Below, piece after piece: positions 1-61,537 of a stretch of DNA of 61,537 nucleotides. Below the pieces are notes generated by a model that ran no database searches, was not told the origin of the DNA, and was given only the letters and a program-made list of their open reading frames with translations. The DNA comes from Paludibacteraceae bacterium (lineage in GTDB: Bacteria; Bacteroidota; Bacteroidia; Bacteroidales; Paludibacteraceae): contig JAKSKU010000013.1 of the NCBI GenBank assembly GCA_024401565.1, positions 1 through 61,537 on the forward strand, written 5' to 3'. The translations under genes were made by a program, and so were the position numbers. How positions within the stretch are numbered: position 1 is the stretch's first letter; each line of letters starts with the position of its first letter.

Positions 1-72
1 AACCCCTAACCTCTAACCCCTAACCTCTAACCTCTAACCTCTAACCCCTAACCTCAACCTCTAACCTCTAAC
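1..72. repeat. Heptamer tandem array (CCCCTAA / CCTCTAA)
   Basis: About ten units of CCCCTAA or CCTCTAA follow each other with a 7-bp period; one unit is a base short. The array touches the window edge and may continue outside. It resembles a telomere repeat only by chance: other arrays in this window have the same period but different sequence. Confidence 0.85.
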
Positions 73-95
73 CTTTTTCTAAAAAACGAATTTAT

Positions 96-126
96 TTTGT
101 TGTCGTAATAAAAAATGTTATTTTTG
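96..126 (+). promoter_or_regulatory. Putative serS promoter (Bacteroidetes type)
   Basis: TTTG at 96-99, a 19-nt spacer and TATTTTTG at 119-126 match the TTTG / TAnnTTTG consensus. Transcription would start near 133, leaving a leader of about 145 nt before serS. Confidence 0.5.
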
Positions 127-161
127 CAGATTATAAGACGTGGATGGGCATTGATCGTTCC

Positions 162-211
162 CTGATAACCGGCCGTGAGAAGACGGTGCTCTTTAATGAT
201 ATGGTTATCAG
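162..211 (+). promoter_or_regulatory. Long stem-loop in the serS leader
   Basis: CTGATAACC at 162-170 is the perfect reverse complement of GGTTATCAG at 203-211. Inside lies a second short complement, CCGT/ACGG. The hairpin sits in the predicted serS leader. An in-frame stretch from an ATG at 144 to the TAG at 261 would encode about 39 residues, so a leader peptide or the tail of a decayed gene is also possible. No known riboswitch class is recognised. Confidence 0.35.
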
Positions 212-277
212 CAGGTTGACGAAAATCCTACCGTCTATACATATACAGACAAATAAAGAGTAGCTAAAAATAAAATT

Positions 278-1549
278 ATGCTAACACTAAAGGTTATTAC
301 AGAGAATACGGACGAAGTTGTCCGCAAGTTGGCGAGAAAAGGTTTTGACGCCAAAGAGGTGATCGCAAAAATTATCGAACTTGATAAGATCCGTAAGTCA
401 ACACAGGCTGAGCTTGACGCTAATCTAGCTGAGACTAACGCTATCTCAAAGAGCGTGGGTGCCCTAATGAAGGAGGGTAAGAAGGCTGAGGCTGAAGAGG
501 CTAAGAGTAAGGTGGCTTCCATCAAGGAGAAGTCGAAGGATCTTGACGCTAAGATGAGCGAGGCTATCGATCAGATCAACTCTTTGCTTTACACTATTCC
601 TAACATGCCTTACGATGACGTGCCTGATGGTAAGACTGCCGAGGACAACGTCGTAGTGAAGATGGGTAATGAGATTCCTAATTTGGGAGACGATGCTCTT
701 CCTCACTGGGAGATCGCTAAGAAGTATAACCTAATCGATTTCGAGCTTGGTGTTAAGATCTCAGGCGCAGGATTCCCTGTTTACATCGGTAAGGGTGCTC
801 GTTTGCAGCGTGCTCTTATCAACTTCTTCTTGGATGAGGCTAGAAACGCTGGCTACACAGAGATCATGCCGCCAACAGTGGTGAACCAGGCTTCTGGTTT
901 CGGCACAGGACAGTTGCCAGACAAAGAGGGTCAGATGTACCACTGTGAGGTAGACGACCTATACTTGATCCCAACAGCTGAGGTGCCTGTTACAAATATC
1001 TATCGTGACGTTATCCTTGATGAGAAGGATCTTCCTATCAAGAACTGCGCATACACACAGTGCTTCCGTAGAGAGGCTGGTTCTTACGGTAAGGATGTAA
1101 GAGGTTTGAACCGTCTACACGAGTTCTCAAAGATCGAGATCGTGAGAATAGACACACCTGAGCATTCAAAGGAGAGCCACAAGGAGATGTTGGCACACGT
1201 GGAGAGCTTGGTCAAGAAGCTAGAGTTGCCATACCGTATCCTACACCTATGTGGAGGTGATATGAGTTTCACAGCTGCCACTTGCTACGATTTCGAGGTT
1301 TACTCGGCTGCTCAGAAGAGATGGTTGGAGGTATCGTCGGTGTCTAACTTCGACACTTACCAGGCCAACCGTTTGAAGTGCCGCTACAAGGGCGCTGATA
1401 AGAAGGCTCAGCTATGCCACACATTGAATGGCTCGGCAATGGCTCTACCAAGAATCGTGGCTGCGTTGCTTGAGAACAACCAGACAGAGAAGGGCGTACG
1501 TGTACCAAAGGTTCTTGTTCCATACATGGGTTGCGAGTACATCGACTAA
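278..1549 (+). CDS. serS: Seryl-tRNA synthetase
   Basis: A 423-aa class II aminoacyl-tRNA synthetase that charges tRNA-Ser in the cytoplasm. The N-terminal part (about residues 25-105) is rich in Lys, Glu and Ala and should form the long antiparallel coiled-coil arm that grips the long variable arm of tRNA-Ser. The catalytic core shows PTAEVP near 232, class II motif 2 FRREAG at 263-268 and motif 3 around 384-397 (NGSAMALPR). The length is normal for bacterial SerRS. The ATG start follows an AT-rich leader without Shine-Dalgarno, as is usual in this phylum. It appears monocistronic, with a strong terminator downstream. Confidence 0.97.
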   Translation: MLTLKVITENTDEVVRKLARKGFDAKEVIAKIIELDKIRKSTQAELDANLAETNAISKSVGALMKEGKKAEAEEAKSKVASIKEKSKDLDAKMSEAIDQINSLLYTIPNMPYDDVPDGKTAEDNVVVKMGNEIPNLGDDALPHWEIAKKYNLIDFELGVKISGAGFPVYIGKGARLQRALINFFLDEARNAGYTEIMPPTVVNQASGFGTGQLPDKEGQMYHCEVDDLYLIPTAEVPVTNIYRDVILDEKDLPIKNCAYTQCFRREAGSYGKDVRGLNRLHEFSKIEIVRIDTPEHSKESHKEMLAHVESLVKKLELPYRILHLCGGDMSFTAATCYDFEVYSAAQKRWLEVSSVSNFDTYQANRLKCRYKGADKKAQLCHTLNGSAMALPRIVAALLENNQTEKGVRVPKVLVPYMGCEYID

Positions 1550-1597
1550 TGATGATTAATGATTAATGATTAATGATTGATGATTAATGATTGATAG
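1547..1597. repeat. Heptamer tandem array (GATTAAT / GATTGAT)
   Basis: Seven units of 7 bp (TAATGAT, then GATTAAT and GATTGAT variants) begin exactly on the serS stop codon and end just before the terminator. Confidence 0.85.
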
Positions 1598-1604
1598 TTA
1601 AGAT

Positions 1605-1643
1605 AAAAAGAGAGACGTTGCAATGGCAACGTCTCTCTTTTTG
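1605..1643 (+). terminator. serS rho-independent terminator
   Basis: An 11-bp perfect stem, AGAGACGTTGC (1611-1621) with GCAACGTCTCT (1626-1636), has a 4-nt loop, an A-rich 5' side and a T-rich 3' side that extend the pairing. Confidence 0.9.
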
Positions 1644-2003
1644 TTTCTATGATTTTTATGTTTTCTATGTGAGCCCCAATCCGGCGTAGCCGTTATTATT
1701 ATCATCACAAAGAAACGATAGTTTCTATGATTTATATGTTTTCTATGTGAGCCCCAATCCGGCGTAGCCGTTATTATTATCATCACAAAGAAACGATAGT
1801 TTTTATGATTTATATGTTTTCTATGTGAGCCCAATCCGGCGTAGCCGTTATTTTTATCATCACAAAGAAACAATAATTTCTATGATTTATATGTTTTCTA
1901 TGTGAGCCCCAATCCGGCGTAGCCGTTATTTTTATCATCACAAAGAAACAATAATTTCTATGATTTTTATGTTTTCTATGTGAGTCCCAATCCGGCGTAG
2001 CGA
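1644..2003. repeat. 78-bp tandem repeat array, five copies (CTATGTGAG / CGGCGTAGCCG family)
   Basis: The core CCGGCGTAGC recurs at 1681, 1759, 1836, 1914 and 1992, a spacing of 78, 77, 78 and 78 bp. Each unit holds TTCTATGTGAG, then the small palindrome CGGC-GTA-GCCG, then an AT-rich tail. Copies differ by a few substitutions. Translations across it repeat the same short peptide in several frames and are not genes. Related units occur at 4283-4315 and 5441-5965. Confidence 0.9.
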
Positions 2004-2006
2004 CAA

Positions 2007-2510
2007 TCATAAACTGTTTTTCACATAGGTCTTCACTGCCCACACCACTAATTTAATGAATACGGTGCTGGCCACAGCGTAAGTGGCCATGATGAGGATT
2101 GTATAGCCGGCTAAGTCGAGAAGACGGCGTATGTTCCAATAGCGAGACGGGCCGCCATAAGGGTCGATGCTATCTTTGTCTACAATGATTTTCGGTTTGA
2201 TCTTGTTTGCTACGACTTTGTATATCAGCGTCATGACGGTGATGCAGATGGAGATAAACAGACCTTTGCCTAATATATATTCGTATTTGATATTAAGAAT
2301 TTTCTCTGAAATGATGCGGACTAATGCGGTGTTGTTGAGTTTGAATTCCAGCAAAGACGCAAGGCTGCACATCAGAAAGAGCGAGCATACGAACACTATC
2401 ATGCGTAGTGTTTTGTTGAAAATGGAGTTGATGTCGCAGTCGTTGATCAGCTTGCAATAGTTGTAGTAGGCTGCTAGCGCGACAATCATGGCGTAAAGAA
2501 AAGTGGTCAT
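2007..2510 (-). CDS. Small membrane protein of unknown function
   Basis: A 167-aa protein that I do not recognise. It starts at MTTFLYAM; an open frame reaches further upstream but would run back through the adk terminator, so the shorter start is chosen. Hydrophobic stretches near residues 3-18, 35-55, 80-105 and 140-160 suggest about four membrane segments, with a polar basic loop between the third and fourth. It lies downstream of adk on the same strand, separated from it by a clear terminator. Its stop abuts the 78-bp repeat array. An inner-membrane location is inferred from composition only. Confidence 0.6.
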   Translation of the reverse strand: MTTFLYAMIVALAAYYNYCKLINDCDINSIFNKTLRMIVFVCSLFLMCSLASLLEFKLNNTALVRIISEKILNIKYEYILGKGLFISICITVMTLIYKVVANKIKPKIIVDKDSIDPYGGPSRYWNIRRLLDLAGYTILIMATYAVASTVFIKLVVWAVKTYVKNSL

Positions 2511-2520
2511 CGAAGTCTGC

Positions 2521-2557
2521 AAAAAAAAAGCAGATGCCGTGAAGATACGGCACCTGC
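2521..2557 (-). terminator. adk terminator
   Basis: On the minus strand, GCAGGTGCCGT and ACGGCATCTGC pair around a 6-nt loop (2530-2557), followed by nine T residues (A-run at 2521-2529). Confidence 0.88.
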
Positions 2558-2577
2558 ATAGGATAATTTGTTTCGGA

Positions 2578-3150
2578 TTATGCGTTCTCGATAGCCTTCT
2601 TGATATCAGCGAAGATAGACTCGATTGAGCCCATACCCTTGATAGAAGCATACTTACCTTCCTTTACATAGAAATCCTTCAATGGAAGAGTCTGGTTGAA
2701 GTATGTAGACAAACGCTTCTTAGCTGTGTCAGCGTTATCGTCTGAACGACCTGAAGTCTTACCTCTCTCTACGATTCTCTTGATAAGCTCGTCCTCCTCA
2801 ACCTCAAGACCAACAACCACATTGATCTGAGTGCCACGCTCCTTCAACATTGCGTTAAGAGCCTCTGCCTGAGCGATAGTACGTGGGAAACCGTCGAAGA
2901 TAACACCTGGGATGTCCTTGCCTTTGCTGTCAAGAGTAGAAGCAAGAATGTCGATGATTAGGCTGTCTGGCACCAACTGACCGTTGTCCATGTATTGCTT
3001 TGCTGTCTTACCAAGCTCTGTGCCATTTGCGATATTAGCTCTTAGTACATCACCTGTTGAGATGTGAGCCAAACCAAACTCCTTGATGATAAGTTCGCTC
3101 TGTGTTCCCTTTCCTGAACCTGGAGCTCCGAAAATCACTACGTTTTTCAT
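2578..3150 (-). CDS. adk: Adenylate kinase
   Basis: A 190-aa cytoplasmic kinase that interconverts ATP + AMP and 2 ADP. The P-loop GAPGSGKGT is at residues 8-16, the AMP-binding region STGD/LR follows near 32-37, and DGFPRT near 85 is the family signature. The LID is short: ERGKTSGRSDDN passes directly to the C-terminal helices, with no zinc-finger Cys residues, so this is the short-form enzyme usual in Bacteroidetes. It ends at a strong terminator and lies just downstream of hpt on the same strand, so a purine-metabolism pairing is plausible. Confidence 0.96.
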   Translation of the reverse strand: MKNVVIFGAPGSGKGTQSELIIKEFGLAHISTGDVLRANIANGTELGKTAKQYMDNGQLVPDSLIIDILASTLDSKGKDIPGVIFDGFPRTIAQAEALNAMLKERGTQINVVVGLEVEEDELIKRIVERGKTSGRSDDNADTAKKRLSTYFNQTLPLKDFYVKEGKYASIKGMGSIESIFADIKKAIENA

Positions 3151-3290
3151 CTTTATTTCTTTAAAAATTGTTTTTTATATTCTATTGAATAGAAGGCTAT
3201 TGATTGCCAATCTTCCGTTCTCTATTTCAAAAAGTAAATTTTACGAAATATTTACGCAAATTTTACGTTCTCCTTTTCTCGTTAAGTTCG

Positions 3291-3833
3291 TCAGTCAATA
3301 CATTTGTAGATTGAATCGAGATTTCTAGCGTTGCCGTCGAAATCCAGGCCGTAGCCCACCACAAACTCTTTAGAGATTGAGAATCCGCAGTAGTCCACCT
3401 TGATGTTAGCCTTGTTGTTCTCTGGCTTGACGAGCAGACTGGCAATCTTGACGTCGGCGGCGCCTTTCTCCTTCAAGTCAGCCATAAACTGCTTCATTGT
3501 GACGCCGGTGTCCACGATGTCCTCCACCACGATGCAAGTTCTGCCTTTGATGCTTTCCGGCAAACCGATCTCACGTTTCAAGGCCCCTGTGCTTTGTGTG
3601 CCCTCGTAAGACGAGTATTTCACAAACGCCATGTCGACTGGGGTAGGGATGACGCGTAGCAAGTCTGCCGCGAACACGTATGCCCCAGATAGCATCACGA
3701 TAAACAGTGGGTTGGCCGACGCATTCTCACGCCATACCGTCTCTCCTAGCTCACGGACACGAGCCTGAAGTTCGTCGGCACTGATCATCGGCACAAACTT
3801 TTTTCCTGCGATTTCTATTAACTCTTTGCTCAT
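3291..3833 (-). CDS. hpt: Hypoxanthine phosphoribosyltransferase
   Basis: A 180-aa type I phosphoribosyltransferase that salvages hypoxanthine (and usually guanine) with PRPP to the nucleotide. The PRPP-binding signature VVEDIVDTGVTM is at residues 102-113. Upstream, SGAY near 49-52 and the KYSSYEGT loop near 72-79 match the flexible catalytic loop of the family. Length is normal. A well-formed promoter lies about 35 nt upstream of the start. The adk gene follows after about 140 nt, possibly on the same transcript. Confidence 0.95.
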   Translation of the reverse strand: MSKELIEIAGKKFVPMISADELQARVRELGETVWRENASANPLFIVMLSGAYVFAADLLRVIPTPVDMAFVKYSSYEGTQSTGALKREIGLPESIKGRTCIVVEDIVDTGVTMKQFMADLKEKGAADVKIASLLVKPENNKANIKVDYCGFSISKEFVVGYGLDFDGNARNLDSIYKCID

Positions 3834-3861
3834 TTCTTTTGACTTATGAAATAAGATATTG

Positions 3862-3892
3862 CAAAATTAATGTTTTATTCGCAAACACACAA
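3862..3892 (-). promoter_or_regulatory. hpt promoter
   Basis: Read on the minus strand: TTG (3892-3890), a 20-nt spacer, then TAATTTTG (3869-3862), matching TTG-N20-TAnnTTTG. It is correctly placed for hpt at 3833. Confidence 0.6.
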
Positions 3893-3898
3893 TATTAT

Positions 3899-3975
3899 AA
3901 ATGCGAAATGCGAAATGAGGAATGGGGAATGATGAATGCGAAATGCGGAATGATGAATGCGAAATGCGGAATGAG
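3899..3975. repeat. Heptamer tandem array (AAATGCG / GAATGAT)
   Basis: Eleven consecutive 7-bp units such as AAATGCG, GAATGAT, GAATGCG and GAATGAG. It fills the spacer upstream of hpt. Both apparent reading frames through it are repeat-encoded and are not called. Confidence 0.88.
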
Positions 3976-4126
3976 GAAACAGAAAACAGCGTTTTATATT
4001 ATATTTCACGCTTGGAAAACCCACAAACTCCGTTTGTTCTAGAAAACCCTATAACGGGGAAAACATTTAACGATGGAAAACCCAACAATTACGAATTCTA
4101 TGTTTTTTATGGTAAGGACACCATTC

Positions 4127-4161
4127 TTAACTTTTAACTCTTAATTTTTAAATAGTAATTT
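4127..4161. repeat. Short degenerate heptamer array (TTAACTT)
   Basis: Five 7-bp steps: TTAACTT, TTAACTC, TTAATTT, TTAAATA, GTAATTT. Short and low in complexity, so support is moderate; it abuts the partial MITE copy at 4164. Confidence 0.5.
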
Positions 4162-4163
4162 AA

Positions 4164-4250
4164 TACGCTCGCCCTATCGGGCTCGCGTGTGGAGTAGTTA
4201 GGGCGTTCCGCCCTTAACAATCCTCATTTGGGACGACTGCTATAATCTCC
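4164..4250. mobile_element. MITE-like element, copy C (left end lost)
   Basis: The internal CGCTCGCCC...GGGCTCGCG hairpin, the GGGCGTTCCGCCC hairpin and the right end (reverse complement begins GGAGATTATAGCAG) match copies A and B. The left terminal repeat is missing. No protein is encoded. Confidence 0.75.
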
Positions 4251-4282
4251 CCCAAAAAAATCTATTTTATGAAACATCTAAA

Positions 4283-4315
4283 TTCTATGTTTTTTATGTT
4301 TTCTATGTGAGACCC
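4283..4315. repeat. Single partial unit of the CTATGTGAG repeat
   Basis: AATTCTATG, TTTTTTATG and TTTTCTATGTGAG follow the same order as in the arrays at 1.7 and 5.5 kb, but the CGGCGTAGCCG core is absent. A mini heptamer array (CAATTAC, GAATTAC, GAATTCT) follows at 4355-4375. The rest of the 549-nt spacer 3834-4382 holds only repeats and the hpt promoter. Confidence 0.6.
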
Positions 4316-4382
4316 TGTTAATTGGAAATCCCCACTAAGAAGGAATTATACCAACAATTACGAATTACGAATTCTATCGTCT

Positions 4383-5348
4383 TTATTTCTGAAGAAACAA
4401 AATGTCGTAGCTAGTTTGGATCTGTTCAAATCGTTTCAGCAATTCATTGGTCTCCTGAGAAGATTTGCCCTTCATCTTGTGTGGGTGACAATTTTGAACC
4501 AGTTTGTTGTATGTCGACTTGATAGTGAAGTCGTCGGCGTCATCGTCCAGACCGAGAGTCTGCAGAGCCTGTTTGCGCAGTTCAGCCTTCGACTCAGCTT
4601 TGTCGATGATCTTCACATGCATACCGTGGGCGTACTCCATCTGACGCATTATCTCACTGTCAATCTTGAGAGCCTTGCCGATCTGACGTATTCTGTCAGT
4701 CTCCTCAGTGATGATGCCTCCGTCTGCCACGATCTCAAACAACGCATAGTAGAGGTCGAGAGGGAAACTGGGGTCGACCTTTTCTGCATAATCGAGCACC
4801 GTCGCGCAATATTTCTTATAGTCGGTGGCATGATATCCCAGCGTGAGCTTGAAAGTGTTGTTCATCTCAAAACACTCCTTCGGGAATCTCCTTTTGAAGA
4901 AATCAAACACCTTGTCGCGCTCGTTTTCCGTTATGTTGCCGTCGCTTCTCACCACCATGCTGAAAAGGAAAGGAATGCCGATACTGTATTCTTTAGGGTT
5001 GTTGGTCAACTCATCCAGATACTTAAGATGCTCAAAATAGCTGCCTTTCTCGTTGTTGTCTTGCAGGTGACGTCCGATGACGAGACCACCGTAGATACCG
5101 CACAACACTACCGACGGCAACATGATGAGCGGAGAGAAGATGTGGTAGCCAACGATGATGCCAGCAATCGTGGAAAGTAGTGCGGCGTGGAGATACTGGG
5201 TCCTGGTCATGATATTCAGCGTCACTCCAATCACGATCACGGAGATTAGGGATATGGAGCGGTCGTAGAAGTGGACCGAGTGTATGATGCAAGTCACTGC
5301 TGCCACAAACAGTATATACAGCAGTATGTTTAATCTTTTCTTTATCAT
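4383..5348 (-). CDS. Membrane TerB-like protein with a C-terminal J-like domain
   Basis: A 321-aa protein with the plan of the DjlA-type membrane co-chaperones. Residues 1-95 hold three to four hydrophobic segments. Residues about 118-245 resemble the TerB helical domain, with acidic repeats such as VRSDGNITENE and VADGGIITEETD. Residues 265-321 fold like a J domain (LGLDDDADDFTIKSTYNKL, then the basic segment). The HPD tripeptide that normally stimulates DnaK ATPase is HPH at 288-290. It may be a DnaK partner of altered activity; this is inference. A good promoter precedes it. Confidence 0.75.
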   Translation of the reverse strand: MIKKRLNILLYILFVAAVTCIIHSVHFYDRSISLISVIVIGVTLNIMTRTQYLHAALLSTIAGIIVGYHIFSPLIMLPSVVLCGIYGGLVIGRHLQDNNEKGSYFEHLKYLDELTNNPKEYSIGIPFLFSMVVRSDGNITENERDKVFDFFKRRFPKECFEMNNTFKLTLGYHATDYKKYCATVLDYAEKVDPSFPLDLYYALFEIVADGGIITEETDRIRQIGKALKIDSEIMRQMEYAHGMHVKIIDKAESKAELRKQALQTLGLDDDADDFTIKSTYNKLVQNCHPHKMKGKSSQETNELLKRFEQIQTSYDILFLQK

Positions 5349-5366
5349 AAGGTATTATTTCGTCTG

Positions 5367-5397
5367 CAAAATTAATGATTATGTATCGCAATCGCAA
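5367..5397 (-). promoter_or_regulatory. Promoter of the TerB/J-domain gene
   Basis: Minus strand: TTG (5397-5395), 20-nt spacer, TAATTTTG (5374-5367). The TTG overlaps the first unit of the heptamer array. Confidence 0.55.
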
Positions 5398-5436
5398 TTC
5401 GTAATTCGTAATTCGTAATTCGTAATTCGCAATTCG
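5393..5436. repeat. Heptamer tandem array (CGTAATT)
   Basis: Six 7-bp units: CGCAATT, four perfect CGTAATT copies, CGCAATT. It lies right upstream of the promoter of the TerB/J-domain gene. Confidence 0.88.
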
Positions 5437-5440
5437 TTTT

Positions 5441-5965
5441 TATGTTTTCTATGTTTTCTATGTGAGCCCCTACCACGGCGTAGCCGCTATTTTTACGTTT
5501 TATTTCACACGTTAAATTTTTTTGTCTCACATAGAAATCATAAAAATCATAGAAATTTTATTTCGTGTAATAGTTTTATATGTTTTCTATGTGAGCCCCA
5601 ATTTCGGCGTAGCCGTTACTTTTACGGTTTATTTCACACGTGAAATTTATTTTTTGTCTCACATAGAAATCATAAAAATCATAGAAATTTTATTTCGTGC
5701 AATAGTTTTTATGTTTTATATGTTTTCTATGTGAGCCCCAATTTCGGCGTAGCCGTTACTTTTACGATTTATTTCACACGTGAAATTTATTTTTTGTCTC
5801 ACATAGAAATCATAAAAATCATAGAAATTTTATTTTGTGCAATATTTTTTATGTTTTCTATGTTTTCTATGTGAGTCCCTACCACGGCGTAGCCGTTATT
5901 TATGTTTTCTATGTGAGCCCCTACCACGGCGTAGCCGCTATTTTTATCTTTTCTATGTGAGACCC
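5441..5965. repeat. Complex array of CTATGTGAG / CGGCGTAGCCG repeats with inverted copies
   Basis: The CGGCGTAGCCG core appears at 5476, 5605, 5745, 5885 and 5928, each preceded by TTTTCTATGTGAG. Three inverted partners (GTCTCACATAGAAATC) start at 5524, 5656 and 5796, spaced 132 and 140 bp, so CTCACATAGAAA and TTTTCTATGTGAG can pair across about 55 nt. The array fills most of the 670-nt spacer before the helicase gene. No credible ORF lies in it. Confidence 0.88.
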
Positions 5966-5990
5966 AAAATCCCAATACGCATTTTTTTTG

Positions 5991-5998
5991 TATATTTG
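5991..5998 (+). promoter_or_regulatory. Putative -7 box before the helicase gene
   Basis: TATATTTG matches TAnnTTTG and lies 20 nt before the ATG at 6019. No convincing -33 TTG is seen at the right distance, so support is partial. Confidence 0.4.
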
Positions 5999-6018
5999 TA
6001 ACGGAAAAGAATTTACGC

Positions 6019-8184
6019 ATGAATATAGACATTTTCAAAGATCTAAACGATAGTCAGGCAGAGGCTGTCCGCTCTACGGAGGGTAGGGTGCGCGTGGTGG
6101 CTGGAGCTGGCGCCGGCAAGACAAAAACACTTGCCGCAAGATACGCGTTCATCGTCTCTGCGTTGGGCATCGACCCTTCCAATATCCTTTGCCTTACATT
6201 CACCAACAAGGCAGCCAAAGAGATGACGCAACGTATTGCCAAACTTGTGGATAAGGGCAACTACACTGATTTCGTCTGCACTATCCACGGCTTTTGCGTG
6301 AAGTTCCTTCGTTCCGAGATCTACCATATTGGATTCCCTAAATCGTTTACTATCCTTGACGTTGAGGACCAGAAGCAGATCGCCCATCAGGTGCTCGACC
6401 ACCTTGGCGTGGATAAGAGCGTAAAGAATATCAATAGCTTTCTTTCTGGTATAGCGGGTAGAAAATCGACGGGTGGTTATGTGGAGACTTATCTCACTCA
6501 ATCGGCCAACAAGATAGACGTGGAGAATTGCCGCGATGAGTTTGAACTCTACATCGCCATGCAGCTGAAACTGTTTGCTTTGGATTTCGACGACCTTGTC
6601 CATCTCACACTCTATATCCTTCATGCGTTTCCTGATGTTCTTGCCAAATGGCAGCAGGAACTCAACTATGTGATGATCGACGAGGCACAGGATTGCAACA
6701 CTACCGACTGGAATCTTGTGGAGCTTCTTTCCGCTGGCTGCGGCAACCTGTTTATCGTGGGTGATCCCGACCAGGCTATCTATGAGTGGCGTGGATCAGA
6801 CCCAGGCTACTTTGTGAAGTTTGCTGCCGACAAGGATGTCGTGCTCAACCGTAATTATAGGTCGACGCAGGGAATTCTCGACGTCGCCAACAGCGTGATC
6901 AAACATAACAAGAACCGTATCGACAAAGATCTGTATACAAAGAAAGATGCCGGACCGTCTGTGGTCCATTTCCATGCCGCCACTGAACAGAAAGAGGCGG
7001 AGTGGATTGTAAGGCAGATCAAGAAGAAAATGGCTGAAGGCGACACTAACGCCAGTGATTTTGCAGTGCTCTACCGCGCTTCGTATCTCTCTCGTTTCAT
7101 AGAGCAGAATCTGATGAAGAACAACATCCCTTACCAGATTTGGGGTGGCATACGTTTCTTCGAGCGTAAGGAGATCAAGGACGCGTTGTCGTACATGCGT
7201 CTGATTGCTGCCGACGACGATCTGTCGTTCCTGCGTATATGCAATGTGCCTGCCCGTAAGATGGGAAAGAGTACCGTCTCTGCTCTTCAAGACCTTGCTC
7301 AGAAGGAGCATAAGTCGCTTTTCGAGACTCTTTGCTGGCATCGCGACGAGCAACCGTTCAAGAAGGAGCCGATCGCAAAGTTTATCGACAGTGTGAACGA
7401 CTGGCGTTCGAAGGCTCCATACACAAAAATCTCCTCTTTGCTTGAAGCGGTGTTGAAAGAGAGCGGGTTGAAGGATGAGATCCGTATGGACGGTGACGAC
7501 GACCGTCTGCAGAACGTGCTTGAGCTTGTCAGTTCGGTGAAGTACTACGAGGATACAGCGGAGGAGTCGCCAACATTGGTGTCGTATCTCCAGGATGTGG
7601 CCCTATATACGAATGCGGACTATACCAAAGAAACTGATTCCGTGAAACTGATGACGATCCATCAGTCAAAAGGATTGGAGTTCCCTCACGTCTTCGTGGT
7701 CGGCTTAAGTGACGGAATATTCCCAAGTCTGCGAGCTATGCGTGAGCGTAAGAACCTTGCCGAAGAGGAGGAGAGACGCTTGATGTATGTTGCTATCACG
7801 CGTGCCGAGAAGTCGCTGATGCTTACAGAGAGCGAGGGCTACAATTCAGCCACTCAGACGGAGAAATATCCGTCAAGATTCCTTATCGAAATCCAGCGCA
7901 ACATGTTTGTGACGGAGGGTAAGATGGATCCGATGCTTTGGGAAAACACTAAGCGTCTGGCAGGCGAGGACAACCAGAACCGTCCGCTCAACGATGTGGT
8001 TGTCAAGAGCGACTATTTCCATGAAGGAGACCTTGTGCGTCACGAGATCTTTGGAGACGGTGTGGTGGTCGGCACTGACCCTACACGCGACACTGTGAAT
8101 GTGAAGTTTGAGAACGGAAACAGAAATCTGCGACCGTCTTTTATAAAGAAAATATCCGATATAGAAGGCTCTTTCTTTAGTTGA
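6019..8184 (+). CDS. UvrD/PcrA-type ATP-dependent DNA helicase
   Basis: A 721-aa superfamily 1A 3'-5' helicase. Motifs in order: Q motif LNDSQAEAV 9-17, Walker A GAGAGKTKT 29-37, Ia LTFTNKAAKEM near 59-69, motif II DEAQD 221-225, motif III GDPDQAIYEWRG near 247-259, motif IV NYRST, motif V TIHQSKGLEF 546-555 and motif VI YVAITRAEKS 590-599. The C-terminus (HEIFGDGVVV...) resembles the Tudor-like tail of PcrA/UvrD. A role in nucleotide excision or mismatch repair, or in clearing RecA or RNA polymerase, follows from the family. The gene is directly followed by a phosphodiesterase gene on the same strand. Confidence 0.92.
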   Translation: MNIDIFKDLNDSQAEAVRSTEGRVRVVAGAGAGKTKTLAARYAFIVSALGIDPSNILCLTFTNKAAKEMTQRIAKLVDKGNYTDFVCTIHGFCVKFLRSEIYHIGFPKSFTILDVEDQKQIAHQVLDHLGVDKSVKNINSFLSGIAGRKSTGGYVETYLTQSANKIDVENCRDEFELYIAMQLKLFALDFDDLVHLTLYILHAFPDVLAKWQQELNYVMIDEAQDCNTTDWNLVELLSAGCGNLFIVGDPDQAIYEWRGSDPGYFVKFAADKDVVLNRNYRSTQGILDVANSVIKHNKNRIDKDLYTKKDAGPSVVHFHAATEQKEAEWIVRQIKKKMAEGDTNASDFAVLYRASYLSRFIEQNLMKNNIPYQIWGGIRFFERKEIKDALSYMRLIAADDDLSFLRICNVPARKMGKSTVSALQDLAQKEHKSLFETLCWHRDEQPFKKEPIAKFIDSVNDWRSKAPYTKISSLLEAVLKESGLKDEIRMDGDDDRLQNVLELVSSVKYYEDTAEESPTLVSYLQDVALYTNADYTKETDSVKLMTIHQSKGLEFPHVFVVGLSDGIFPSLRAMRERKNLAEEEERRLMYVAITRAEKSLMLTESEGYNSATQTEKYPSRFLIEIQRNMFVTEGKMDPMLWENTKRLAGEDNQNRPLNDVVVKSDYFHEGDLVRHEIFGDGVVVGTDPTRDTVNVKFENGNRNLRPSFIKKISDIEGSFFS

Positions 8185-8206
8185 TTAGATAACAGCAAAA
8201 AGAATT

Positions 8207-8698
8207 ATGGCTACGAGAATAGGAATCATGTCTGACACCCACGGCTATTGGGACGACAGATATCTGAAATATTTTGAGGATTGCGACGAGATTTGGCATG
8301 CCGGAGATATCGGCGACGGAATCCTTGAAAAACTAAAGGAGAAGAAGATGGTGCGAGCCGTACGTGGCAATGCCGACGGTGGAGCTGTCCGTCTCAACTG
8401 CAAGGATATCCTCCGTTTCACAGTGGAGGAGGTCGACGTGCTTCTCACACACATCGGTGGCTATCCGGGAAAGTATAATCCGAAAATACGTCAGGAGTTT
8501 TTGCTATCCGCTCCACGCCTGTTTGTTTGCGGCCACAGCCATATCCTAAAAGTGATGGCAGATAAGAAATTTGGAATGCTTTGCGTCAATCCTGGTGCTG
8601 CCGGAAGATACGGTCAGCAGACAGTACGCACACTAATCCGTCTTGTCATCGACGGAGACACAATGCGAGATCTTGAGGTCATCGAGCTCACTTGGTGA
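8207..8698 (+). CDS. YfcE/MJ0936-type metallophosphoesterase
   Basis: A 163-aa calcineurin-like phosphoesterase. All metal-binding blocks are present: MSDTHG 8-13, GDIGD 33-37, GNAD 54-57, TH 81-82 and GHSH 109-112. Members of this small family hydrolyse phosphodiesters in vitro with Mn2+; the natural substrate is generally unknown. It starts 22 nt after the helicase stop, so the two are probably co-transcribed. Full length for the family and no signal peptide, so cytoplasmic. Confidence 0.88.
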   Translation: MATRIGIMSDTHGYWDDRYLKYFEDCDEIWHAGDIGDGILEKLKEKKMVRAVRGNADGGAVRLNCKDILRFTVEEVDVLLTHIGGYPGKYNPKIRQEFLLSAPRLFVCGHSHILKVMADKKFGMLCVNPGAAGRYGQQTVRTLIRLVIDGDTMRDLEVIELTW

Positions 8699-8726
8699 CG
8701 GTGCTTTATTTATCAATGATTAAATT

Positions 8727-9802
8727 ATGAATAACGATTTATACATACAGAATTTAGGTAAAGACATACAGGCAATCAAGTCTGCTATACTTGAAAGCCA
8801 GCATAAAGTGGCAAGAGAATCCAATCGTGAATTACTTTCGTTATATTATGGCATAGGTCGTTATGTCTCAGAACACACTAGGCACGGAGCTTGGGGAACT
8901 GGAGCTATTGATTTCATAAGTCAGCAGTTGCAAAAAGAGTTGCCCGGTCTTAGAGGATTTTCTGCTACTGCAATCAAACGTATGCGTACTTTTTATGAAG
9001 GATGGGAACTTTTAAATCGTCCACTCTCAGTGGACGATTTTTCAAACGAAACAAAAATAATTAATACACAGACTTTTACAAGTCGTCCATTGGCATTGGA
9101 CAATTTAGATTGGAGTGTGTTCTTATCATTAAGTTTCTCTCATCATTACGAAATCCTAATAAAAACAAGTTCAGTTGAAGAACGTGTGTTTTATATTCAT
9201 AGAGCAGTAGAAAACCATTGGAGTAAGGACAGACTTGTAGATGAGTTGAATAGTGACTTGTACCATCATCAATCTATGATGCCAAATAATTTTTCCAACA
9301 CAATACCAGAAAAAGTCTCTGCTTTGAAGGCAATAGAAATGTTTAAGGATAATTATTTGCTTGATTTCATCAATATGGAAGAACTTGACGCTCGTAGTAA
9401 TGATGATGTGGATGAACGAATTGTAGAACAGAAAATTGTTCAAAATGTTAAGAGTTTTATTATGACGTTTGGCACAGATTTCACTTTTGTAGGAAATCAG
9501 TATCATCTAGAGAAATATGGCGTAGAACAGTTTCCTGATCTATTGTTTTATAATCGAGAGTTGGCAGCTTTGGTTTGTGTGGAACTTAACTCCGTATACT
9601 AGATAGTGATGTGAAGAAACCTTTTGAGAATCCGAGTATTGGTATCGTACTCTGCAAAAGTGCTAACAAAGCATTTGTTGAATTCCTCATCCAGGGCTAT
9701 GATAATCCTATGGGTGTTGCTACATACAAGACAAAGGATGAAATTCGTAGAGTCTTACCATCTGAGGACCAATTGCAACAATTACTCACACAGGAAGAAT
9801 AA
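8727..9802 (+). pseudogene. Broken DUF1016 (YhcG-type) PD-(D/E)XK nuclease gene
   Basis: The first frame (8727-9602) encodes the N-terminal DUF1016 helical domain (SLYYGIGRYVSEHTRHGAWG, then FSATAIKRMRTFYEGW) and the start of the nuclease fold (QFPDLLFYNRELAALVCVEL). It then stops. The second frame, from about 9599 to 9802, resumes with LDSDVKKPFENPSIGIVLC and runs to the normal C-terminus. In intact relatives about 20 residues lie between these pieces, and the ExK lysine follows VEL. Here the lysine is replaced by Asn, and a small deletion has shifted the frame near 9591-9599. Codon use is AT-rich compared with the neighbouring helicase, consistent with acquired DNA. The intact family is linked to DNA cleavage or restriction-associated defence; this copy is very likely inactive. 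Confidence 0.85.
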
Positions 9803-9813
9803 AGTTTAATATT

Positions 9814-9895
9814 GGAGATCTTGTAATAATGAGGATTGTTAAGGGCGGAACGCCCTAACCGCCCTTCCAATAGCGAGCCCGTAAGGGCGAGCGTT
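9814..9895. mobile_element. MITE-like element, copy D (partial)
   Basis: Starts with GGAGAT, continues ATGAGGATTG and the hairpin GGGCGGAACGCCC, then GAGCCCGTAAGGGCGAGCG. The outer repeat is degraded and the far end is missing. It directly follows the DUF1016 pseudogene. Confidence 0.65.
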
Positions 9896-9986
9896 AAATT
9901 AAAAACACAGAGACACGGAGTTCTCAGAGATTTTCTCCTGTTTTGTTCAGTTGGATATTTTCCATCTGCATTAAATACGAAAATTT

Positions 9987-11327
9987 ATGACTAAAAATAG
10001 AATACAATTATCAGATCATTTTAATTTTAAGAGACTCCTGCTCTTCACTTATCCCTCTATGCTGATGGTGATCTTCACCTCAATCTACAGTATCGTGGAT
10101 GGCGTGATGGTATCCAACTATGTAGGCGTCACTCCTTTTGCCGCTCTCAACCTTATCTGGCCGTTCGTGGCGGTGTTGGGATCCATCGGTTTCCTGCTTG
10201 GCACAGGTGGTTGCGCATTGGTGGCTAAGACGATGGGTGAGGGAGAGAAGGACAAGGCAAAGGAAATGTTCTCGTTGCTTACCTACACGGTCTTGACGCT
10301 CTCTGTGATATTGGGAGGCTTAGGGCTCTTCTTCTCTCGTGACGCTGCGATTTTCCTTGGAGCAGAGGGGGAGATGGTGGAGCATTGCGTCGTCTACGCA
10401 GATATTCTTTTGATTTGCTTGCCGACCTACGTTATGCAGGTCTATTTTCAACCATTCCTGATTGCTGCCGAACGTCCGAAATTGGCGATGTGGGTGACGA
10501 TTGCCGCTGGTGTGAGCAATATGGTGTTCGACGTCGTCTTTATCGGTTTCTTGGAGATGGGAATCGCTGGAGCTGCATGGGCTTCGGTCACGGGTATGCT
10601 GATTGGATGGCTGGTGCCTTTATACTATTTTTACAAAAGGAAATGGCTCAGACGTTGCAGTTGGGATTGGTCGGTGTTGAAGAAGGCAAGTTCAAATGGA
10701 TTGTCTGAACTTGTATTGAACGTCTCGCTGTCGTTGGTGAGTATGCTTTACATGTATCAGTTGATCAGACAGAGTGGGGAAGACGGTGTTGCTGCCTACG
10801 GTGTGATTTCATATTTTGCATTCACGTTTGCGGCTCTCTTCATCGGTTATGGTATCGGCGTCTCTCCAGTGGTGAGCTATCATTACGGTGCCGCTAATAA
10901 AAGGGAGATGCGTAATCTGCTTAAAAAGAGTTTGACGATTGTGGTGACGGGAGGTATTGTCATCGCTCTCTTGGCACAGGTTTTGGCTCGACCTCTTTCT
11001 GTTGTCTTCGTTGGTTACGATAAGGATCTGCTTGAACTGACGGTTTTGGCATTCAGAATCTATTCGCTTCATTTTATTGTGACTGGAGTCAATATCTTCG
11101 CGTCGGAATTTTTCACTGCGTTGAACAACGGCCCCGTGTCTGCACTTATTTCTATGGCTAGAACGTTGGTGTTTGAAAGCGGTTGTGTGTTGTTGCTTCC
11201 GTTCTTGTTTGGCATAGAATATATATGGTGGGCGGTGCTTGTGGCAGAAACGTTGGCTATGATATTGTCGTTCTCGTTGATCTATAAGTACAGGAATCGT
11301 TATGGCTACTGGATGGTTGAGGATTAA
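9987..11327 (+). CDS. MATE family efflux transporter
   Basis: A 446-aa inner-membrane protein with about twelve hydrophobic segments in two homologous halves (roughly 15-215 and 235-440). Family features include YPSMLMVIFTSIYSIVDGVMVS in the first helices, the GTGGCALVAKTMGEG segment near 72-86 and the equivalent GIGVSPVVSYHYGA near 286-300. MATE proteins export cationic drugs or metabolites using Na+ or H+; the substrate here cannot be told. A heptamer array starts at its stop codon and leads straight into the next transporter gene, so the two may be co-transcribed. Confidence 0.9.
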   Translation: MTKNRIQLSDHFNFKRLLLFTYPSMLMVIFTSIYSIVDGVMVSNYVGVTPFAALNLIWPFVAVLGSIGFLLGTGGCALVAKTMGEGEKDKAKEMFSLLTYTVLTLSVILGGLGLFFSRDAAIFLGAEGEMVEHCVVYADILLICLPTYVMQVYFQPFLIAAERPKLAMWVTIAAGVSNMVFDVVFIGFLEMGIAGAAWASVTGMLIGWLVPLYYFYKRKWLRRCSWDWSVLKKASSNGLSELVLNVSLSLVSMLYMYQLIRQSGEDGVAAYGVISYFAFTFAALFIGYGIGVSPVVSYHYGAANKREMRNLLKKSLTIVVTGGIVIALLAQVLARPLSVVFVGYDKDLLELTVLAFRIYSLHFIVTGVNIFASEFFTALNNGPVSALISMARTLVFESGCVLLLPFLFGIEYIWWAVLVAETLAMILSFSLIYKYRNRYGYWMVED

Positions 11328-11384
11328 TGATTAACGATTAACGATTAACGATTGATGGTTGATGATTGATGATTGATGGTTGAA
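11322..11384. repeat. Heptamer tandem array (GATTAAC / GATTGAT)
   Basis: Nine 7-bp units (GATTAAT, three GATTAAC, GATTGAT, GGTTGAT, two GATTGAT, GGTTGAA) begin over the MATE stop codon and end at the next start. Confidence 0.88.
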
Positions 11385-11385
11385 A

Positions 11386-12312
11386 ATGGATATTAAACTA
11401 AAGGGTTGTCTGTATGGAGCTGCCGCGGCGTCGACTTATGGAATGAATCCGCTGTTTGCCGTTACTTTGTATGGCGACGGAATGAATCCTGATTCGGTGT
11501 TGCTGTTCAGATATATGTTCGCTCTGCCGATATTGGCGTTGATGATCAAGATGCGTGGACATGATTTCCGTCTCACTATGAAAGAGACGGTGTCATTATT
11601 CATCGTGGGAATGCTTGTGGCAACGTCGTCGCTCACTCTATATATGAGCTATAATTATATGCCGGCTGGAATTGCGTCGACGATGCTTTTCGTCTATCCA
11701 GTGATTGTCGCTGTGCTGATGACGGTCTTCTTTGGAGAGAAGGTGAAGCTTTTGACTGTGCTATGTATTGCCTTGGCAGTGGGAGGAATAGCGATGCTTT
11801 ATAAAGGCGACGGTGCCACTACGCTCAATCCGATCGGGTGCATCATTGTGCTTTGTTCGTCGCTCTGCTATGCGTTATATATTGTGCTTATCAATAGGGA
11901 TATTTATAAGCATATCCCGACGTTGAAACTAACATTCTACACTTTGATGTTTGGATCAGTCTTGTACGGCGTCAGAATACTATTTTTTACGGAATTGGTT
12001 TGTCCGCCAGCCGATAGATGGGATATGTGGCTTAATATCCTTTGTATGGCGATCTTCCCGACGGTGCTTTCATTCGTCTGGACGACGATGGCTATTCAGT
12101 ACGTCGGGGCCACACCGACAGCCATACTTGGAGCGTTGGAGCCGGTCACAGCTGTGGTGCTTGGAATCCTTTGTTTAGGCGAGACGCTTACAGCCAGAGA
12201 GACGATAGGATTGCTTATGATCTTAGTTGCTGTCTGCATTGTGATTGGTGGCAAAAGCATCACAGACAGATTGTTGAGAATCAGGAAATTGTATCCGAAG
12301 AAAAAATCATAA
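11386..12312 (+). CDS. EamA/DMT-family transporter
   Basis: A 308-aa inner-membrane protein with two EamA repeats (about 5-140 and 150-285), ten predicted helices and a short basic C-terminus. Typical features include AAASTYGMNPLF in helix 1, PAGIASTMLFVYPVIVAVLM near 85-105, and GATPTAILGALEPVTAVVLG near 245-264 before the last helices. The ATG at 11386 is preferred over an in-frame TTG at 11380 that lies in the repeat array. Members export or take up metabolites; the substrate is unknown. Confidence 0.87.
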   Translation: MDIKLKGCLYGAAAASTYGMNPLFAVTLYGDGMNPDSVLLFRYMFALPILALMIKMRGHDFRLTMKETVSLFIVGMLVATSSLTLYMSYNYMPAGIASTMLFVYPVIVAVLMTVFFGEKVKLLTVLCIALAVGGIAMLYKGDGATTLNPIGCIIVLCSSLCYALYIVLINRDIYKHIPTLKLTFYTLMFGSVLYGVRILFFTELVCPPADRWDMWLNILCMAIFPTVLSFVWTTMAIQYVGATPTAILGALEPVTAVVLGILCLGETLTARETIGLLMILVAVCIVIGGKSITDRLLRIRKLYPKKKS

Positions 12313-12358
12313 ATTATTAGAATCAGTACGATTGCCTTTATCTTTAGATTTATATGTT

Positions 12359-13690
12359 CTATTTAATCCATGTGACAGACTTGCATCCACTAAAATAAAT
12401 ATGTGCTTGACTATAAGCTTCTCTTGTTGATTTTGAATCTTTAACCATGACTTCTGTGTCGTTGCAGCCGAAAAATGCATTTATGCCTATGTAATTGACT
12501 TTTGATGGAATTGTTAAGCTTTCTAGGTTATAGCATGAATCAAATGCATTCATGCCTATGTAATTGACTTTTGATGGAATTGTTAAGCTTTTTAGGTTAT
12601 AGCATGAATTAAATGCATTTCTCCCAATGAGAGTGACCTCTGCAGGAATCTTCAAATCTGCTAAATTCACACATCCCGAAAAGGCGTTATCTCCGATGTA
12701 AGAAATACTTTCTGGCATTGATATGCTTATGAGGTTAGTGCAGTCCTGGAATGTGCCATTTTCGATGAATGGCACATTGCCTGGAATATCTATACTTGTG
12801 AGTCTCTCACAGTTCTGGAATGCTTTACATCCAATACGATTGATCCTTTGGGGAATTTCTATGTTTTCCAAGTTTATACAGTTGGCAAAAGCACCGTCGC
12901 CAATAGATGTTATTTGGTCGTGCAGTATGATTTCTTTCAAGTTTTTGCAACCATCAAACGTATGGCTTTCAATCTCTTTGACATATTTGGGAATTCTAAC
13001 TGTTGTCAGACCTGTTCCTGCAAAAGCATTATGCCCAATAGCGTCGATATTGGGAGAAAATACAAACTCTGTCAAATTAGAGCATCCTTCAAATGTGTTA
13101 TCCCCAATTATTCTACAATCATCATGAAGTTTGACATATGATAGATTCTGACAATTATAAAAAAGTGAGTTCCTCAGTTTTTTTATGTGTTCTGGAATTT
13201 CAATTTTTGTCAGTCCGCTTTCTGCGAAAGCGTAATTCCCGATATCTGTTACTTCATTGGGAATTCTGATGTTGGTTAATGATTTACATCCCTTAAATGC
13301 GTTGTCATTAATCTTTTTCAAGTGTCCTGTCGTTACTTCGGATAGGCTGCTACAGTTTTCAAAAGCTCCGATGCCTATGCTATCAACGAAAACTGATTCT
13401 AGTGTTTTTAATTTATTACAGTTTTTGAACGCATAATTACCAATAAATGAGACTCGATAAACATCAGTACCGATGATCACTCTGTTAGGAATCGTAAATG
13501 ATTCTGGATTCCATCCAAATTTATGGTCGACAATTGCGACAGACCAATTAGATATTTTTTGGAAATGCAGAGGAAGGTCAGATGCGTATTCTGCGTGGTA
13601 CCAGGTCTTAATTAAGAATTTGTACCACTGTTTCCCAAATGGAATACAAAGTGCAATGGCTGCAATAACAGCGAGGATTTTCTTTGTCAT
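12359..13690 (-). CDS. BspA-like leucine-rich-repeat protein (LRR_5 type)
   Basis: A 443-aa protein with an N-terminal hydrophobic segment (residues 4-19), probably a signal or anchor, then a run of about 14 LRR_5 repeats of 22-23 residues with the pattern IG..AF..C..L..I.IP. Such BspA-type proteins in oral and gut Bacteroidetes bind host proteins or cells, but no ligand can be inferred here. There is no type IX sorting tail; the C-terminus ends in a short non-repeat segment. Two adjacent repeats near the C-terminus are almost identical at DNA level (69-bp unit at 12484-12621), a sign of recent expansion. Confidence 0.88.
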   Translation of the reverse strand: MTKKILAVIAAIALCIPFGKQWYKFLIKTWYHAEYASDLPLHFQKISNWSVAIVDHKFGWNPESFTIPNRVIIGTDVYRVSFIGNYAFKNCNKLKTLESVFVDSIGIGAFENCSSLSEVTTGHLKKINDNAFKGCKSLTNIRIPNEVTDIGNYAFAESGLTKIEIPEHIKKLRNSLFYNCQNLSYVKLHDDCRIIGDNTFEGCSNLTEFVFSPNIDAIGHNAFAGTGLTTVRIPKYVKEIESHTFDGCKNLKEIILHDQITSIGDGAFANCINLENIEIPQRINRIGCKAFQNCERLTSIDIPGNVPFIENGTFQDCTNLISISMPESISYIGDNAFSGCVNLADLKIPAEVTLIGRNAFNSCYNLKSLTIPSKVNYIGMNAFDSCYNLESLTIPSKVNYIGINAFFGCNDTEVMVKDSKSTREAYSQAHIYFSGCKSVTWIK

Positions 13691-13801
13691 AATTGTATTG
13701 CAATGTATAGATGTGGAAAATCGTATGGACAGCTTTCAAACCTGCCTGTTTATAAATGATTTGTGGAATCCTATTACGTTGCTTTTGCGCAGGGTGGGGA
13801 A

Positions 13802-13981
13802 TTACCAAAACTTGTTCTGGCTTTCGTTGTATTCGAATCCGGCTTCCGCCATTTTCTTGACGATCTCCTCTTTGTCGACGTCGAGAGCATTACAAAGTTC
13901 ATCAAGATTTGAATAGAAATCTCTTAGTTTCATGTTCAAGAAGCTAAGAAGCATCATTGGATCTGAAGGTATGTTTTCCAT
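13802..13981 (-). CDS. DUF4250 family small protein
   Basis: A 59-aa protein beginning MENIPSDPMMLLSFLNMKLR and ending EYNESQNKFW. The pattern (IP-DP-MLLSFLN-KLRD, then LDELC, then AGFEYNE-QN-F) is that of DUF4250, whose function is unknown. It is soluble and mostly helical, with an acidic middle (DVDKEEI). It stands alone on the minus strand between the LRR gene and the CPBP protease gene. Confidence 0.82.
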   Translation of the reverse strand: MENIPSDPMMLLSFLNMKLRDFYSNLDELCNALDVDKEEIVKKMAEAGFEYNESQNKFW

Positions 13982-14003
13982 ATTGTTGATTTTTATTTGT
14001 TTC

Positions 14004-14756
14004 TTATAAAACTATAATCCATATTGTTTTGCTGACGATATGAGCCAACATGTGAGCTAACATCGCATACTGTATACCGTATTTGCGGTAGAGCCTTCCG
14101 AATACGATGCCGAAAATACCGTTTAGCAGAAAACATCTAAATATAAGCATGCCTGTCAGATTGCCAAATGTTTGAATGGTTGCTGGCAGATGTCCTGCAG
14201 CAAATGCTGTGGCGGCAATGATATTTGATATGATAAGCACTTTCTCTGGAACGACATCCTCTTTTTTATTAAATAGCTTCCAACCGATGAATGCAAGAAG
14301 GCTCATAAGGAAAAGTCGCATCATGACTTCTTCGATTATGCCACCGTAAAGAATTGATGCAATCCAAGTCGGAGCATCAAAGACATTGGACGCTTCGTAC
14401 GAGCCTTCAAGTTCTGGAATCCATCTTGCGAAGGCATCAGCACTAAGGATAATACCGCTTATAGCTCCTGCAAGTAGGGTAATGATTGATTCTTTCTTTG
14501 TAAACTGGAAAGGACGGATTAAATTGAGCTTGTTTGCAATGATATAGCCGAAAAATCCGCAGACTGCAGCATATATAACAGCTTGGAGCGTCATGATTAG
14601 GAAGAGCATTTGCTTACTTCCTATCTGTTGTATAGCAATATCTAAAGTCTCTTCGTCTAAGCTATCAACAGCAAACACTGCGGTAAACCAACCTCCGATT
14701 ATTGCAATTGGTATCAGACATAATGTGAAAATCAACGGTTTCTTAAAATTCGTCAT
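14004..14756 (-). CDS. CPBP-family intramembrane metalloprotease
   Basis: A 250-aa polytopic membrane protein. The three CPBP (ABI/CAAX-protease) motifs are visible: EEVMMR at 142-147, H189 in FAAGH and HMLAH at 235-239. About seven to eight hydrophobic segments are seen. In bacteria such proteins may cleave membrane substrates or protect against self-made bacteriocins; no bacteriocin gene is next to it. The start is set at MTNFKK: a longer frame beginning MRIVK exists, but its first codons lie within a MITE fragment (14757-14797). Confidence 0.85.
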   Translation of the reverse strand: MTNFKKPLIFTLCLIPIAIIGGWFTAVFAVDSLDEETLDIAIQQIGSKQMLFLIMTLQAVIYAAVCGFFGYIIANKLNLIRPFQFTKKESIITLLAGAISGIILSADAFARWIPELEGSYEASNVFDAPTWIASILYGGIIEEVMMRLFLMSLLAFIGWKLFNKKEDVVPEKVLIISNIIAATAFAAGHLPATIQTFGNLTGMLIFRCFLLNGIFGIVFGRLYRKYGIQYAMLAHMLAHIVSKTIWIIVL

Positions 14757-14797
14757 CTTAACAATCCTCATTTTTTAACAACTGCTATACAATCTCC
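14757..14797. mobile_element. MITE-like element, copy E (right end only)
   Basis: About 41 bp match the right end of the family: CTTAACAATCCTCATT, then AACTGCTATACAATCTCC. It sits directly upstream of the protease start codon. Confidence 0.65.
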
Positions 14798-14834
14798 TTA
14801 TATGTTTCTAAACTTGGTTGATTATTTATAAAAT

Positions 14835-14860
14835 AAAAAAGACTCCACATCAGTGAAGTC
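14835..14860 (-). terminator. tRNA-Cys terminator
   Basis: Minus strand: GACTTCACTGATGTGGAGTC forms an 8-bp stem with one mismatch, followed by six T residues (A-run at 14835-14840). It lies 4 nt beyond the tRNA 3' end. Confidence 0.8.
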
Positions 14861-14863
14861 TTT

Positions 14864-14938
14864 TGGAGGTTCCTAGCAGATTCGAACTGCTGTACACGGT
14901 TTTGCAGACCGCTGACTAAGCCACTCATCCAAGGAACC
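14864..14938 (-). tRNA. tRNA-Cys (GCA)
   Basis: 75 nt with encoded CCA. The acceptor stem GGTTCCT pairs with AGGAACC, the discriminator is U, the anticodon loop is CTGCAAA (anticodon GCA), and the T-arm AGCAG-TTCGAAT-CTGCT is intact. Elements are in the right order and spacing for a cloverleaf. Confidence 0.95.
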
Positions 14939-14998
14939 AAATTGTTGTTTGTCTAAAGTTCTTAACTTCGTTGTCGTTGTTATTTCCTTTTGACACTG

Positions 14999-15028
14999 CA
15001 AAGGTAGTGCTTTTTTATTACATGCAAA
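14999..15028 (-). promoter_or_regulatory. tRNA-Cys promoter
   Basis: Minus strand: TTTG (15028-15025), an 18-nt spacer, TACCTTTG (15006-14999). It would start transcription about 55 nt before the mature tRNA. Confidence 0.55.
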
Positions 15029-15289
15029 ATTTTTTGACACTTTTTTTTAGTTTTGATGCTATTTTTTTTGAAAAACTGCGAAAGTTTAGGGAAAATCCTC
15101 TTGAAACGGACGTTTTTTGCCAGGAAATCAACGTCGTTAAAGCGATAATGAAATGTAGTAGGTGAAGATTTGTATTTCACATTATATACATTATTATCGC
15201 CTAAGGAAAATTTTTCTATTTGAAGAGCTTTGGGTTCTCCTTTGATTATTATGAACGTTCGCGGTGTTGTCATTGTAGAAAAAATTAAT

Positions 15290-15420
15290 GGCAATTATAT
15301 ACGAGTTGTCCAACACACGCTTTTCCTTTATACGCTCGGCCTACGGCCTCGCGTTGGGGGAGGGGCAAGGGCGTTCCGCCCTTTGCAATCCTCATTTTGG
15401 ACAACTGCTATATAATCTCC
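15290..15420. mobile_element. MITE-like element, copy A (complete, with 8-bp target duplication)
   Basis: 131 bp. The left end begins GGCAATTATATA-cg-AGTTGTCCAA. The right end, reverse-complemented, begins GGAGATTATATA-gc-AGTTGTCCAA. Identical 8-mers AAATTAAT flank it at 15282-15289 and 15421-15428. Inside are two GC-rich hairpins (CTCGGCCTACGGCCTCG and GGGCGTTCCGCCC). No ORF is present. In the 567-nt spacer between tRNA-Cys and the deacetylase, only this element and the tRNA promoter are recognisable. Confidence 0.85.
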
Positions 15421-15505
15421 AAATTAATACTATTATCTTTGTAATCCTAGTCATTCACAAATATGTCATTGACATCTCTATTTGCAAAATCTTACTCTCC
15501 AACCC

Positions 15506-16582
15506 TTATTTTGAATTAACAAATTCCACGACAATATCGCCGGCGTTTGGTATTGCGTCGAAAATAAATTGGTCGTATAAGAATATTTGCTCTCCATTTT
15601 CCTTGATTGAAACTCGTTTTACAGGAAGTCGCTTTTCATTCTGCGTCACTTTAAGTTGACTCTCATGCTCAATGTGACATTTGTTCAAATCAGATGTGAA
15701 CATTATTGTCATTGGAATTGGATTCTCAAACGGTTGATCTGTCGTCAGACGAAATACATCTGTGTTTGAGGTGCTCTTCACTGTTTCGAGTTTGGCTGCT
15801 TTATGCTGACGGTGGTATCGTATGATATTTGCATAGGTATCTACCCATAGATTATAGTGCATAAGTGTGTCCAACTGCTGTCGGAACATGGTGTCTTTCA
15901 CCCACGCGTAACTGAAGTCTTTAACAGAATCGCTATAAACACTGTGATACAAGTATGTCAACATTCCTCCGCCTTGTTCAACTTTAGTCAACTGAGCTGC
16001 GAAATCATTTAAAGTGGTCTCCGTCATCACGCTATATGCTTTCGTGTCGAAATAATCGATGCTGTCGGAATAGACAAAGTCATCTGTCTCCGGCGTCTTT
16101 ACTCCTCGTGCTGCGCAATAACCATTCTCTACCAAGTATCGTCTCAACGAATCTGTAACCTCACCGTATGGATAGGCATAGGTGAATACTTTTTGTTGGG
16201 GAATCTCTGCCTCTATCTTTCGTTTGGCTGCCTCTATCTCATCATTGAATGAGATTCCGTAAGGGTGTGGATGTGTTACAGAGTGATTGGCGACCTCATG
16301 GCCTAAAGCAGCTGCTTGACGCAACGGTTCCCAGTCGCCAACATTTCCTGTTATCACATTGAATGTCGCAACCATCTTGCGATTCTGCAATTCTGGCACA
16401 ACAATAGATGGATGCCCTGGTGTCCAGTCGTCAAAAGTTAAAGCTACGGCTCCCTTTTGCGCATCTTTCCATTGTGGGATGGATAACTGCTGCTCAATAG
16501 AATTGTTGCTATTACACGCAAGCATAGAGATTGCTAATGATATTGTTGTTGCTATTTCTAATGCTGATTTTCGAATGTTCAT
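15506..16582 (-). CDS. Polysaccharide deacetylase (NodB-type) lipoprotein
   Basis: A 358-aa exported protein. The N-terminus has a hydrophobic signal ending SMLAC, so Cys23 is the likely lipid-anchored residue. The NodB domain shows TFDDW (Asp 51-52) and HSVTH (His 100 and 104), giving the Asp-His-His metal triad. TYAYPYGEVTDSLRR is a further family block. A beta-rich C-terminal region of about 90 residues follows the catalytic domain. Carbohydrate esterase family 4 enzymes remove N- or O-acetyl groups from chitin, xylan or peptidoglycan; the substrate here is unknown. It is monocistronic. Confidence 0.87.
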   Translation of the reverse strand: MNIRKSALEIATTISLAISMLACNSNNSIEQQLSIPQWKDAQKGAVALTFDDWTPGHPSIVVPELQNRKMVATFNVITGNVGDWEPLRQAAALGHEVANHSVTHPHPYGISFNDEIEAAKRKIEAEIPQQKVFTYAYPYGEVTDSLRRYLVENGYCAARGVKTPETDDFVYSDSIDYFDTKAYSVMTETTLNDFAAQLTKVEQGGGMLTYLYHSVYSDSVKDFSYAWVKDTMFRQQLDTLMHYNLWVDTYANIIRYHRQHKAAKLETVKSTSNTDVFRLTTDQPFENPIPMTIMFTSDLNKCHIEHESQLKVTQNEKRLPVKRVSIKENGEQIFLYDQFIFDAIPNAGDIVVEFVNSK

Positions 16583-16601
16583 TTTCTTAGTTTTATTAGG
16601 A

Positions 16602-16609
16602 CAAAATTA
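16602..16609 (-). promoter_or_regulatory. Putative -7 box of the deacetylase gene
   Basis: TAATTTTG on the minus strand, 20 nt upstream of the start codon. No clear -33 element. Confidence 0.4.
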
Positions 16610-16762
16610 GAAGTTTTAGAATATTATTATATCTCCATGATGTCTTTTTTGTGACTTTATTTTAGGACAAGACTAATTCATTCATGTTTGTGAATTAATT
16701 GACGGTCCACTCATTAAAATCATTTGTTAACCAAATCCTTGGCATGAGTGGTGGTGACATTC

Positions 16763-16942
16763 AAAAAAGGGGAGACAGACGAATCTGACTCCCATGTAAA
16801 ATTATGGAAAAGTTTGTTTTATTTCACTTTAGTACCGTACTTAATTGTGGAATATTCAAATTTGAATTCACTTCGTATCGCACGATGAAAAACCCAAAAG
16901 CCTCTGAAAACAATGCGTATCTCCAAAGACATTGCAAAATTA
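16763..16942 (-). ncRNA. Candidate small RNA between the MarR and deacetylase genes
   Basis: In a 690-nt spacer (16583-17273) without a gene, a minus-strand terminator-like hairpin (GGGAGTCAGATTCGTCTGTCTCCC followed by six T, in plus coordinates 16763-16793) has no gene upstream except MarR, which has its own terminator. A TAATTTTG box at 16942-16935 could start a transcript of about 165 nt. No known RNA family is recognised, and the -33 element is poor. An inverted repeat CCACTCAT/ATGAGTGG (16707-16751) lies just beyond. Confidence 0.25.
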
Positions 16943-17215
16943 GTATTCTGCAGTTAGCAAAAGCCATTTTTACATTTTTTAACTATTTTTTTCAAGTTTA
17001 TTAACTTTCATGAGATAATAAATTGAAGCAAACGATTTGGACAGAAAATTAGGATTACGGATAGATTTTAAAATATACTAATTTAAAGTGCTGAATAATA
17101 ATTAGTCACGTAAAACTGGCTGTCTAAAATGGCAGATGTTTGTCGATGGATTGTCAGAATTTTTGTTTGAATGCGTGTTTGGAATGTTAAAGCCAAGTGT
17201 TAAACAAAAGTTAAC

Positions 17216-17243
17216 AAAAAAGGGCGCATTTTTAATGCACCCT
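17216..17243 (-). terminator. MarR gene terminator
   Basis: Minus strand: AGGGTGCAT and ATGCGCCCT pair with one wobble or mismatch around a 5-nt loop, followed by a T-run (A-run from 17216). Confidence 0.8.
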
Positions 17244-17273
17244 TATCTAATTTCAACTTAATGATGAACGAAA

Positions 17274-17774
17274 TTACTCTACGCTTACCATTCCTGTCTC
17301 GGCACGCATGTTTTCGATCATACGCTTCAATACGCTCTGCATGATGTTGACCTCATCGTCGCTGATGCCTTTGAATGCCTTCTTGAATGCGATCTTTGTT
17401 ACATCGATAATGCCAGGAACTACACTCTTACCCTTCTGAGTAAGGTAGATGTTCTTTGCACGTCTGTCCTTAGGGTCGCTCTTTCTCTCCAACATCTTCA
17501 AAGCCTCAAGTTCGTCGATCAAACGTGTGATGCTTGGGCTGTCTTTATCTAGGGAGATAGCGATGTCTCTCTGTGTCAAACCATCATAGAAGTTTAGCAA
17601 GAACACTACCAAAGCCTGCTCGAATGTTAGTTCGTAGCCTGCGTCTTTCAACTCTTTGTTTGCTAACAAAGTGATAGCTTCACTGATTCGGCCGTTCTTG
17701 ACAGCCAAAATGATGTTAGTTTCCAATGTCAATCCGTCTACCGGAACTGACTTGCGCATTTTTTCCTTTTCCAT
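17274..17774 (-). CDS. MarR-family transcriptional regulator
   Basis: About 166 aa with the MarR winged-helix plan: a helical N-terminus, recognition helix region DIAISLDKDSPSITRLIDELEAL, then the wing with the typical DPKDRRAKNIYLTQKG motif, and a helical dimerisation tail. It should bind DNA as a dimer, with ligand or redox control unknown; there are no conserved Cys residues to suggest redox sensing. Start: ATGs occur at 17783, 17774 and 17759; a TATATTTG box at 17801-17794 would place the transcript start near 17787, favouring 17774 or 17759. No obvious target gene lies beside it. Confidence 0.88.
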   Translation of the reverse strand: MEKEKMRKSVPVDGLTLETNIILAVKNGRISEAITLLANKELKDAGYELTFEQALVVFLLNFYDGLTQRDIAISLDKDSPSITRLIDELEALKMLERKSDPKDRRAKNIYLTQKGKSVVPGIIDVTKIAFKKAFKGISDDEVNIMQSVLKRMIENMRAETGMVSVE

Positions 17775-17793
17775 ATTCCACATAATTTTTATG

Positions 17794-17801
17794 CAAATAT
17801 A
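17794..17801 (-). promoter_or_regulatory. Putative -7 box of the MarR gene
   Basis: TATATTTG on the minus strand, just upstream of the MarR start; no good -33 TTG at the expected distance. Confidence 0.4.
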
Positions 17802-17865
17802 TAGTTTTATTTGTAAAGACTATAAAGAACATGTTCCAAATTTTTACATTTTTTAACTTTTGGAC

Positions 17866-17899
17866 AAAAAAAAGCACGTTTTTGCTAAAAAACGTGCTC
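17866..17899 (-). terminator. Terminator of the glycogen operon
   Basis: Minus strand: AGCACGTTTTT and AAAAACGTGCT form an 11-bp stem with a short loop, followed by eight T residues (17866-17873). It lies 20 nt after the GH57 stop. Confidence 0.9.
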
Positions 17900-17919
17900 T
17901 AAATATGCTGCTTGACTGA

Positions 17920-19305
17920 TTATTTCGCAGTTGCTTTTTTTGTTTTTTTCTCTGTCGCTTTTGCTTTGGCAACAGGTTTTTCTTCAACTTTTGTTTCTGT
18001 CTTTACGCTCTTTTTCTCAGCCTTTGGAGCTTTTTCTGCTTTAGGTGCCTTGCCTCCCTTCAAAGCTGCAAGCTCAGCCTCAAGAGCAAGCTTTTCCTGT
18101 ACCAATGAGTTCAACTCCTCTTCGCTGACGTTGGCAGGGAAGAAACTGTCGACTCTTTTGTTGAAGTCAGACAACACGTTCATGTAGTTGATGAATGCGT
18201 CGTATGGAGAATCGTATGGGCAGAATGTCTGGTTGTAGAATGACGTGCTCATATAGTACAAATGGTCTGTCGACTGCAGTTTGTACCAGTCGTCGATAAT
18301 CTGCTTGTTGACGCATCTGTTGACTTTGTCTGCAAGAGCAAACAGTTTGTTGAATGCTTCGTTCTGTATTGAATTGGCAAGCCATGGCGACAAGTCTTTT
18401 GTAGCGTTGGCCCAAGTTGTAGGGTGGGGCTCTGATATCTGGTCTGATGGCTTGTTGTTATTGATCACCTCTGATGGTGTGGAGAAACCGATACCTCTGC
18501 TTGCAGCTACTTTTGGTAGTGCTTTGAAGAAATCGAAAATGCCTGTGTTTGCGTTCTGAATCTCGCCCAAAACTTCATAGTTCATGAATAGGTTGACTAC
18601 CTGCTCGTTTGGATTGTCCATGATCCAGTTGACAAACTTGTCTGCAGTTAGAGGAAACTCCTTCCAACCCCAGTCGGAGAATCTGTATGCGATATCGTCG
18701 CTCATTCCGCAGTTTTTCAAAAGAAGCTTCAGACTTGTGTTTTTTGCGGAGCAGTATACGTAGTTAGGACTCTTCCAGTCCAATGTCTGTTGTGCGCCTT
18801 CTGCCAACATTCCGGCAAAACCCATGTTTGACACTCTTTCAACTATGTCGTCAGAGAACAACAGTTCTGAGTTTCTGAACACTGTTGGCTTCTGGCCGAA
18901 CAATGCCTCTATCTTCTTTGAGTGTGACGCTACCTGTTTCTCAAACTCGTTATTCTCCTTGCGTAGCGACGCGAATGAGTGAGCGTATGTCTCGCCAAGA
19001 AACTCTACGCATCCTGTCTTGGCTAGTTTCTTGAACCCGTCGATCACTTCAGGGCAGTACTGTTCAAGCTGTTCCAATGCCAATCCTGAGATAGAGTAGG
19101 CCACCTTGAATGCACCTTTGCTATCCTTGATCATCTGAAGCATTGTCTCGTTGGCAGGGATGTAGCAATTGCGCGCGATGCGTTTGATTATTGCTTCGTT
19201 GTTGGCGTCGTCAAAATAGTGATGGTCGGCGCCAATGTTGAAGAATCTATATCTTTTTAGTCGAAACGGCTGGTGTATTTGAAAGTATAAACAAATCGAC
19301 TTCAT
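17920..19305 (-). CDS. GH57 alpha-amylase-like protein
   Basis: A 461-aa protein of glycoside hydrolase family 57, the last gene of a three-gene alpha-glucan operon. HQPF is at 11-14 (conserved region 1), VEFLGETYAHS near 100-110 (region 2) and FRNSELLF at 143-150, where Glu147 fits the nucleophile position. The region 4 motif, usually of the type DYETFGEH with the acid/base Asp, reads NYEVLGEI here, so the Asp appears to be Asn. It may be inactive or modified. The last 45 residues are an Ala/Lys/Glu-rich low-complexity tail. No signal peptide, so cytoplasmic. Family membership is firm; activity is doubtful. Confidence 0.85.
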   Translation of the reverse strand: MKSICLYFQIHQPFRLKRYRFFNIGADHHYFDDANNEAIIKRIARNCYIPANETMLQMIKDSKGAFKVAYSISGLALEQLEQYCPEVIDGFKKLAKTGCVEFLGETYAHSFASLRKENNEFEKQVASHSKKIEALFGQKPTVFRNSELLFSDDIVERVSNMGFAGMLAEGAQQTLDWKSPNYVYCSAKNTSLKLLLKNCGMSDDIAYRFSDWGWKEFPLTADKFVNWIMDNPNEQVVNLFMNYEVLGEIQNANTGIFDFFKALPKVAASRGIGFSTPSEVINNNKPSDQISEPHPTTWANATKDLSPWLANSIQNEAFNKLFALADKVNRCVNKQIIDDWYKLQSTDHLYYMSTSFYNQTFCPYDSPYDAFINYMNVLSDFNKRVDSFFPANVSEEELNSLVQEKLALEAELAALKGGKAPKAEKAPKAEKKSVKTETKVEEKPVAKAKATEKKTKKATAK

Positions 19306-19334
19306 ATATCTTTAACTTTTAAATTGTTCACAAA

Positions 19335-20600
19335 TTATTTGTAGCCTAGTACTTGGTTGTAGACGTTGATGACCTTGTCACCAGCGTATTCCCACTTTAT
19401 CTCGTCTACTTCTTTCTTTCCTTCCACCTTCAAGTATTCTGCGAAAGCGTCGTTGGTCACGATTGTGTGGATGGCATCGGCGGTAGCGTCGATATCCCAG
19501 TAATCCACCTTGATGACTTTCGACAAAATCTCTGCGCATCCGCTTTGCTTCGACACTATTGTCGGCACTCCGCACTGCATAGCCTCCAAAGGTGATATTC
19601 CGAACGGTTCTGACACTGATGGCATTATGTACAGGTTGCTGCTCTTGAGCATTTCGTAAACCTCTTTTCCTTTCAAGAATCCTGTGAAATGGAATCTGTC
19701 GACGATGCCGTATGCCGACGCCAAATCTACCATTTCGGCCATCTTGTCACCGCCGCCGGCCATCACGAAGCGTACGTTTGGCGTTCTGTCCAACACCTGT
19801 TTGGCCGCCTGCACGAAGAACTCCGGACCCTTCTGCATTGTGATGCGTCCAAGGAAAGTCACGATTTTGTCTCCAGTGTTGTTGTTAGGCTTGATGTCGA
19901 GGATCTCTTGGCTCAATGGCGTCACAGCGTTGTGTACTGTGGTCACCTTTCTTGGGTCGATGTGATATTTGTTGATCACAGTGTCGCGGGTCATGTTGCT
20001 CACTGTGATGATATGGTCTGCCATATCCATACCGTACTTCTCAATGCTGTAGACGGTAGGGTTTACATTTCCACGGCTTCTGTCGAAATCTGTGGCATGA
20101 ACGTGGATGACAAGTGGTTTGCCTGTCATCTGTTTTGCCTTCACTCCGGCATTGTATGTCAACCAGTCGTGCGAGTGGATGATGTCGAAATTGTTTGATC
20201 GGCAAACAACTCCTGCCACAGCCACGTAGTTGCGGATCTCCTCTAACAGGTTGTCGGGGTAGCGTCCGGAAAACTCTACCGCGCCGATTCCGTTGGTGCC
20301 GATGAAATGGTTGTCCTCGCAGATACAGTTTCTGAAGTGATAATACTCGTCGCTGCTCATTCTGCCTTCCAACGATTCGTTGAGAAACTTACCGTCTGGC
20401 TCCTGCCATACGATAGGCACTTTGTTTGCGGCGATTATTTTTAAGAAACTTTGATCCTCATCGCCCCATGGCTTAGGCAACACTAGGGTGATGTCCATAT
20501 CTTTGTGTAGGGACATTCCTTTGATCAGTCCGTAGCTCGCCGTGCCAAGTCCTCCTAATATGTGAGGTGGAAATTCCCACCCGAACATTAAAGCCTTCAT
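19335..20600 (-). CDS. Glycogen synthase-like glycosyltransferase (GT-B fold)
   Basis: A 421-aa cytoplasmic glycosyltransferase. The N-terminus carries FPPHILGGLGTASYGL, the nucleotide-sugar/acceptor-binding glycine loop of starch and glycogen synthases. The C-terminal half has FLGRITMQKGPEFF and SEPFGISPLEAMQCGVPTI, the donor-site Glu motif. It likely elongates alpha-1,4-glucan from an activated glucose, in line with its place between a debranching-enzyme gene and a GH57 gene. It starts 11 nt after the upstream stop and is followed by GH57 after 29 nt, so the three form one operon. The choice of ADP- or UDP-glucose cannot be read. Confidence 0.87.
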   Translation of the reverse strand: MKALMFGWEFPPHILGGLGTASYGLIKGMSLHKDMDITLVLPKPWGDEDQSFLKIIAANKVPIVWQEPDGKFLNESLEGRMSSDEYYHFRNCICEDNHFIGTNGIGAVEFSGRYPDNLLEEIRNYVAVAGVVCRSNNFDIIHSHDWLTYNAGVKAKQMTGKPLVIHVHATDFDRSRGNVNPTVYSIEKYGMDMADHIITVSNMTRDTVINKYHIDPRKVTTVHNAVTPLSQEILDIKPNNNTGDKIVTFLGRITMQKGPEFFVQAAKQVLDRTPNVRFVMAGGGDKMAEMVDLASAYGIVDRFHFTGFLKGKEVYEMLKSSNLYIMPSVSEPFGISPLEAMQCGVPTIVSKQSGCAEILSKVIKVDYWDIDATADAIHTIVTNDAFAEYLKVEGKKEVDEIKWEYAGDKVINVYNQVLGYK

Positions 20601-20611
20601 AACAATCCTTT

Positions 20612-22537
20612 TTATTCTGCCTCAAACTTGCTCAGCAAATGTTTTGCTCTTATCACTTCGCAAACATTCATTCCGTACGACATGCCTTCGCAACTCTTGT
20701 ATGGAGCTGTTCCGTCGTACATCTCTGAGAAGGTACCTATTGTATTATTAAACACTTCGTCTTCCAATCCGTGCATTGATCTCTCTGCAAAGGCGTATCC
20801 GCTCTGCTTGTAGACACGGAGATAACTCTCTATGTATGCGCCCATCAACCATGGGTATACGGCACCCTGGAATGCCGAGTAGTCGCGTCCTTGCTGTCCG
20901 CCGGCTCCGTTCCAGTGGAAATTGTTGCTGTATGGGCTCAATGATCTGATGCCCTTTGGTGTAAGCAACTCTCTTGTCGACATATCCACAATCGCCTTCT
21001 GCTGATCTCCGTTGAGTGGGGAATATTTCAACGCTACTGCCCAAAGCATGTTTGGCCTGACGCTTCTTTCGAAATGGTCGCCGTCAACAAAGTCGAACAG
21101 GTATGTTCCGTTCCAGAATGTGGCTACGAAACTGTCGCCTACTTTCTCTGTCAGCTGGTTGTAGATGTCGTTTCCTGTCAGGTCTGTCGCGAACTTCAGA
21201 ATGTCGTACCACAACGCGTTGATCTCCACTGTCCATCCGCTTCTTGGCGTGATTGGCTCTCCGAATGCTCCGACGGCGTTCATCCACGTCATCGGTCTCT
21301 GCCAACCGTGTATGTAAAGTAGTCCGTTGTTTGTGAACTCTATATTATTATGTAGTCCCGCTTTGATGAAGTCTACAATATTGCAGACTACATTGCCGTA
21401 TTTCTTTTTTGCCGCGCTTTTGCCGAATGCCTCAGCATAGTCTTGTATGGCTTTGACATACCATAGCATCACGTCTGGCTGGTCAATGCCGATGATGTTC
21501 TGGTCGTAATCCTTCTCTTCTGATTCCGACATCATTTTTTCGATCTCGGCGCCAAGAAGGTTAAGTGTCTCATCGATATCCTTGGCATTGGCTCCTGACG
21601 CTATCATGCCTGGGATTGAGATGGCCACGTTTCTGGCCACACACTTATACCATGGGTATCCGGCCAACATATATGATTTCCCATCTTTCTTTATAAACAT
21701 GCCGTTGACGGTCTGCTTAAGAATGTCGTAGATGGAATCTGTATCGTCTTTCTTAATCTGGGAATTGAATGTTTTTTCGAGAACCTTAGGATTGGCTTCG
21801 TTAAGTCCAGCGGTAAAATATATCTCCTCTCCTTCTTTTGCCTCTACAGTGAAGTGTCCTGCGACGTATAGATCTTCACGGTCGTGGTATCCACGGTCTC
21901 TTTCATTGAAGTATTCCAACCCTTTTTTCCATAATCCTGTAGCTGTGAATTCGCCTTTCTTCGAAATCTGCATATAAAGCATAGGATATTTGTCGTAAAG
22001 GGATAGGGCAATTCCGTTGTCTGATGCTTTGTATTCTTTGTGGACGTTGCCGTTCTCAACACATAGCTCTGCGGTGTCGCGGAACGCAAGCATCGGCTCT
22101 ATCTTGATTGTTGTGTTTCCACTTATGACCTTGTATCTGACAATCAGTCTGTTTTCGTCTTCGCAGACCATCACGCATTTCTCGATAAGTGTGCCTCCAG
22201 CTCTGTATGTTGTTGTCGCTGAATTCTGGGCATAGCTGAACAGACGCATGTAGTTCTGTCCGTTTGGTGAAAAATGTCCGGATGTGTATTCGTGTACACC
22301 CAAATTGTATTCGGCACCATTCTGGATTAGAGTCTCGTCGATTGCGGAAATAAGCAATAGTCTCTGCTTTCCTTCCATCTCAGCGGGCACCACGAATGCT
22401 CCGTGATATTTGCGTGTGTTGCAACCTACTGTGGTTGTGCTATAGTATGCTCCAAGTCTGTTTGGGATGATAATTTCTTTTTGTAGAGATTGCCCCAAAT
22501 CAGCTAACATCAAATTGTCGAACTTAAGATAGCCCAT
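20612..22537 (-). CDS. Glycogen debranching enzyme (amylo-alpha-1,6-glucosidase)
   Basis: A 641-aa protein with the bacterial GDE plan: a beta-rich N-terminal domain (about 1-270, with NRLGAYYSTTTVGCNTRKYHG near 26-46) and an (alpha/alpha)6-barrel catalytic domain (about 290-635), where GIDQPDVMLWYVKA, HGWQRPMTWMNA and the region PRSGWTVEINALWY hold the expected acidic residues. It should hydrolyse alpha-1,6 branch points of glycogen. First gene of the operon; a TAnnTTTG-like box (22596-22589) lies about 50 nt upstream. Full length, no signal peptide. Confidence 0.9.
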   Translation of the reverse strand: MGYLKFDNLMLADLGQSLQKEIIIPNRLGAYYSTTTVGCNTRKYHGAFVVPAEMEGKQRLLLISAIDETLIQNGAEYNLGVHEYTSGHFSPNGQNYMRLFSYAQNSATTTYRAGGTLIEKCVMVCEDENRLIVRYKVISGNTTIKIEPMLAFRDTAELCVENGNVHKEYKASDNGIALSLYDKYPMLYMQISKKGEFTATGLWKKGLEYFNERDRGYHDREDLYVAGHFTVEAKEGEEIYFTAGLNEANPKVLEKTFNSQIKKDDTDSIYDILKQTVNGMFIKKDGKSYMLAGYPWYKCVARNVAISIPGMIASGANAKDIDETLNLLGAEIEKMMSESEEKDYDQNIIGIDQPDVMLWYVKAIQDYAEAFGKSAAKKKYGNVVCNIVDFIKAGLHNNIEFTNNGLLYIHGWQRPMTWMNAVGAFGEPITPRSGWTVEINALWYDILKFATDLTGNDIYNQLTEKVGDSFVATFWNGTYLFDFVDGDHFERSVRPNMLWAVALKYSPLNGDQQKAIVDMSTRELLTPKGIRSLSPYSNNFHWNGAGGQQGRDYSAFQGAVYPWLMGAYIESYLRVYKQSGYAFAERSMHGLEDEVFNNTIGTFSEMYDGTAPYKSCEGMSYGMNVCEVIRAKHLLSKFEAE

Positions 22538-22588
22538 AAGTTTCTAATATTAATTACCCCCTAATAGTAGCTAGTACTAAATATTCTA

Positions 22589-22596
22589 CAAATTTA
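22589..22596 (-). promoter_or_regulatory. Putative -7 box of the glycogen operon
   Basis: TAAATTTG on the minus strand, 52 nt upstream of the debranching-enzyme start; no clear -33 box. Confidence 0.4.
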
Positions 22597-22673
22597 CTAA
22601 AATTAAATCCTCTATTGTAAATAATCGTATGTTGTGTAGCAGTTAATTTGCAAAAATTTCAACAATACAATGT

Positions 22674-22696
22674 AAATCCCGTTTGTAGACGGGATT
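22674..22696 (-). terminator. Possible terminator after the sugar kinase gene
   Basis: Minus strand: AATCCCGT and ACGGGATT pair around a 6-nt loop immediately after the stop codon. The T-run after it is weak. Confidence 0.5.
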
Positions 22697-22697
22697 T

Positions 22698-23537
22698 TTA
22701 GCGAGTTTTGTGGTATTCCACAAGTTTTTCCAATGGTGATTTCTGCACTTCCTGTAGTTTGTAGCCATACTGCAAAGCCACAAGCGACAGCTCTCTCTTG
22801 AACTGTTGTGCCACACCGCCGACAAACGATATAAGCTTTGTGTCGTAGATGCCGTAATGCACAATGTTTCGTTTGAAAAACTCCCTGAAGGAGTTCATCA
22901 CCAATGTGTTTATATATGCGTTCTCTATGTTTTTTGCTATGAATGGCACAAAACTCGCAAGATAACGGTTGGGGAATGGTTTCTTGTACACATTCTCCAT
23001 TATCTCTTCCTTGCTTGTGTCGTATTCCTGAAAAAACTTTGTCGTTATTTCTGGTGACGTTAGTCCCTTCAGAATATCGCTTACAAGACGTTTGCCTAGA
23101 TAACCGCCACTTCCCTCATCACCAAGCATGAAGCCTAGCGAAGAAACGTTGTCTGCTATCTTTTCTCCGTCGTAATAACCTGAATTTGAACCTGTTCCTA
23201 GAATTGCTGCTATGCCTTTGCCGTGACCAAACAATCCACGTGCGGCTGCCAGAAGGTCGCTCTCCACTTCTACATTCTCTGAATGAAGGGCTAGCTTGAA
23301 ACTCTCCTTTATCGCCTTTGTCTGCTCTTCAAAGGCACAGCCTGCTCCATAGTAGTAAACATTCTTGAGTACACTTTCTTTTTCACATTTAATCTTCGAC
23401 TCTTTCAATGTGGCTGCCATTTCCTCGACCGACTGGTAGAAAGGATTGATGCCCGGTAACGAGTATCGCCTCTCCTCATTCTGCTCGTCTACAACGACAA
23501 GATCCAACTTTGTTGAGCCTCCCTCTGCAATTATCAT
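22698..23537 (-). CDS. BadF/BadG-type ATPase, probable N-acetylglucosamine kinase-like protein
   Basis: A 279-aa cytoplasmic protein of the ASKHA (actin-like) fold. EGGSTKLDLVVVD at 5-17 is the phosphate-1 loop, ILGTGSNSGYYDG near 115-127 the phosphate-2 loop, and VGGVAQQF near 246-253 the adenosine block. GDEGSGGYLGKRLV is typical of GlcNAc kinases and BadF-type ATPases in Bacteroidetes. It likely phosphorylates an amino sugar, but the substrate is inferred from family only. It has its own promoter and is next to, not within, the glycogen operon. Confidence 0.8.
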   Translation of the reverse strand: MIIAEGGSTKLDLVVVDEQNEERRYSLPGINPFYQSVEEMAATLKESKIKCEKESVLKNVYYYGAGCAFEEQTKAIKESFKLALHSENVEVESDLLAAARGLFGHGKGIAAILGTGSNSGYYDGEKIADNVSSLGFMLGDEGSGGYLGKRLVSDILKGLTSPEITTKFFQEYDTSKEEIMENVYKKPFPNRYLASFVPFIAKNIENAYINTLVMNSFREFFKRNIVHYGIYDTKLISFVGGVAQQFKRELSLVALQYGYKLQEVQKSPLEKLVEYHKTR

Positions 23538-23566
23538 AAATAATGTGTATTAATTTGCTAGCTTCA

Positions 23567-23597
23567 CAAAATTAGTTGTTTATTTGGACGATGTCAA
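23567..23597 (-). promoter_or_regulatory. Promoter of the sugar kinase gene
   Basis: Minus strand: TTG (23597-23595), 20-nt spacer, TAATTTTG (23574-23567). Confidence 0.6.
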
Positions 23598-23683
23598 TTT
23601 TTTGAATAAAAAATGTATATGCAGATTACTTATAGTGGGTGATTTTTGGATTAAATGTACTGTTTTTTAATTCTGAGTAGTAT

Positions 23684-23756
23684 TTGTTAAGGACGGAATG
23701 TCCTAGCCTTAACCTCCAACGCGAGTGTATAAAATTAATGTGTTTGGACAACTGTT
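23684..23756. mobile_element. MITE-like element, copy F (degraded)
   Basis: TTGTTAAGGACGGAATGTCCTAG matches the inner hairpin of the family with several changes, followed by CCAACGCGAG and TGTTTGGACAAC. Both outer ends are lost or decayed. Confidence 0.55.
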
Positions 23757-23823
23757 GAAGGTCGATTGATTAAATTGAATCCCAAATTTAACTTGCGTCA
23801 AATTTGGGATTCGGGTTAAATGG

Positions 23824-24114
23824 TTATTTCTTCTCTACGGTATATCCCATAGATTTCAATTTGCTGAACAAGGAGTCGGCATTAATCTTCTGTGGCTTGT
23901 ATTCCACCCACACCGTCTTGTCGTTAAGGTTGACTTTTAGATCTGTGACTCCAGTTGTGTATGTCAACTCGTTTGTGATTCTGTTGACGCATCCCTGGCA
24001 GTGCATTCCTACTTTGAACTCCGCAGTGTCTTTCTTGGCAACTTTCTCTTTCTCTTTTGCCGACGCTGTTAGCCCAAACATTGTGATGACCGCAGTCAAT
24101 AGTATCTTTTTCAT
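23824..24114 (-). CDS. Exported heavy-metal-associated (HMA) domain protein
   Basis: A 96-aa protein. MKKILLTAVITMFGLTASA is a clear signal peptide; then a Lys/Glu-rich linker and an HMA domain with GMHCQGC, the CxxC metal-binding pair. It should bind Cu+ or another soft metal in the periplasm. The ATG at 24114 is chosen because it starts the signal peptide; a longer frame would overlap the receptor gene. It starts 7 nt after the TonB-dependent receptor stop, so the two form an operon and probably act in the same metal uptake or handling path. Confidence 0.88.
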   Translation of the reverse strand: MKKILLTAVITMFGLTASAKEKEKVAKKDTAEFKVGMHCQGCVNRITNELTYTTGVTDLKVNLNDKTVWVEYKPQKINADSLFSKLKSMGYTVEKK

Positions 24115-24121
24115 CGTTGTC

Positions 24122-26275
24122 TTATTTATAGTCAATTTTATATTTCACTGTGGCATAGAATTTTCTTCCTTCAATTGGTCCGTATATCATCGTTCCATCG
24201 AAATTGTCCGACCATGGATCTTCTGCGCTTATGATCGGATTCTTCTGTTTGAAGTTGCCTATGTTCTCACAGCCTACAAAAATATCTAAATATCTGAAAT
24301 GTCGCGCGACTTGTGCGTTAAACAATGTGAAGGCATCGTAAGTTTTTTTCCAAAGTGGATTTTCTTCGTCTGGCTTTGGCATGTTCCCTTTGCCATTGCA
24401 TTGGGCTGTGAAGTCGAACTGCCATTTCTTCAGTTTTGTCTCGTAACCTGCTGTCGCCACCACTTTGTTGCGTCCTGTAAGTGGTTTCTGTATCAGTCTG
24501 CCGTTGACAAGTGGTTGTTTTACAGTGGTGTGGCGGTAAGCTCCCGTCAACGTGAATCCACGGAATGGTTTGAATGACGCTTCTATTTGAGCGGTGTTGC
24601 TGAAAGAGCGTCTTCCTTCAAGGTTTGAAACGATGATTAGATGTGGATCGACGTCGAAATTGACCAGCATCTGCTCTTTGAAGTCCGTGTAATACCATTC
24701 GGCGCTGATGCTTGGCTCATATTTGGATTTGTCGTTCGTCCATTGGGCGCTCACTCCGTAGTTCCAACTTTTCTCTCGTTTCAATTCTTCTGCCAATATG
24801 ATTTGTCTGCTTGAGATCAAAAGTGATGGATTCTCAGCGTATAGATGTGGTGTGCGGCTTCCGTATGATACTGATCCTCTGATCTGTATCTCTTCCGTCG
24901 GGGAATACATCATGTGCAGACGTGGGGTTGTGAACCAGCTGTCGGTGTTGATGTGGTCTTCTCTTAACCCTAAGATTGCGGAGATTTTCTTTGTCGGCTT
25001 GAATGTTAGTTCTGAAAATGCTCCGATTGATCTTTCGTTTGTGCTTGATCCTAAAGAAGTTATCTTTTCGTCAAGATTGTCGATGACTTCGTTCAGACCG
25101 CATTTCAACTCCAGTTTTTCATTCAGATCGCTTTGGTATATGGCGTTGAGATAGGTGTAGAGTTCGTTTGCGTCGTAGGGAATTCGTCCGTAGATGCTCT
25201 CCATGTCGTGGTACGATGCGGAAAGTATGATGCCGACGCTACGGTTTTTCTTCGGGTCGATGATGAATCCGTCTTTGGTGAACACTTCGAATCTGTTTGT
25301 GTTGACTGTCACTTTGTATGGATTCGGCATGTCGTCCATCTGGCCAGACTTGCGTCTCTCACCGATATACTTGACTCCGACTTGTTGGCGGAGAATACCT
25401 CTGCTTGCAAACCAACGGTTGAAGATATTCACCTGTTTGGTGTCCGGCATATCCATAAAGGAGTCGTCATTCCCGTCGCCACATTTAATCTCTCCATTAT
25501 AGTGGGCGAAGAGTAGGGTGGAGGTGCTGTCGGAAAAACGGTGGGAGAACAATGCGTCGGCCTGGTACATTGATTTGCTGTCGATGAAGCCGGTGACGTT
25601 AAGCCTGTCGGTGTTCTGCGGCTTTTTCAGTTCAATGTTGATCTGCCCCGACATGGCGTCGTAACCGTCTACAACAGATCCGCTTCCTTTTGAGATTTGG
25701 ATGCTACTGAGCAGAGAACTTGGGATATAGCTGAGCCCGTACGGCATGGCAAGACCACGGAATGCGGGGATCTTCTCCACCGTCATCTGCACATATTGGT
25801 TGGATAATCCGAGCAGACGGATCTGCTTGGCTCCTGTGGCTGCGTCGGAGTAAGAGACATCCACGGATGCGTTTGTTTGGAAACTTTCGCTTAGGTTGCA
25901 GCATGCGGCGCGGAATATCTCGCCCACGCCTATTGATTGTGTCTGGATGAGAGTGGTGCGCATGTTTGACAGGCCGTTTTTTGCGGAGACGGTGACTGTT
26001 TCCAAAGATATTGGCCTCAAATTGATTTTGAATTCGCGTGTTGGAGTCATGGCGACTGTGTCGGATTTGTATCCGGCAAATTCCACAACAATTTCGCTAT
26101 TTGTGGAAATAGAGTCTTCTAATATAAATCTGCCATCACTGTCAGTAAATGTCCCTTTATCTGAACCGATAACAGAGACATATGCGTTTGGAATCGGATC
26201 ATTTGACTCTCCAAACACAATGCCTTTAAGTGTGGCTAAAAACATAATCAATACAACCGAAAGTGTCATCATCAT
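24122..26275 (-). CDS. TonB-dependent receptor, probable metal uptake
   Basis: A 717-aa outer-membrane receptor. A signal-like hydrophobic start (MMMTLSVVLIMFLATLKG) leads into a carboxypeptidase-regulatory-like beta domain (about 20-90), a plug domain (about 95-215, with IRLLGLSNQYVQMTVEKIPA and GYDAMSGQINIELKKP), then a beta-barrel. RAACCNLSESF, with paired Cys before the plug, is seen in receptors that sit next to HMA proteins. Start: a frame opens at 26293, but that codon lies within the promoter -7 box, so one of the ATGs at 26275, 26272 or 26269 is used. The ligand is inferred from the neighbour, not shown. Confidence 0.85.
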   Translation of the reverse strand: MMMTLSVVLIMFLATLKGIVFGESNDPIPNAYVSVIGSDKGTFTDSDGRFILEDSISTNSEIVVEFAGYKSDTVAMTPTREFKINLRPISLETVTVSAKNGLSNMRTTLIQTQSIGVGEIFRAACCNLSESFQTNASVDVSYSDAATGAKQIRLLGLSNQYVQMTVEKIPAFRGLAMPYGLSYIPSSLLSSIQISKGSGSVVDGYDAMSGQINIELKKPQNTDRLNVTGFIDSKSMYQADALFSHRFSDSTSTLLFAHYNGEIKCGDGNDDSFMDMPDTKQVNIFNRWFASRGILRQQVGVKYIGERRKSGQMDDMPNPYKVTVNTNRFEVFTKDGFIIDPKKNRSVGIILSASYHDMESIYGRIPYDANELYTYLNAIYQSDLNEKLELKCGLNEVIDNLDEKITSLGSSTNERSIGAFSELTFKPTKKISAILGLREDHINTDSWFTTPRLHMMYSPTEEIQIRGSVSYGSRTPHLYAENPSLLISSRQIILAEELKREKSWNYGVSAQWTNDKSKYEPSISAEWYYTDFKEQMLVNFDVDPHLIIVSNLEGRRSFSNTAQIEASFKPFRGFTLTGAYRHTTVKQPLVNGRLIQKPLTGRNKVVATAGYETKLKKWQFDFTAQCNGKGNMPKPDEENPLWKKTYDAFTLFNAQVARHFRYLDIFVGCENIGNFKQKNPIISAEDPWSDNFDGTMIYGPIEGRKFYATVKYKIDYK

Positions 26276-26291
26276 TACATTTATCGTTTGC

Positions 26292-26322
26292 AAAGGTACA
26301 CTTTTTATGACCTCTATTCAAT
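26292..26322 (-). promoter_or_regulatory. Promoter of the TonB receptor / HMA operon
   Basis: Minus strand: TTG (26322-26320), 20-nt spacer, TACCTTTG (26299-26292). It decides the receptor start by excluding the ATG at 26293. Confidence 0.6.
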
Positions 26323-26403
26323 AGCCCAATATAGGGATTTGTTATATTTGTAATGTGTGGGCTGCAATTTTGGCGTCCATAAGCATTCTCTTTTTATGAA
26401 CAA

Positions 26404-26441
26404 AGCCGTTTCAGAACTTTAGTTAAGTCTCTGAAACGGCT
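26404..26441 (-). terminator. Terminator after the small outer-membrane barrel gene
   Basis: AGCCGTTTCAGA and TCTGAAACGGCT form a perfect 12-bp stem. T-rich sequence follows on either strand, so it could act in both directions. Confidence 0.75.
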
Positions 26442-26518
26442 ATATTTTTGAGAAATCTAAAAATCAATTTACATTTTGAGTTTTATAAATTGAATTTTGA
26501 TAACCATCGTCTTCGTCT

Positions 26519-27091
26519 TTAATATGCGAATCCAATACCGATTGCTCCAGCACGTGTTGTCAAGTTTTCACCTAATTCAAGGTCTGGTGAGTGCATAAGA
26601 TTACGCATACCCCAATCGTAGTCGGCAAACACAAAAATCTTCCAGATGTGGAACTGTATTCCAGCGTTCAAACCTGCGTCGAATCTACTAATTTTATTGA
26701 ATAGATCTTCAGTCATTTCTGGATTGTCACTCTTTCCTGCAACACCTACGGAAACATAAGGGCCAACCATCAGGCCAAGGCCGATATTGCGTGTGAATTT
26801 GATCAAAGCACCAATGTTCAAAGGAACTTCTGCGTAGTGGATCTTGCATTTGTCTAGGAATTTTCCTGCATCCTGACCTTTTTGAGCGTACACAAGTTGT
26901 GGCTGAAAATAGAATGACGACTGGCCAAGAGGAACGTAGCTGCCGATAGCTCCACGTATTCCTAACATTGATTCAGAACCGTCTGAAGAGAAATTACTGT
27001 ACTGAGCTGCAACCTTTGCGAAACAGATAGGCTGAGCATAAACATAAGTAGTTAGCAGTATCATCAATACCGCTGTGATAAGCTTTTTCAT
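26519..27091 (-). CDS. Small outer-membrane beta-barrel protein
   Basis: A 190-aa protein with a signal peptide ending near residue 19 (TTYVYAQ) and alternating beta-strand patterns (FYFQPQLVYAQKG, LGLMVGPYVSVGVAG, GAIGIGFAY), ending in an aromatic residue as barrel proteins do. It matches the plan of the PorT/OmpW-like outer-membrane barrels of Bacteroidetes. Function unknown. It has its own terminator and is not clearly part of the neighbouring operons. Confidence 0.8.
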   Translation of the reverse strand: MKKLITAVLMILLTTYVYAQPICFAKVAAQYSNFSSDGSESMLGIRGAIGSYVPLGQSSFYFQPQLVYAQKGQDAGKFLDKCKIHYAEVPLNIGALIKFTRNIGLGLMVGPYVSVGVAGKSDNPEMTEDLFNKISRFDAGLNAGIQFHIWKIFVFADYDWGMRNLMHSPDLELGENLTTRAGAIGIGFAY

Positions 27092-27133
27092 TTTTGTTAT
27101 TGATTTAAGGACTAAAATTTAGGACAAAAGTTT

Positions 27134-27164
27134 AAAAAACGCCCTGGCACTCACGTGCCAAGGC
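27134..27164 (-). terminator. glyS terminator
   Basis: Minus strand: GCCTTGGCAC and GTGCCAGGGC pair around GTGA, followed by GTTTTTT (A-run at 27134-27139). Confidence 0.88.
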
Positions 27165-27190
27165 TTTTTTTATAATGAACGGGACTCAAA

Positions 27191-28741
27191 TTAGTCCTGC
27201 ATCATCTTCTTGTAAAGGTTTCTCATAGATACTGCCTCAGCAATCTTGCTGTGAAGAGCATCTACGCTGATACGCTCCTGCTCCATAGTGTCGCGGTAAC
27301 GTACAGTCACTGTGTTGTCCTCCAAAGTCTGGTGGTCAACAGTGATACAGAATGGAGTACCGATAGCGTCCTGACGACGGTATCTCTTACCGATTGTATC
27401 CTTCTCCTCGTAAGCGCAACGGAAATCGAACTTCAACTCGTTCATGATTGCCTGTGCCTTCTCTGGTAGACCATCCTTCTTCAACAATGGAAGAACGGCA
27501 CACTTAACTGGAGCCAAAGCTGCTGGCAAGTTAAGAACGACACGAGTGTCACCCTCCTTGACAACTTCTTCCTTGTATGAACCAGCAAGAACTGACAAGA
27601 ACATACGGTCAACACCGATAGAAGTCTCGATTACGTAAGGGATGTAAGACTTGTTGTCTTCTGGATCGAAGTACTCAAGCTTCTTTCCTGAGAACTGTCC
27701 GTGACGGCTCAAATCCCAGTTTGTACGTGAGTGGATACCCTCAACCTCCTTGAAACCGAATGGCATCTCAAACTCGATATCTGTAGCTGCGTTAGCGTAG
27801 TGAGCCAACTTGTCGTGATCGTGGTAACGGTACTTCTGATCTCCTAGACCAAGAGCTCTATGCCACTTCAAACGGAATGCCTTCCAGTGCTTGAACCACT
27901 CCATCTCTGTGCCTGGCTTGCAGAAGAACTGCATCTCCATCTGCTCAAACTCACGCATACGGAAGATGAACTGACGGGCAACGATCTCGTTACGGAATGC
28001 CTTACCGATCTGTGCGATACCGAAAGGAATCTTCATACGTCCAGTCTTCTGTACGTTCAAGAAGTTTGTGAAGATACCCTGGCAAGTCTCAGGACGTAGG
28101 TAAACATCCATTGTGTTGTCTGCAGAAGCACCGATCTGAGTCTTGAACATTAGGTTGAACTGCTTAACGTCAGTCCAGTTTCTTGTTCCTGAAATAGGAC
28201 AAACGATCTCCTCGTCAAGGATGATCTGCTTTAGCTCATCAAGGTTGTTGTCGTTAAGAGCCTTAGCGAAACGCTCGTGAAGAGCATCCTTCTTCTCTGT
28301 GTACTCCTTAACGCGTGGGTTTGTTGAAAGGAACTGCTCCTTGTCGAAAGCGTCACCAAACTTCTTGGCTGCCTTCTCAACCTCCTTGTTGATCTTTTCC
28401 TCGTATTTTGCGATCTGATCCTCGATTAGAACGTCAGCTCTATATCTCTTCTTTGAATCACGGTTGTCGATCAATGGGTCGTTGAATGCGTCAACGTGAC
28501 CAGAAGCCTTCCATGTAGTTGGCTCCATAAAGATTGCAGCATCGATACCCACGATGTTCTGGTGTAGCAATGTCATGCTGTCCCACCAGTATTTCTTGAT
28601 GTTGTTCTTCAACTCTACACCGTTCTGACCGTAGTCGTAAACAGCTGCCAAACCTCCATAAATCTCACTTGATGGGAATACAAAACCATACTCCTTACAG
28701 TGCGAAACTAATGCTTTGAATGCATCTTCCTGTGAAGCCAT
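27191..28741 (-). CDS. glyS: Glycyl-tRNA synthetase (single-chain, class II)
   Basis: A 516-aa cytoplasmic enzyme charging tRNA-Gly, of the homodimeric (eukaryote/archaea-like) type rather than the bacterial alpha2beta2 form. N-terminal FPSSEIYGGLAAVYDYG and MEPTTWKASGHV hold class II motif 1 region; FRNEIVARQFIFRMREFEQMEMQ (in two halves) is motif 2; ETSIGVDRMFLSVL is motif 3; the C-terminal part is the anticodon-binding domain (PIKCAVLPLLKKDGL region). Monocistronic with its own terminator and a TAnnTTTG box upstream. Confidence 0.96.
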   Translation of the reverse strand: MASQEDAFKALVSHCKEYGFVFPSSEIYGGLAAVYDYGQNGVELKNNIKKYWWDSMTLLHQNIVGIDAAIFMEPTTWKASGHVDAFNDPLIDNRDSKKRYRADVLIEDQIAKYEEKINKEVEKAAKKFGDAFDKEQFLSTNPRVKEYTEKKDALHERFAKALNDNNLDELKQIILDEEIVCPISGTRNWTDVKQFNLMFKTQIGASADNTMDVYLRPETCQGIFTNFLNVQKTGRMKIPFGIAQIGKAFRNEIVARQFIFRMREFEQMEMQFFCKPGTEMEWFKHWKAFRLKWHRALGLGDQKYRYHDHDKLAHYANAATDIEFEMPFGFKEVEGIHSRTNWDLSRHGQFSGKKLEYFDPEDNKSYIPYVIETSIGVDRMFLSVLAGSYKEEVVKEGDTRVVLNLPAALAPVKCAVLPLLKKDGLPEKAQAIMNELKFDFRCAYEEKDTIGKRYRRQDAIGTPFCITVDHQTLEDNTVTVRYRDTMEQERISVDALHSKIAEAVSMRNLYKKMMQD

Positions 28742-28780
28742 AATCTTTATAATGTATTAAAATTTTATCGTTTTACCGGG

Positions 28781-28788
28781 CAAAGATA
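28781..28788 (-). promoter_or_regulatory. Putative -7 box of glyS
   Basis: TATCTTTG on the minus strand, 40 nt upstream of the start; -33 element not clear. In the 313-nt spacer 28742-29054 this box and the plus-strand promoter at 28950-28980 are all I see. Confidence 0.4.
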
Positions 28789-28949
28789 ATAAATTATTGT
28801 TTATTAGTGGGTGTCAATCTCTCAATTTTTATGCTTTTGCCAGTTTTTACGCATTTGTAAATGACGCATTTCGTTTGATATATGCCTCTTATGGATAGGA
28901 AAAAAGTACAAAAAAGAATTGATTGGTGTACCAAACGTATTTTATAGTG

Positions 28950-28980
28950 TTGGTGTTTTGATTTTTCTTTTTTAGTTTTG
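28950..28980 (+). promoter_or_regulatory. Promoter of the exported DUF4353 operon
   Basis: TTG at 28950-28952, 20-nt spacer, TAGTTTTG at 28973-28980. Confidence 0.5.
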
Positions 28981-29054
28981 ACGCTATAAATCTGGCACAC
29001 AGGTTTACAACTTGTTTGCAATCAATCTGACATATATTTATAATAGGTAGGTTT

Positions 29055-29528
29055 ATGGGTAAGTTTAATTTAATTGCAGCGTTCTGTATTCTTTGCTGTG
29101 GATTGTCTGCGAAAACAGTCACGACGGTGAAGACGGAATTGAAAAGCGGTGAAGAAAAATCGTTCACGCTTGATGAGACGGGAGGAGTGTCTTTCTCCAA
29201 TCGTAGTATGTTAATCCAGAAAAATGGAACTGATGAAATCCAGAAGATTGATCTTAAGGATGTTGAGAAATTGAGTTTCTCTAACGTGGAGGTTTCTGAT
29301 GTCAACCAGATTTCGGATGAGAGGTTGAGTGTCTATCCTAATCCTGTGGCTGAAATCTTGATGGTTGAGGTCGACGGAACTGAGGATGTTCTGATTTTTT
29401 CTGCCGACGGTAGGGTAATGCTATCCCAGAAGGTGTCGCAGAAAGGTGAGATTGATGTCCGTGGTTTGGCTGCTGGCATCTATTGGGTGAAAATCGGAGG
29501 TTCAACACTTAAAATTGAGAAGCTATGA
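29055..29528 (+). CDS. Small exported protein with a type IX secretion sorting tail
   Basis: A 157-aa protein. The signal peptide ends near residue 19 (CCGLSAK). A short beta-rich middle follows, then from about residue 90 a type A T9SS C-terminal domain: LSVYPNPVAEILMVE, LIFSADGRVMLSQ and GLAAGIYWVKIGG. It should be exported to the periplasm and then across the outer membrane. The middle domain is too short to assign. Its stop overlaps the start of the next gene by 4 nt (ATGA), so translation is coupled to the DUF4353 protein. Confidence 0.85.
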   Translation: MGKFNLIAAFCILCCGLSAKTVTTVKTELKSGEEKSFTLDETGGVSFSNRSMLIQKNGTDEIQKIDLKDVEKLSFSNVEVSDVNQISDERLSVYPNPVAEILMVEVDGTEDVLIFSADGRVMLSQKVSQKGEIDVRGLAAGIYWVKIGGSTLKIEKL

Positions 29529-31876
29529 AAAAACGTTTGATTTTGTCAGCAACTTCACTCGCTGCTTTGATTTCGTTTGCCCAGGACAAGATGAATATCT
29601 ATCTTGACGGTTCATCTGAATCTTTCAATATCGAGGATATCAACCTAATTAAGTTTGTCGACGGTGTGATGCATATTTCTGGCAACGTCGACAAGGAGAT
29701 CAAGGTGCCAGAAATATCGTATGCTGATTTTTCGTTGGACGCAAGCAAGTCGGACACTATTTTTGTCACTTTCGACGGAGATAAAGTTTCAGTCAATGAT
29801 TATATATATGACAATATTTCGTTCTCTGCTGACAGAGCTAATGTCACATTCACGTCGGCACAGGATAAAAAGAGTGTAGTTTATTATCTTTCAGGATCTT
29901 CCACTGACGGATCCTTCTCAATAACTCCCGACAGAGCATTTACTCTTGTGATGGACAATCTTTCGTTGTCGAGCAAGTCGTCGTCGCCAATCGTGATCAA
30001 TCTTGGTTCTGATGGTGAATCGTATGCCACTAATGTGGAGTTGAAAGGCTCGTCTAAACTTTCCGACGCTCAGGCCTCTTCTTATAAAGGATGCATCTAT
30101 GCAAAGTCGAAGTTGAAATTTGGTGAATTGGGTGGCAACGGTGAACTTAGCATATCCGGAAACACAAAGCATGCAATTAATTCTTCAAAGAAGACGGAAT
30201 TCTATGCCGGTACCGTCAATATCACTTCAGCTGCAGGAGATGGCTTGAATAGTGATGGCTTGCAGATGTATGGTGGCAAATTGAATATTTCCGGGGTGAC
30301 TGGTGATGGTGTCGACGCTTCTGAATCAATCTTGATTGAAAATGGAGATTTTGTTTTCAATTCGTCCGCTGACGATGTGAAGGCATTGAAATCTGATTCA
30401 TCAATCGTGGTGAAAGGAGGAAAGGTTGATATCACTATGACTGGAGCTGCAGCAAAGGGCTTGAAAACGTCACTTGCAGATATTGAAATCGCTGGTGGTG
30501 AGATTATAATGAGTATCGATGGCACTTCTCTAATTGCCGACGGTGACACCTCATATTCTGCTGCCATCAAGACCGATAAGGGAGTTGTGATGAGCAATGG
30601 TAAAATCGACTTCACACTTGGCAAGAATGCAATTGCGTCGAAAGGAATCACCGCTGATGGCGACGTTACGATTAAGGGTGGAGTAGTGAATATTACCAAT
30701 GATGGTGGCTACTACACTGGAGCCACAACTTCAACGTCTACTGGCAATACAGGTGGATTTGGCGGTTGGGGTGGCGGATTTGGTGGTTCTTCTTCCAAAA
30801 CTTCCACTGACTATACTGAAGGCCGTTGTATCAAAGGCAATAATGTTTATCTGACTGCGGGAGAAATCACTTTGACAACTTCAAACGGAGCGAAAGGAGT
30901 TAAAGCCGACGCTGATTTGATAATCGGAGCAGGGAAGGCAGACAATTCAACTTTGACTATTAACGTCACAACTAATGGAACTGCTACATCTTCTTCGTCG
31001 TCTTCATCAAGCAACCGACCTGGTGGTTTTGGAGGAGGAATGAGTGATGGAAACTCAAATAAATATGCAGGAAATCCTAAAGCATTCGTCGGAGAGAATA
31101 TCACAGTCAACAGTGGAACAATCGTTGTGGATGCCAAGGATGACGCATTCCACGCCAATTCAAATTTAGTGGTTGAAGGAGGAAACCTTACCGTCGACAC
31201 ATCTGATGACGGATTACATTCGGAGGAAGATTTGACAATCAACAATGGAACAATCAGAGTGAAGAGCGCATACGAAGGACTTGAAGGTGCTAATATCTAT
31301 ATCAACGGAGGTTATCTCCACATCACAACAACAGACGACTGCTTGAACGTCACAACTGACAATACAGGAATGTTGAGAATCACAGGCGGACAGATGTGGG
31401 CTTGCTCATCATCAGGAGACCACGATTGCTTGGACTCAAACGGAAGCATTGAGATGACTGGAGGCCTTGTGATTGCGTGCGGATCATCACCAATCGATGC
31501 CGGAGATGGAAGCAACTGTTATCAGAAGCATACAGGTGGTACATTGTTGGTTCTCGGGCCAAGCAGCGCGGGAATGTGGAATCAGGATGTGAAGCCGACA
31601 TGTGCAAACTCAATCACCAACACATCATGTTCAGTGTCAGCAGGAGCAACGTTGTGTGTTGCCAACACATCAGGAGATGTGATTGCGGCGTGCAAAGTGC
31701 CAGTAGCTTTGTCGAAAATCCTTTTCGCATACGGATCATCGTTGAACGGTTACTCATTCTATACCACAACATCCGACGTCGATTTAGATTTGTTTGAAAA
31801 CCAGTATAAGGAGAAAGCGACAATCTCTTCAAGTTCGTTGTCCCAACTCAGTTCAGGAAGCAGCAACCGCTGGTAA
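29525..31876 (+). CDS. Large exported DUF4353 (carbohydrate-binding-like) protein
   Basis: A 783-aa exported protein with a signal peptide (MKKRLILSATSLAALISFAQ). Residues 75-740 show DUF4353-type repeats: strands with regular GG, DG and SG turns (GGKVDI, GGEIIM, GGVVNI, GGNLTVD), predicting a right-handed beta-helix or solenoid. Two Gly/Ser-rich inserts break it (GGFGGWGGGFGGSSSK near 413-428 and SSSSSSSSNRPGGFGGG near 488-505). It has no obvious T9SS tail of its own, although the overlapping upstream gene does. A surface carbohydrate-binding or adhesive role is suggested by family; substrate unknown. Confidence 0.85.
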   Translation: MKKRLILSATSLAALISFAQDKMNIYLDGSSESFNIEDINLIKFVDGVMHISGNVDKEIKVPEISYADFSLDASKSDTIFVTFDGDKVSVNDYIYDNISFSADRANVTFTSAQDKKSVVYYLSGSSTDGSFSITPDRAFTLVMDNLSLSSKSSSPIVINLGSDGESYATNVELKGSSKLSDAQASSYKGCIYAKSKLKFGELGGNGELSISGNTKHAINSSKKTEFYAGTVNITSAAGDGLNSDGLQMYGGKLNISGVTGDGVDASESILIENGDFVFNSSADDVKALKSDSSIVVKGGKVDITMTGAAAKGLKTSLADIEIAGGEIIMSIDGTSLIADGDTSYSAAIKTDKGVVMSNGKIDFTLGKNAIASKGITADGDVTIKGGVVNITNDGGYYTGATTSTSTGNTGGFGGWGGGFGGSSSKTSTDYTEGRCIKGNNVYLTAGEITLTTSNGAKGVKADADLIIGAGKADNSTLTINVTTNGTATSSSSSSSSNRPGGFGGGMSDGNSNKYAGNPKAFVGENITVNSGTIVVDAKDDAFHANSNLVVEGGNLTVDTSDDGLHSEEDLTINNGTIRVKSAYEGLEGANIYINGGYLHITTTDDCLNVTTDNTGMLRITGGQMWACSSSGDHDCLDSNGSIEMTGGLVIACGSSPIDAGDGSNCYQKHTGGTLLVLGPSSAGMWNQDVKPTCANSITNTSCSVSAGATLCVANTSGDVIAACKVPVALSKILFAYGSSLNGYSFYTTTSDVDLDLFENQYKEKATISSSSLSQLSSGSSNRW

Positions 31877-31903
31877 CAGAATTTAAATCATAAGATTTAT
31901 GGA

Positions 31904-31936
31904 GGAGACGTGAATATTTGCGTCTCCTTTTCGTTT
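31904..31936 (+). terminator. Terminator of the DUF4353 operon
   Basis: GGAGACG (31904-31910) and CGTCTCC (31921-31927) pair, followed by TTTTCGTTTT. Confidence 0.85.
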
Positions 31937-31982
31937 TATGATATCTTTGGACGATTTTTATGCAAAATATTGGTTTTTATTC

Positions 31983-32012
31983 TTTGCTTTTGAAAATTTA
32001 TGTATATATTTG
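31983..32012 (+). promoter_or_regulatory. Promoter of the GH5 endoglucanase gene
   Basis: TTTG at 31983-31986, 18-nt spacer, TATATTTG at 32005-32012. Leader of about 70 nt. Confidence 0.6.
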
Positions 32013-32088
32013 GAGCGCACTTAATGAATACTACTATGTGATTTTATGAGTGATTGATTTTGTCCTGAATTAAAACAAAACAATAAAT

Positions 32089-34002
32089 ATGAAAAAACTT
32101 TTTACATTAGTTTCGACTGCGATGTTCTGCATGCAGTCATTCGCTTTGGATTATTCAAGTAATCCAGTAAGCAACAATTACGTTCAGCAGTGGGGTAAGC
32201 TTAAGTTGGTAGGCAACCAGTTGTCATCTGAGTCGGGCGAGCCTATTCAGCTAAGAGGTTGGTCAACACATGGCTCATGGTTCAAGGGTTGTTATGACGA
32301 CCAGAAGGACTTCGAGAACATGAAGAAGGAAGGTGCTAACATGGCACGTATCGCTATGTACATCAATGAGGGTTCTGGTGTTGACAAGAATTGGGTTAAG
32401 AACTGTATTGACTACACTGCAGCTCTAGGTATGTACTGTATTGTAGACTGGCACATTTTGACTCCAGGTAATCCAAATGCAGGTGATTATAGCGGCTACA
32501 ATGATTTCTTCAACGAAATGGGTTCTTATGTAAAGCAGAAAGGTTACAAGCATGTGATCTGGGAGATCTGTAATGAGCCTAACGAGGATAAGGATGGAGC
32601 TCCAGCAGCGTTCCACAAGGTATGGGATTGGGTTAAGAAATACGCAGCAAATGTACTTCCAACAATTGCTCAGTACACACCAGATGCTGTAGTTCTAGTA
32701 GGTACACCTCAGTGGGACCAGGATGTGACTGTCGCATTCCAGGATCCACTAGAGATCAAGGACAGCTTCAAGGATTTGCAGTTGATGTACAGCTTCCACC
32801 ACTACGCTGGTGACCAGCAGAGATATCTTGGTATCATGTCTGGTGCTGCTGCATTCGTTCCTGTATTCATTAGCGAGTGGGGTCTTTCAAGCCACACAGG
32901 AGATTCTGGTTGCGATACAAAGGCAGGAGACCATATGTTACAGGTTGCTAACGGACAGAACCTTGGTGGCCAGATCATCAGCTGGGCTAACTGGAGCTGG
33001 GCAGATAAGGGTGAGTCATCTGGTACATTTACAGGTGGTGGTTATGGCAACTTGAGCTTCTCTCAGGCAGGTAACTACATCAGAGAGAATTTGAAGAAGG
33101 GTGATAACTGGAAGAAGTGTGAGTCTACTCCATACGAGTCGGCACAGGTGTTTGATGGCAAGGAAGATTTCATCCTTGATCTTGGTGCGTACGACAAGGG
33201 TGGTCAGGACAACGCTTACTTCGATTACGATGAGGATTGGGCATGTCCTGGAAATGACATCAATAATACAAAGCCTTGTAACGCAGGTGACGCTGGTACA
33301 CAGGATAACTTCCGTCCAGGTGAGTTCTTCGATATCGGCTACTCTTCAAAGGATAAGTCAACAGCTTATAAGACTTTGGGTTACATCGGAAACGGTGAGT
33401 GGGTAACTTACACAATCGATGTTAAGAGAGCAGGTGACTACGAGTTTGAGGTATACGCTTGCGACCACAAGGATTACAACACATTCGCTATCGCTGTAGA
33501 CGGTAAGCCAGGTTTGGTTACAGCTGATGGAGAGGATACTCGTTACCAGGCTTTGTATTTGCAGACTTGTAAGGGTGGTGATGAGAATGGTGACTACAAC
33601 GTTTGGGATTGGGTTACTCCATACAACGCTTACAATAAGAATATTAAGTATAAGTTGCATTTCGCTGAGGCTGGTGAGCACAAGCTTTCTTTTGCTTTCT
33701 TGACTTCATTCTCAGGTATGGGTTCATTCAAGATCAAGGGCAACCCTAACTTCCAGTCTACTGAGGATTACGCAAGCGTTGCAGCTCCTGTGATCGCTCC
33801 AAACCCAACAGACGGCGTATTCAACGTGTCTGTATCAGAGAACTCAACAGTTAAGGTTGTTAACTCACTTGGTGCTGTGGTTTACTCTCAGGAGGTTGAG
33901 GCTAACTCAACTGCAACAATCGAGTTGAATGCAGCTGGTGTTTACTTCGTATCTGTAGTAAGCAACTCATTTGCAACAACAGAGAAGTTGATTGTTAAGT
34001 AA
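32089..34002 (+). CDS. Secreted GH5 endoglucanase with a CBM-like domain and T9SS tail
   Basis: A 637-aa secreted glycoside hydrolase. Signal peptide to about residue 19 (MQSFA-L). GH5 catalytic domain about 30-335, with RGWSTHG, IVDWHI, the acid/base Glu163 in EICNEP, SFHHYAG and the nucleophile Glu263 in FISEWG. Residues about 355-550 form a beta-sandwich resembling CBM6-type modules. The last 80 residues are a T9SS type A tail (APNPTDGVFNVSVSE, NSLGAVVYSQEVE, AGVYFVSVV). It should cut beta-1,4-glucans outside the cell. Codon use is as biased as in nqr and serS, which suggests high expression. Confidence 0.93.
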   Translation: MKKLFTLVSTAMFCMQSFALDYSSNPVSNNYVQQWGKLKLVGNQLSSESGEPIQLRGWSTHGSWFKGCYDDQKDFENMKKEGANMARIAMYINEGSGVDKNWVKNCIDYTAALGMYCIVDWHILTPGNPNAGDYSGYNDFFNEMGSYVKQKGYKHVIWEICNEPNEDKDGAPAAFHKVWDWVKKYAANVLPTIAQYTPDAVVLVGTPQWDQDVTVAFQDPLEIKDSFKDLQLMYSFHHYAGDQQRYLGIMSGAAAFVPVFISEWGLSSHTGDSGCDTKAGDHMLQVANGQNLGGQIISWANWSWADKGESSGTFTGGGYGNLSFSQAGNYIRENLKKGDNWKKCESTPYESAQVFDGKEDFILDLGAYDKGGQDNAYFDYDEDWACPGNDINNTKPCNAGDAGTQDNFRPGEFFDIGYSSKDKSTAYKTLGYIGNGEWVTYTIDVKRAGDYEFEVYACDHKDYNTFAIAVDGKPGLVTADGEDTRYQALYLQTCKGGDENGDYNVWDWVTPYNAYNKNIKYKLHFAEAGEHKLSFAFLTSFSGMGSFKIKGNPNFQSTEDYASVAAPVIAPNPTDGVFNVSVSENSTVKVVNSLGAVVYSQEVEANSTATIELNAAGVYFVSVVSNSFATTEKLIVK

Positions 34003-34030
34003 TAGTCTTATTTGACTGATATAATTCAGC

Positions 34031-34060
34031 AGCCAAAACTGGTTTATGCCGGTTTTGGCT
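34031..34060 (+). terminator. Hairpin after the GH5 gene (weak terminator)
   Basis: AGCCAAAACTGG and CCGGTTTTGGCT form a perfect 12-bp stem with a 6-nt loop. There is no strong T-run, so some read-through into the next gene is likely. Confidence 0.6.
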
Positions 34061-34088
34061 GTGCTTATAAAATAATAATTAGTGGTTT

Positions 34089-35519
34089 ATGAAAAAACTT
34101 ATTCTATTTCTTGTTTCTGCATTGACTTCATTGTCTGCGTTCGCAGAACTTGACTACGACAACGCTTACTGGGTTGTTAAGGATGGAAAAATGACTAAGA
34201 ACGTCTCTTATGTGCCATACGATGATCTCGGTAAAAAAGTGCCTAGTGAAATGTTTGATACAACTGTTGCTGGGGAGAACGTTGTGGTTTATAAGCAGTT
34301 GTCTCGTCATTATTTGGATGTTCGTTTGAAGTTTAATCCAGATAAACCGTTGAATTTGGCTGAGAACTATGTCATGGTTTTCGAGTACAAAATTCCTGAC
34401 TCTCATTCTGAGGTGAATTTGATTAAAGAAGGTAACAAGCCATTGTGGATCATCGGACTTTCTGAGACAGAGGCAAGCTTGGATAAGATTAACTGCACTA
34501 AGAGTGAGGCTTATAGCATGGTTGACGCTAAATGGGGCGTTACAGGCGAGTGGGTTAATGTAACAAAGTATATTTTCTCTCATCCATCAGTTACAACACT
34601 TGAGGGTATCATTGTATCATATGCTCGTGAGTATTTGGAGGGTGACATGTCTGAATTCCCATATATCAAGAATTTGGGATTCGTTCCTATGAAGGAAGGC
34701 AAGCCATTCTACGCTGAGAGTTTCGACGGTATTGGTCTAGGTGAGTTCTACTTTGAGACTAATGACGTCTCAGATATTTATCCTAATGGAACAAACACAG
34801 ATTTTGAGCCTAAATTCATAGGTGGTGTAAATGGTGTGGTTACTCCGGAGTATGCTAGTTATTGTGACGATAATGCCATCCCTGCTTTGGCTGCGTTCAG
34901 AGACTTCCGTAAGCTCTACGAAAGAGACCAGGATGGTTCTGGATATATCGATGACGAACAGCTACATGGATTGCAGGTTGAGACAAACCGTGACTCTATC
35001 GTGTTCCCAGGTATCCAGATTCCAGAGAAGACAGAGAAATTCTATTCAAAGATGCTTATCAAGAAGCACAAGAACGAGAAGAATTACTGGAAGGATGCAG
35101 AAGATTTCTCTTCAGGGGATATTCCTATCATGCTTTTGTTCAACACAGGTGAGTACGTAGATTTGGCAAAGGATACAATCAAGCCAATCTGGACTGTGTT
35201 TGAGAGCGAGGTTGAGGTTCCTGCTGGAGCAACATCATTTGATTTGATCTATAAGCCAGGTTTGGCTGGTTATTTGGTTGATGATGTCTTCTTCTCTGCT
35301 TTCTCTTTGGGTGATGTAAAGTATGAGAACATCGCTAACGATGCGTTTGATTTCGTAGCATACTTCGATGAGGCTGGTTCTCTTGTTGTAGAGAATGCTG
35401 ATCTTGTTGGTGTGTATAATATGAATGGCGCTGTGGCTACTAGCAATGACAAGGCTGTGGCTGTAGTGGTAAAGAACGCAGAGGGTAAGATAGCGTCTAA
35501 ACTTTTGATCAGAAAGTAA
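34089..35519 (+). CDS. Exported protein of unknown function
   Basis: A 476-aa protein I do not recognise. The signal peptide is clear (LFLVSALTSLSAFA, cleavage near 19). The rest is beta-rich with many Asp, Glu, Tyr and Trp, like a jelly-roll or carbohydrate-binding protein. Residues about 280-292 read DQDGSGYIDDEQ, close to an EF-hand loop but with the final Glu shifted one place. The C-terminus (ENADLVGVYNMNGAVATS to KIASKLLIRK) resembles a degenerate T9SS tail. With no promoter seen and only a hairpin between, it is probably co-transcribed with the GH5 endoglucanase and may aid polysaccharide binding. Function is inference from context. Confidence 0.75.
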   Translation: MKKLILFLVSALTSLSAFAELDYDNAYWVVKDGKMTKNVSYVPYDDLGKKVPSEMFDTTVAGENVVVYKQLSRHYLDVRLKFNPDKPLNLAENYVMVFEYKIPDSHSEVNLIKEGNKPLWIIGLSETEASLDKINCTKSEAYSMVDAKWGVTGEWVNVTKYIFSHPSVTTLEGIIVSYAREYLEGDMSEFPYIKNLGFVPMKEGKPFYAESFDGIGLGEFYFETNDVSDIYPNGTNTDFEPKFIGGVNGVVTPEYASYCDDNAIPALAAFRDFRKLYERDQDGSGYIDDEQLHGLQVETNRDSIVFPGIQIPEKTEKFYSKMLIKKHKNEKNYWKDAEDFSSGDIPIMLLFNTGEYVDLAKDTIKPIWTVFESEVEVPAGATSFDLIYKPGLAGYLVDDVFFSAFSLGDVKYENIANDAFDFVAYFDEAGSLVVENADLVGVYNMNGAVATSNDKAVAVVVKNAEGKIASKLLIRK

Positions 35520-35555
35520 TTTGATACGTTTACGACAACGTTGATAATGATATAA

Positions 35556-35587
35556 GGGCCGATTCCTGATGGAGTCGGCCTTTTTTT
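35556..35587 (+). terminator. Terminator after the exported unknown gene
   Basis: GGCCGA (35557-35562) and TCGGCC (35575-35580) pair, followed by seven T residues. Confidence 0.88.
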
Positions 35588-35620
35588 ATGGAGACGCTGA
35601 TGATAACGATAAATAGAAAT

Positions 35621-35634
35621 GGAGATTATATAGC
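35621..35634. repeat. Solo MITE end
   Basis: GGAGATTATATAGC is identical to the outer 14 bp of the MITE right end, with no other part of the element present. It lies 6 nt upstream of the riboswitch promoter. Confidence 0.45.
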
Positions 35635-35640
35635 TCTTTC

Positions 35641-35671
35641 TTGTGATTCTTTCTGAAAAAGTATAATTTTG
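35641..35671 (+). promoter_or_regulatory. Promoter of the B12 operon
   Basis: TTG at 35641-35643, a 20-nt spacer, TAATTTTG at 35664-35671. Transcription would begin near 35678, at the 5' edge of the riboswitch. Confidence 0.65.
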
Positions 35672-35679
35672 CGCCCAGA

Positions 35680-35846
35680 TTTGGTAACATGACAATTGCG
35701 TCATGCTCAAGGGAATCAGGTGTAAGACCTGAGCTGTTCCTGCAGCTGTGACCCCCGTAGAAAGGGAGGCGACAAAAAATGTCACTGACACAACGGTGTT
35801 GGGAAGACGTCGACTCTGGGGAAGCCAGAATACCTGCCACGTCTAA
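35680..35846 (+). promoter_or_regulatory. Cobalamin riboswitch
   Basis: The conserved blocks of the cobalamin riboswitch appear in order: GGGAATCAGGTGTAAGACC, a GCTGTTCCTGCAGCTGTG segment, CCCCCGTAG, the GTCACTG core, GGTGTTGGGAAGACG, and the closing GAAGCCAGAATACCTGCC near 35821-35838. It ends about 40 nt before the first receptor start. Binding of adenosylcobalamin should switch the whole locus off, probably by blocking translation initiation, as no terminator follows. It controls both uptake and synthesis genes downstream. Confidence 0.95.
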
Positions 35847-35886
35847 TTAAGTGATAACAAACTCCCAGGATAGGGGTCATCTACTT

Positions 35887-38094
35887 ATGCAATCATATTT
35901 TAGTTTAGCACATATTGCCCTAGTGGGCTTGGTGTGTCATGCTCCTTTGTGTCTGTTTGCGAAGGAGATGCACGGGTATGGACAGATCCTTGATAAAGAT
36001 TCTGTCCTAAGTGAGGTTGTGATTACCGGTACAGGCACGGAGCGTCTGCTGAAGAATGCTCCTGTCCAAACTGAGGTGATCACACGTAAAATGCTTGATA
36101 GTTACGGTGGTAAATCTATTGAGGATATCCTTGGTGGACTTACTGCCTCTTTTGCTTTCGACCAAGGTGACATGGGTAGCCAGATGCAATTGAATGGCCT
36201 TGGCAACAATTATATCCTTATCCTTATTGATGGCAAACGTATCCATGGCGACGTGGGTGGTGAGAATGACCTTGGCTTGATTGATCCCCACAATATTGAA
36301 CGTATTGAGATTGTGAAAGGGGCACAGTCTGCTTTATATGGCAGTGATGCTATGGCTGGCGTGATCAATATCATCACTAAAAAGCGTGATAATGAAGGTC
36401 TGCAGTTGGAAAATACTACCAGATATGGCATGCACAATGATTTGCGTCAGCATAATGGAATAAACATCGGTATTGGTAAAGTCACTAGCTATACAAATTT
36501 CCAGTTGCAACATACTGATGGTTGGCAGAATACGGCGAGACAATTTGCAGAGGGTAAAATTTTGGAGGATACTCGCACTAAGACTGTCAATGAATATACG
36601 AATTGGCAGATTGCTGAACGTTTGATTTACAATCCAAATAAAAATACAGAACTGTACGCCGACGGTTCATTCTACACTAAGACAATCTTCCGTCCTACTG
36701 ATGGCAAATATCCAAGTTGCGACGTCTATACCTACAATCTTATGTATCGAAATGCTAGTGCATCGTTGGGTGGAAAGTGGACTCTAGATGAAAAGAAAAA
36801 GGATATTTTGAGTGTCGATGTCGATTGGAATCTTCATGACTATTATTACAAGTATACTGCTCGTACGTATGAGTTTATGAAACTTGAAGGAGAACAGTAC
36901 GGTGATTTGAATGGCGAGTGGTATTCCGTCCCTTTTTATCCTGACCAGACAAATCTTCAGAGTGATCAGCAACGTGTTATGGTTCAAACTAAAGGTGTTT
37001 TCCATCTTCCCAATAAAAACACATTGAACAGTGGTTTGGAGTATCGTTGGGACTATTTGCATGCTCCTTTGAGAACAGTTGAGGGCTCGGCTAGCAACTG
37101 GACTGCGGCTGCCTATGTCCAGGATGAGTTTGATAAAATTGAATGGTTTAATCTTACTGCTGGTCTGCGATTGGTAGTCAACGAAGGTTTTGGCTTCCGT
37201 CTTACCCCAAAGTTGAGTACTATGTTCTCTTTGGGTGACTTCCGTATTCGTCTTGGTTGGAGTCAAGGATTTAAGACACCTACTGTCAAGGAGATGTACT
37301 ACCGTTATCTTCACGTGATGGGAAGCAGTACGATTTTCAATATGGGCAACGTCGAACTTAAGCCGCAGACGAGCAATTATTGGAGTTTGTCTGGTGAATA
37401 TCGAGGAAAGGCAGTCACTGTTTCGCTTACAGGATATATTAATCGTCTTGATAACATGATCGCTCTTGTGAATGTCCCTGTAGAGGAGATTCCTTCGGAT
37501 GTGCAGATGGCTTATATGGGAGACGGTAGTGGAAAGGTTCAGGCTCGTATGTATAGGAATATGGAAGATGCGATGACGTGGGGTGAAGACATCGACGTCG
37601 CATATAAGATCAATAAGGATTTTACGCTTAAAACATCTTATAGCTATCTCGACACTAAAGCTCATCAATATGATTCTGACCACGACAAAATGAAAGAGGT
37701 GATTATCGATGGAATGGCTCACCATAAATGGAGTGCGTCGGCTATATACTCCCATAAATTCAACGCTAAATACAAATTGGGGTTAAATCTCAGTGCTCGT
37801 GGTAGTAGCACACGTTACTATGAGAACAATGGAAATGGAAAGCCATTTGGTCTGTGTCGATTGAACACTACCCATGATTTTGGCAAAGAGAGTTCTAAGT
37901 TGGCTTATCGTGCTGAGTTAGGAGTGGATAACATATTCAACTATGTTGATCGGACGATGCATCCGTACCATCTGGGTTCAAAAAGTCCGGGTACGACAGT
38001 TTTTGCAGGTCTGAACATTCGTTTCAAGCAAGGAAAAAAATTAAAAACATATAATTCAAAAATTTCAAAAAATAATAACGAAAATGAAGATTAA
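35887..38094 (+). CDS. btuB: TonB-dependent cobalamin receptor, BtuB-like (first copy)
   Basis: A 735-aa outer-membrane receptor behind the riboswitch. Signal segment about 1-25, then a plug domain opening with LSEVVITGTGTERLLKNAPVQ and holding GKRIHGDV and ERIEIVKGAQSALYGSDAMAGVINI, then a 22-strand-type barrel ending in FAGLNIRFKQGK and a basic tail. It should bind cobalamin or a corrinoid with high affinity and import it with TonB energy. The ATG at 35887 is used rather than an in-frame GTG at 35851, which lies too close to the riboswitch. It overlaps the next gene by 11 nt. Confidence 0.9.
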   Translation: MQSYFSLAHIALVGLVCHAPLCLFAKEMHGYGQILDKDSVLSEVVITGTGTERLLKNAPVQTEVITRKMLDSYGGKSIEDILGGLTASFAFDQGDMGSQMQLNGLGNNYILILIDGKRIHGDVGGENDLGLIDPHNIERIEIVKGAQSALYGSDAMAGVINIITKKRDNEGLQLENTTRYGMHNDLRQHNGINIGIGKVTSYTNFQLQHTDGWQNTARQFAEGKILEDTRTKTVNEYTNWQIAERLIYNPNKNTELYADGSFYTKTIFRPTDGKYPSCDVYTYNLMYRNASASLGGKWTLDEKKKDILSVDVDWNLHDYYYKYTARTYEFMKLEGEQYGDLNGEWYSVPFYPDQTNLQSDQQRVMVQTKGVFHLPNKNTLNSGLEYRWDYLHAPLRTVEGSASNWTAAAYVQDEFDKIEWFNLTAGLRLVVNEGFGFRLTPKLSTMFSLGDFRIRLGWSQGFKTPTVKEMYYRYLHVMGSSTIFNMGNVELKPQTSNYWSLSGEYRGKAVTVSLTGYINRLDNMIALVNVPVEEIPSDVQMAYMGDGSGKVQARMYRNMEDAMTWGEDIDVAYKINKDFTLKTSYSYLDTKAHQYDSDHDKMKEVIIDGMAHHKWSASAIYSHKFNAKYKLGLNLSARGSSTRYYENNGNGKPFGLCRLNTTHDFGKESSKLAYRAELGVDNIFNYVDRTMHPYHLGSKSPGTTVFAGLNIRFKQGKKLKTYNSKISKNNNENED

Positions 38095-39187
38095 ATTTTT
38101 CATTATGATGGCTGTACTTGCCGCAGCATCAGTTTTCACATCTTGTGATGATGAGGATGAAAGTGCAAAGAACATCGTTTCTGAGTACGAGGTAAACGAC
38201 AAGGTTGTTGCTGAACAGAAAACAAAGTCGGGTAAGGATGAGGCTGTCCTATTGGTGGCATTCGGTTCGACATGGAGCAATTCGTTTGCTGCATTTGATG
38301 CGACAAAGAAGGCTTACGAGGCGGCGTTCCCTAATGCCGACGTTTATGTCTGCTTCTCATCAGACATCTGTATCAATCGTGCAAGTGCAGGAGAGAACGG
38401 TGAGGCTCGCGACTACTATGAGCCACGTTATTTGCTTCACGCTATCGGAGCTGCTAAGTATGCAAAGATCTATGTCCAGTCTTTACAGGTTATCCCAGGT
38501 GAGGAGTTTGCTAACGTTGTGGCTTGTGTGAAGAAGTTCATGAACAATGGTTACATCGCGTCTGCACATCTTGATGATGTCTATTTGGCAAAGTTGGATG
38601 CTGACAAAGCTATCTTCTTGGGTATGCCTTTGCTTAACACATTCGAAGGTGATGGCAATGATGTGGATGAGGTAGCAAAACAGTTGAATGATGTTTGCAA
38701 GGATGAGGTTGCTAAGGGTGTTGTCGCTTTCATGGGTCACGGTAATCCTGATAGCTATGATGCATTCAAGGCAAATGTCCGCTACACTCAGTTGCAGACA
38801 GCTCTACAGAAGTATAGCGACAACTACTTTGTAGGAACAGTTGATGCTCCAAACACATACAAGTATGATGTTCATGAGAATATGAAGAGTGCAGGCAAGA
38901 CATCTGGTGATATTTACCTTCACTGTTTGATGTCAATTGCTGGAGACCACGCTCACAATGACATGGCAGGTCAGGGAGATGAGTATTGGGGCAATGAAGA
39001 CGGCGAGGATGACAGCTGGTTTGAGTATTTTGCTCACAATGGTTACACTGCAAATGTTCCTCTTGGTGCTAACAATGAGCCATCAGGACTTCTTGAAATC
39101 CCTGGTGTGCTTAACGTATGGATTAATCATACAAAGAATGCTGATTTCTTGGAGGACGCATATCATTCAATGTACCCAGAAGAATAA
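38084..39187 (+). CDS. cbiK: Exported CbiK-type cobalt chelatase-like lipoprotein
   Basis: A 367-aa protein of the CbiK family, which inserts cobalt into sirohydrochlorin in the anaerobic B12 pathway. LLVAFGSTW near 57-65 opens the first chelatase half. His219 in MGHG and His289/His291 in GDHAHND fit the metal and catalytic positions. Unlike cytoplasmic CbiK, it has a lipoprotein signal ending FTSC (Cys21) and an acidic linker, so it acts outside the inner membrane. Related exported proteins in Porphyromonas (IhtB/FetB type) are tied to haem iron. Being translationally coupled to a BtuB-like receptor, it may process incoming tetrapyrroles or corrinoids. Location is clear from sequence; activity is inferred. 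Confidence 0.85.
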   Translation: MKIKFFIMMAVLAAASVFTSCDDEDESAKNIVSEYEVNDKVVAEQKTKSGKDEAVLLVAFGSTWSNSFAAFDATKKAYEAAFPNADVYVCFSSDICINRASAGENGEARDYYEPRYLLHAIGAAKYAKIYVQSLQVIPGEEFANVVACVKKFMNNGYIASAHLDDVYLAKLDADKAIFLGMPLLNTFEGDGNDVDEVAKQLNDVCKDEVAKGVVAFMGHGNPDSYDAFKANVRYTQLQTALQKYSDNYFVGTVDAPNTYKYDVHENMKSAGKTSGDIYLHCLMSIAGDHAHNDMAGQGDEYWGNEDGEDDSWFEYFAHNGYTANVPLGANNEPSGLLEIPGVLNVWINHTKNADFLEDAYHSMYPEE

Positions 39188-39193
39188 AAAAAG

Positions 39194-39336
39194 GGAGATT
39201 ATATAGTAGTTGTCCCAAATGAGGATTGTTAAGGGCCCATGTTTGATTATTTGGCCCTAATCCCTCCATCAAACGCGAGTCTGTAGGACGAGCGTATGAA
39301 AAATAAGCGTGTTTGGACAAATCGTATATAATTGCC
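39194..39336. mobile_element. MITE-like element, copy B (complete, inside the B12 locus)
   Basis: 143 bp, in opposite orientation to copy A. It starts GGAGATTATATAG-tAGTTGTCC and ends with the reverse complement of GGCAATTATATACGA-TTTGTCC. Inner ATGAGGATTG and CTCGTCC-like hairpin blocks are kept. No flanking duplication is seen (left AAAAAAAG, right ATTTAAGA). It is inserted between cbiK and btuF. Confidence 0.85.
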
Positions 39337-39355
39337 ATTTAAGATGTTTAAATCC

Positions 39356-39393
39356 AATAGGGGAGACGGGAATAACACCCGTTCCCCTATTTT
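39356..39393 (+). terminator. Strong hairpin between cbiK and btuF
   Basis: AATAGGGG/CCCCTATT and ACGGG/CCCGT stack into one long stem (39356-39391), then TTTTGAGTTTT. It ends only 12 nt before the btuF start, so it may be a partial terminator, an RNA-stability element, or affect translation. Without it there is no other break in the operon. Confidence 0.6.
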
Positions 39394-39405
39394 GAGTTTT
39401 CTAAA

Positions 39406-40539
39406 ATGAAGAAATATTTACTATTTATTGTTACCGTTTTTAGTTTGTATTCTTGTGTAAATCATAAGGATGCAATGAAAAATTGTACTGCTGACGAACT
39501 TTTTGCTCAGCATGATTCAGTATTGGCTCATAGTGATGAGTATAGTGATACTATTGTGATCAAGTATGCCAAGGGTTTGAAGGTTGATTATAAGGAGGAT
39601 GGTGTCCACGTCTCTATATGCAATCCTGATCCAAATGCGAAAATGAAAAAAACGGAGGAGATTGTGATTTCTAATCCATCAAGCAGATTCATTTGCACTA
39701 CAGCTCTTCAGCTTGGCAATTTCGAAGCATTAGGGCTTGAGGATAAGATAGTTGGTATGAACTCTCTTAAGAATCTCTTTTCTCCAAAAATGAAAGAGCA
39801 GATAAAAAATGGTTCGACGGTGAAGATTGGCAAAGAAGGAAACTTTGACCTTGAGTCTGTAGTCGCATCCAAACCTGATTATATATTTGTTTCAGCCAGC
39901 AAACATGGAGGATTTGAAGTCCTTAAAGATTGCAATATTCCTTTGATTTCTCATCATGGCTACAAGGAGACTGATCCGTTGGGACAGGCTGAGTGGATTA
40001 AATTGATTGGAATTCTTACTGGTGAGACACGTCGTGCAAATGCTGTGTTTGCTGATATCGAAACTAAGTATTTGAAACTAAAAGACGAGGTAGCGGCACA
40101 AAAATCAGACAAATTGCCGACAGTTATCTCTGGTCGACAGATTCGTGACGGATGGTATTTTGTCGGAGGAAAAAGCTATATGGCTCAGATTTTTAGCGAC
40201 GCAGGAACTGAGTATATCATGAAGGATAACTCAGAGTCTGGTGGTGTCACTGAAGATTTCGAGTCGGTTTATGTCAAAGGTTTAAACGCTGATTTCTGGC
40301 AGACTGATGGAGCCCATAGTGGAGAATATACACTTAATGATCTTGCGGCTGAGGATGAGCGTTATGCTACAATGGAGGCGTTCAAGAACAATCAGGTTGT
40401 TTTCTGTAATCTAAGTGAAACTCCATATCGTGAGCTGGGTGGTGTGCAACCTCACTATATTTTGGCTGATTTTGTTAAGGCATTTCATCCTGAACTATTG
40501 CCGACTTATGAACCAAAATACTACAAAATCATTAAGTAA
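39406..40539 (+). CDS. btuF: Cobalamin ABC transporter substrate-binding lipoprotein, BtuF-like
   Basis: A 377-aa periplasmic-binding-protein-type lipoprotein; signal ends LYSC with Cys17 as lipid site. The class III binding fold is shown by RFICTTALQLGNFEALGLEDKIVG, YIFVSASKHGGFEVLKDCNIPLI and NADFWQTDGAHSG. It would deliver corrinoid from the receptor to the BtuC/BtuD permease encoded downstream in the same locus. The start codon follows a strong hairpin by 12 nt. The stop and the next start share one base (TAATG). Confidence 0.85.
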   Translation: MKKYLLFIVTVFSLYSCVNHKDAMKNCTADELFAQHDSVLAHSDEYSDTIVIKYAKGLKVDYKEDGVHVSICNPDPNAKMKKTEEIVISNPSSRFICTTALQLGNFEALGLEDKIVGMNSLKNLFSPKMKEQIKNGSTVKIGKEGNFDLESVVASKPDYIFVSASKHGGFEVLKDCNIPLISHHGYKETDPLGQAEWIKLIGILTGETRRANAVFADIETKYLKLKDEVAAQKSDKLPTVISGRQIRDGWYFVGGKSYMAQIFSDAGTEYIMKDNSESGGVTEDFESVYVKGLNADFWQTDGAHSGEYTLNDLAAEDERYATMEAFKNNQVVFCNLSETPYRELGGVQPHYILADFVKAFHPELLPTYEPKYYKIIK

Positions 40540-41102
40540 TGAAGGTTTACACAAAAACCGGAGATAAAGGTGAGACTTCTCTTGTGGGCAGAGTGAGAGT
40601 TAGCAAAGCGAGCCAGCGACTTGAATGTTATGGTACTGTTGATGAGTTAAACTCCCACGTCGGCTTGCTGATTACATATTGCGATGATTCTGCTGATATG
40701 GAATTCTTGGCTGATGTTCAGTCAAATTTATTTGTTGTGGGCGGATATTTGGCAACGGATAATTCACAAACAGAGATTCGTGAGGGCAATGTGGTGACTT
40801 TGGAAATGATTGATGAGATAGAACGTGAGATTGATCATATTCAGACACTGTTGCCTCCAACGAAACTGTTTGTCGTGCCCGGTGGTTCACGTGGGGCTGC
40901 CTACGCACATGTCTGCCGCACAGTTTGTCGTAGAGCAGAACGGAATATAGTCAGGTTAATAGAGCATGGAGCAAAAGTCGACGACAATGTTTTAGCCTTG
41001 GTCAACCGTCTCAGTGACTATTTTTTTGTTTTGGCACGCAAACTGAATGTCGACAATGGGGTAGAGGAGAAAATATGGAAAAGGATTAGTGAAGGGAAAT
41101 AA
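40539..41102 (+). CDS. Cob(I)alamin adenosyltransferase, PduO type
   Basis: A 187-aa cytoplasmic enzyme that transfers the 5'-deoxyadenosyl group from ATP to Co(I) of a corrinoid. TKTGDKGETSLVG at 5-17 is the ATP-binding N-terminus of the PduO type, ECYGTVDELNSHVGL follows, and VVPGGSRGAAYAHVCRTVCRRAER near 109-132 (quoted in pieces: VVPGGSRGAA, CRTVCRRAER) carries the catalytic Arg. RLSDYFFVLAR closes the fold. Length is full. It acts on imported cobinamide or cobalamin and on new corrin rings, linking the uptake and synthesis genes around it. Confidence 0.92.
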   Translation: MKVYTKTGDKGETSLVGRVRVSKASQRLECYGTVDELNSHVGLLITYCDDSADMEFLADVQSNLFVVGGYLATDNSQTEIREGNVVTLEMIDEIEREIDHIQTLLPPTKLFVVPGGSRGAAYAHVCRTVCRRAERNIVRLIEHGAKVDDNVLALVNRLSDYFFVLARKLNVDNGVEEKIWKRISEGK

Positions 41103-41116
41103 ATTCAGTAAGTTGG

Positions 41117-43156
41117 ATGATAAATAGATTTTTACATATCGTTTTGTTCTTCAGCCTCACATTAGAAGCTTTTGCTCAGTATGATAGTCTGATGTCATCA
41201 ATAGAGTTGAATCCTTTAGTTGTGACAGGTACTGGAACGTATCACACAGCTGACAATTCACCTGTGGCGGTCAAGGTGTTGTCTGCCACTGATCTTAAAA
41301 ATGTGCAAGCGACTAATGTTCAAGAGGCTTTAAGCAAATTGTCTCCAAATATTACTATGCATACTAATGGCATGGGTGATTTTGTGAATTTCAACGGAGT
41401 CAGCGATGATTATTTGCTTATTATGGTGAATGGCAAACGTGTAAGTGGAGACGACCGTTGGAGTCGTGTCAGCATGGATAACGTCAAAAGAATAGAGGTG
41501 TTCAGTGGGGCTGCGAGTGCATTGTATGGTAGTGATGCAATCGCTGGTGTGATTAACATCATCACTGATGAATCTAAGGATGATGTTTCTGCTTCTTCAC
41601 GCACTAAAGTTATGAATCATGGACGCATGAATCAAGATGCTAATGTGTCTGTTTCAAAAGGAAAATTCTCTAGTTTCACATCCTATAATTACCGTAAGGC
41701 AGACAACTGGCAGATCAACCATTACCAAGAGTTTACCGAAACTGATAAAGATGGAAATGAAACATCTGTTCTTAAGTTGAATGGACGACCAATGTCACAA
41801 GGATTCCAAAGCCATAATCTCAGTGAGAAGTTGGAATGGCGATTCAATAATAGATGGCAGATGTATGTGTCTGGTAATTATTATGACTATGTGACGGCTC
41901 GTCCTCAAAGTGCAATCTCATTCACTCAAAAAAAGAGTACAGATAAGTCGACAGGAGATATATCCTACACATACTCCTCCAAAAATGCTTATACTTATGA
42001 TCTTCACCACAATTCTTATTCGTATGGTGGAGGTTTGCTTTGGAATCCCAACGATAGCATTGATATTTTCTTGGATGTGATTAGTGATAATTTCACGTCG
42101 AAATACGACTATTGGCAAACAGCAGAGAAAGAGGCTTATGATGAGACTCGTAAGCAGACTAACTCTGTAAATGAGACACTGAAAGGAATCTTCCGTCTCG
42201 CTAAATGGAATAAACTTTCAGGAGGTCTGGAGTTTGTGCAGGAATCACTCGATAGTGAAAGTGATAACATCTCTGATGAATCAACAAATACGTATAATGT
42301 TTTCGTACAGGAGGAGTTGAAAATCGTGAAGGGATTTGAAGCTGTGGTCGGTGTTCGCTATACGTACAATACTAATTTCGAAAGCCATGTCACTCCAAAC
42401 ATAGGTTTGTTCTATCATGTAGGTGGTTTTAGAATCCGCACAAGTTATGCTGGAGGTTATCGCACACCATCGCTTTCTCAACTTTATGCAACCGACCAGG
42501 CTAAGACAAGTAGCCGTTACACAATTAATAATCCATCTTTGAAAGCGGAGAAGAACCATTTCGGTACTGTCAACATTGAGTATGGCAACAAATGGATGAA
42601 TGTCGGCGTAACAGGATTCATAAATCAAATCCGTGATATGATTAATTATCGTACGCTTTCAGAAGATGAGATAAATGCAGATCCGGAGTTGACTGAGTTA
42701 AGCAAGGAGTGGAAAACAATTCGTCAGAGATCCAATATTGATACCGCTTTGTTAAGAGGTGTGAGCGCGAATGCAAAGTTTATTACAAAAGTAGGATTGA
42801 CATTTGGAGGCGGATACACATTCACCGACGGAGAAGTGGACAAGGCAGTGCGTCACGTCGGCAATGTGAATGTGTCATTTGATAAAACATGGAATAAATA
42901 TCATTTAAATGTTGCATTGGACGGACATGTCCAAGGCCGACGATTCAGCAGCACATACGGTTATGCTGACGGTTATAGCCAATGGGATTTGAATACACGT
43001 CATGCAATAACAATGGATAAGTTTATTCTTGAACCAGGAATAGGAATAGAAAATCTTTTCGATGAAGTTGATGATTCCTATTGGAATTCAAATTATTCAA
43101 CTGTCAGTCCTGGACGATCGTTGTATATAAGTTTGGCTCTTAAATTCAAGAAATGA
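41117..43156 (+). CDS. TonB-dependent cobalamin receptor, BtuB-like (second copy)
   Basis: A 679-aa outer-membrane receptor. Signal peptide to about residue 19 (LTLEAFAQ), TonB box region LNPLVVTGTGTYHTADNSPV, plug with MVNGKRVSGDDRWSRVSMD and RIEVFSGAASALYGSDAIAG, then the barrel, ending in LYISLALKFKK. It differs much from the first receptor (735 aa, basic tail), so this is not a recent duplicate. Having two receptors suggests different corrinoids as ligands. It starts 14 nt after the adenosyltransferase gene, in the same operon. Confidence 0.9.
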   Translation: MINRFLHIVLFFSLTLEAFAQYDSLMSSIELNPLVVTGTGTYHTADNSPVAVKVLSATDLKNVQATNVQEALSKLSPNITMHTNGMGDFVNFNGVSDDYLLIMVNGKRVSGDDRWSRVSMDNVKRIEVFSGAASALYGSDAIAGVINIITDESKDDVSASSRTKVMNHGRMNQDANVSVSKGKFSSFTSYNYRKADNWQINHYQEFTETDKDGNETSVLKLNGRPMSQGFQSHNLSEKLEWRFNNRWQMYVSGNYYDYVTARPQSAISFTQKKSTDKSTGDISYTYSSKNAYTYDLHHNSYSYGGGLLWNPNDSIDIFLDVISDNFTSKYDYWQTAEKEAYDETRKQTNSVNETLKGIFRLAKWNKLSGGLEFVQESLDSESDNISDESTNTYNVFVQEELKIVKGFEAVVGVRYTYNTNFESHVTPNIGLFYHVGGFRIRTSYAGGYRTPSLSQLYATDQAKTSSRYTINNPSLKAEKNHFGTVNIEYGNKWMNVGVTGFINQIRDMINYRTLSEDEINADPELTELSKEWKTIRQRSNIDTALLRGVSANAKFITKVGLTFGGGYTFTDGEVDKAVRHVGNVNVSFDKTWNKYHLNVALDGHVQGRRFSSTYGYADGYSQWDLNTRHAITMDKFILEPGIGIENLFDEVDDSYWNSNYSTVSPGRSLYISLALKFKK

Positions 43157-43157
43157 T

Positions 43158-44564
43158 ATGAAAATATATGTGGCAGGTATCGGGCCCGGATCACCAGAGG
43201 ATATAACTCCAGCTGTCCTTGCTGCAGTCAAAGACAGTGATGTGGTGGTGGGGTATAAATACTATTTTCAATTTATCACACCATATTTGAAGCCTGGCAC
43301 TGAGTGTGTGGATACAGGAATGAAGAAGGAGAAGGCACGTGCGGAACAGGCTTTCAATCTTGCTGAATCGGGGAAGACCGTATGTGTGATTTCAAGTGGC
43401 GACGCGGGCATTTATGGCATGGCTCCGCTTATTTATGAAATGAAGAGAGAGCGTCAGTCTGACGTCGAAATCATTCCATTGCCAGGTATTTCTGCATTTC
43501 AAAAAGCGGCGGCTCTACTAGGTGCTCCTATGGGCCACGATTTCTGTGTGATCAGCATGAGTGATTTGATGACACCATGGAGTTTGATAGAAAAACGAAT
43601 CAAGTCTGCTGCCATAGGAGACTTCGTCACTGCCGTCTACAATCCCAAGAGCAGTGGACGTTATTGGCAACTGTACCGTCTCAAAGAGATATTCTTGCAG
43701 GAACGCAATCCCCATACTGTTGTTGGTTATGTGCGTCAGGCTGGACGTGAAGATCAAAGTGTGAAGATAACGACACTTGAAGATTTTGATCCGGAAGATG
43801 TGGATATGTTTACTGTCGTCATCATCGGAAATAGCCAGTCATACGAGTGGAACGGAAGTTTTATCACGCCAAGAGGTTATTATCGGGAGCAAGTGGACGA
43901 AGGAAAGAATCTTGGTCAATCAATCATGATTAAGTCTTTCCAGACAATTCGTGGTGAATTGAAGAATCCTAATATTCCATTGTGGAAACTGTGGCCGATG
44001 CTTCACGCAATCCACACCACAGCTGATTTTGACATGGAGAATCTTCTTTGGATGGATGAAAATGCGACGTCGATTCTATATGATAAAGTAAAGAATAAAG
44101 AGATCAAAACTATTGTTACTGATGTCACGATGGTGTCATCAGGAATACGTAAGGGCGCATTGGAAAGATTAGGTATAGATGTTTGCTCTTACATTAATGA
44201 TCCACGTGGGGCAGAAATGGCAGCGTCTGAAAATATAACAAGAGCACAAGCTGGTATTCGTCTTGCTTTGGAGGATTATCCGGATGGTAAAGGAGTGTTG
44301 TTTGCATTTGGAAATGCTCCAACAGCGTTGCTTGAACTTTGTGAATTGATCCGAAAAGGAAAGTGTAAGCCAGAAGGCATTGTGGGAGCTCCAGTTGGAT
44401 TTGTTCATGTGGAGGAGAGCAAACATGCCGCTAAACCATTCAAGGATATTCCTAAGATTCTGATTGAGGGCCGAAAGGGAGGAAGCAATTTAGCTGCGAC
44501 GTTGGTAAATAGCATCCTTACCTTTGATGATGCTGAACTGTTGAGACCAGGAAGAGACGTATAA
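43158..44564 (+). CDS. cobJ-cobH: CobJ-CobH fusion: precorrin-3B C17-methyltransferase / precorrin-8X methylmutase
   Basis: A 468-aa two-domain cytoplasmic enzyme. Residues 1-245 are the SAM-dependent C17-methyltransferase (CobJ/CbiH): VAGIGPGSPEDITPAV at the N-terminus, ISSGDAGIYGMA, PLPGISAFQKAAALLGAP and FVTAVYNPKS. Residues about 262-460 are the methylmutase (CobH/CbiC), which moves a methyl from C11 to C12; His286 in HAIHTTADFD fits the catalytic His, and GNAPTALLEL and GAPVGFVHVEESK follow. CbiH contracts the ring, CbiC gives cobyrinate, so the two halves are not sequential steps. It starts 1 nt after the receptor stop. Confidence 0.93.
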   Translation: MKIYVAGIGPGSPEDITPAVLAAVKDSDVVVGYKYYFQFITPYLKPGTECVDTGMKKEKARAEQAFNLAESGKTVCVISSGDAGIYGMAPLIYEMKRERQSDVEIIPLPGISAFQKAAALLGAPMGHDFCVISMSDLMTPWSLIEKRIKSAAIGDFVTAVYNPKSSGRYWQLYRLKEIFLQERNPHTVVGYVRQAGREDQSVKITTLEDFDPEDVDMFTVVIIGNSQSYEWNGSFITPRGYYREQVDEGKNLGQSIMIKSFQTIRGELKNPNIPLWKLWPMLHAIHTTADFDMENLLWMDENATSILYDKVKNKEIKTIVTDVTMVSSGIRKGALERLGIDVCSYINDPRGAEMAASENITRAQAGIRLALEDYPDGKGVLFAFGNAPTALLELCELIRKGKCKPEGIVGAPVGFVHVEESKHAAKPFKDIPKILIEGRKGGSNLAATLVNSILTFDDAELLRPGRDV

Positions 44565-44611
44565 ATGCAAAATGCAGAATGCTGAATGCAGAATGCTGAA
44601 TGCGAAATGCT
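44563..44611. repeat. Heptamer tandem array (GAATGCT / GAATGCA) inside the cob operon
   Basis: Seven units: AAATGCA twice, GAATGCT, GAATGCA, GAATGCT, GAATGCG, AAATGCT. The array begins in the cobJ-cobH stop codon and fills the only sizeable gap (79 nt) in this part of the operon. Confidence 0.9.
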
Positions 44612-44643
44612 GGCAATTAAAACTTGAAACTTTCAAAACTACA

Positions 44644-45822
44644 ATGAAACATTGCACAATTATTGGCATAAGTGATTCTCGTGATCAATGGTTTCCACCA
44701 GAGATATTGGATATTGTCTCTGAAGGAAAAGTTTTCTCTGGAGGCAAACGTCATCATGAGATTATGGAGAAATATTTGCCTGCTCAATGTAGGTGGATAG
44801 ATATCGTTGTTCCATTGTCAGATGTTTTTGAAAAATACAAGGAACATGACGACGTTGTGATTTTCGCCTCTGGTGATCCGTTGTTTTATGGATTTGCTGC
44901 GACGGTACAACGTGAATGTCCAGAGTGTGATATTGAAGTTTTTCCATCGTTTAATTCCTTACAGATGTTGGCACACCGTATGTGTCTGCCATATCAAGAT
45001 ATGCATGTGGTATCGTTGACTGGGCGACCTTGGGATAAACTTGATGAGGCTTTGATCAGTGGAGAAAGAATGATTGGCTGCTTGACGGATCGCAATAAAA
45101 CACCGAATGCTATCTGGTCCAGAATGATGGAATATGGCTACGACAATTATAAGATGACGGTCGGAGAAAACCTCGGTAATGAATCTACGGAATCTGTTGG
45201 TGAGTTTTATGAGAATAAGGAATATGCGGTTCCAAATTGTATAATCCTACAGAAAACAGCAGAGAAAAAACGTCCGTTTGGTATTCCGGAAAGTGAATTC
45301 CATTTGTTGGATGGCAGAGTGAATATGATAACGAAAATGCCGATCCGTCTTCTGTCATTGTCGATGTTGGATCTTAGAAATAGACGTTCATTCTGGGATG
45401 TCGGATTCTGTACTGGCAGTGTCAGCATAGAAGCTAAATTGCAGTTTCCTCACCTTGCAATCACGGCGTTTGAGATTCGTGAGGAGGGTAGGGAATTGAT
45501 GAGGCTTAACTCTCAAAAGTTTGGCACACCAGGAATCACAGCTGTCATTGGAGATTTTTTGGAACAAGATCTCAGCCAATATCCAGCTCCAGAAGCAATC
45601 TTCATCGGTGGACACGGAGGCAGATTGAAAGAGATGATTCAGAAATTGAAAAAAGTGATGACATCGGATTGTTGTATTGTATTCAATTCCGTTTCTGAAG
45701 AGAGCCGACAAATGTTTGAGGATGCCATTGTTGAAATAGGAATGCAGATCACAAAATGCACTCGTATGGCAATTGATGAGCATAATCCGATTTATATAAT
45801 GCAGGCTCGTGAAAAAAAATAA
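44644..45822 (+). CDS. cobL: CbiE-CbiT fusion (CobL): precorrin-6Y C5,15-methyltransferase / decarboxylase
   Basis: A 392-aa enzyme that methylates C5 and C15 and decarboxylates the C12 acetate. Residues 1-205 are the CbiE domain (IIGISDSRDQWFPPEILDIV, FASGDPLFYGFA, PSFNSLQMLAHR). Residues 215-392 are the CbiT domain, a Rossmann-type methyltransferase with DVGFCTGSVSIEA and IFIGGHGGRL. Start: a longer frame begins at 44572, but its first 24 codons are the heptamer array, so the ATG at 44644 is chosen. Four nt separate its stop from the next start. Confidence 0.92.
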   Translation: MKHCTIIGISDSRDQWFPPEILDIVSEGKVFSGGKRHHEIMEKYLPAQCRWIDIVVPLSDVFEKYKEHDDVVIFASGDPLFYGFAATVQRECPECDIEVFPSFNSLQMLAHRMCLPYQDMHVVSLTGRPWDKLDEALISGERMIGCLTDRNKTPNAIWSRMMEYGYDNYKMTVGENLGNESTESVGEFYENKEYAVPNCIILQKTAEKKRPFGIPESEFHLLDGRVNMITKMPIRLLSLSMLDLRNRRSFWDVGFCTGSVSIEAKLQFPHLAITAFEIREEGRELMRLNSQKFGTPGITAVIGDFLEQDLSQYPAPEAIFIGGHGGRLKEMIQKLKKVMTSDCCIVFNSVSEESRQMFEDAIVEIGMQITKCTRMAIDEHNPIYIMQAREKK

Positions 45823-45825
45823 ATC

Positions 45826-47529
45826 ATGATACACTACGAATATATCAATGAGGTAGGCAAACAATTGCTTTCTAAAATAGAAAAAGCGGATATTCCTTTT
45901 TCTGGCGACGCGATAGTCTTCGCTGGTGCATTAGGAATCTGCGTGCGTAAGATTTTGCCGATGGTTCACGACAAGTATTCTGATCCTGCTGTTGTCTGCA
46001 TCGACACTACAGGCAAATGGGTGATCCCTGTGTTGAGCGGACATGTAGGTGGTGCTAATGAACTGGCACGTAAAATAGCTGCACTGATAGGAGCACAAGC
46101 CGTCATCACAACACAGAGTGATAATCTTGGATTGTGGCCTTTGGATACTCTTGCCCAACGCTTTGGGTGGGAACAAAAGCATGTTGATCGTGTGGAAATG
46201 AACAAAGCTATAGCCGCATTCGTGAATGGCGAACCAACTGCTTTATATCTTTTGCAAGAAGACGAGGGTACTCGTTATCTTCGTGAGACTTGTCCGGCAC
46301 ATGTGTCAATAAATCCAGAGAGTGGATTCTTCAAAGTGAAAATCGTAGTGGCGGATAATAAGTTTGCGATTTCGTATAATACAGGATTGACACTTGGCTT
46401 TGGCTGTCAGAAAAACGTACCGGCGGAATGTGCGGACCAACTACTTGCAGAGATAGCGTCACGTGGAATAGAAGTTAACGATATTTCTACCGTCGCAACT
46501 ATTGATTTAAAGAAAGATGAGCCTATGTTGGAGCGTCTTTGCCATTTAATGCCTTGGGTAAAGAAAACTATTTACTCGGCAGAAGAACTATCCACTGTAG
46601 ATGTGCCTAATCCATCCGAGAAAGTTTTTGAGGTGACTGGATGTTATGGCGTGGCTGAGGCAAGTGCGATGAAGGAAGGAAAAACTCTGCTCATTAAGAA
46701 AACTAAAGGTTGCCACGACGGTGCTCATTACACTTGGGCAATCTCATCTCCAAACTCTAAGCTCTCATCTCTAAGCTCAAAAGGACATATTGAAATTGTT
46801 GGTGCAGGGCCAGGAGATCCTGAATTAGTGAGTGTGCGTGGCAAACGATTCCTTGAGAATGCGGATTTGATTCTCTATGCTGGAAGCCTAGTGCCTAAAG
46901 AACTGACTTATTATGCCAAATCGGGATGTGTTGTGCGGTCGTCTGCCGACATGAATCTAGAGGAACAGTTTGCTCTTATGAAAGAACATTATGATAAAGG
47001 TCATTTGGTTGTGAGATTGCATACTGGTGATCCTTGCATTTATGGTGCGATTCAAGAGCAGATGGCTTTCTTTGATGAGTATAAGATGGATTATCATATC
47101 ACGCCAGGAATATCTTCATTTCTTGCTGCTGCGGCTGAATTAAAAAGCCAGTTCACAATACCAGAGAAGTGTCAGACGATTATATTGACACGTGGGGAAG
47201 GACGAACTCCAATGCCGGATAAAGAGAAGCTTCACATGCTTGCGTCGCACCAGAGCACAATGTGTATTTTCTTGTCGGCAGGTATAGTGGACGATGTGCA
47301 GAAACAGTTACTTGAAGGTGGTTATCCACCAGAAACTCCTGTCGCGGCATGCTATAAACTCACGTGGAAGGAGCAGAAAATATTTCGTGGGCAATTGAAG
47401 AATCTCGCCACTATAGTCAAAGATAATGGGTTGACGCTTACTACCATGATTGTAGTCGGAGATGCAATTGATAATCGTAAGGGGTTTAGTAAACTTTATG
47501 ATAAAAACTTCTCGCATTTGTTTAGATAA
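45826..47529 (+). CDS. cbiG-cobM: CbiG-CobM fusion: cobalt-precorrin-5A hydrolase / precorrin-4 C11-methyltransferase
   Basis: A 567-aa fusion. Residues 1-300 are CbiG, which opens the ring lactone and releases acetaldehyde (VFAGALGICVRKILP, SGHVGGANELARK, NTGLTLGFGCQKNVP). Residues about 319-560 are the C11-methyltransferase CobM/CbiF (IVGAGPGDPELVSVRGKRFL, LILYAGSLVPKEL, LHTGDPCIYGAIQEQ, TPGISSFLAAAAELK). The two catalyse consecutive steps (CbiF, then CbiG). The linker ISSPNSKLSSLSSKG at 306-320 is encoded by a heptamer repeat array (46742-46779). Confidence 0.93.
   Translation: MIHYEYINEVGKQLLSKIEKADIPFSGDAIVFAGALGICVRKILPMVHDKYSDPAVVCIDTTGKWVIPVLSGHVGGANELARKIAALIGAQAVITTQSDNLGLWPLDTLAQRFGWEQKHVDRVEMNKAIAAFVNGEPTALYLLQEDEGTRYLRETCPAHVSINPESGFFKVKIVVADNKFAISYNTGLTLGFGCQKNVPAECADQLLAEIASRGIEVNDISTVATIDLKKDEPMLERLCHLMPWVKKTIYSAEELSTVDVPNPSEKVFEVTGCYGVAEASAMKEGKTLLIKKTKGCHDGAHYTWAISSPNSKLSSLSSKGHIEIVGAGPGDPELVSVRGKRFLENADLILYAGSLVPKELTYYAKSGCVVRSSADMNLEEQFALMKEHYDKGHLVVRLHTGDPCIYGAIQEQMAFFDEYKMDYHITPGISSFLAAAAELKSQFTIPEKCQTIILTRGEGRTPMPDKEKLHMLASHQSTMCIFLSAGIVDDVQKQLLEGGYPPETPVAACYKLTWKEQKIFRGQLKNLATIVKDNGLTLTTMIVVGDAIDNRKGFSKLYDKNFSHLFR
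46742..46779. repeat. In-frame heptamer array forming the CbiG-CobM linker
   Basis: TCTCATC, TCCAAAC, TCTAAGC, TCTCATC, TCTAAGC, TCA: five 7-bp units in coding sequence exactly at the domain junction. The TCTAAGC units resemble the CCTCTAA units at the window start. Confidence 0.75.
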
Positions 47530-47532
47530 CCA

Positions 47533-49215
47533 ATGATACTGATATTTGGCGGAACAACGGAAGGTCGGTTGGCAATAGACGTGCTGGAAGAGGCCGGGAA
47601 AGTGTTCTACTACTCTACAAAGGGTAGTAGCCAGGATGTGCTGCTTCATAACGGAGTGAGAATTTCCGGTGCGATGACAACTGATGATATAAAAAGATTT
47701 TGCATCGAGCATGATATCAAGTGTATCGTCGACGCTGCTCATCCGTTTGCTGAAGGATTACATCTGTCTGTTGCTGAGAGTGGAATGCCCGTGATAAGGT
47801 TGGAACGACATTATCCTGAAAATGTGGAAGGAGTCATATATTTGAAGGATTGGAGCGAAGCTGTAAATAAGATAGAGAGTAGGAAACTCTTGGCATTATC
47901 AGGTGTCAATACCATTGCCAAATTAAAAGATTATTGGAAAGAACACGAGACGTTATTCCGAATTTTGAATCGTGACGATAGTCTTGATCTTGTAAAACAT
48001 AATGATTTTCCAGAAGATAAACTGTTGTTTTATCCATCATCAATGCCAACGAAGGAAGAGGAAAAAGAGATGATGAAAGAGTGTGGCTGCGACGCAATCC
48101 TAACAAAAGAAAGTGGCGAGAGTGGTGGTTTTAAGACTAAGGTGGAGGCGGCACTTGAATTAGGATTAAAGGTATATGTTGTTCGTCGTCCGTCTTTACC
48201 AAAGCATTGGATAACTGTGGATGGAAAATATACTTTACGTAGAGCAGTTCAGAATTTGGTGCCTGATTTCTTTCCTCTCAAGACAGGATTGACCACAGGC
48301 GCGTGTGCCACAGCGGCTACGAAAGCAGCTTTGTTGTCTTTGCTAAACGAGGAATATCCGAGTGAAGTCTCATTCTCACTACCTGATGGCGAGATTCTGT
48401 CAGTCACTGTTGATTGTGATAATCCGGGAATTTCATCAGTTATTAAAGAAAGCAGCGATGATCCCGACGTCACCAAAGGATGCAAAATCACATCAGAGGT
48501 TTGTTTACGCAATGATGATGAAATCCGTTTCCTTCAAGGGGAAGGTGTTGGCGTCGTCACATTGCCAGGACTTGGAATTCCTGTCGGAGAACCAGCTATA
48601 AATCCTACTCCACGATCGATGATGATATTTGAAATCCGACAACTGACTGATAAAGGAGTTGATGTGAAAATCAGTGTGGAGAATGGAAGAGAATTGTGGA
48701 GCCATACATTCAACAATAAGGTTGGGGTGGTGGATGGAATCAGTATTATCGGAACATCGGGAATCGTTTCACCACTGAGCAATGAGGCGTTTGTGGAGAG
48801 TATTGGCAGAGAACTCCAAGTGGCAAAAGCAATAGGTTGCAAAGAGATTGGTTTTGCGTCTGGAAAGAAAGGAGAGAATGCACTTAAAGATGCAGAACCT
48901 AATCTTCGTGTGATTCATTATGGAAATTTTGTGGGAGACGCATTGAAGAAAGCGCATGAGTTGGGCTTTCAACGTGTGGTGATTGGCATTATGATAGGAA
49001 AGGCCATCAAACTGGCAGATGGACATCTTAATACTCATTCACATGTGGTTGAGGCTGATTTGAGTAAATACGGAGTGAAGATGGCACGTGAACTATGGGA
49101 TGTTATGCCTCCCTCTTTTTTTGATGAAGTAGTGCAGAATTGTGAGAAACATTGTCGCACCGTATTTCCAGATGGAGAATTGAAAGTAAAACTGATTAAA
49201 GATACGACGATTTGA
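47533..49215 (+). CDS. cobK-cbiD: CobK-CbiD fusion: precorrin-6A reductase / cobalt-precorrin-5B C1-methyltransferase
   Basis: A 560-aa fusion. Residues 1-240 are the NAD(P)H-dependent reductase CobK/CbiJ (LIFGGTTEGRLAIDVLEEAG at the start, DAAHPFAEGLHLSVAE, LTKESGESGGFKTKVEAA). Residues about 250-555 are CbiD, the C1-methyltransferase of the anaerobic route (KTGLTTGACATAATKAAL, GVGVVTLPGLGIPVGEPAIN, IGIMIGKAIKLADGHLNTHS). The two act consecutively: CbiD makes cobalt-precorrin-6A, CbiJ reduces it. CbiD and CbiG together show an early-cobalt, anaerobic pathway. The next gene starts 1 nt after the stop. Confidence 0.93.
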   Translation: MILIFGGTTEGRLAIDVLEEAGKVFYYSTKGSSQDVLLHNGVRISGAMTTDDIKRFCIEHDIKCIVDAAHPFAEGLHLSVAESGMPVIRLERHYPENVEGVIYLKDWSEAVNKIESRKLLALSGVNTIAKLKDYWKEHETLFRILNRDDSLDLVKHNDFPEDKLLFYPSSMPTKEEEKEMMKECGCDAILTKESGESGGFKTKVEAALELGLKVYVVRRPSLPKHWITVDGKYTLRRAVQNLVPDFFPLKTGLTTGACATAATKAALLSLLNEEYPSEVSFSLPDGEILSVTVDCDNPGISSVIKESSDDPDVTKGCKITSEVCLRNDDEIRFLQGEGVGVVTLPGLGIPVGEPAINPTPRSMMIFEIRQLTDKGVDVKISVENGRELWSHTFNNKVGVVDGISIIGTSGIVSPLSNEAFVESIGRELQVAKAIGCKEIGFASGKKGENALKDAEPNLRVIHYGNFVGDALKKAHELGFQRVVIGIMIGKAIKLADGHLNTHSHVVEADLSKYGVKMARELWDVMPPSFFDEVVQNCEKHCRTVFPDGELKVKLIKDTTI

Positions 49216-49216
49216 C

Positions 49217-50206
49217 ATGAATAATACATTGTTGTTTGTTATACTTTTGTTGCTTATCCCATTTCTGGTATTCTGCAATCTCATGACGGGAAGTGTGGAG
49301 ATGGGAAGTGAGCTTTGGAAGACGGTGGTGATGACTATCCGTCTGCCACAGACACTGACTGCTATGTCTTGTGGGGCAGGATTGTCTGTGGCTGGTTTAC
49401 TGATGCAGACGATATTCCGCAATCCACTTGCTGGGCCATCCGTGCTTGGTGTTTCGAGTGCAGCCAGTCTGGGTGTGGCATTCGTATTGTTGTTAAGTGG
49501 CGCTATTGGAGGAACCTCGCTCTCTCATTTTGGTGTTATAGGAAATTCTGCGATAATACTTGCTGCGATTGCTGGATCATTATGCGTCATGATAGCAATA
49601 GTTTGGTTGTCGCGAAGAGTTGCAGGCAATGCGACGTTGCTTATATCAGGAGTGATGATTGGCTATATTGCGTCGGCTATTATTGGAGTTCTCAAGGCAT
49701 ATGCGAATGAAGAGGATATCCATGCATACGTTATCTGGGGATTGGGTTCGTTTTCAAGAGTCTCTGGAGGACAAGTAGGCGTTTTTGTCTGCCTTATTGC
49801 AATTTTGCTTCCTTTGACAATGCTGTTGGCAAAACCTTTGAATATGATGCTGATGGGAGATTTATACGCTCTTAACCTTGGGCTGAATGTCAAACTACAC
49901 CGTATGTGGATTATTGCAGCTGCTGGAATCCTCACAGCTGTTGTCACCGCTTATTGTGGACCGATAATGTTTTTAGGATTGGCAGTCCCACACATAGCCA
50001 GAGGCATTTTCCGAACGAGTGATCACCGCATTCTGTTGCCTGCCACGTTGATATGCGGAGCAGAGTTGTCGCTGTTGTGTAATCTGATAAGTAAAATGCC
50101 AGGAGCAAACGGAGTGTTGCCAATAAACTCAGTCACAGCGTTGATCGGAGCCCCGATAGCGTTGTATGTCTTGTTGAAACGAAAAAGTGGTGAGCATTAT
50201 ATCTAA
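49217..50206 (+). CDS. btuC: Cobalamin ABC transporter permease, BtuC-like (FecCD family)
   Basis: A 329-aa inner-membrane permease with about ten hydrophobic segments. FecCD-family features include RLPQTLTAMSCGAGLSVAG near 47-65, QTIFRNPLAGPSVLGVSSAA and CGPIMFLGLAVPHIAR near 252-267. With the BtuF-type binding protein upstream and the ATPase gene two genes downstream it completes a corrinoid importer. The first 20 residues form helix 1 and not a cleavable signal. It is embedded in biosynthesis genes, 1 nt after cobK-cbiD. Confidence 0.9.
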   Translation: MNNTLLFVILLLLIPFLVFCNLMTGSVEMGSELWKTVVMTIRLPQTLTAMSCGAGLSVAGLLMQTIFRNPLAGPSVLGVSSAASLGVAFVLLLSGAIGGTSLSHFGVIGNSAIILAAIAGSLCVMIAIVWLSRRVAGNATLLISGVMIGYIASAIIGVLKAYANEEDIHAYVIWGLGSFSRVSGGQVGVFVCLIAILLPLTMLLAKPLNMMLMGDLYALNLGLNVKLHRMWIIAAAGILTAVVTAYCGPIMFLGLAVPHIARGIFRTSDHRILLPATLICGAELSLLCNLISKMPGANGVLPINSVTALIGAPIALYVLLKRKSGEHYI

Positions 50207-50218
50207 ATCTATATTCTT

Positions 50219-50890
50219 ATGAGTAAAGTTCTTATAGCTGCGACTAATTCAAATTGTGGTAAGACAACATTTACCATGGGATTGCTACGTGCCTTAAGAC
50301 GAAAAGGAATCAAGGTGCAACCATATAAATGTGGACCAGACTATATTGATCCTATGTTTCATAAATTGGCATCAGGAGTTGAGAGTGTGAATCTTGATAC
50401 TGTGATGTCGTCCAAGGAGCATGTTAAACAGTTGTTCGCGAATTATGGAAGAGATGCTGAGATATGTGTTGTGGAAGGAGTGATGGGATTATACGATGGT
50501 AAAGAACGTTGGTATGGAAGCAGTGCGGAGATAGCGACGCTTTTGGATTTGCCAATTATCCTACTTGTCAATGCAAAGTCGACTGCCTATTCCGTCGCTC
50601 CGTTGTTGTACGGATATAAGCATTTCAGTCCGAACCAAACAACTCCTAATATCTTGGGCGTTGTCTTTAATATGGTTGGCTCGGAGAGGCATTATAAACT
50701 TTTGAAACAGGCTTGTGAGGATGTAGGCATCGAGTGCTTGGGATATCTTAGACGTAACGATAAGTTGCAAATACCATCCCGACATTTAGGATTGTCTATT
50801 GCAGAGATGGAGAAAGTTGAGACGTTCATAGATGCGGCGGCAGACGAAATTGTTGAACATGTAAATCTTGACCGAATATGCGAATTTTGA
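50219..50890 (+). CDS. cbiA: Cobyrinate a,c-diamide synthase, N-terminal (ATPase) half
   Basis: A 223-aa protein equal to the ATP-dependent synthetase domain of CbiA/CobB. The P-loop-like NSNCGKTTFTMGLL is at 11-24, YKCGPDYIDPMFH follows, and VVEGVMGLYDG carries the conserved acidic loop. It ends HVNLDRICEF, where single-chain enzymes continue through a linker into the amidotransferase domain. Here that domain is a separate gene that overlaps it by 13 nt, in the -1 frame. Both halves keep their active sites, so a two-subunit enzyme made by coupled translation is likely. The full enzyme amidates acetates a and c. Confidence 0.88.
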   Translation: MSKVLIAATNSNCGKTTFTMGLLRALRRKGIKVQPYKCGPDYIDPMFHKLASGVESVNLDTVMSSKEHVKQLFANYGRDAEICVVEGVMGLYDGKERWYGSSAEIATLLDLPIILLVNAKSTAYSVAPLLYGYKHFSPNQTTPNILGVVFNMVGSERHYKLLKQACEDVGIECLGYLRRNDKLQIPSRHLGLSIAEMEKVETFIDAAADEIVEHVNLDRICEF

Positions 50891-51390
50891 TAGCTCAAGA
50901 TGAGGCTTTTAACTTTATTTATCGTGCCAATGTAGATGCACTGAGGCAGATAGGTGACGTGAGTTTCTTTTCTCCGTTGCATGATAAAGAGTTGCCTCAA
51001 TGTGATTTGCTATATTTGCCCGGAGGATATCCTGAATTGTTTCTCGACGAATTAAAAGCCAATCATAATATTTGTCGGCAGATTAATAATTTCGTTGAAC
51101 AAGGAGGACGCGTCCTTGCGGAATGTGGAGGATTCATGTATTTGTGCAGAGATATTGATGGAGTGGAGATGTGCAACGTCTTTCCATTTAGTGCGACGAT
51201 GGAAAATTCACGTTTGCATCTTGGCTACCGAGAGAAGAACGGAGCCAAAGGACATGAGTTTCACTACTCTGATATTAAAGAGTCTTATGAGTTGGTGAAC
51301 ATATATAAAAATGTGATCGCTGGATACACTCATTGGTATTGGGCTGAGACTGGATTTGAAACATTGTGGAGCGAATTAAGCAAGCGATGA
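50878..51390 (+). CDS. cbiA: Cobyrinate a,c-diamide synthase, C-terminal (glutamine amidotransferase) half
   Basis: A 170-aa class I (triad) glutamine amidotransferase domain of the CobB/CobQ type. MRILIAQDEAFNFIYRANVD is the normal start of this domain, LLYLPGGYPELFLDEL follows, Cys83 in LAECGGFMYL is the nucleophile, and His152 in GYTHWYW fits the catalytic His. The ATG lies within the last codons of the N-terminal half (ATG CGA ATT TTG ATA, overlapping ATA TGC GAA TTT TGA). The sum of the two (393 aa) is about 40-60 residues shorter than single-chain CbiA, so the linker is lost. Confidence 0.87.
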   Translation: MRILIAQDEAFNFIYRANVDALRQIGDVSFFSPLHDKELPQCDLLYLPGGYPELFLDELKANHNICRQINNFVEQGGRVLAECGGFMYLCRDIDGVEMCNVFPFSATMENSRLHLGYREKNGAKGHEFHYSDIKESYELVNIYKNVIAGYTHWYWAETGFETLWSELSKR

Positions 51391-51418
51391 TTTCGATTAT
51401 GTTGGCTATTTACAGAAA

Positions 51419-52195
51419 ATGAATAAAATGAAGAATATTACAATTGAGTTGATAAATACAACAATTGGGTATAAGTCTGGAAATAAAACCACAATTATAG
51501 CTTCCGGTTTGAATGGCTCGTTTGAGAAAGGCGAACTGATTAGTTTGGTCGGTCGCAACGGTTGTGGCAAGTCGACATTATTAAGAACGATAGCCGGATT
51601 CCAAACGATTCTTGAGGGTAGGGTAGTGCAGGAAGGAAAAGACATATCTGATTACAGCATACAGGAAAGAGCTCGCTTGATAAGTATCGTAACAACAAAT
51701 TTCAAACCGATCCCCAATATGACAGTTTTTGATTTAGTGGCGATGGGACGCAGCCCCTATACTGGATTCTGGGGAAAACTAAGCCAGGATGATAAGAAGA
51801 TAATAGACGAGTCTATTGGCATAGTAGGAATGGAAAAATATAGGAATCGTACCGTCGACACGCTTTCTGATGGAGAGCGACAAAAAGTATTGATTGCAAA
51901 AGCCATCGCACAGGAAACGACGGTGATTATCCTGGATGAGCCAACGTCATTTCTTGACTATCCAAGTAAAGTGAAAACAATGCAGATTTTGAGGACACTT
52001 GCACACGATTGTGATAAGACAATTATCATCTCAACGCACGATTTAGAGCAAGCATTGCAATTCTCGGATAAGATATGGCTGCTAAACGACGAGAAGAAAC
52101 TGATTATAAATACACCGTCGGAAATGATAAAAAAAGGGATTTTGAAAGAGTGTTTTGGTTATGAAAATTGTATTTTTGCAACCAAAATAGAATAA
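51419..52195 (+). CDS. btuD: Cobalamin ABC transporter ATPase, BtuD-like
   Basis: A 258-aa ABC ATPase. Walker A GRNGCGKST near 42-50, Q-loop region IVTTNFKPIPNMTVFDLVAMG, signature LSDGERQKV, Walker B TVIILDEPTSF and the switch His in IIISTHD. The TVFDLVAMGRSPYTG stretch is typical of siderophore and B12 importer ATPases. It powers the BtuC permease encoded 1.2 kb upstream. A second ATG at 51428 is possible. It starts 29 nt after the amidotransferase gene. Confidence 0.9.
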   Translation: MNKMKNITIELINTTIGYKSGNKTTIIASGLNGSFEKGELISLVGRNGCGKSTLLRTIAGFQTILEGRVVQEGKDISDYSIQERARLISIVTTNFKPIPNMTVFDLVAMGRSPYTGFWGKLSQDDKKIIDESIGIVGMEKYRNRTVDTLSDGERQKVLIAKAIAQETTVIILDEPTSFLDYPSKVKTMQILRTLAHDCDKTIIISTHDLEQALQFSDKIWLLNDEKKLIINTPSEMIKKGILKECFGYENCIFATKIE

Positions 52196-52196
52196 T

Positions 52197-53003
52197 ATGA
52201 AAGCTAAGATTACTATGTTGGGCACAGGCAATGCTACTGTGACGAAATGCTATAATACTTGTTTTGTGATTTCAACTGACGAGGGCAACCTCCTGACTGA
52301 CGCTGGAGGCGGTAACGGAGTGCTTGTTCAACTTGAAAAAGCAGGCATCGACTACCGCAGTCTGAACGCTATGTTTCTTACTCATGCCCACACCGACCAT
52401 CTTCTTGGGGCACTTTGGATAGTACGTATGATCTCCACTGCCATCAAACGCGGAGAATATAATGGCACACTTCATATTTATGGCCATTCGCACTTGTGTG
52501 GCCTATTGAAAATGATGACGACGGAAATGTTGCCAAATAAGATCGCCAAAGAGGTTGGAAACGGAATTTTGATACATGAGGTGGCTGATGGAGAGACGTT
52601 TGAAGCCATAGGAGCGCACTTCACAGCCTTCTCTATCCACTCCACAAAACTGGAGCAGTTTGGCTACCGTATGGAGTATAAAGATCTGAAGATTGTGTGT
52701 CTTGGAGATGAACCTTATAATGAGAAATGTTTGGAATATGTGAAGGGGGCAGACTGGATGCTTTGCGAGGCATTCTGCTTATACGACGACCGTGAAAGAT
52801 TCCATCCGTATGAGAAACATCACAGTACTGCCAAGGACGCTGGAGAAATAGCGTCTACTCTGGAAGTGAAAAATATTCTGCTTTACCACACGGAAGAGAA
52901 AACTTTGGATACCCGTAAGGAAAAGTACACTGCCGAGGCGAAACTGGGATTCACGGGTAGGGTAGAGGTGCCGTACGATTTGGAAACGATAGATTTATTA
53001 TGA
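52197..53003 (+). CDS. MBL-fold metallo-hydrolase at the end of the B12 operon
   Basis: A 268-aa metallo-beta-lactamase-fold protein. The zinc motif HAHTDH is at 63-68, with further ligands in IYGHSHLC, FSIHSTKLEQFGY and LGDEP, and a late HTEE. It resembles the RNase Z / AtsA-like branch, with KITMLGTGNATVTKCYNT at the start, but lacks a clear substrate signature. It starts 1 nt after btuD, so it is very probably co-expressed with the B12 genes. A role in corrinoid or nucleotide-loop hydrolysis is possible but is only inferred from position. Confidence 0.8.
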   Translation: MKAKITMLGTGNATVTKCYNTCFVISTDEGNLLTDAGGGNGVLVQLEKAGIDYRSLNAMFLTHAHTDHLLGALWIVRMISTAIKRGEYNGTLHIYGHSHLCGLLKMMTTEMLPNKIAKEVGNGILIHEVADGETFEAIGAHFTAFSIHSTKLEQFGYRMEYKDLKIVCLGDEPYNEKCLEYVKGADWMLCEAFCLYDDRERFHPYEKHHSTAKDAGEIASTLEVKNILLYHTEEKTLDTRKEKYTAEAKLGFTGRVEVPYDLETIDLL

Positions 53004-53087
53004 TTGACGATTTAGATTTGGGGGTTGAAGAGAAATTTGTTTGTTTTTGCCAATATTTGTCTTAAAAAAGTCAAAAAAACTTGGATG

Positions 53088-53121
53088 ATTGTTACATAAT
53101 CGTTAAAAATATTTAACTTTG
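53088..53121 (+). promoter_or_regulatory. Promoter of the nqr operon
   Basis: TAACTTTG at 53114-53121 fits TAnnTTTG, with TTG at 53088-53090. The 23-nt spacer is slightly long. nqrA starts 33 nt downstream. Confidence 0.45.
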
Positions 53122-53154
53122 CCTATAATTTTTAAAACTTTTTTAGATCCATTT

Positions 53155-54513
53155 ATGGCTGAATCAATTAAAATCAAAAAAGGCCTGGACATTAAACTGA
53201 AGGGTAAGGCAGAAGACACGAAAGAAGATGCTTTGCAGAGCCAGTTTTTTTCTATGCGCCCTGACGATTTTCACGGCATGACTCCCAAAGTTGCTGTAAA
53301 AGAAGGAGATGCAGTGAAGGTGGGTTCGGTATTGTTCTGTGACAAGGCTAACCCAGAATTAAAAGTTGTCTCTCCATGCAGTGGTACAGTTGTTGCTGTC
53401 AATCGTGGCGAGAGACGTAAAGTGTTGGATATCAGATTGGAGTCGGATGGCAAGTTCGAGTCTGTACCATTCGAGAAGGCTGAACCTTCGCAGCTTAAAT
53501 CTGACGATGTGAAGAAGCGTCTTTTGGAGTGTGGATTCTTTGCATTCATCAACCAGCGTCCTTATGATGTAGTGGCAAACCCAAATGATGCGCCAAAGGC
53601 TATCTTCATTTCTGGTTTCGATTCTGCACCGTTGGCACCATCCTACGACTACGTGTTCGGTTACGATCAGTGTGTGGAGGATTTGCAGCGTGGAGTTGAT
53701 GCTCTAGCGAAGTTGACATCGGGCAAAGTATACGTTTCTACACACAAGGATTCAGCTTCTCGTGCATTCAAGGAGTTGAAGAACGTATCACTATATGAGT
53801 TTGAGGGACCACATCCTGCAGGAAACGTAGGTGTTCAGATTCACCATATTTCTCCAATCAACAAGGGAGAGATAGTATGGACAATCAGCCCATATGATGT
53901 TTTGGCTATCGGAAAGGCTTTTGGAAAGGGTTCTATCGATTTCTCAAGACTTATCGCACTTGTTGGTTCATCGGTTGAGAAGCCAAAATACTATAAGACA
54001 TATCCAGGAGCAGAGATCGCTTCAGTGGTTAAGGGACAGGTTAAGGAGGAGAACGTAAGATATATCAGCGGTAATCCTTTGACTGGAACTCAGGTTGGAA
54101 AGGACGGATTTATCGGTGCGTTCGCTCATCAGATCACCGTCATTCCAGAAGGAAACAAGAATAATGAGTTCTTGGGTTGGATCATGCCACGTTTGAGCAA
54201 GTTCAGCACAAGCCGTTCATATTTCTCATGGCTTCTTGGCGACAAGGAGTATGTTGCAGATACAAACGTCAACGGTGGTAAGCGTGCGTTCATCATGAGT
54301 GGTGAGTATGATGCGGTATTCCCAATGGATGTGTTACCAGAGTTTTTGGTAAAGGCAATCATGGACAAGGACATCGACAAGATGGAGCAGCTAGGTATCT
54401 ACGAGGTAGCGCCAGAAGACTTTGCTCTATGTGAGTATGTCTGCACATCCAAGATTGAGACGCAAAAGATCGTTCGTGAGGGATTGGATTTCTTGCGTAA
54501 AGAGTTGGCATAA
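53155..54513 (+). CDS. nqrA: Na+-translocating NADH:quinone reductase subunit A
   Basis: A 452-aa soluble subunit of the Na+-NQR complex, attached to the cytoplasmic face and linked to quinone binding. It starts MAESIKIKKGLDIKLKG. GSVLFCDKANPELKVVSPCSGTV (quoted as VLFCDKANPE and VSPCSGTVVAVNRGERR) gives the biotin-like hairpin domain; a SLBB-like segment (HPAGNVGVQIHHI) follows, and LCEYVCTSKIE near the C-terminus is characteristic. A frame from a TTG at 53119 would start inside the -7 box and is rejected. First gene of a six-gene operon. Confidence 0.95.
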   Translation: MAESIKIKKGLDIKLKGKAEDTKEDALQSQFFSMRPDDFHGMTPKVAVKEGDAVKVGSVLFCDKANPELKVVSPCSGTVVAVNRGERRKVLDIRLESDGKFESVPFEKAEPSQLKSDDVKKRLLECGFFAFINQRPYDVVANPNDAPKAIFISGFDSAPLAPSYDYVFGYDQCVEDLQRGVDALAKLTSGKVYVSTHKDSASRAFKELKNVSLYEFEGPHPAGNVGVQIHHISPINKGEIVWTISPYDVLAIGKAFGKGSIDFSRLIALVGSSVEKPKYYKTYPGAEIASVVKGQVKEENVRYISGNPLTGTQVGKDGFIGAFAHQITVIPEGNKNNEFLGWIMPRLSKFSTSRSYFSWLLGDKEYVADTNVNGGKRAFIMSGEYDAVFPMDVLPEFLVKAIMDKDIDKMEQLGIYEVAPEDFALCEYVCTSKIETQKIVREGLDFLRKELA

Positions 54514-54542
54514 TTGGAGTAATAATTTAAATACGTGATAAA

Positions 54543-55745
54543 TTGAAAGCTTTAAGGAATTTTCTGGATAAAGTGAAGCCAAACTTTGAGGAGGGCGGCA
54601 AACTTTCAGCGTTCCGTTCTGTGTTCGATGGTTTCGAGACATTCTTGTTCGTGCCTAACACGGTTTCTAAGAGCGGCGCGCATATTCACGACACAATCGA
54701 CAGCAAACGTGTGATGTCATTCGTCGTGATCGCCTTGATCCCAGCTTTGCTTTTCGGTATGTACAATGTCGGCTACCAGAACTTTTTGGCAGCAGGACAT
54801 GGAAATGAAAGTGCAATCGAAATGTTCGCATACGGATTCTTGGCAGTACTTCCTAAGATCATCGTTTCTTACTTGGTTGGTCTAGGAATTGAGTTTACTG
54901 TAGCTCAGTGGAAGAATGAAGAGATCCAGGAGGGATTCTTGGTATCAGGTATGTTGATTCCATTGATCGTTCCAATCGAGTGTCCGCTATGGATCATCGC
55001 TGTGGCAACTGCATTCGCTGTAATCTTCGCTAAGGAGATTTTCGGAGGAACAGGTTACAATATCTTTAATGTAGCGTTGATCACACGTGCATTCTTGTTC
55101 TTCGCTTATCCTACAAAGATGAGTGGTGATCAGGTTTGGATTTCAAAAGAGTCAATTTTCGGTCTTGGTTACGATTTGAGCAACAATACTGTTGACGGAT
55201 TCACTGGTGCGACAGCCCTAGGTCAGGTGGCAACAGGCACTACAACAAATGTTGTTAACGCTATTGGCGAATCAGTTTCTCTTCAGGATATGATAATCGG
55301 TTTGTTGCCAGGTTCAATTGGTGAGACAAGTGTTATCGCAATCATGATTGGAGCTGTGATCCTATTGTGGACTGGTGTTGCTAACTGGAGAACAATGATC
55401 AGCGTATTCGTTGGAGGTGCTTGCACAGCATTCTTGTTCAACGCAATCGGAAGCGAGTCAAATCAGGTTTGGAATCTAGACTGGATGGAGCATTTGGCAG
55501 TAGGTGGTTTCTGCTTCGGTGCTGTATTTATGGCAACTGACCCAGTTACATCTCCACGTACAAACTGCGGTAAGTACATCTTCGGATTCTTGATCGGAGT
55601 TGTTGCAATTGTTATTCGTTGTATGAACCCTGGTTATCCAGAGGGTATGATGTTGGCAATCTTGTTGATGAACTTGTTCGCAGCGTTGATTGACTACGTA
55701 TTCGTACAGCGCAATATCAATAAGAGATTGAATCGTGTTAAATAA
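54543..55745 (+). CDS. nqrB: Na+-translocating NADH:quinone reductase subunit B
   Basis: A 400-aa integral membrane subunit with about ten helices. Thr224 in GFTGATALGQ fits the covalent FMN attachment site, and it shares the RnfD/NqrB fold. The N-terminus KALRNFLDKVKPNFEEGGK aligns with the family, but no ATG is present there: the codon at 54543 is TTG, and no other in-frame ATG occurs before residue 58. A TTG start is therefore likely. It lies 29 nt after nqrA. Na+ and electron path residues should be in this subunit. Confidence 0.94.
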   Translation: MKALRNFLDKVKPNFEEGGKLSAFRSVFDGFETFLFVPNTVSKSGAHIHDTIDSKRVMSFVVIALIPALLFGMYNVGYQNFLAAGHGNESAIEMFAYGFLAVLPKIIVSYLVGLGIEFTVAQWKNEEIQEGFLVSGMLIPLIVPIECPLWIIAVATAFAVIFAKEIFGGTGYNIFNVALITRAFLFFAYPTKMSGDQVWISKESIFGLGYDLSNNTVDGFTGATALGQVATGTTTNVVNAIGESVSLQDMIIGLLPGSIGETSVIAIMIGAVILLWTGVANWRTMISVFVGGACTAFLFNAIGSESNQVWNLDWMEHLAVGGFCFGAVFMATDPVTSPRTNCGKYIFGFLIGVVAIVIRCMNPGYPEGMMLAILLMNLFAALIDYVFVQRNINKRLNRVK

Positions 55746-55764
55746 TCATTAAAAGAGCAGAGAA

Positions 55765-56637
55765 ATGAATACAAATAGTAATTCTTATACTATCGGTTAT
55801 GCTTCGATAATGGTTATTATCGTTGCTTTCCTTCTAGCATTCGTCTCTTCTTCTTTGAAAGAGAAGCAGGTAGAAAATGTTAAGTTGGATACAAAGAAGC
55901 AGATTTTGAGTGCTTTGAATATTACTGATGGTGACGTTGCTTCAAACTATAACGAGATGGTTAAAGATTTCGTTTTGAATGCTGACGGAACACTTACAGA
56001 GCAGTCTGCAAATGATTTCAAGGTAGACTATTCAAAGGAGATCAAAGAAAACAGACTTCATGTTTTTGAGTGTAATGTGAATGGTGAGAAGAAGTATCTT
56101 TTCCCAGTCAGAGGTGCAGGTCTTTGGGGTCCAATCTGGGGATATGTAGCTTTGAACGAGGATAAGAACACAGTATATGGAACTTACTTCGGACACGAGG
56201 GTGAGACTCCAGGACTAGGTGCTGAGATCACAAAGCCATTCTTCTCAGAGCAGTTCAAGGGCAAGACAGTTTCAAAGGACGGTAACGTTGTTTTGAGCGT
56301 TGTCAAGAACGGAAAGGTGTCTGATTCATCATGTGAGGTTGACGGTATCTCTGGAGGTACAATCACATCAAAGGGTGTTGACGCCATGTTGAAGGAGAGC
56401 TTGAGCCGTTACAAATCATTCTTGGCTTCTGCTGTAGCAACAGATGCAAACTCTGGAGCAACAAAGGTAGAGGCAGCTGCTGATTCAACAGCTAAGTGTG
56501 CTGCCGCAAAGGCGGTAGAGGCAAATGCTGCTCAGGCGTCTGGTAAGGATGGTTACGGTGATTTTACAGCTGTTGAAGCTGCAAAAGCAAACGTTGATTC
56601 TATCCACCAGGAAGTAAAAGACGAGTTGAAAAAATAA
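55765..56637 (+). CDS. nqrC: Na+-translocating NADH:quinone reductase subunit C
   Basis: A 290-aa subunit with one N-terminal helix (TIGYASIMVIIVAFLLAFVS) and a periplasmic FMN-binding domain. Thr199 in SGGTITS is the predicted covalent FMN site (SGxT motif), with WGPIWGYVAL and HEGETPGLGAEI upstream. After about residue 225 the protein carries a 65-residue Ala-rich, charged extension, ATDANSGATKVEAAADST onward, that is not part of the usual NqrC domain. It starts 19 nt after nqrB. Confidence 0.94.
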   Translation: MNTNSNSYTIGYASIMVIIVAFLLAFVSSSLKEKQVENVKLDTKKQILSALNITDGDVASNYNEMVKDFVLNADGTLTEQSANDFKVDYSKEIKENRLHVFECNVNGEKKYLFPVRGAGLWGPIWGYVALNEDKNTVYGTYFGHEGETPGLGAEITKPFFSEQFKGKTVSKDGNVVLSVVKNGKVSDSSCEVDGISGGTITSKGVDAMLKESLSRYKSFLASAVATDANSGATKVEAAADSTAKCAAAKAVEANAAQASGKDGYGDFTAVEAAKANVDSIHQEVKDELKK

Positions 56638-56655
56638 GTTTAGGAGGGTATACAA

Positions 56656-57273
56656 ATGAGTAATCTTAAAGAAACATTTCTTACACCACTTGGTTTGAAC
56701 AACCCTGTGGCTGTGCAGGTGCTTGGTATATGCTCTGCGCTTGCCGTTACAGCACAGCTTGAGCCCGCAATTGTGATGGGCTTGTCTGTAACAATCATTC
56801 TTGCTTTGGCAAACGTTGTTATCTCTTTGTTGAGAAACACAATTCCAAACCGTATCCGTATCATTGTTCAGTTGGTGGTAGTGGCTACATTGGTAACAAT
56901 CGTAAGTGAGGTGTTGAAGGCATTCGCATACGAAGTAAGTGTTGCTTTGTCAGTGTATGTCGGTTTGATCATCACAAACTGTATCTTGATGGGACGTCTA
57001 GAGGCGTTTGCAATGGCTAACGGACCTTTGGATTCATTGATCGACGGTATCGGTAACGGTCTTGGTTACGCAATCATCTTGGTTATCGTGGCTGCAATCC
57101 GTGAGTTGTTTGGAGCTGGCTGTTTGTTCGGAATCCAGATTATCCCAGATTGTCTATACGAGGCTGGTTACATGAACTGTGGTTTGATGCTTATGCCACC
57201 AATGGCATTGGTAATCCTAGGATGTATCATCTGGTATATGAGAGCAAAGAACCCAGAGTTGCAGGAGAAATAA
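56656..57273 (+). CDS. nqrD: Na+-translocating NADH:quinone reductase subunit D
   Basis: A 205-aa integral membrane subunit with six predicted helices, of the NqrD/RnfE family. LTPLGLNNPVAVQVLGICSA begins the protein; TNCILMGRLEAFAM near 108-121 holds the conserved Cys that, with its partner in NqrE, ligates an iron centre within the membrane. LLMPPMALVILGCIIWYMR-type sequence ends it. It starts 18 nt after nqrC. Confidence 0.95.
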   Translation: MSNLKETFLTPLGLNNPVAVQVLGICSALAVTAQLEPAIVMGLSVTIILALANVVISLLRNTIPNRIRIIVQLVVVATLVTIVSEVLKAFAYEVSVALSVYVGLIITNCILMGRLEAFAMANGPLDSLIDGIGNGLGYAIILVIVAAIRELFGAGCLFGIQIIPDCLYEAGYMNCGLMLMPPMALVILGCIIWYMRAKNPELQEK

Positions 57274-57296
57274 CAACAGGTATTTAGGAAAAGAAT

Positions 57297-57923
57297 ATGG
57301 AACATTTTTTTAGTTTATTTGTAAGGTCGATTTTCGTCGACAATATGATTTTCGCATTTTTCCTAGGTATGTGTTCTTACCTTGCCGTTTCGAAGAATGT
57401 GAAGACAGCGTTAGGCCTTGGTCTTGCTGTAATTTTCGTGTTGTGCGTTACATTGCCAGTCAACTACCTACTTTACACACAGGTTCTAGGACCAAATTGT
57501 TTGGTAGAGGGTGTTGATTTGTCATTCTTGAGCTTCATTCTATTCATCGCCGTAATCGCTGGTATCGTACAGTTGGTAGAGATGATTGTAGAGAAGTTCA
57601 GCCCATCACTTTATGCGTCACTAGGTATCTTCTTGCCTTTGATCGCAGTAAACTGTGCAATCATGGGTGCGTCTCTATTCATGCAGCAGAGAATCACAAT
57701 GTCGCCAGACAGCACACAGTACATCGGTGGTGTGTCAGACTGTCTAGCATACGCATTGGGTTCAGGTCTAGGTTGGCTATTGGCAATCGTAGGTTTGGCT
57801 GCTATTCGTGAAAAGATGAGCTACAATGCCGCTCCTGCTGCATTGAAAGGTCTAGGTCTTACATTTATCACAGTAGGACTTATGGCTATGGCATTCATGT
57901 GTTTCTCTGGTCTAAACATCTAA
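57297..57923 (+). CDS. nqrE: Na+-translocating NADH:quinone reductase subunit E
   Basis: A 208-aa integral membrane subunit with six helices, topologically inverted relative to Nqr[22 protein letters not shown] near the start (in halves: [22 protein letters not shown]) and [14 protein letters not shown] near 117-130 carry the conserved Cys for the membrane iron site. It starts 23 nt after nqrD and ends 16 nt before nqrF. Confidence 0.95.
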
Positions 57924-57939
57924 TATGGAGGAATAAAAA

Positions 57940-59226
57940 ATGGACATGAATTTGATTTTAGCAAGTATTGGAGTATTCCTCGTAGTTGTGTTGACACTAG
58001 TTGCAATCCTTCTTGTTGCAAAGAAGTTTTTGGTTGCATCAGGTCCTGTTAAGTTGAATATCAATGGCGACAAGGAACTAGAGGTAGAGTCTGGTTCTTC
58101 ATTGCTAGCAACTTTGGCTACAAACGGAGTGTTCTTGCCTTCAGCATGTGGTGGTAAGGGAGCTTGTGGACAGTGCAAGTGCCAGATCACAGAAGGTGGT
58201 GGTGAGATCCTTGATTCAGAGAAGGGCTTCTTCTCTCGTAAGGAGCAGAAAGCTAACTGGCGTCTAGGTTGTCAGGCAAAGGTTAAGGGCGACATGACAA
58301 TCAAGGTTCCTGAGTCTGTAATGGGCGTTAAGGAGTGGGAGTGTGAGGTTATTGGAAACAAGAACGTTGCAACTTTCATCAAGGAGTACAAGGTTGCTTT
58401 GCCTAAGGGTGAGCACATGAACTTCGAGCCAGGTTCTTACGCACAGATCCGTATTCCAAAATACGATATCGATTATAATGTAGACTTCGACAAGGCTCTT
58501 ATCGGTGATGTATATCTACCAGCTTGGGAGAAGTTCGGACTATTCGGTCTAAAGCAGAAGAATGAGGTTGAGACAATTCGTGCATATTCAATGGCTAACT
58601 ACCCAGACGAGGGTGATATCATCACATTGAACGTACGTATCGCAACTCCTCCATTCAAGCCAAAAGATCAGGGTCCTGGATTCATGGATGTTCCTTGTGG
58701 TATCGCGTCGACATACATCTTCTCATTGAAGCCAGGCGACAAGGTAATCATGAGTGGACCTTACGGTGAGTTCCGTCCACAGTACGGCACAGGCCGTGAG
58801 ATGATTTGGGTCGGTGGTGGTGCCGGTATGGCTCCTCTACGTGCGCAGATCATGCATATGCTAAAGGGTAACGGAATCGCTCCAGAGGATCGTAACCGTC
58901 CAATGCACTACTTCTACGGAGCTCGTGCTATGGAGGAGATCCCATTCCTAGACGATTTCTTGCAGCTTGAGAAAGATTTCCCTAACTTCCACTTCCATTT
59001 GGCATTGGACCGTCCAGATCCAAAGGCTGATGCAGCAGGTTTGAAGTACACACCAGGATTCGTTGCTCCAGTGATGGGAGATACATACTTGAAGCAGCAT
59101 GAGGCACCAGAAGATTGTGAGTACTACTTGTGTGGACCTCCAATGATGGCGAAGACAGTTCTTGACCTACTTCACTCACTAGGTGTAGAGGATGAGATGA
59201 TTCGTTTCGATAACTTCGGCGGATAA
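57940..59226 (+). CDS. nqrF: Na+-translocating NADH:quinone reductase subunit F
   Basis: A 428-aa subunit that takes electrons from NADH. N-terminal helix about 5-28, then a [2Fe-2S] ferredoxin domain with Cys70, Cys76, Cys79 and Cys111 (ACGGKGACGQCKC, then RLGC), an FAD domain (RAYSMANYP is the flavin-binding RxYS motif), and an NADH domain (GGGAGMAPLRAQ and CGPPMMAKTVLDLL). It ends FDNFGG, the usual aromatic-containing C-terminus. Last gene of the operon, followed by a strong terminator. Confidence 0.96.
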   Translation: MDMNLILASIGVFLVVVLTLVAILLVAKKFLVASGPVKLNINGDKELEVESGSSLLATLATNGVFLPSACGGKGACGQCKCQITEGGGEILDSEKGFFSRKEQKANWRLGCQAKVKGDMTIKVPESVMGVKEWECEVIGNKNVATFIKEYKVALPKGEHMNFEPGSYAQIRIPKYDIDYNVDFDKALIGDVYLPAWEKFGLFGLKQKNEVETIRAYSMANYPDEGDIITLNVRIATPPFKPKDQGPGFMDVPCGIASTYIFSLKPGDKVIMSGPYGEFRPQYGTGREMIWVGGGAGMAPLRAQIMHMLKGNGIAPEDRNRPMHYFYGARAMEEIPFLDDFLQLEKDFPNFHFHLALDRPDPKADAAGLKYTPGFVAPVMGDTYLKQHEAPEDCEYYLCGPPMMAKTVLDLLHSLGVEDEMIRFDNFGG

Positions 59227-59246
59227 TTAAATCCGACGTCAATAAT

Positions 59247-59281
59247 AAAAGCACTCGTTAGAAATAGCGAGTGCTTTTTTT
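59247..59281 (+). terminator. nqr operon terminator
   Basis: AGCACTCG and CGAGTGCT form an 8-bp stem around TTAGAAATAG, followed by seven T residues. The following 300 nt (59282-59581) contain no feature I can identify. Confidence 0.9.
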
Positions 59282-59581
59282 GTGTGGGGGAAATCTAGAA
59301 TGCTAATCAGAAAGCAGTAAGGAAGTTTCTGAATCTTGTGTGATACTGAGATGTATTTCAGCATATTATAGTATCAGAATAAGTGCAAAAATGAGATAAT
59401 CATAGAAAAAGTTGTAACTTTGTAACAAGTTTTTGAGTAAACCTTTGAATAATAATAACATTCATTGCTGATTTAGTTTTTAATCATCATAAGAATATGT
59501 TGAATTTCAATCTTACTGCCAGGTAATGTTCAACCGAAGCCAACGGACGTATCGTACGTGCTTCATAAACATTATTTTGGT

Positions 59582-59878
59582 ATGTCACATTCATTCAAAC
59601 ACTTTCCAGCCGGAACTTGTTGCTGTTGCAAGTCTCAACACAGAGGCAAGAAGAATGCTTCTCGTCGTTTTCGTCGCAAGGAAAAAGTTCTTATCAGTCA
59701 AGGGAATTTCGACAAACTTCCTTTCAAATCTATTGAGATAACTTCTCCGTGGGATCTCGGAGGTGATGGAAAAATGTTTTGGGGATTCTATGGTCCAACG
59801 ACAAAAATCTATCGAGGTCGTAAGCACGGCTTTTTCGTTGATCCTACTCTTTGGTGGGAAAAGTCAATGAGAAAATAG
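59582..59878 (+). CDS. Small basic protein of unknown function
   Basis: A 98-aa protein beginning MSHSFKHFPAG, then four adjacent Cys (TCCCCKSQ), an Arg/Lys-rich stretch (RGKKNASRRFRRKEKV) and an aromatic C-terminal half (SPWDLGGDGKMFWGFYG). Small hypothetical proteins of this plan, with an N-terminal SHS/SRS-type start, a basic middle and a W-D..DGK-Y/F-W motif, occur in Bacteroidetes and in mobile DNA, but none has a function known to me. The frame extends upstream to a GTG at 59558, but the ATG is preferred. It stands alone between the nqr operon and an AbiE module. Confidence 0.55.
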   Translation: MSHSFKHFPAGTCCCCKSQHRGKKNASRRFRRKEKVLISQGNFDKLPFKSIEITSPWDLGGDGKMFWGFYGPTTKIYRGRKHGFFVDPTLWWEKSMRK

Positions 59879-60025
59879 ACTAATTTGAAGAAACTGAACA
59901 TCTGTTATTTTTTAGCAGATTAAAGGTCAAAGAGTGTTTTATCTGTTAAAGAAAGAACCATTGTGAGAATCAGAGATTCTTACGGTGGTTTTTCTTAATA
60001 AATTGGAATACATTTCGCATGTTTG

Positions 60026-60997
60026 TCAGTCAAGAGGAATATAGGAAATGAGCTCCATAATACTTTGGTTTATTTCGTATTCACTTGGTATAGGATTATA
60101 TGCTAATCCTGGAAGTTCGCTACGATAGGTAGGGACGAGTTGCTTCCATGTGTTTGATAAGTCGGCAATCAGACGTGATTCTGCCACAGTTCTTTTTTGC
60201 CAGCCATCAGGCTTGCTGAATCTTTGCTGATCTTCCTTTAGAAGAGACGAAAAGTCCCATTTGAAGTCGTTGCTTTGGAGATAGATTGAACAATCTGCAT
60301 CTTTGAGCAAAAAATGTAGGTCATAAAAATGTCTAATCTTACGTTGCATTTGAGGCAGATAGTCATCTGCCATAGAACATCTAACAAGTGAGACTATTTT
60401 CTCGGTCAGCGTACGCTTTTTGTCTAGTACGTTCAACTGAAATGGTAACATGCCATATTGCTCTATTATGTCTGATAGATCTCGTTCTCGCATGAATGTA
60501 CCAATGAAGCACTCAATCGTTACCATCTCGAAAGGATAAGGGTTAGCAAAAGAATTCAACTCCAGGGTTAGCCATTGAGTTATTATGCTATCTGCACCAT
60601 TGTATAGTGAAGGATATGTAAAGAGTTCTTTGCGGTATCGTGATCCTTTGCTTGTTAGACCTTCAATTACCTTCTCTTCCAATCCATTTGAAATGTCATT
60701 TGCAACACTCGACATAATTGTCTTGATTTGATTGCCACTCAGACCTTCTGCTAAAATTGCTAAATCAATGTCTTCGGAGAATCTGGCTATTAAGCGGTAC
60801 GCTTTAGACAGGGAAGTTCCTCCTTTGAATACAACTCGTTCAGCATAACGATTTTTGGAAAGATTACAAAGCATCTTTGTGATCCAATAGTCTTTTTCGA
60901 CAAAGGCAGGTAGGATACCCAAAGCTTCAGCTGTCGCACGAACCGCATCTTCTAGCAATTGGGGATTCTTGTCAAGTGTCATTAAATGATTCTCCAT
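60026..60997 (-). CDS. AbiEii-type nucleotidyltransferase toxin
   Basis: A 323-aa protein of the AbiEii/AbiGii family. FKGGTSLSKAY at 57-67 and SEDIDLAIL at 74-82 form the GS..D.D nucleotidyltransferase active site, and EKDYWITKML near 34-43 is the usual preceding block. Related MenT/AbiEii toxins add nucleotides to RNA (tRNA) and act in abortive phage infection with an AbiEi-like antitoxin. It overlaps the upstream antitoxin-like gene by 16 nt, so the pair is a translationally coupled operon. An internal ATG at residue 6 (60982) is an alternative start. Confidence 0.88.
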   Translation of the reverse strand: MENHLMTLDKNPQLLEDAVRATAEALGILPAFVEKDYWITKMLCNLSKNRYAERVVFKGGTSLSKAYRLIARFSEDIDLAILAEGLSGNQIKTIMSSVANDISNGLEEKVIEGLTSKGSRYRKELFTYPSLYNGADSIITQWLTLELNSFANPYPFEMVTIECFIGTFMRERDLSDIIEQYGMLPFQLNVLDKKRTLTEKIVSLVRCSMADDYLPQMQRKIRHFYDLHFLLKDADCSIYLQSNDFKWDFSSLLKEDQQRFSKPDGWQKRTVAESRLIADLSNTWKQLVPTYRSELPGLAYNPIPSEYEINQSIMELISYIPLD

Positions 60998-61537
60998 CTT
61001 TTTTTATTGAGAAATATTGATTCTGAGATTCCGATATTAAATGTAGTAAGGTTATTGAGCGAAGAAAAAAGCATGTCTGCACATTCTTTTTCTTCGATAT
61101 ATTCCATTATTGCCCCTAACAAAGCCCTTGTTGAAGGAGAATACTTAGCGGCGAGCTGAGTCATCGTTTGACGTTCTCCTGCAGATAAGTCCTTAATTCT
61201 ATCTATAAGAAGAGAACAACTTTGCGTAGTATCGCTATCGGGAATGTTCTTAATCATTCTGAGGCAATCGAGTAGCTGTAGGAGCTTGATGTTGCTTCTA
61301 TCAATAGAGTTTGGTTGTACCACAAATTTGATTGTGTATGTACCTCGCTGTTTGGAATTTATTTTGGAATTAGTGCCAATCTGTATAATGCTGGCAACTT
61401 GTGTGGTCAATCCGAGACCATTGAATATAGATAAACCTGTAAGATAACCTATAGGTTTTCCGTCTTTTTCTAGAAGATCCTTCACTATTTCTTCTGGTCG
61501 AGGTTTGAGTTCGCCAAAGACGGTTTTTCGAGTTTTA
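60982..61537 (-). CDS. AbiEi-like antitoxin (DUF6088 type), 5' end outside the window
   Basis: The visible 185 residues lack the N-terminus: the frame stays open to the window edge and reads TRKTVFGELKPRPEEIVK before KDLLEKDGKPIGYLTGLSIF. An internal GTG at 61485 is not the start. The GYLTGLSIFNGLGLTTQV segment and the preceding FGELKP are typical of DUF6088 proteins, whose missing N-terminus is a winged helix that binds the promoter. It should act as the antitoxin and autorepressor of the AbiEii toxin gene it overlaps. Confidence 0.82.
   Translation of the reverse strand, partial: KTRKTVFGELKPRPEEIVKDLLEKDGKPIGYLTGLSIFNGLGLTTQVASIIQIGTNSKINSKQRGTYTIKFVVQPNSIDRSNIKLLQLLDCLRMIKNIPDSDTTQSCSLLIDRIKDLSAGERQTMTQLAAKYSPSTRALLGAIMEYIEEKECADMLFSSLNNLTTFNIGISESIFLNKKRWRII

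Follow-up and report, generated by a model that had tools for sequence, protein, structure and literature searches.

Mobile insertion cassettes carry a passenger gene between IS ends and have no transposase, and REP and BIME repeats are dispersed hairpins with compensatory changes. The BrickBuilt repeats of P. gingivalis (PMC4596501) and MITECca01 of Cardinium (PMC9769881) are described as short, repeated, bounded by terminal inverted repeats (TIRs) and lacking a transposase; the TIRs of BrickBuilt are similar to ISPg1, ISPg9 and ISPg4, its duplications are variable, and MITECca01 is derived from an IS982 element. Duplications of 8 bp are usual in the IS1595 family, GG ends are found in the related Merlin elements (PMC8101967), and ISApl4 is reported to prefer A/T-rich 8-bp repeats (PMC12561309).

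The family described here was found in a 61,537-nucleotide stretch of a Paludibacteraceae genome (the window). It is like BrickBuilt and MITECca01 in general form but has IS1595-type ends and 8-bp duplications. With ISXO2-like IS1595 elements it has in common an A+T-rich 8-bp duplication and GG ends, although the candidate partner elements encode a zinc ribbon and a DDE transposase whereas the window copies encode nothing, and the ends resemble those of relatives at the family level and in viral records rather than those of any nameable IS. Elements with small genes, IS1595-type ends, an 8-bp duplication and no transposase (L082, L163, L166 and L140) are like mobile insertion cassettes, of which known cases include plasmid-borne quinolone-resistance ones, whereas those described here were found in the genome of a gut Bacteroidales and among IMG/VR records. 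The dispersed core hairpins with compensatory changes are like REP and BIME repeats, but the core is about 75 bp, holds two different hairpins and is absent from 12 Y1 loci. We consider it highly probable that an IS1595-family (ISXO2-like) transposase acting in trans moves these MITEs and inserts them at A+T-rich 8-bp targets.

Copies, target duplications and element-free sites

Copy A (15290–15420, + strand) is a complete MITE of 131 bp. Its imperfect TIRs of 22 bp or more, GGCAATTATATACGAGTTGTCC at 15290–15311 (+) and, inverted, GGAGATTATATAGCAGTTGTCC at 15399–15420 (−), are defined by the end pattern and end alignment, and it is flanked on both sides by AAATTAAT (15282–15289 and 15421–15428, no strand), which the duplication statistics below identify as target duplications. 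Between the TIRs lies an inner hairpin core (15325–15399, +) with hairpin 1, ACGCTCGGCCTACGGCCTCGCGT, at 15332–15354 (+) and hairpin 2, AAGGGCGTTCCGCCCTT, at 15367–15383 (+), both seen by folding and by covariation analysis. Copy B (39194–39336, −) is a complete MITE of 143 bp with the same architecture and hairpin 2 in a long form; its flanks match at 3 of 8 positions, so it has no clear duplication. Folded as single-stranded RNA, copy A reaches −57.5 kcal/mol (z −6.4), with the TIR pair as outer stem, and copy B −43.8 kcal/mol (z −4.6). The TIR core ATTATATANNAGTTGTCC has 5 sites in the window at up to 3 mismatches, a number that none of 100 shuffles reaches (mean 0.66).

The earlier note had placed both whole copies, with the ends and flanking 8-mers of copy A, exactly where we find them. 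It had also listed four partial copies, and all four match the family model: a MITE that lacks the left end and keeps the right (model positions 37–130; 4159–4249, +), a right-end remnant (positions 92–131; 14757–14797, +), a fragment (positions 15–99; 23684–23753, −) and a repeat at 9825–9905 (−; positions 32–110). The last has the hairpin core and neither TIR, fits a TIR-less core repeat better, and is probably a separate family sharing the inner hairpins of the MITE. Two hairpins had been ascribed to every copy, which is so except that 14757–14797 has neither and 23684–23753 lacks hairpin 1. The statement that all copies lie between genes can be judged against mechanically called ORFs, and fails for 14757–14797, which overlaps the start of the ORF at 14004–14771; copy A is itself overlapped by two unproven ORFs of that list.

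The window has other features besides the MITEs. Tandem repeats of 78 and about 140 bp, at 1597–2062 and 5437–5970, have a common module like TATGTTTTCTATGTGAGCCCC in both orientations, a telomere-like 14-bp tandem repeat, AACCCCTAACCTCT, stands at the window start (1–75), and a cobalamin riboswitch is found at 35665–35855 (84.6 bits).

The genome of the window (G000) is a 2.18 Mb assembly, 78% complete, of the same genus as G005 and G006. Searched with copy A, it gave at least 40 matches (40 of 135 candidates scored), and among these are three other copies 97–98% identical to copy A. The end pattern at up to 2 mismatches finds 66 + 53 = 119 sites, compared with 1 + 0 for the reversed pattern. 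Full-ended copies measure about 126–146 bp, within the 50–1000 bp of a TIR-bounded MITE, and are too short to encode a transposase; with 119 end sites against 1 in the control this is the high copy number without a transposase that is characteristic of MITEs. A longer end pattern gives 24 + 22 sites in the sister genome G005 (0 + 0 reversed) and 1 to 8 sites in each of seven other genus members. Across the bacterial family end sites occur in 17 of 358 genomes, and 11 of these have no more than two; L107 and L108 have a single site each, in both cases within an ORF, which we ascribed to chance. An exact cassette-type end pattern, which misses most MITE ends, matched only G000, at one site, among 393 Bacteroidales genomes. 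A blastn search of the named phage and plasmid collections with copy A gave no match at E ≤ 1e-5. A MITE closely resembling the G000 copies was also seen in another genus (L109 of G335, 2491–2626) at a contig end, and may be a recent transfer or a mis-binned contig.

The nucleotide search of genome and relatives with copy A, which the earlier note had proposed, finds copies with defined ends and flanking duplications. In the sampled loci we distinguish 56 copies, of which 35 retain both ends. Exact 8-bp duplications flank 8 of the 35, compared with 0.06 expected from flank swapping, and 13 match at 7 or more of 8 positions (0.5 expected from 1190 swapped pairs). Over all 35 copies the 8-bp flanks match exactly in 8, at 7 positions in 5, at 6 in 8 and at 4 or fewer in 14; copy ends were set by model position in these counts, and a nearby indel masks a duplication (L011, otherwise 8/8, is scored 6). 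At other lengths exact matches number two at 7 bp (0.06 expected), three at 4 bp (1.35) and two at 3 bp (3.06), with none at 5, 6 or 9–12 bp. The duplications are located exactly at the TIRs, as target site duplications of a MITE, here of 8 bp, should be, and those matching at 7 or more of 8 are 93% A+T, compared with 69% in the next 12 bp and 58% in the window.

Copies are also missing from corresponding sites in relatives. Copy A is absent from its site in sister G005, where the flanks are continuous with small differences and the single target copy is not letter-for-letter identical. The DNA of G005 at the copy B locus is 98% identical over 2456 bp, and there copy B is present. In G003, G004, G007 and G008, however, copy B is absent (an alignment gap of 31 bp versus 159), with flanking genes 77–82% identical (74% over a short piece in G008) and so too distant for an exact empty target. 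Because of the 8-bp duplications together with the copies missing from relatives' sites, we conclude that these repeats are a MITE family that has moved recently.

It is conceivable, if somewhat doubtful, that the family moved formerly and has no partner now, its copies being fossils on which the hairpins persist. Within the 78% complete assembly of G000 we find no IS1595 transposase by PF12762 (0 matches) or at E ≤ 1e-20 (0), which is what such a history would leave, as are the 14 of 35 copies with flanks matching at 4 or fewer positions and the several fragmentary copies. The three copies 97–98% identical to copy A argue for more recent movement, as does the absence of copy A from the sister G005, given 98% DNA identity between the two genomes at another locus.

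Ends similar to those of IS1595 elements

The earlier note had suggested that the element is non-autonomous and depends for its movement on a transposase gene located elsewhere, and the duplications, the unfilled sites and the autonomous elements with similar ends that we describe here lend support to this. These elements come from two kinds of search. L160 and L165 were found in IMG/VR by the end pattern GGNANNTATATACNTGTTGTCC, so that their end similarity was selected and the gene inside was not; L246, L278 and, in IMG/VR, L177, L175, L173 and L179 were found by transposase protein, with their ends unselected. Records are called viral here by IMG/VR membership alone.

L160 (2484 bp, CATTTTAT) and L165 (2200 bp, TTATTATC) each have an 8/8 duplication and an IS1595 transposase, and their ends are identical to the MITE ends at 16–18 of 22 positions. 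Among the elements found by protein, L246, from a genome of the same bacterial family (G360), is 2454 bp long (ATTATTTT) with an 8/8 duplication; each of its two ends agrees with the left end of the MITE in 18 of 22 bases, and its transposase of 335 aa is 53% identical to that of L165. The ends of L177 match the MITE left and right ends at 18 and 16 of 22 (0 and 0.00015 of 20000 shuffles), those of L175 at 15 and 14, L173 at 15 and 13 and L179 at 14 and 12. L278 is an IS1595 element with an 8/8 duplication, and its left end and the right end of L246 have their first 12 bases, GGCAATTATATA, in common with copy A. Fifteen hand-chosen ends align gap-free as GG..A.TATA.A....TTG.CC.

The assignment of the partner elements to IS1595 is based on their proteins and duplications. 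The DDE_Tnp_IS1595 domain (PF12762) scores over the cut-off in L160, L165 and L061, and L246 is placed by its 53% identity to L165; the NCBIfam IS1595 model NF033547 matches L160 and L165, and NCBIfam IS1595 also matches L084. The N-terminal zinc ribbon of all IS1595 groups except IS1016 (PF12760) is over the cut-off in L160, L165 and L061, and 8-bp duplications are present. As GG or G ends were imposed by the element searches, a GG end is no test of membership. The window copies, at about 130–145 bp, have no such transposase and are derivatives at most.

Similar ends are not a property of all IS1595 elements. Of the 11 viral loci that encode a relative of the L165 transposase, seven have paired ends with duplications of 7/8 or better (among the seven, L171 and L180 are L165 and L160 again, and L177 and L178 carry one element); of the remainder, L174 has a duplication of 4/8, and L172, L176 and L181 have no end pair. 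A relative at E ≤ 1e-20 is found in 45 of 358 genomes of the bacterial family, and among the 30 loci read (L246–L275) two, L246 and L249, have paired ends with an 8/8 duplication. L249 is the same element as L061 (G030, AAAATTAA), whose ends match those of the MITE at 10 and 9 of 22, no better than shuffles. At several of the 30 the ends differ altogether in type (GGTATAGGCG...), so that MITE-like ends cannot be predicted from membership of the IS1595 family in general. The L165 transposase has 3 matches to phage records at 35–41% identity.

The earlier note had named ISL3 and IS256 among families with such duplications and GG ends, and had proposed looking for a full-length insertion sequence with the same ends. 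ISL3, IS256, IS6 and IS1 types have 8-bp duplications and a preference for GG ends, and one of these could move the MITEs with the IS1595 likeness being convergence. We consider this improbable: the absence of an IS1595 transposase among the finds in G000 is in keeping with it, but the ends are similar, gap-free over 22 bp, to those of IS1595 elements found by protein (L246 and L177), and the transposases inside similar-ended elements were IS1595. The ISL3 and IS256 reading was set aside as the end similarity led to IS1595, the families being set apart here by their ends. Neither the end sites listed first nor the IS1595 transposase searches of G000 reveal an autonomous parent with the same ends, and no autonomous element that we examined has ends identical to those of the MITE; an autonomous parent is not required by the MITE definition given in PMC4596501.

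L084, in G005, is the only IS1595 transposase found in the genus. It is 31% identical to L246 and has a long branch in a tree of 12 rows, which, with only L061 entering from 11 host loci tried, informs little beyond that branch. We rejected it as the MITE partner, as it has no TIR pair and no long enclosing inverted repeat and its transposase is distant. A MITE-like remnant about 160 bp upstream of it was taken as chance.

Judged by the sequence of the ends, the length of the duplication and the composition of the targets, IS1595 is the best-supported partner type, on evidence that is good but indirect, and we infer that a transposase of this type moved the G000 copies. In the proposed mechanism an IS1595-family DDE transposase encoded elsewhere would bind both MITE ends and move the non-autonomous element of about 130–145 bp in trans, and insertion into an A+T-rich 8-bp target would duplicate that target. 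The source of the transposase may be the missing 22% or so of the assembly, a copy since lost, or a phage or some other element that has invaded.

The inner hairpin core

The core corresponding to 15325–15399 is also dispersed without MITE TIRs in sister genomes, with many such copies among the matches listed for G001–G004, G007 and G008. At 14 TIR-less core loci we read 20 matches, 19 of them within model positions 29–125; the sole exception, L233 (positions 9–130), is a diverged fuller element. The MITE is not the only carrier of the GC-rich hairpins, and it may have captured the core repeat or been its source.

In 28 chosen cores the two stems are paired in 96.6% of cells, compared with 87.9% in shuffles (0 of 500 as high), and changes on both sides are seen in 42 cells, compared with 12.6 (0/500); one stem pair is found as AU, CG, GC and UA. 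The number of pairs changed on both sides (5 versus 3.8 shuffled, 111/500) and of further pair types (12 versus 12.4) is not above shuffles. Stem pairs were placed by eye on the tested alignment, which favours structure in all of these figures. The form of hairpin 2 differs between copy B of G000 and its G005 counterpart, which suggests exchange between copies.

That a Y1 (RAYT-like) transposase spread these repeats as REP-like hairpins, with the TIRs incidental, is very unlikely for the TIR-bounded copies. In its favour are the TIR-less cores with covarying stems and the Y1 transposase matches in 9 of 9 genus genomes searched (37 matches). Against it, the duplications sit exactly at the TIRs, and the core repeat was found (E ≤ 0.01) at none of the 12 Y1 loci examined among those 37 matches. 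These 12 loci give no Y1/RAYT link for the core itself; the TIR-less core may still have such an origin.

Cassettes without a transposase

Returning to the IS1595-type ends, similar ends with duplications also bound transposase-free elements in a sister species and in viral records. A first scan gives a pair with a duplication of 7/8 or better at 5 of 25 loci (L082, L092, L122, L129 and L140) and a second at 6 of 13 (L158, L160, L163, L165, L166 and L169), two of which bear a transposase. In the sister genome G006, L082 is 1169 bp with two small genes and TAAATTTA as an 8/8 duplication, and L092 is a 130-bp MITE, also 8/8. L140 (IMG/VR) is 476 bp with a GNAT gene, L166 is 1279 bp with two genes, L163 is 516 bp and L169 is 253 bp, all 8/8; L158 (390 bp) and L129 (492 bp, from a sheep reticulum Bacteroidales) are 7/8, and L122 (254–256 bp) has an ambiguous duplication in poly-T. 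Other scanned loci have single ends, or pairs with no convincing duplication (L083, L093, L103, L106, L094, L096 and L098). L082, L163, L166 and L140 have the passenger, the IS ends, the duplication and the lack of a transposase that make a mobile insertion cassette.

One element carries tnpB. L155 (492–1847; G745:C1:50291–51646), which lies in a 393-kb record, spans 1356 bp and has IS1595-type ends and an 8-bp duplication, TTCTTTTA on both sides, and tnpB, its only large gene (NF040570, 321 bits), ends 12 bp from the TIR. Such cassettes do not form a class among 15 viral loci with tnpB relatives, of which only the query element has ends and duplication; L299 has an end pair of similar type (21/22) and no duplication. 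At L141 a TIR stands, by eye, beside tnpB-like and recombinase-like genes, its other end not being found.

Related passengers occur with and without a transposase in viral records and in a host genome: the 155-aa passenger of L278 has 42% identity (1e-43) with an L090 ORF in G006 that lies beside TIR-like ends, without a pair, and the GNAT of L140 is 62% identical to a GNAT beside a TIR in the 393-kb record. For most passengers Pfam and PHROGs give nothing firm. An N-terminal motif, as in MKRTIRLNESELKRMIAESVRRVLKE, matched by a regular expression that was written after the first cases were seen, is present in 6 of 19 listed elements, on one ORF or more of each, on 10 of 432 ORFs counted outside elements and on 0 of 126 ORFs in the window. 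Those 10 include L178 and L180, which copy listed elements, and one ORF counted twice (L165 and L171); as outside ORFs carry it, the motif is also on other genes of those records.

Some observations by the way concern the same loci. The passengers of L082, L160, L163, L166, L177 and L174 have an N-terminal motif like IRLTESDLHRIVKESVNRVL. At L090 and L091 (G006) a short frame like MLLGKVQSVVRQNDVELSA recurs, by eye, upstream of TIR-adjacent genes and looks like a conserved leader peptide. At L086 (G005:C73) a GNAT gene and a small upstream ORF are enclosed by two copies of a MITE end in direct orientation, both with left flank AAATATATTA, an arrangement that looks like a duplicated segment.

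We tentatively suggest that the window MITEs might be the empty end of a shared cassette system, in which phage or host IS1595-type transposases would move small cassettes in trans, carrying one or two genes (GNAT enzymes, RLTESDLHRIVKESV-motif proteins, even a lone tnpB) between very large phages and gut Bacteroidales genomes. A literature search by titles and the beginnings of abstracts found no such cassette system, and a search outside subscription papers found no published combination of jumbo phage and IS1595.

The MITE family itself is of an ordinary kind, and the surrounding cassette system is more novel. A high-copy repeat that lacked annotation, in a gut bacterium not yet cultured, is now tied to a likely transposase family, and with exact ends, target length and element-free sites given, its mobility is testable. 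The core poses a separate question, namely why the stems persist while their sequence changes. The similar-ended cassettes point to a way in which small genes, that of an RNA-guided nuclease among them, may move without a transposase of their own.
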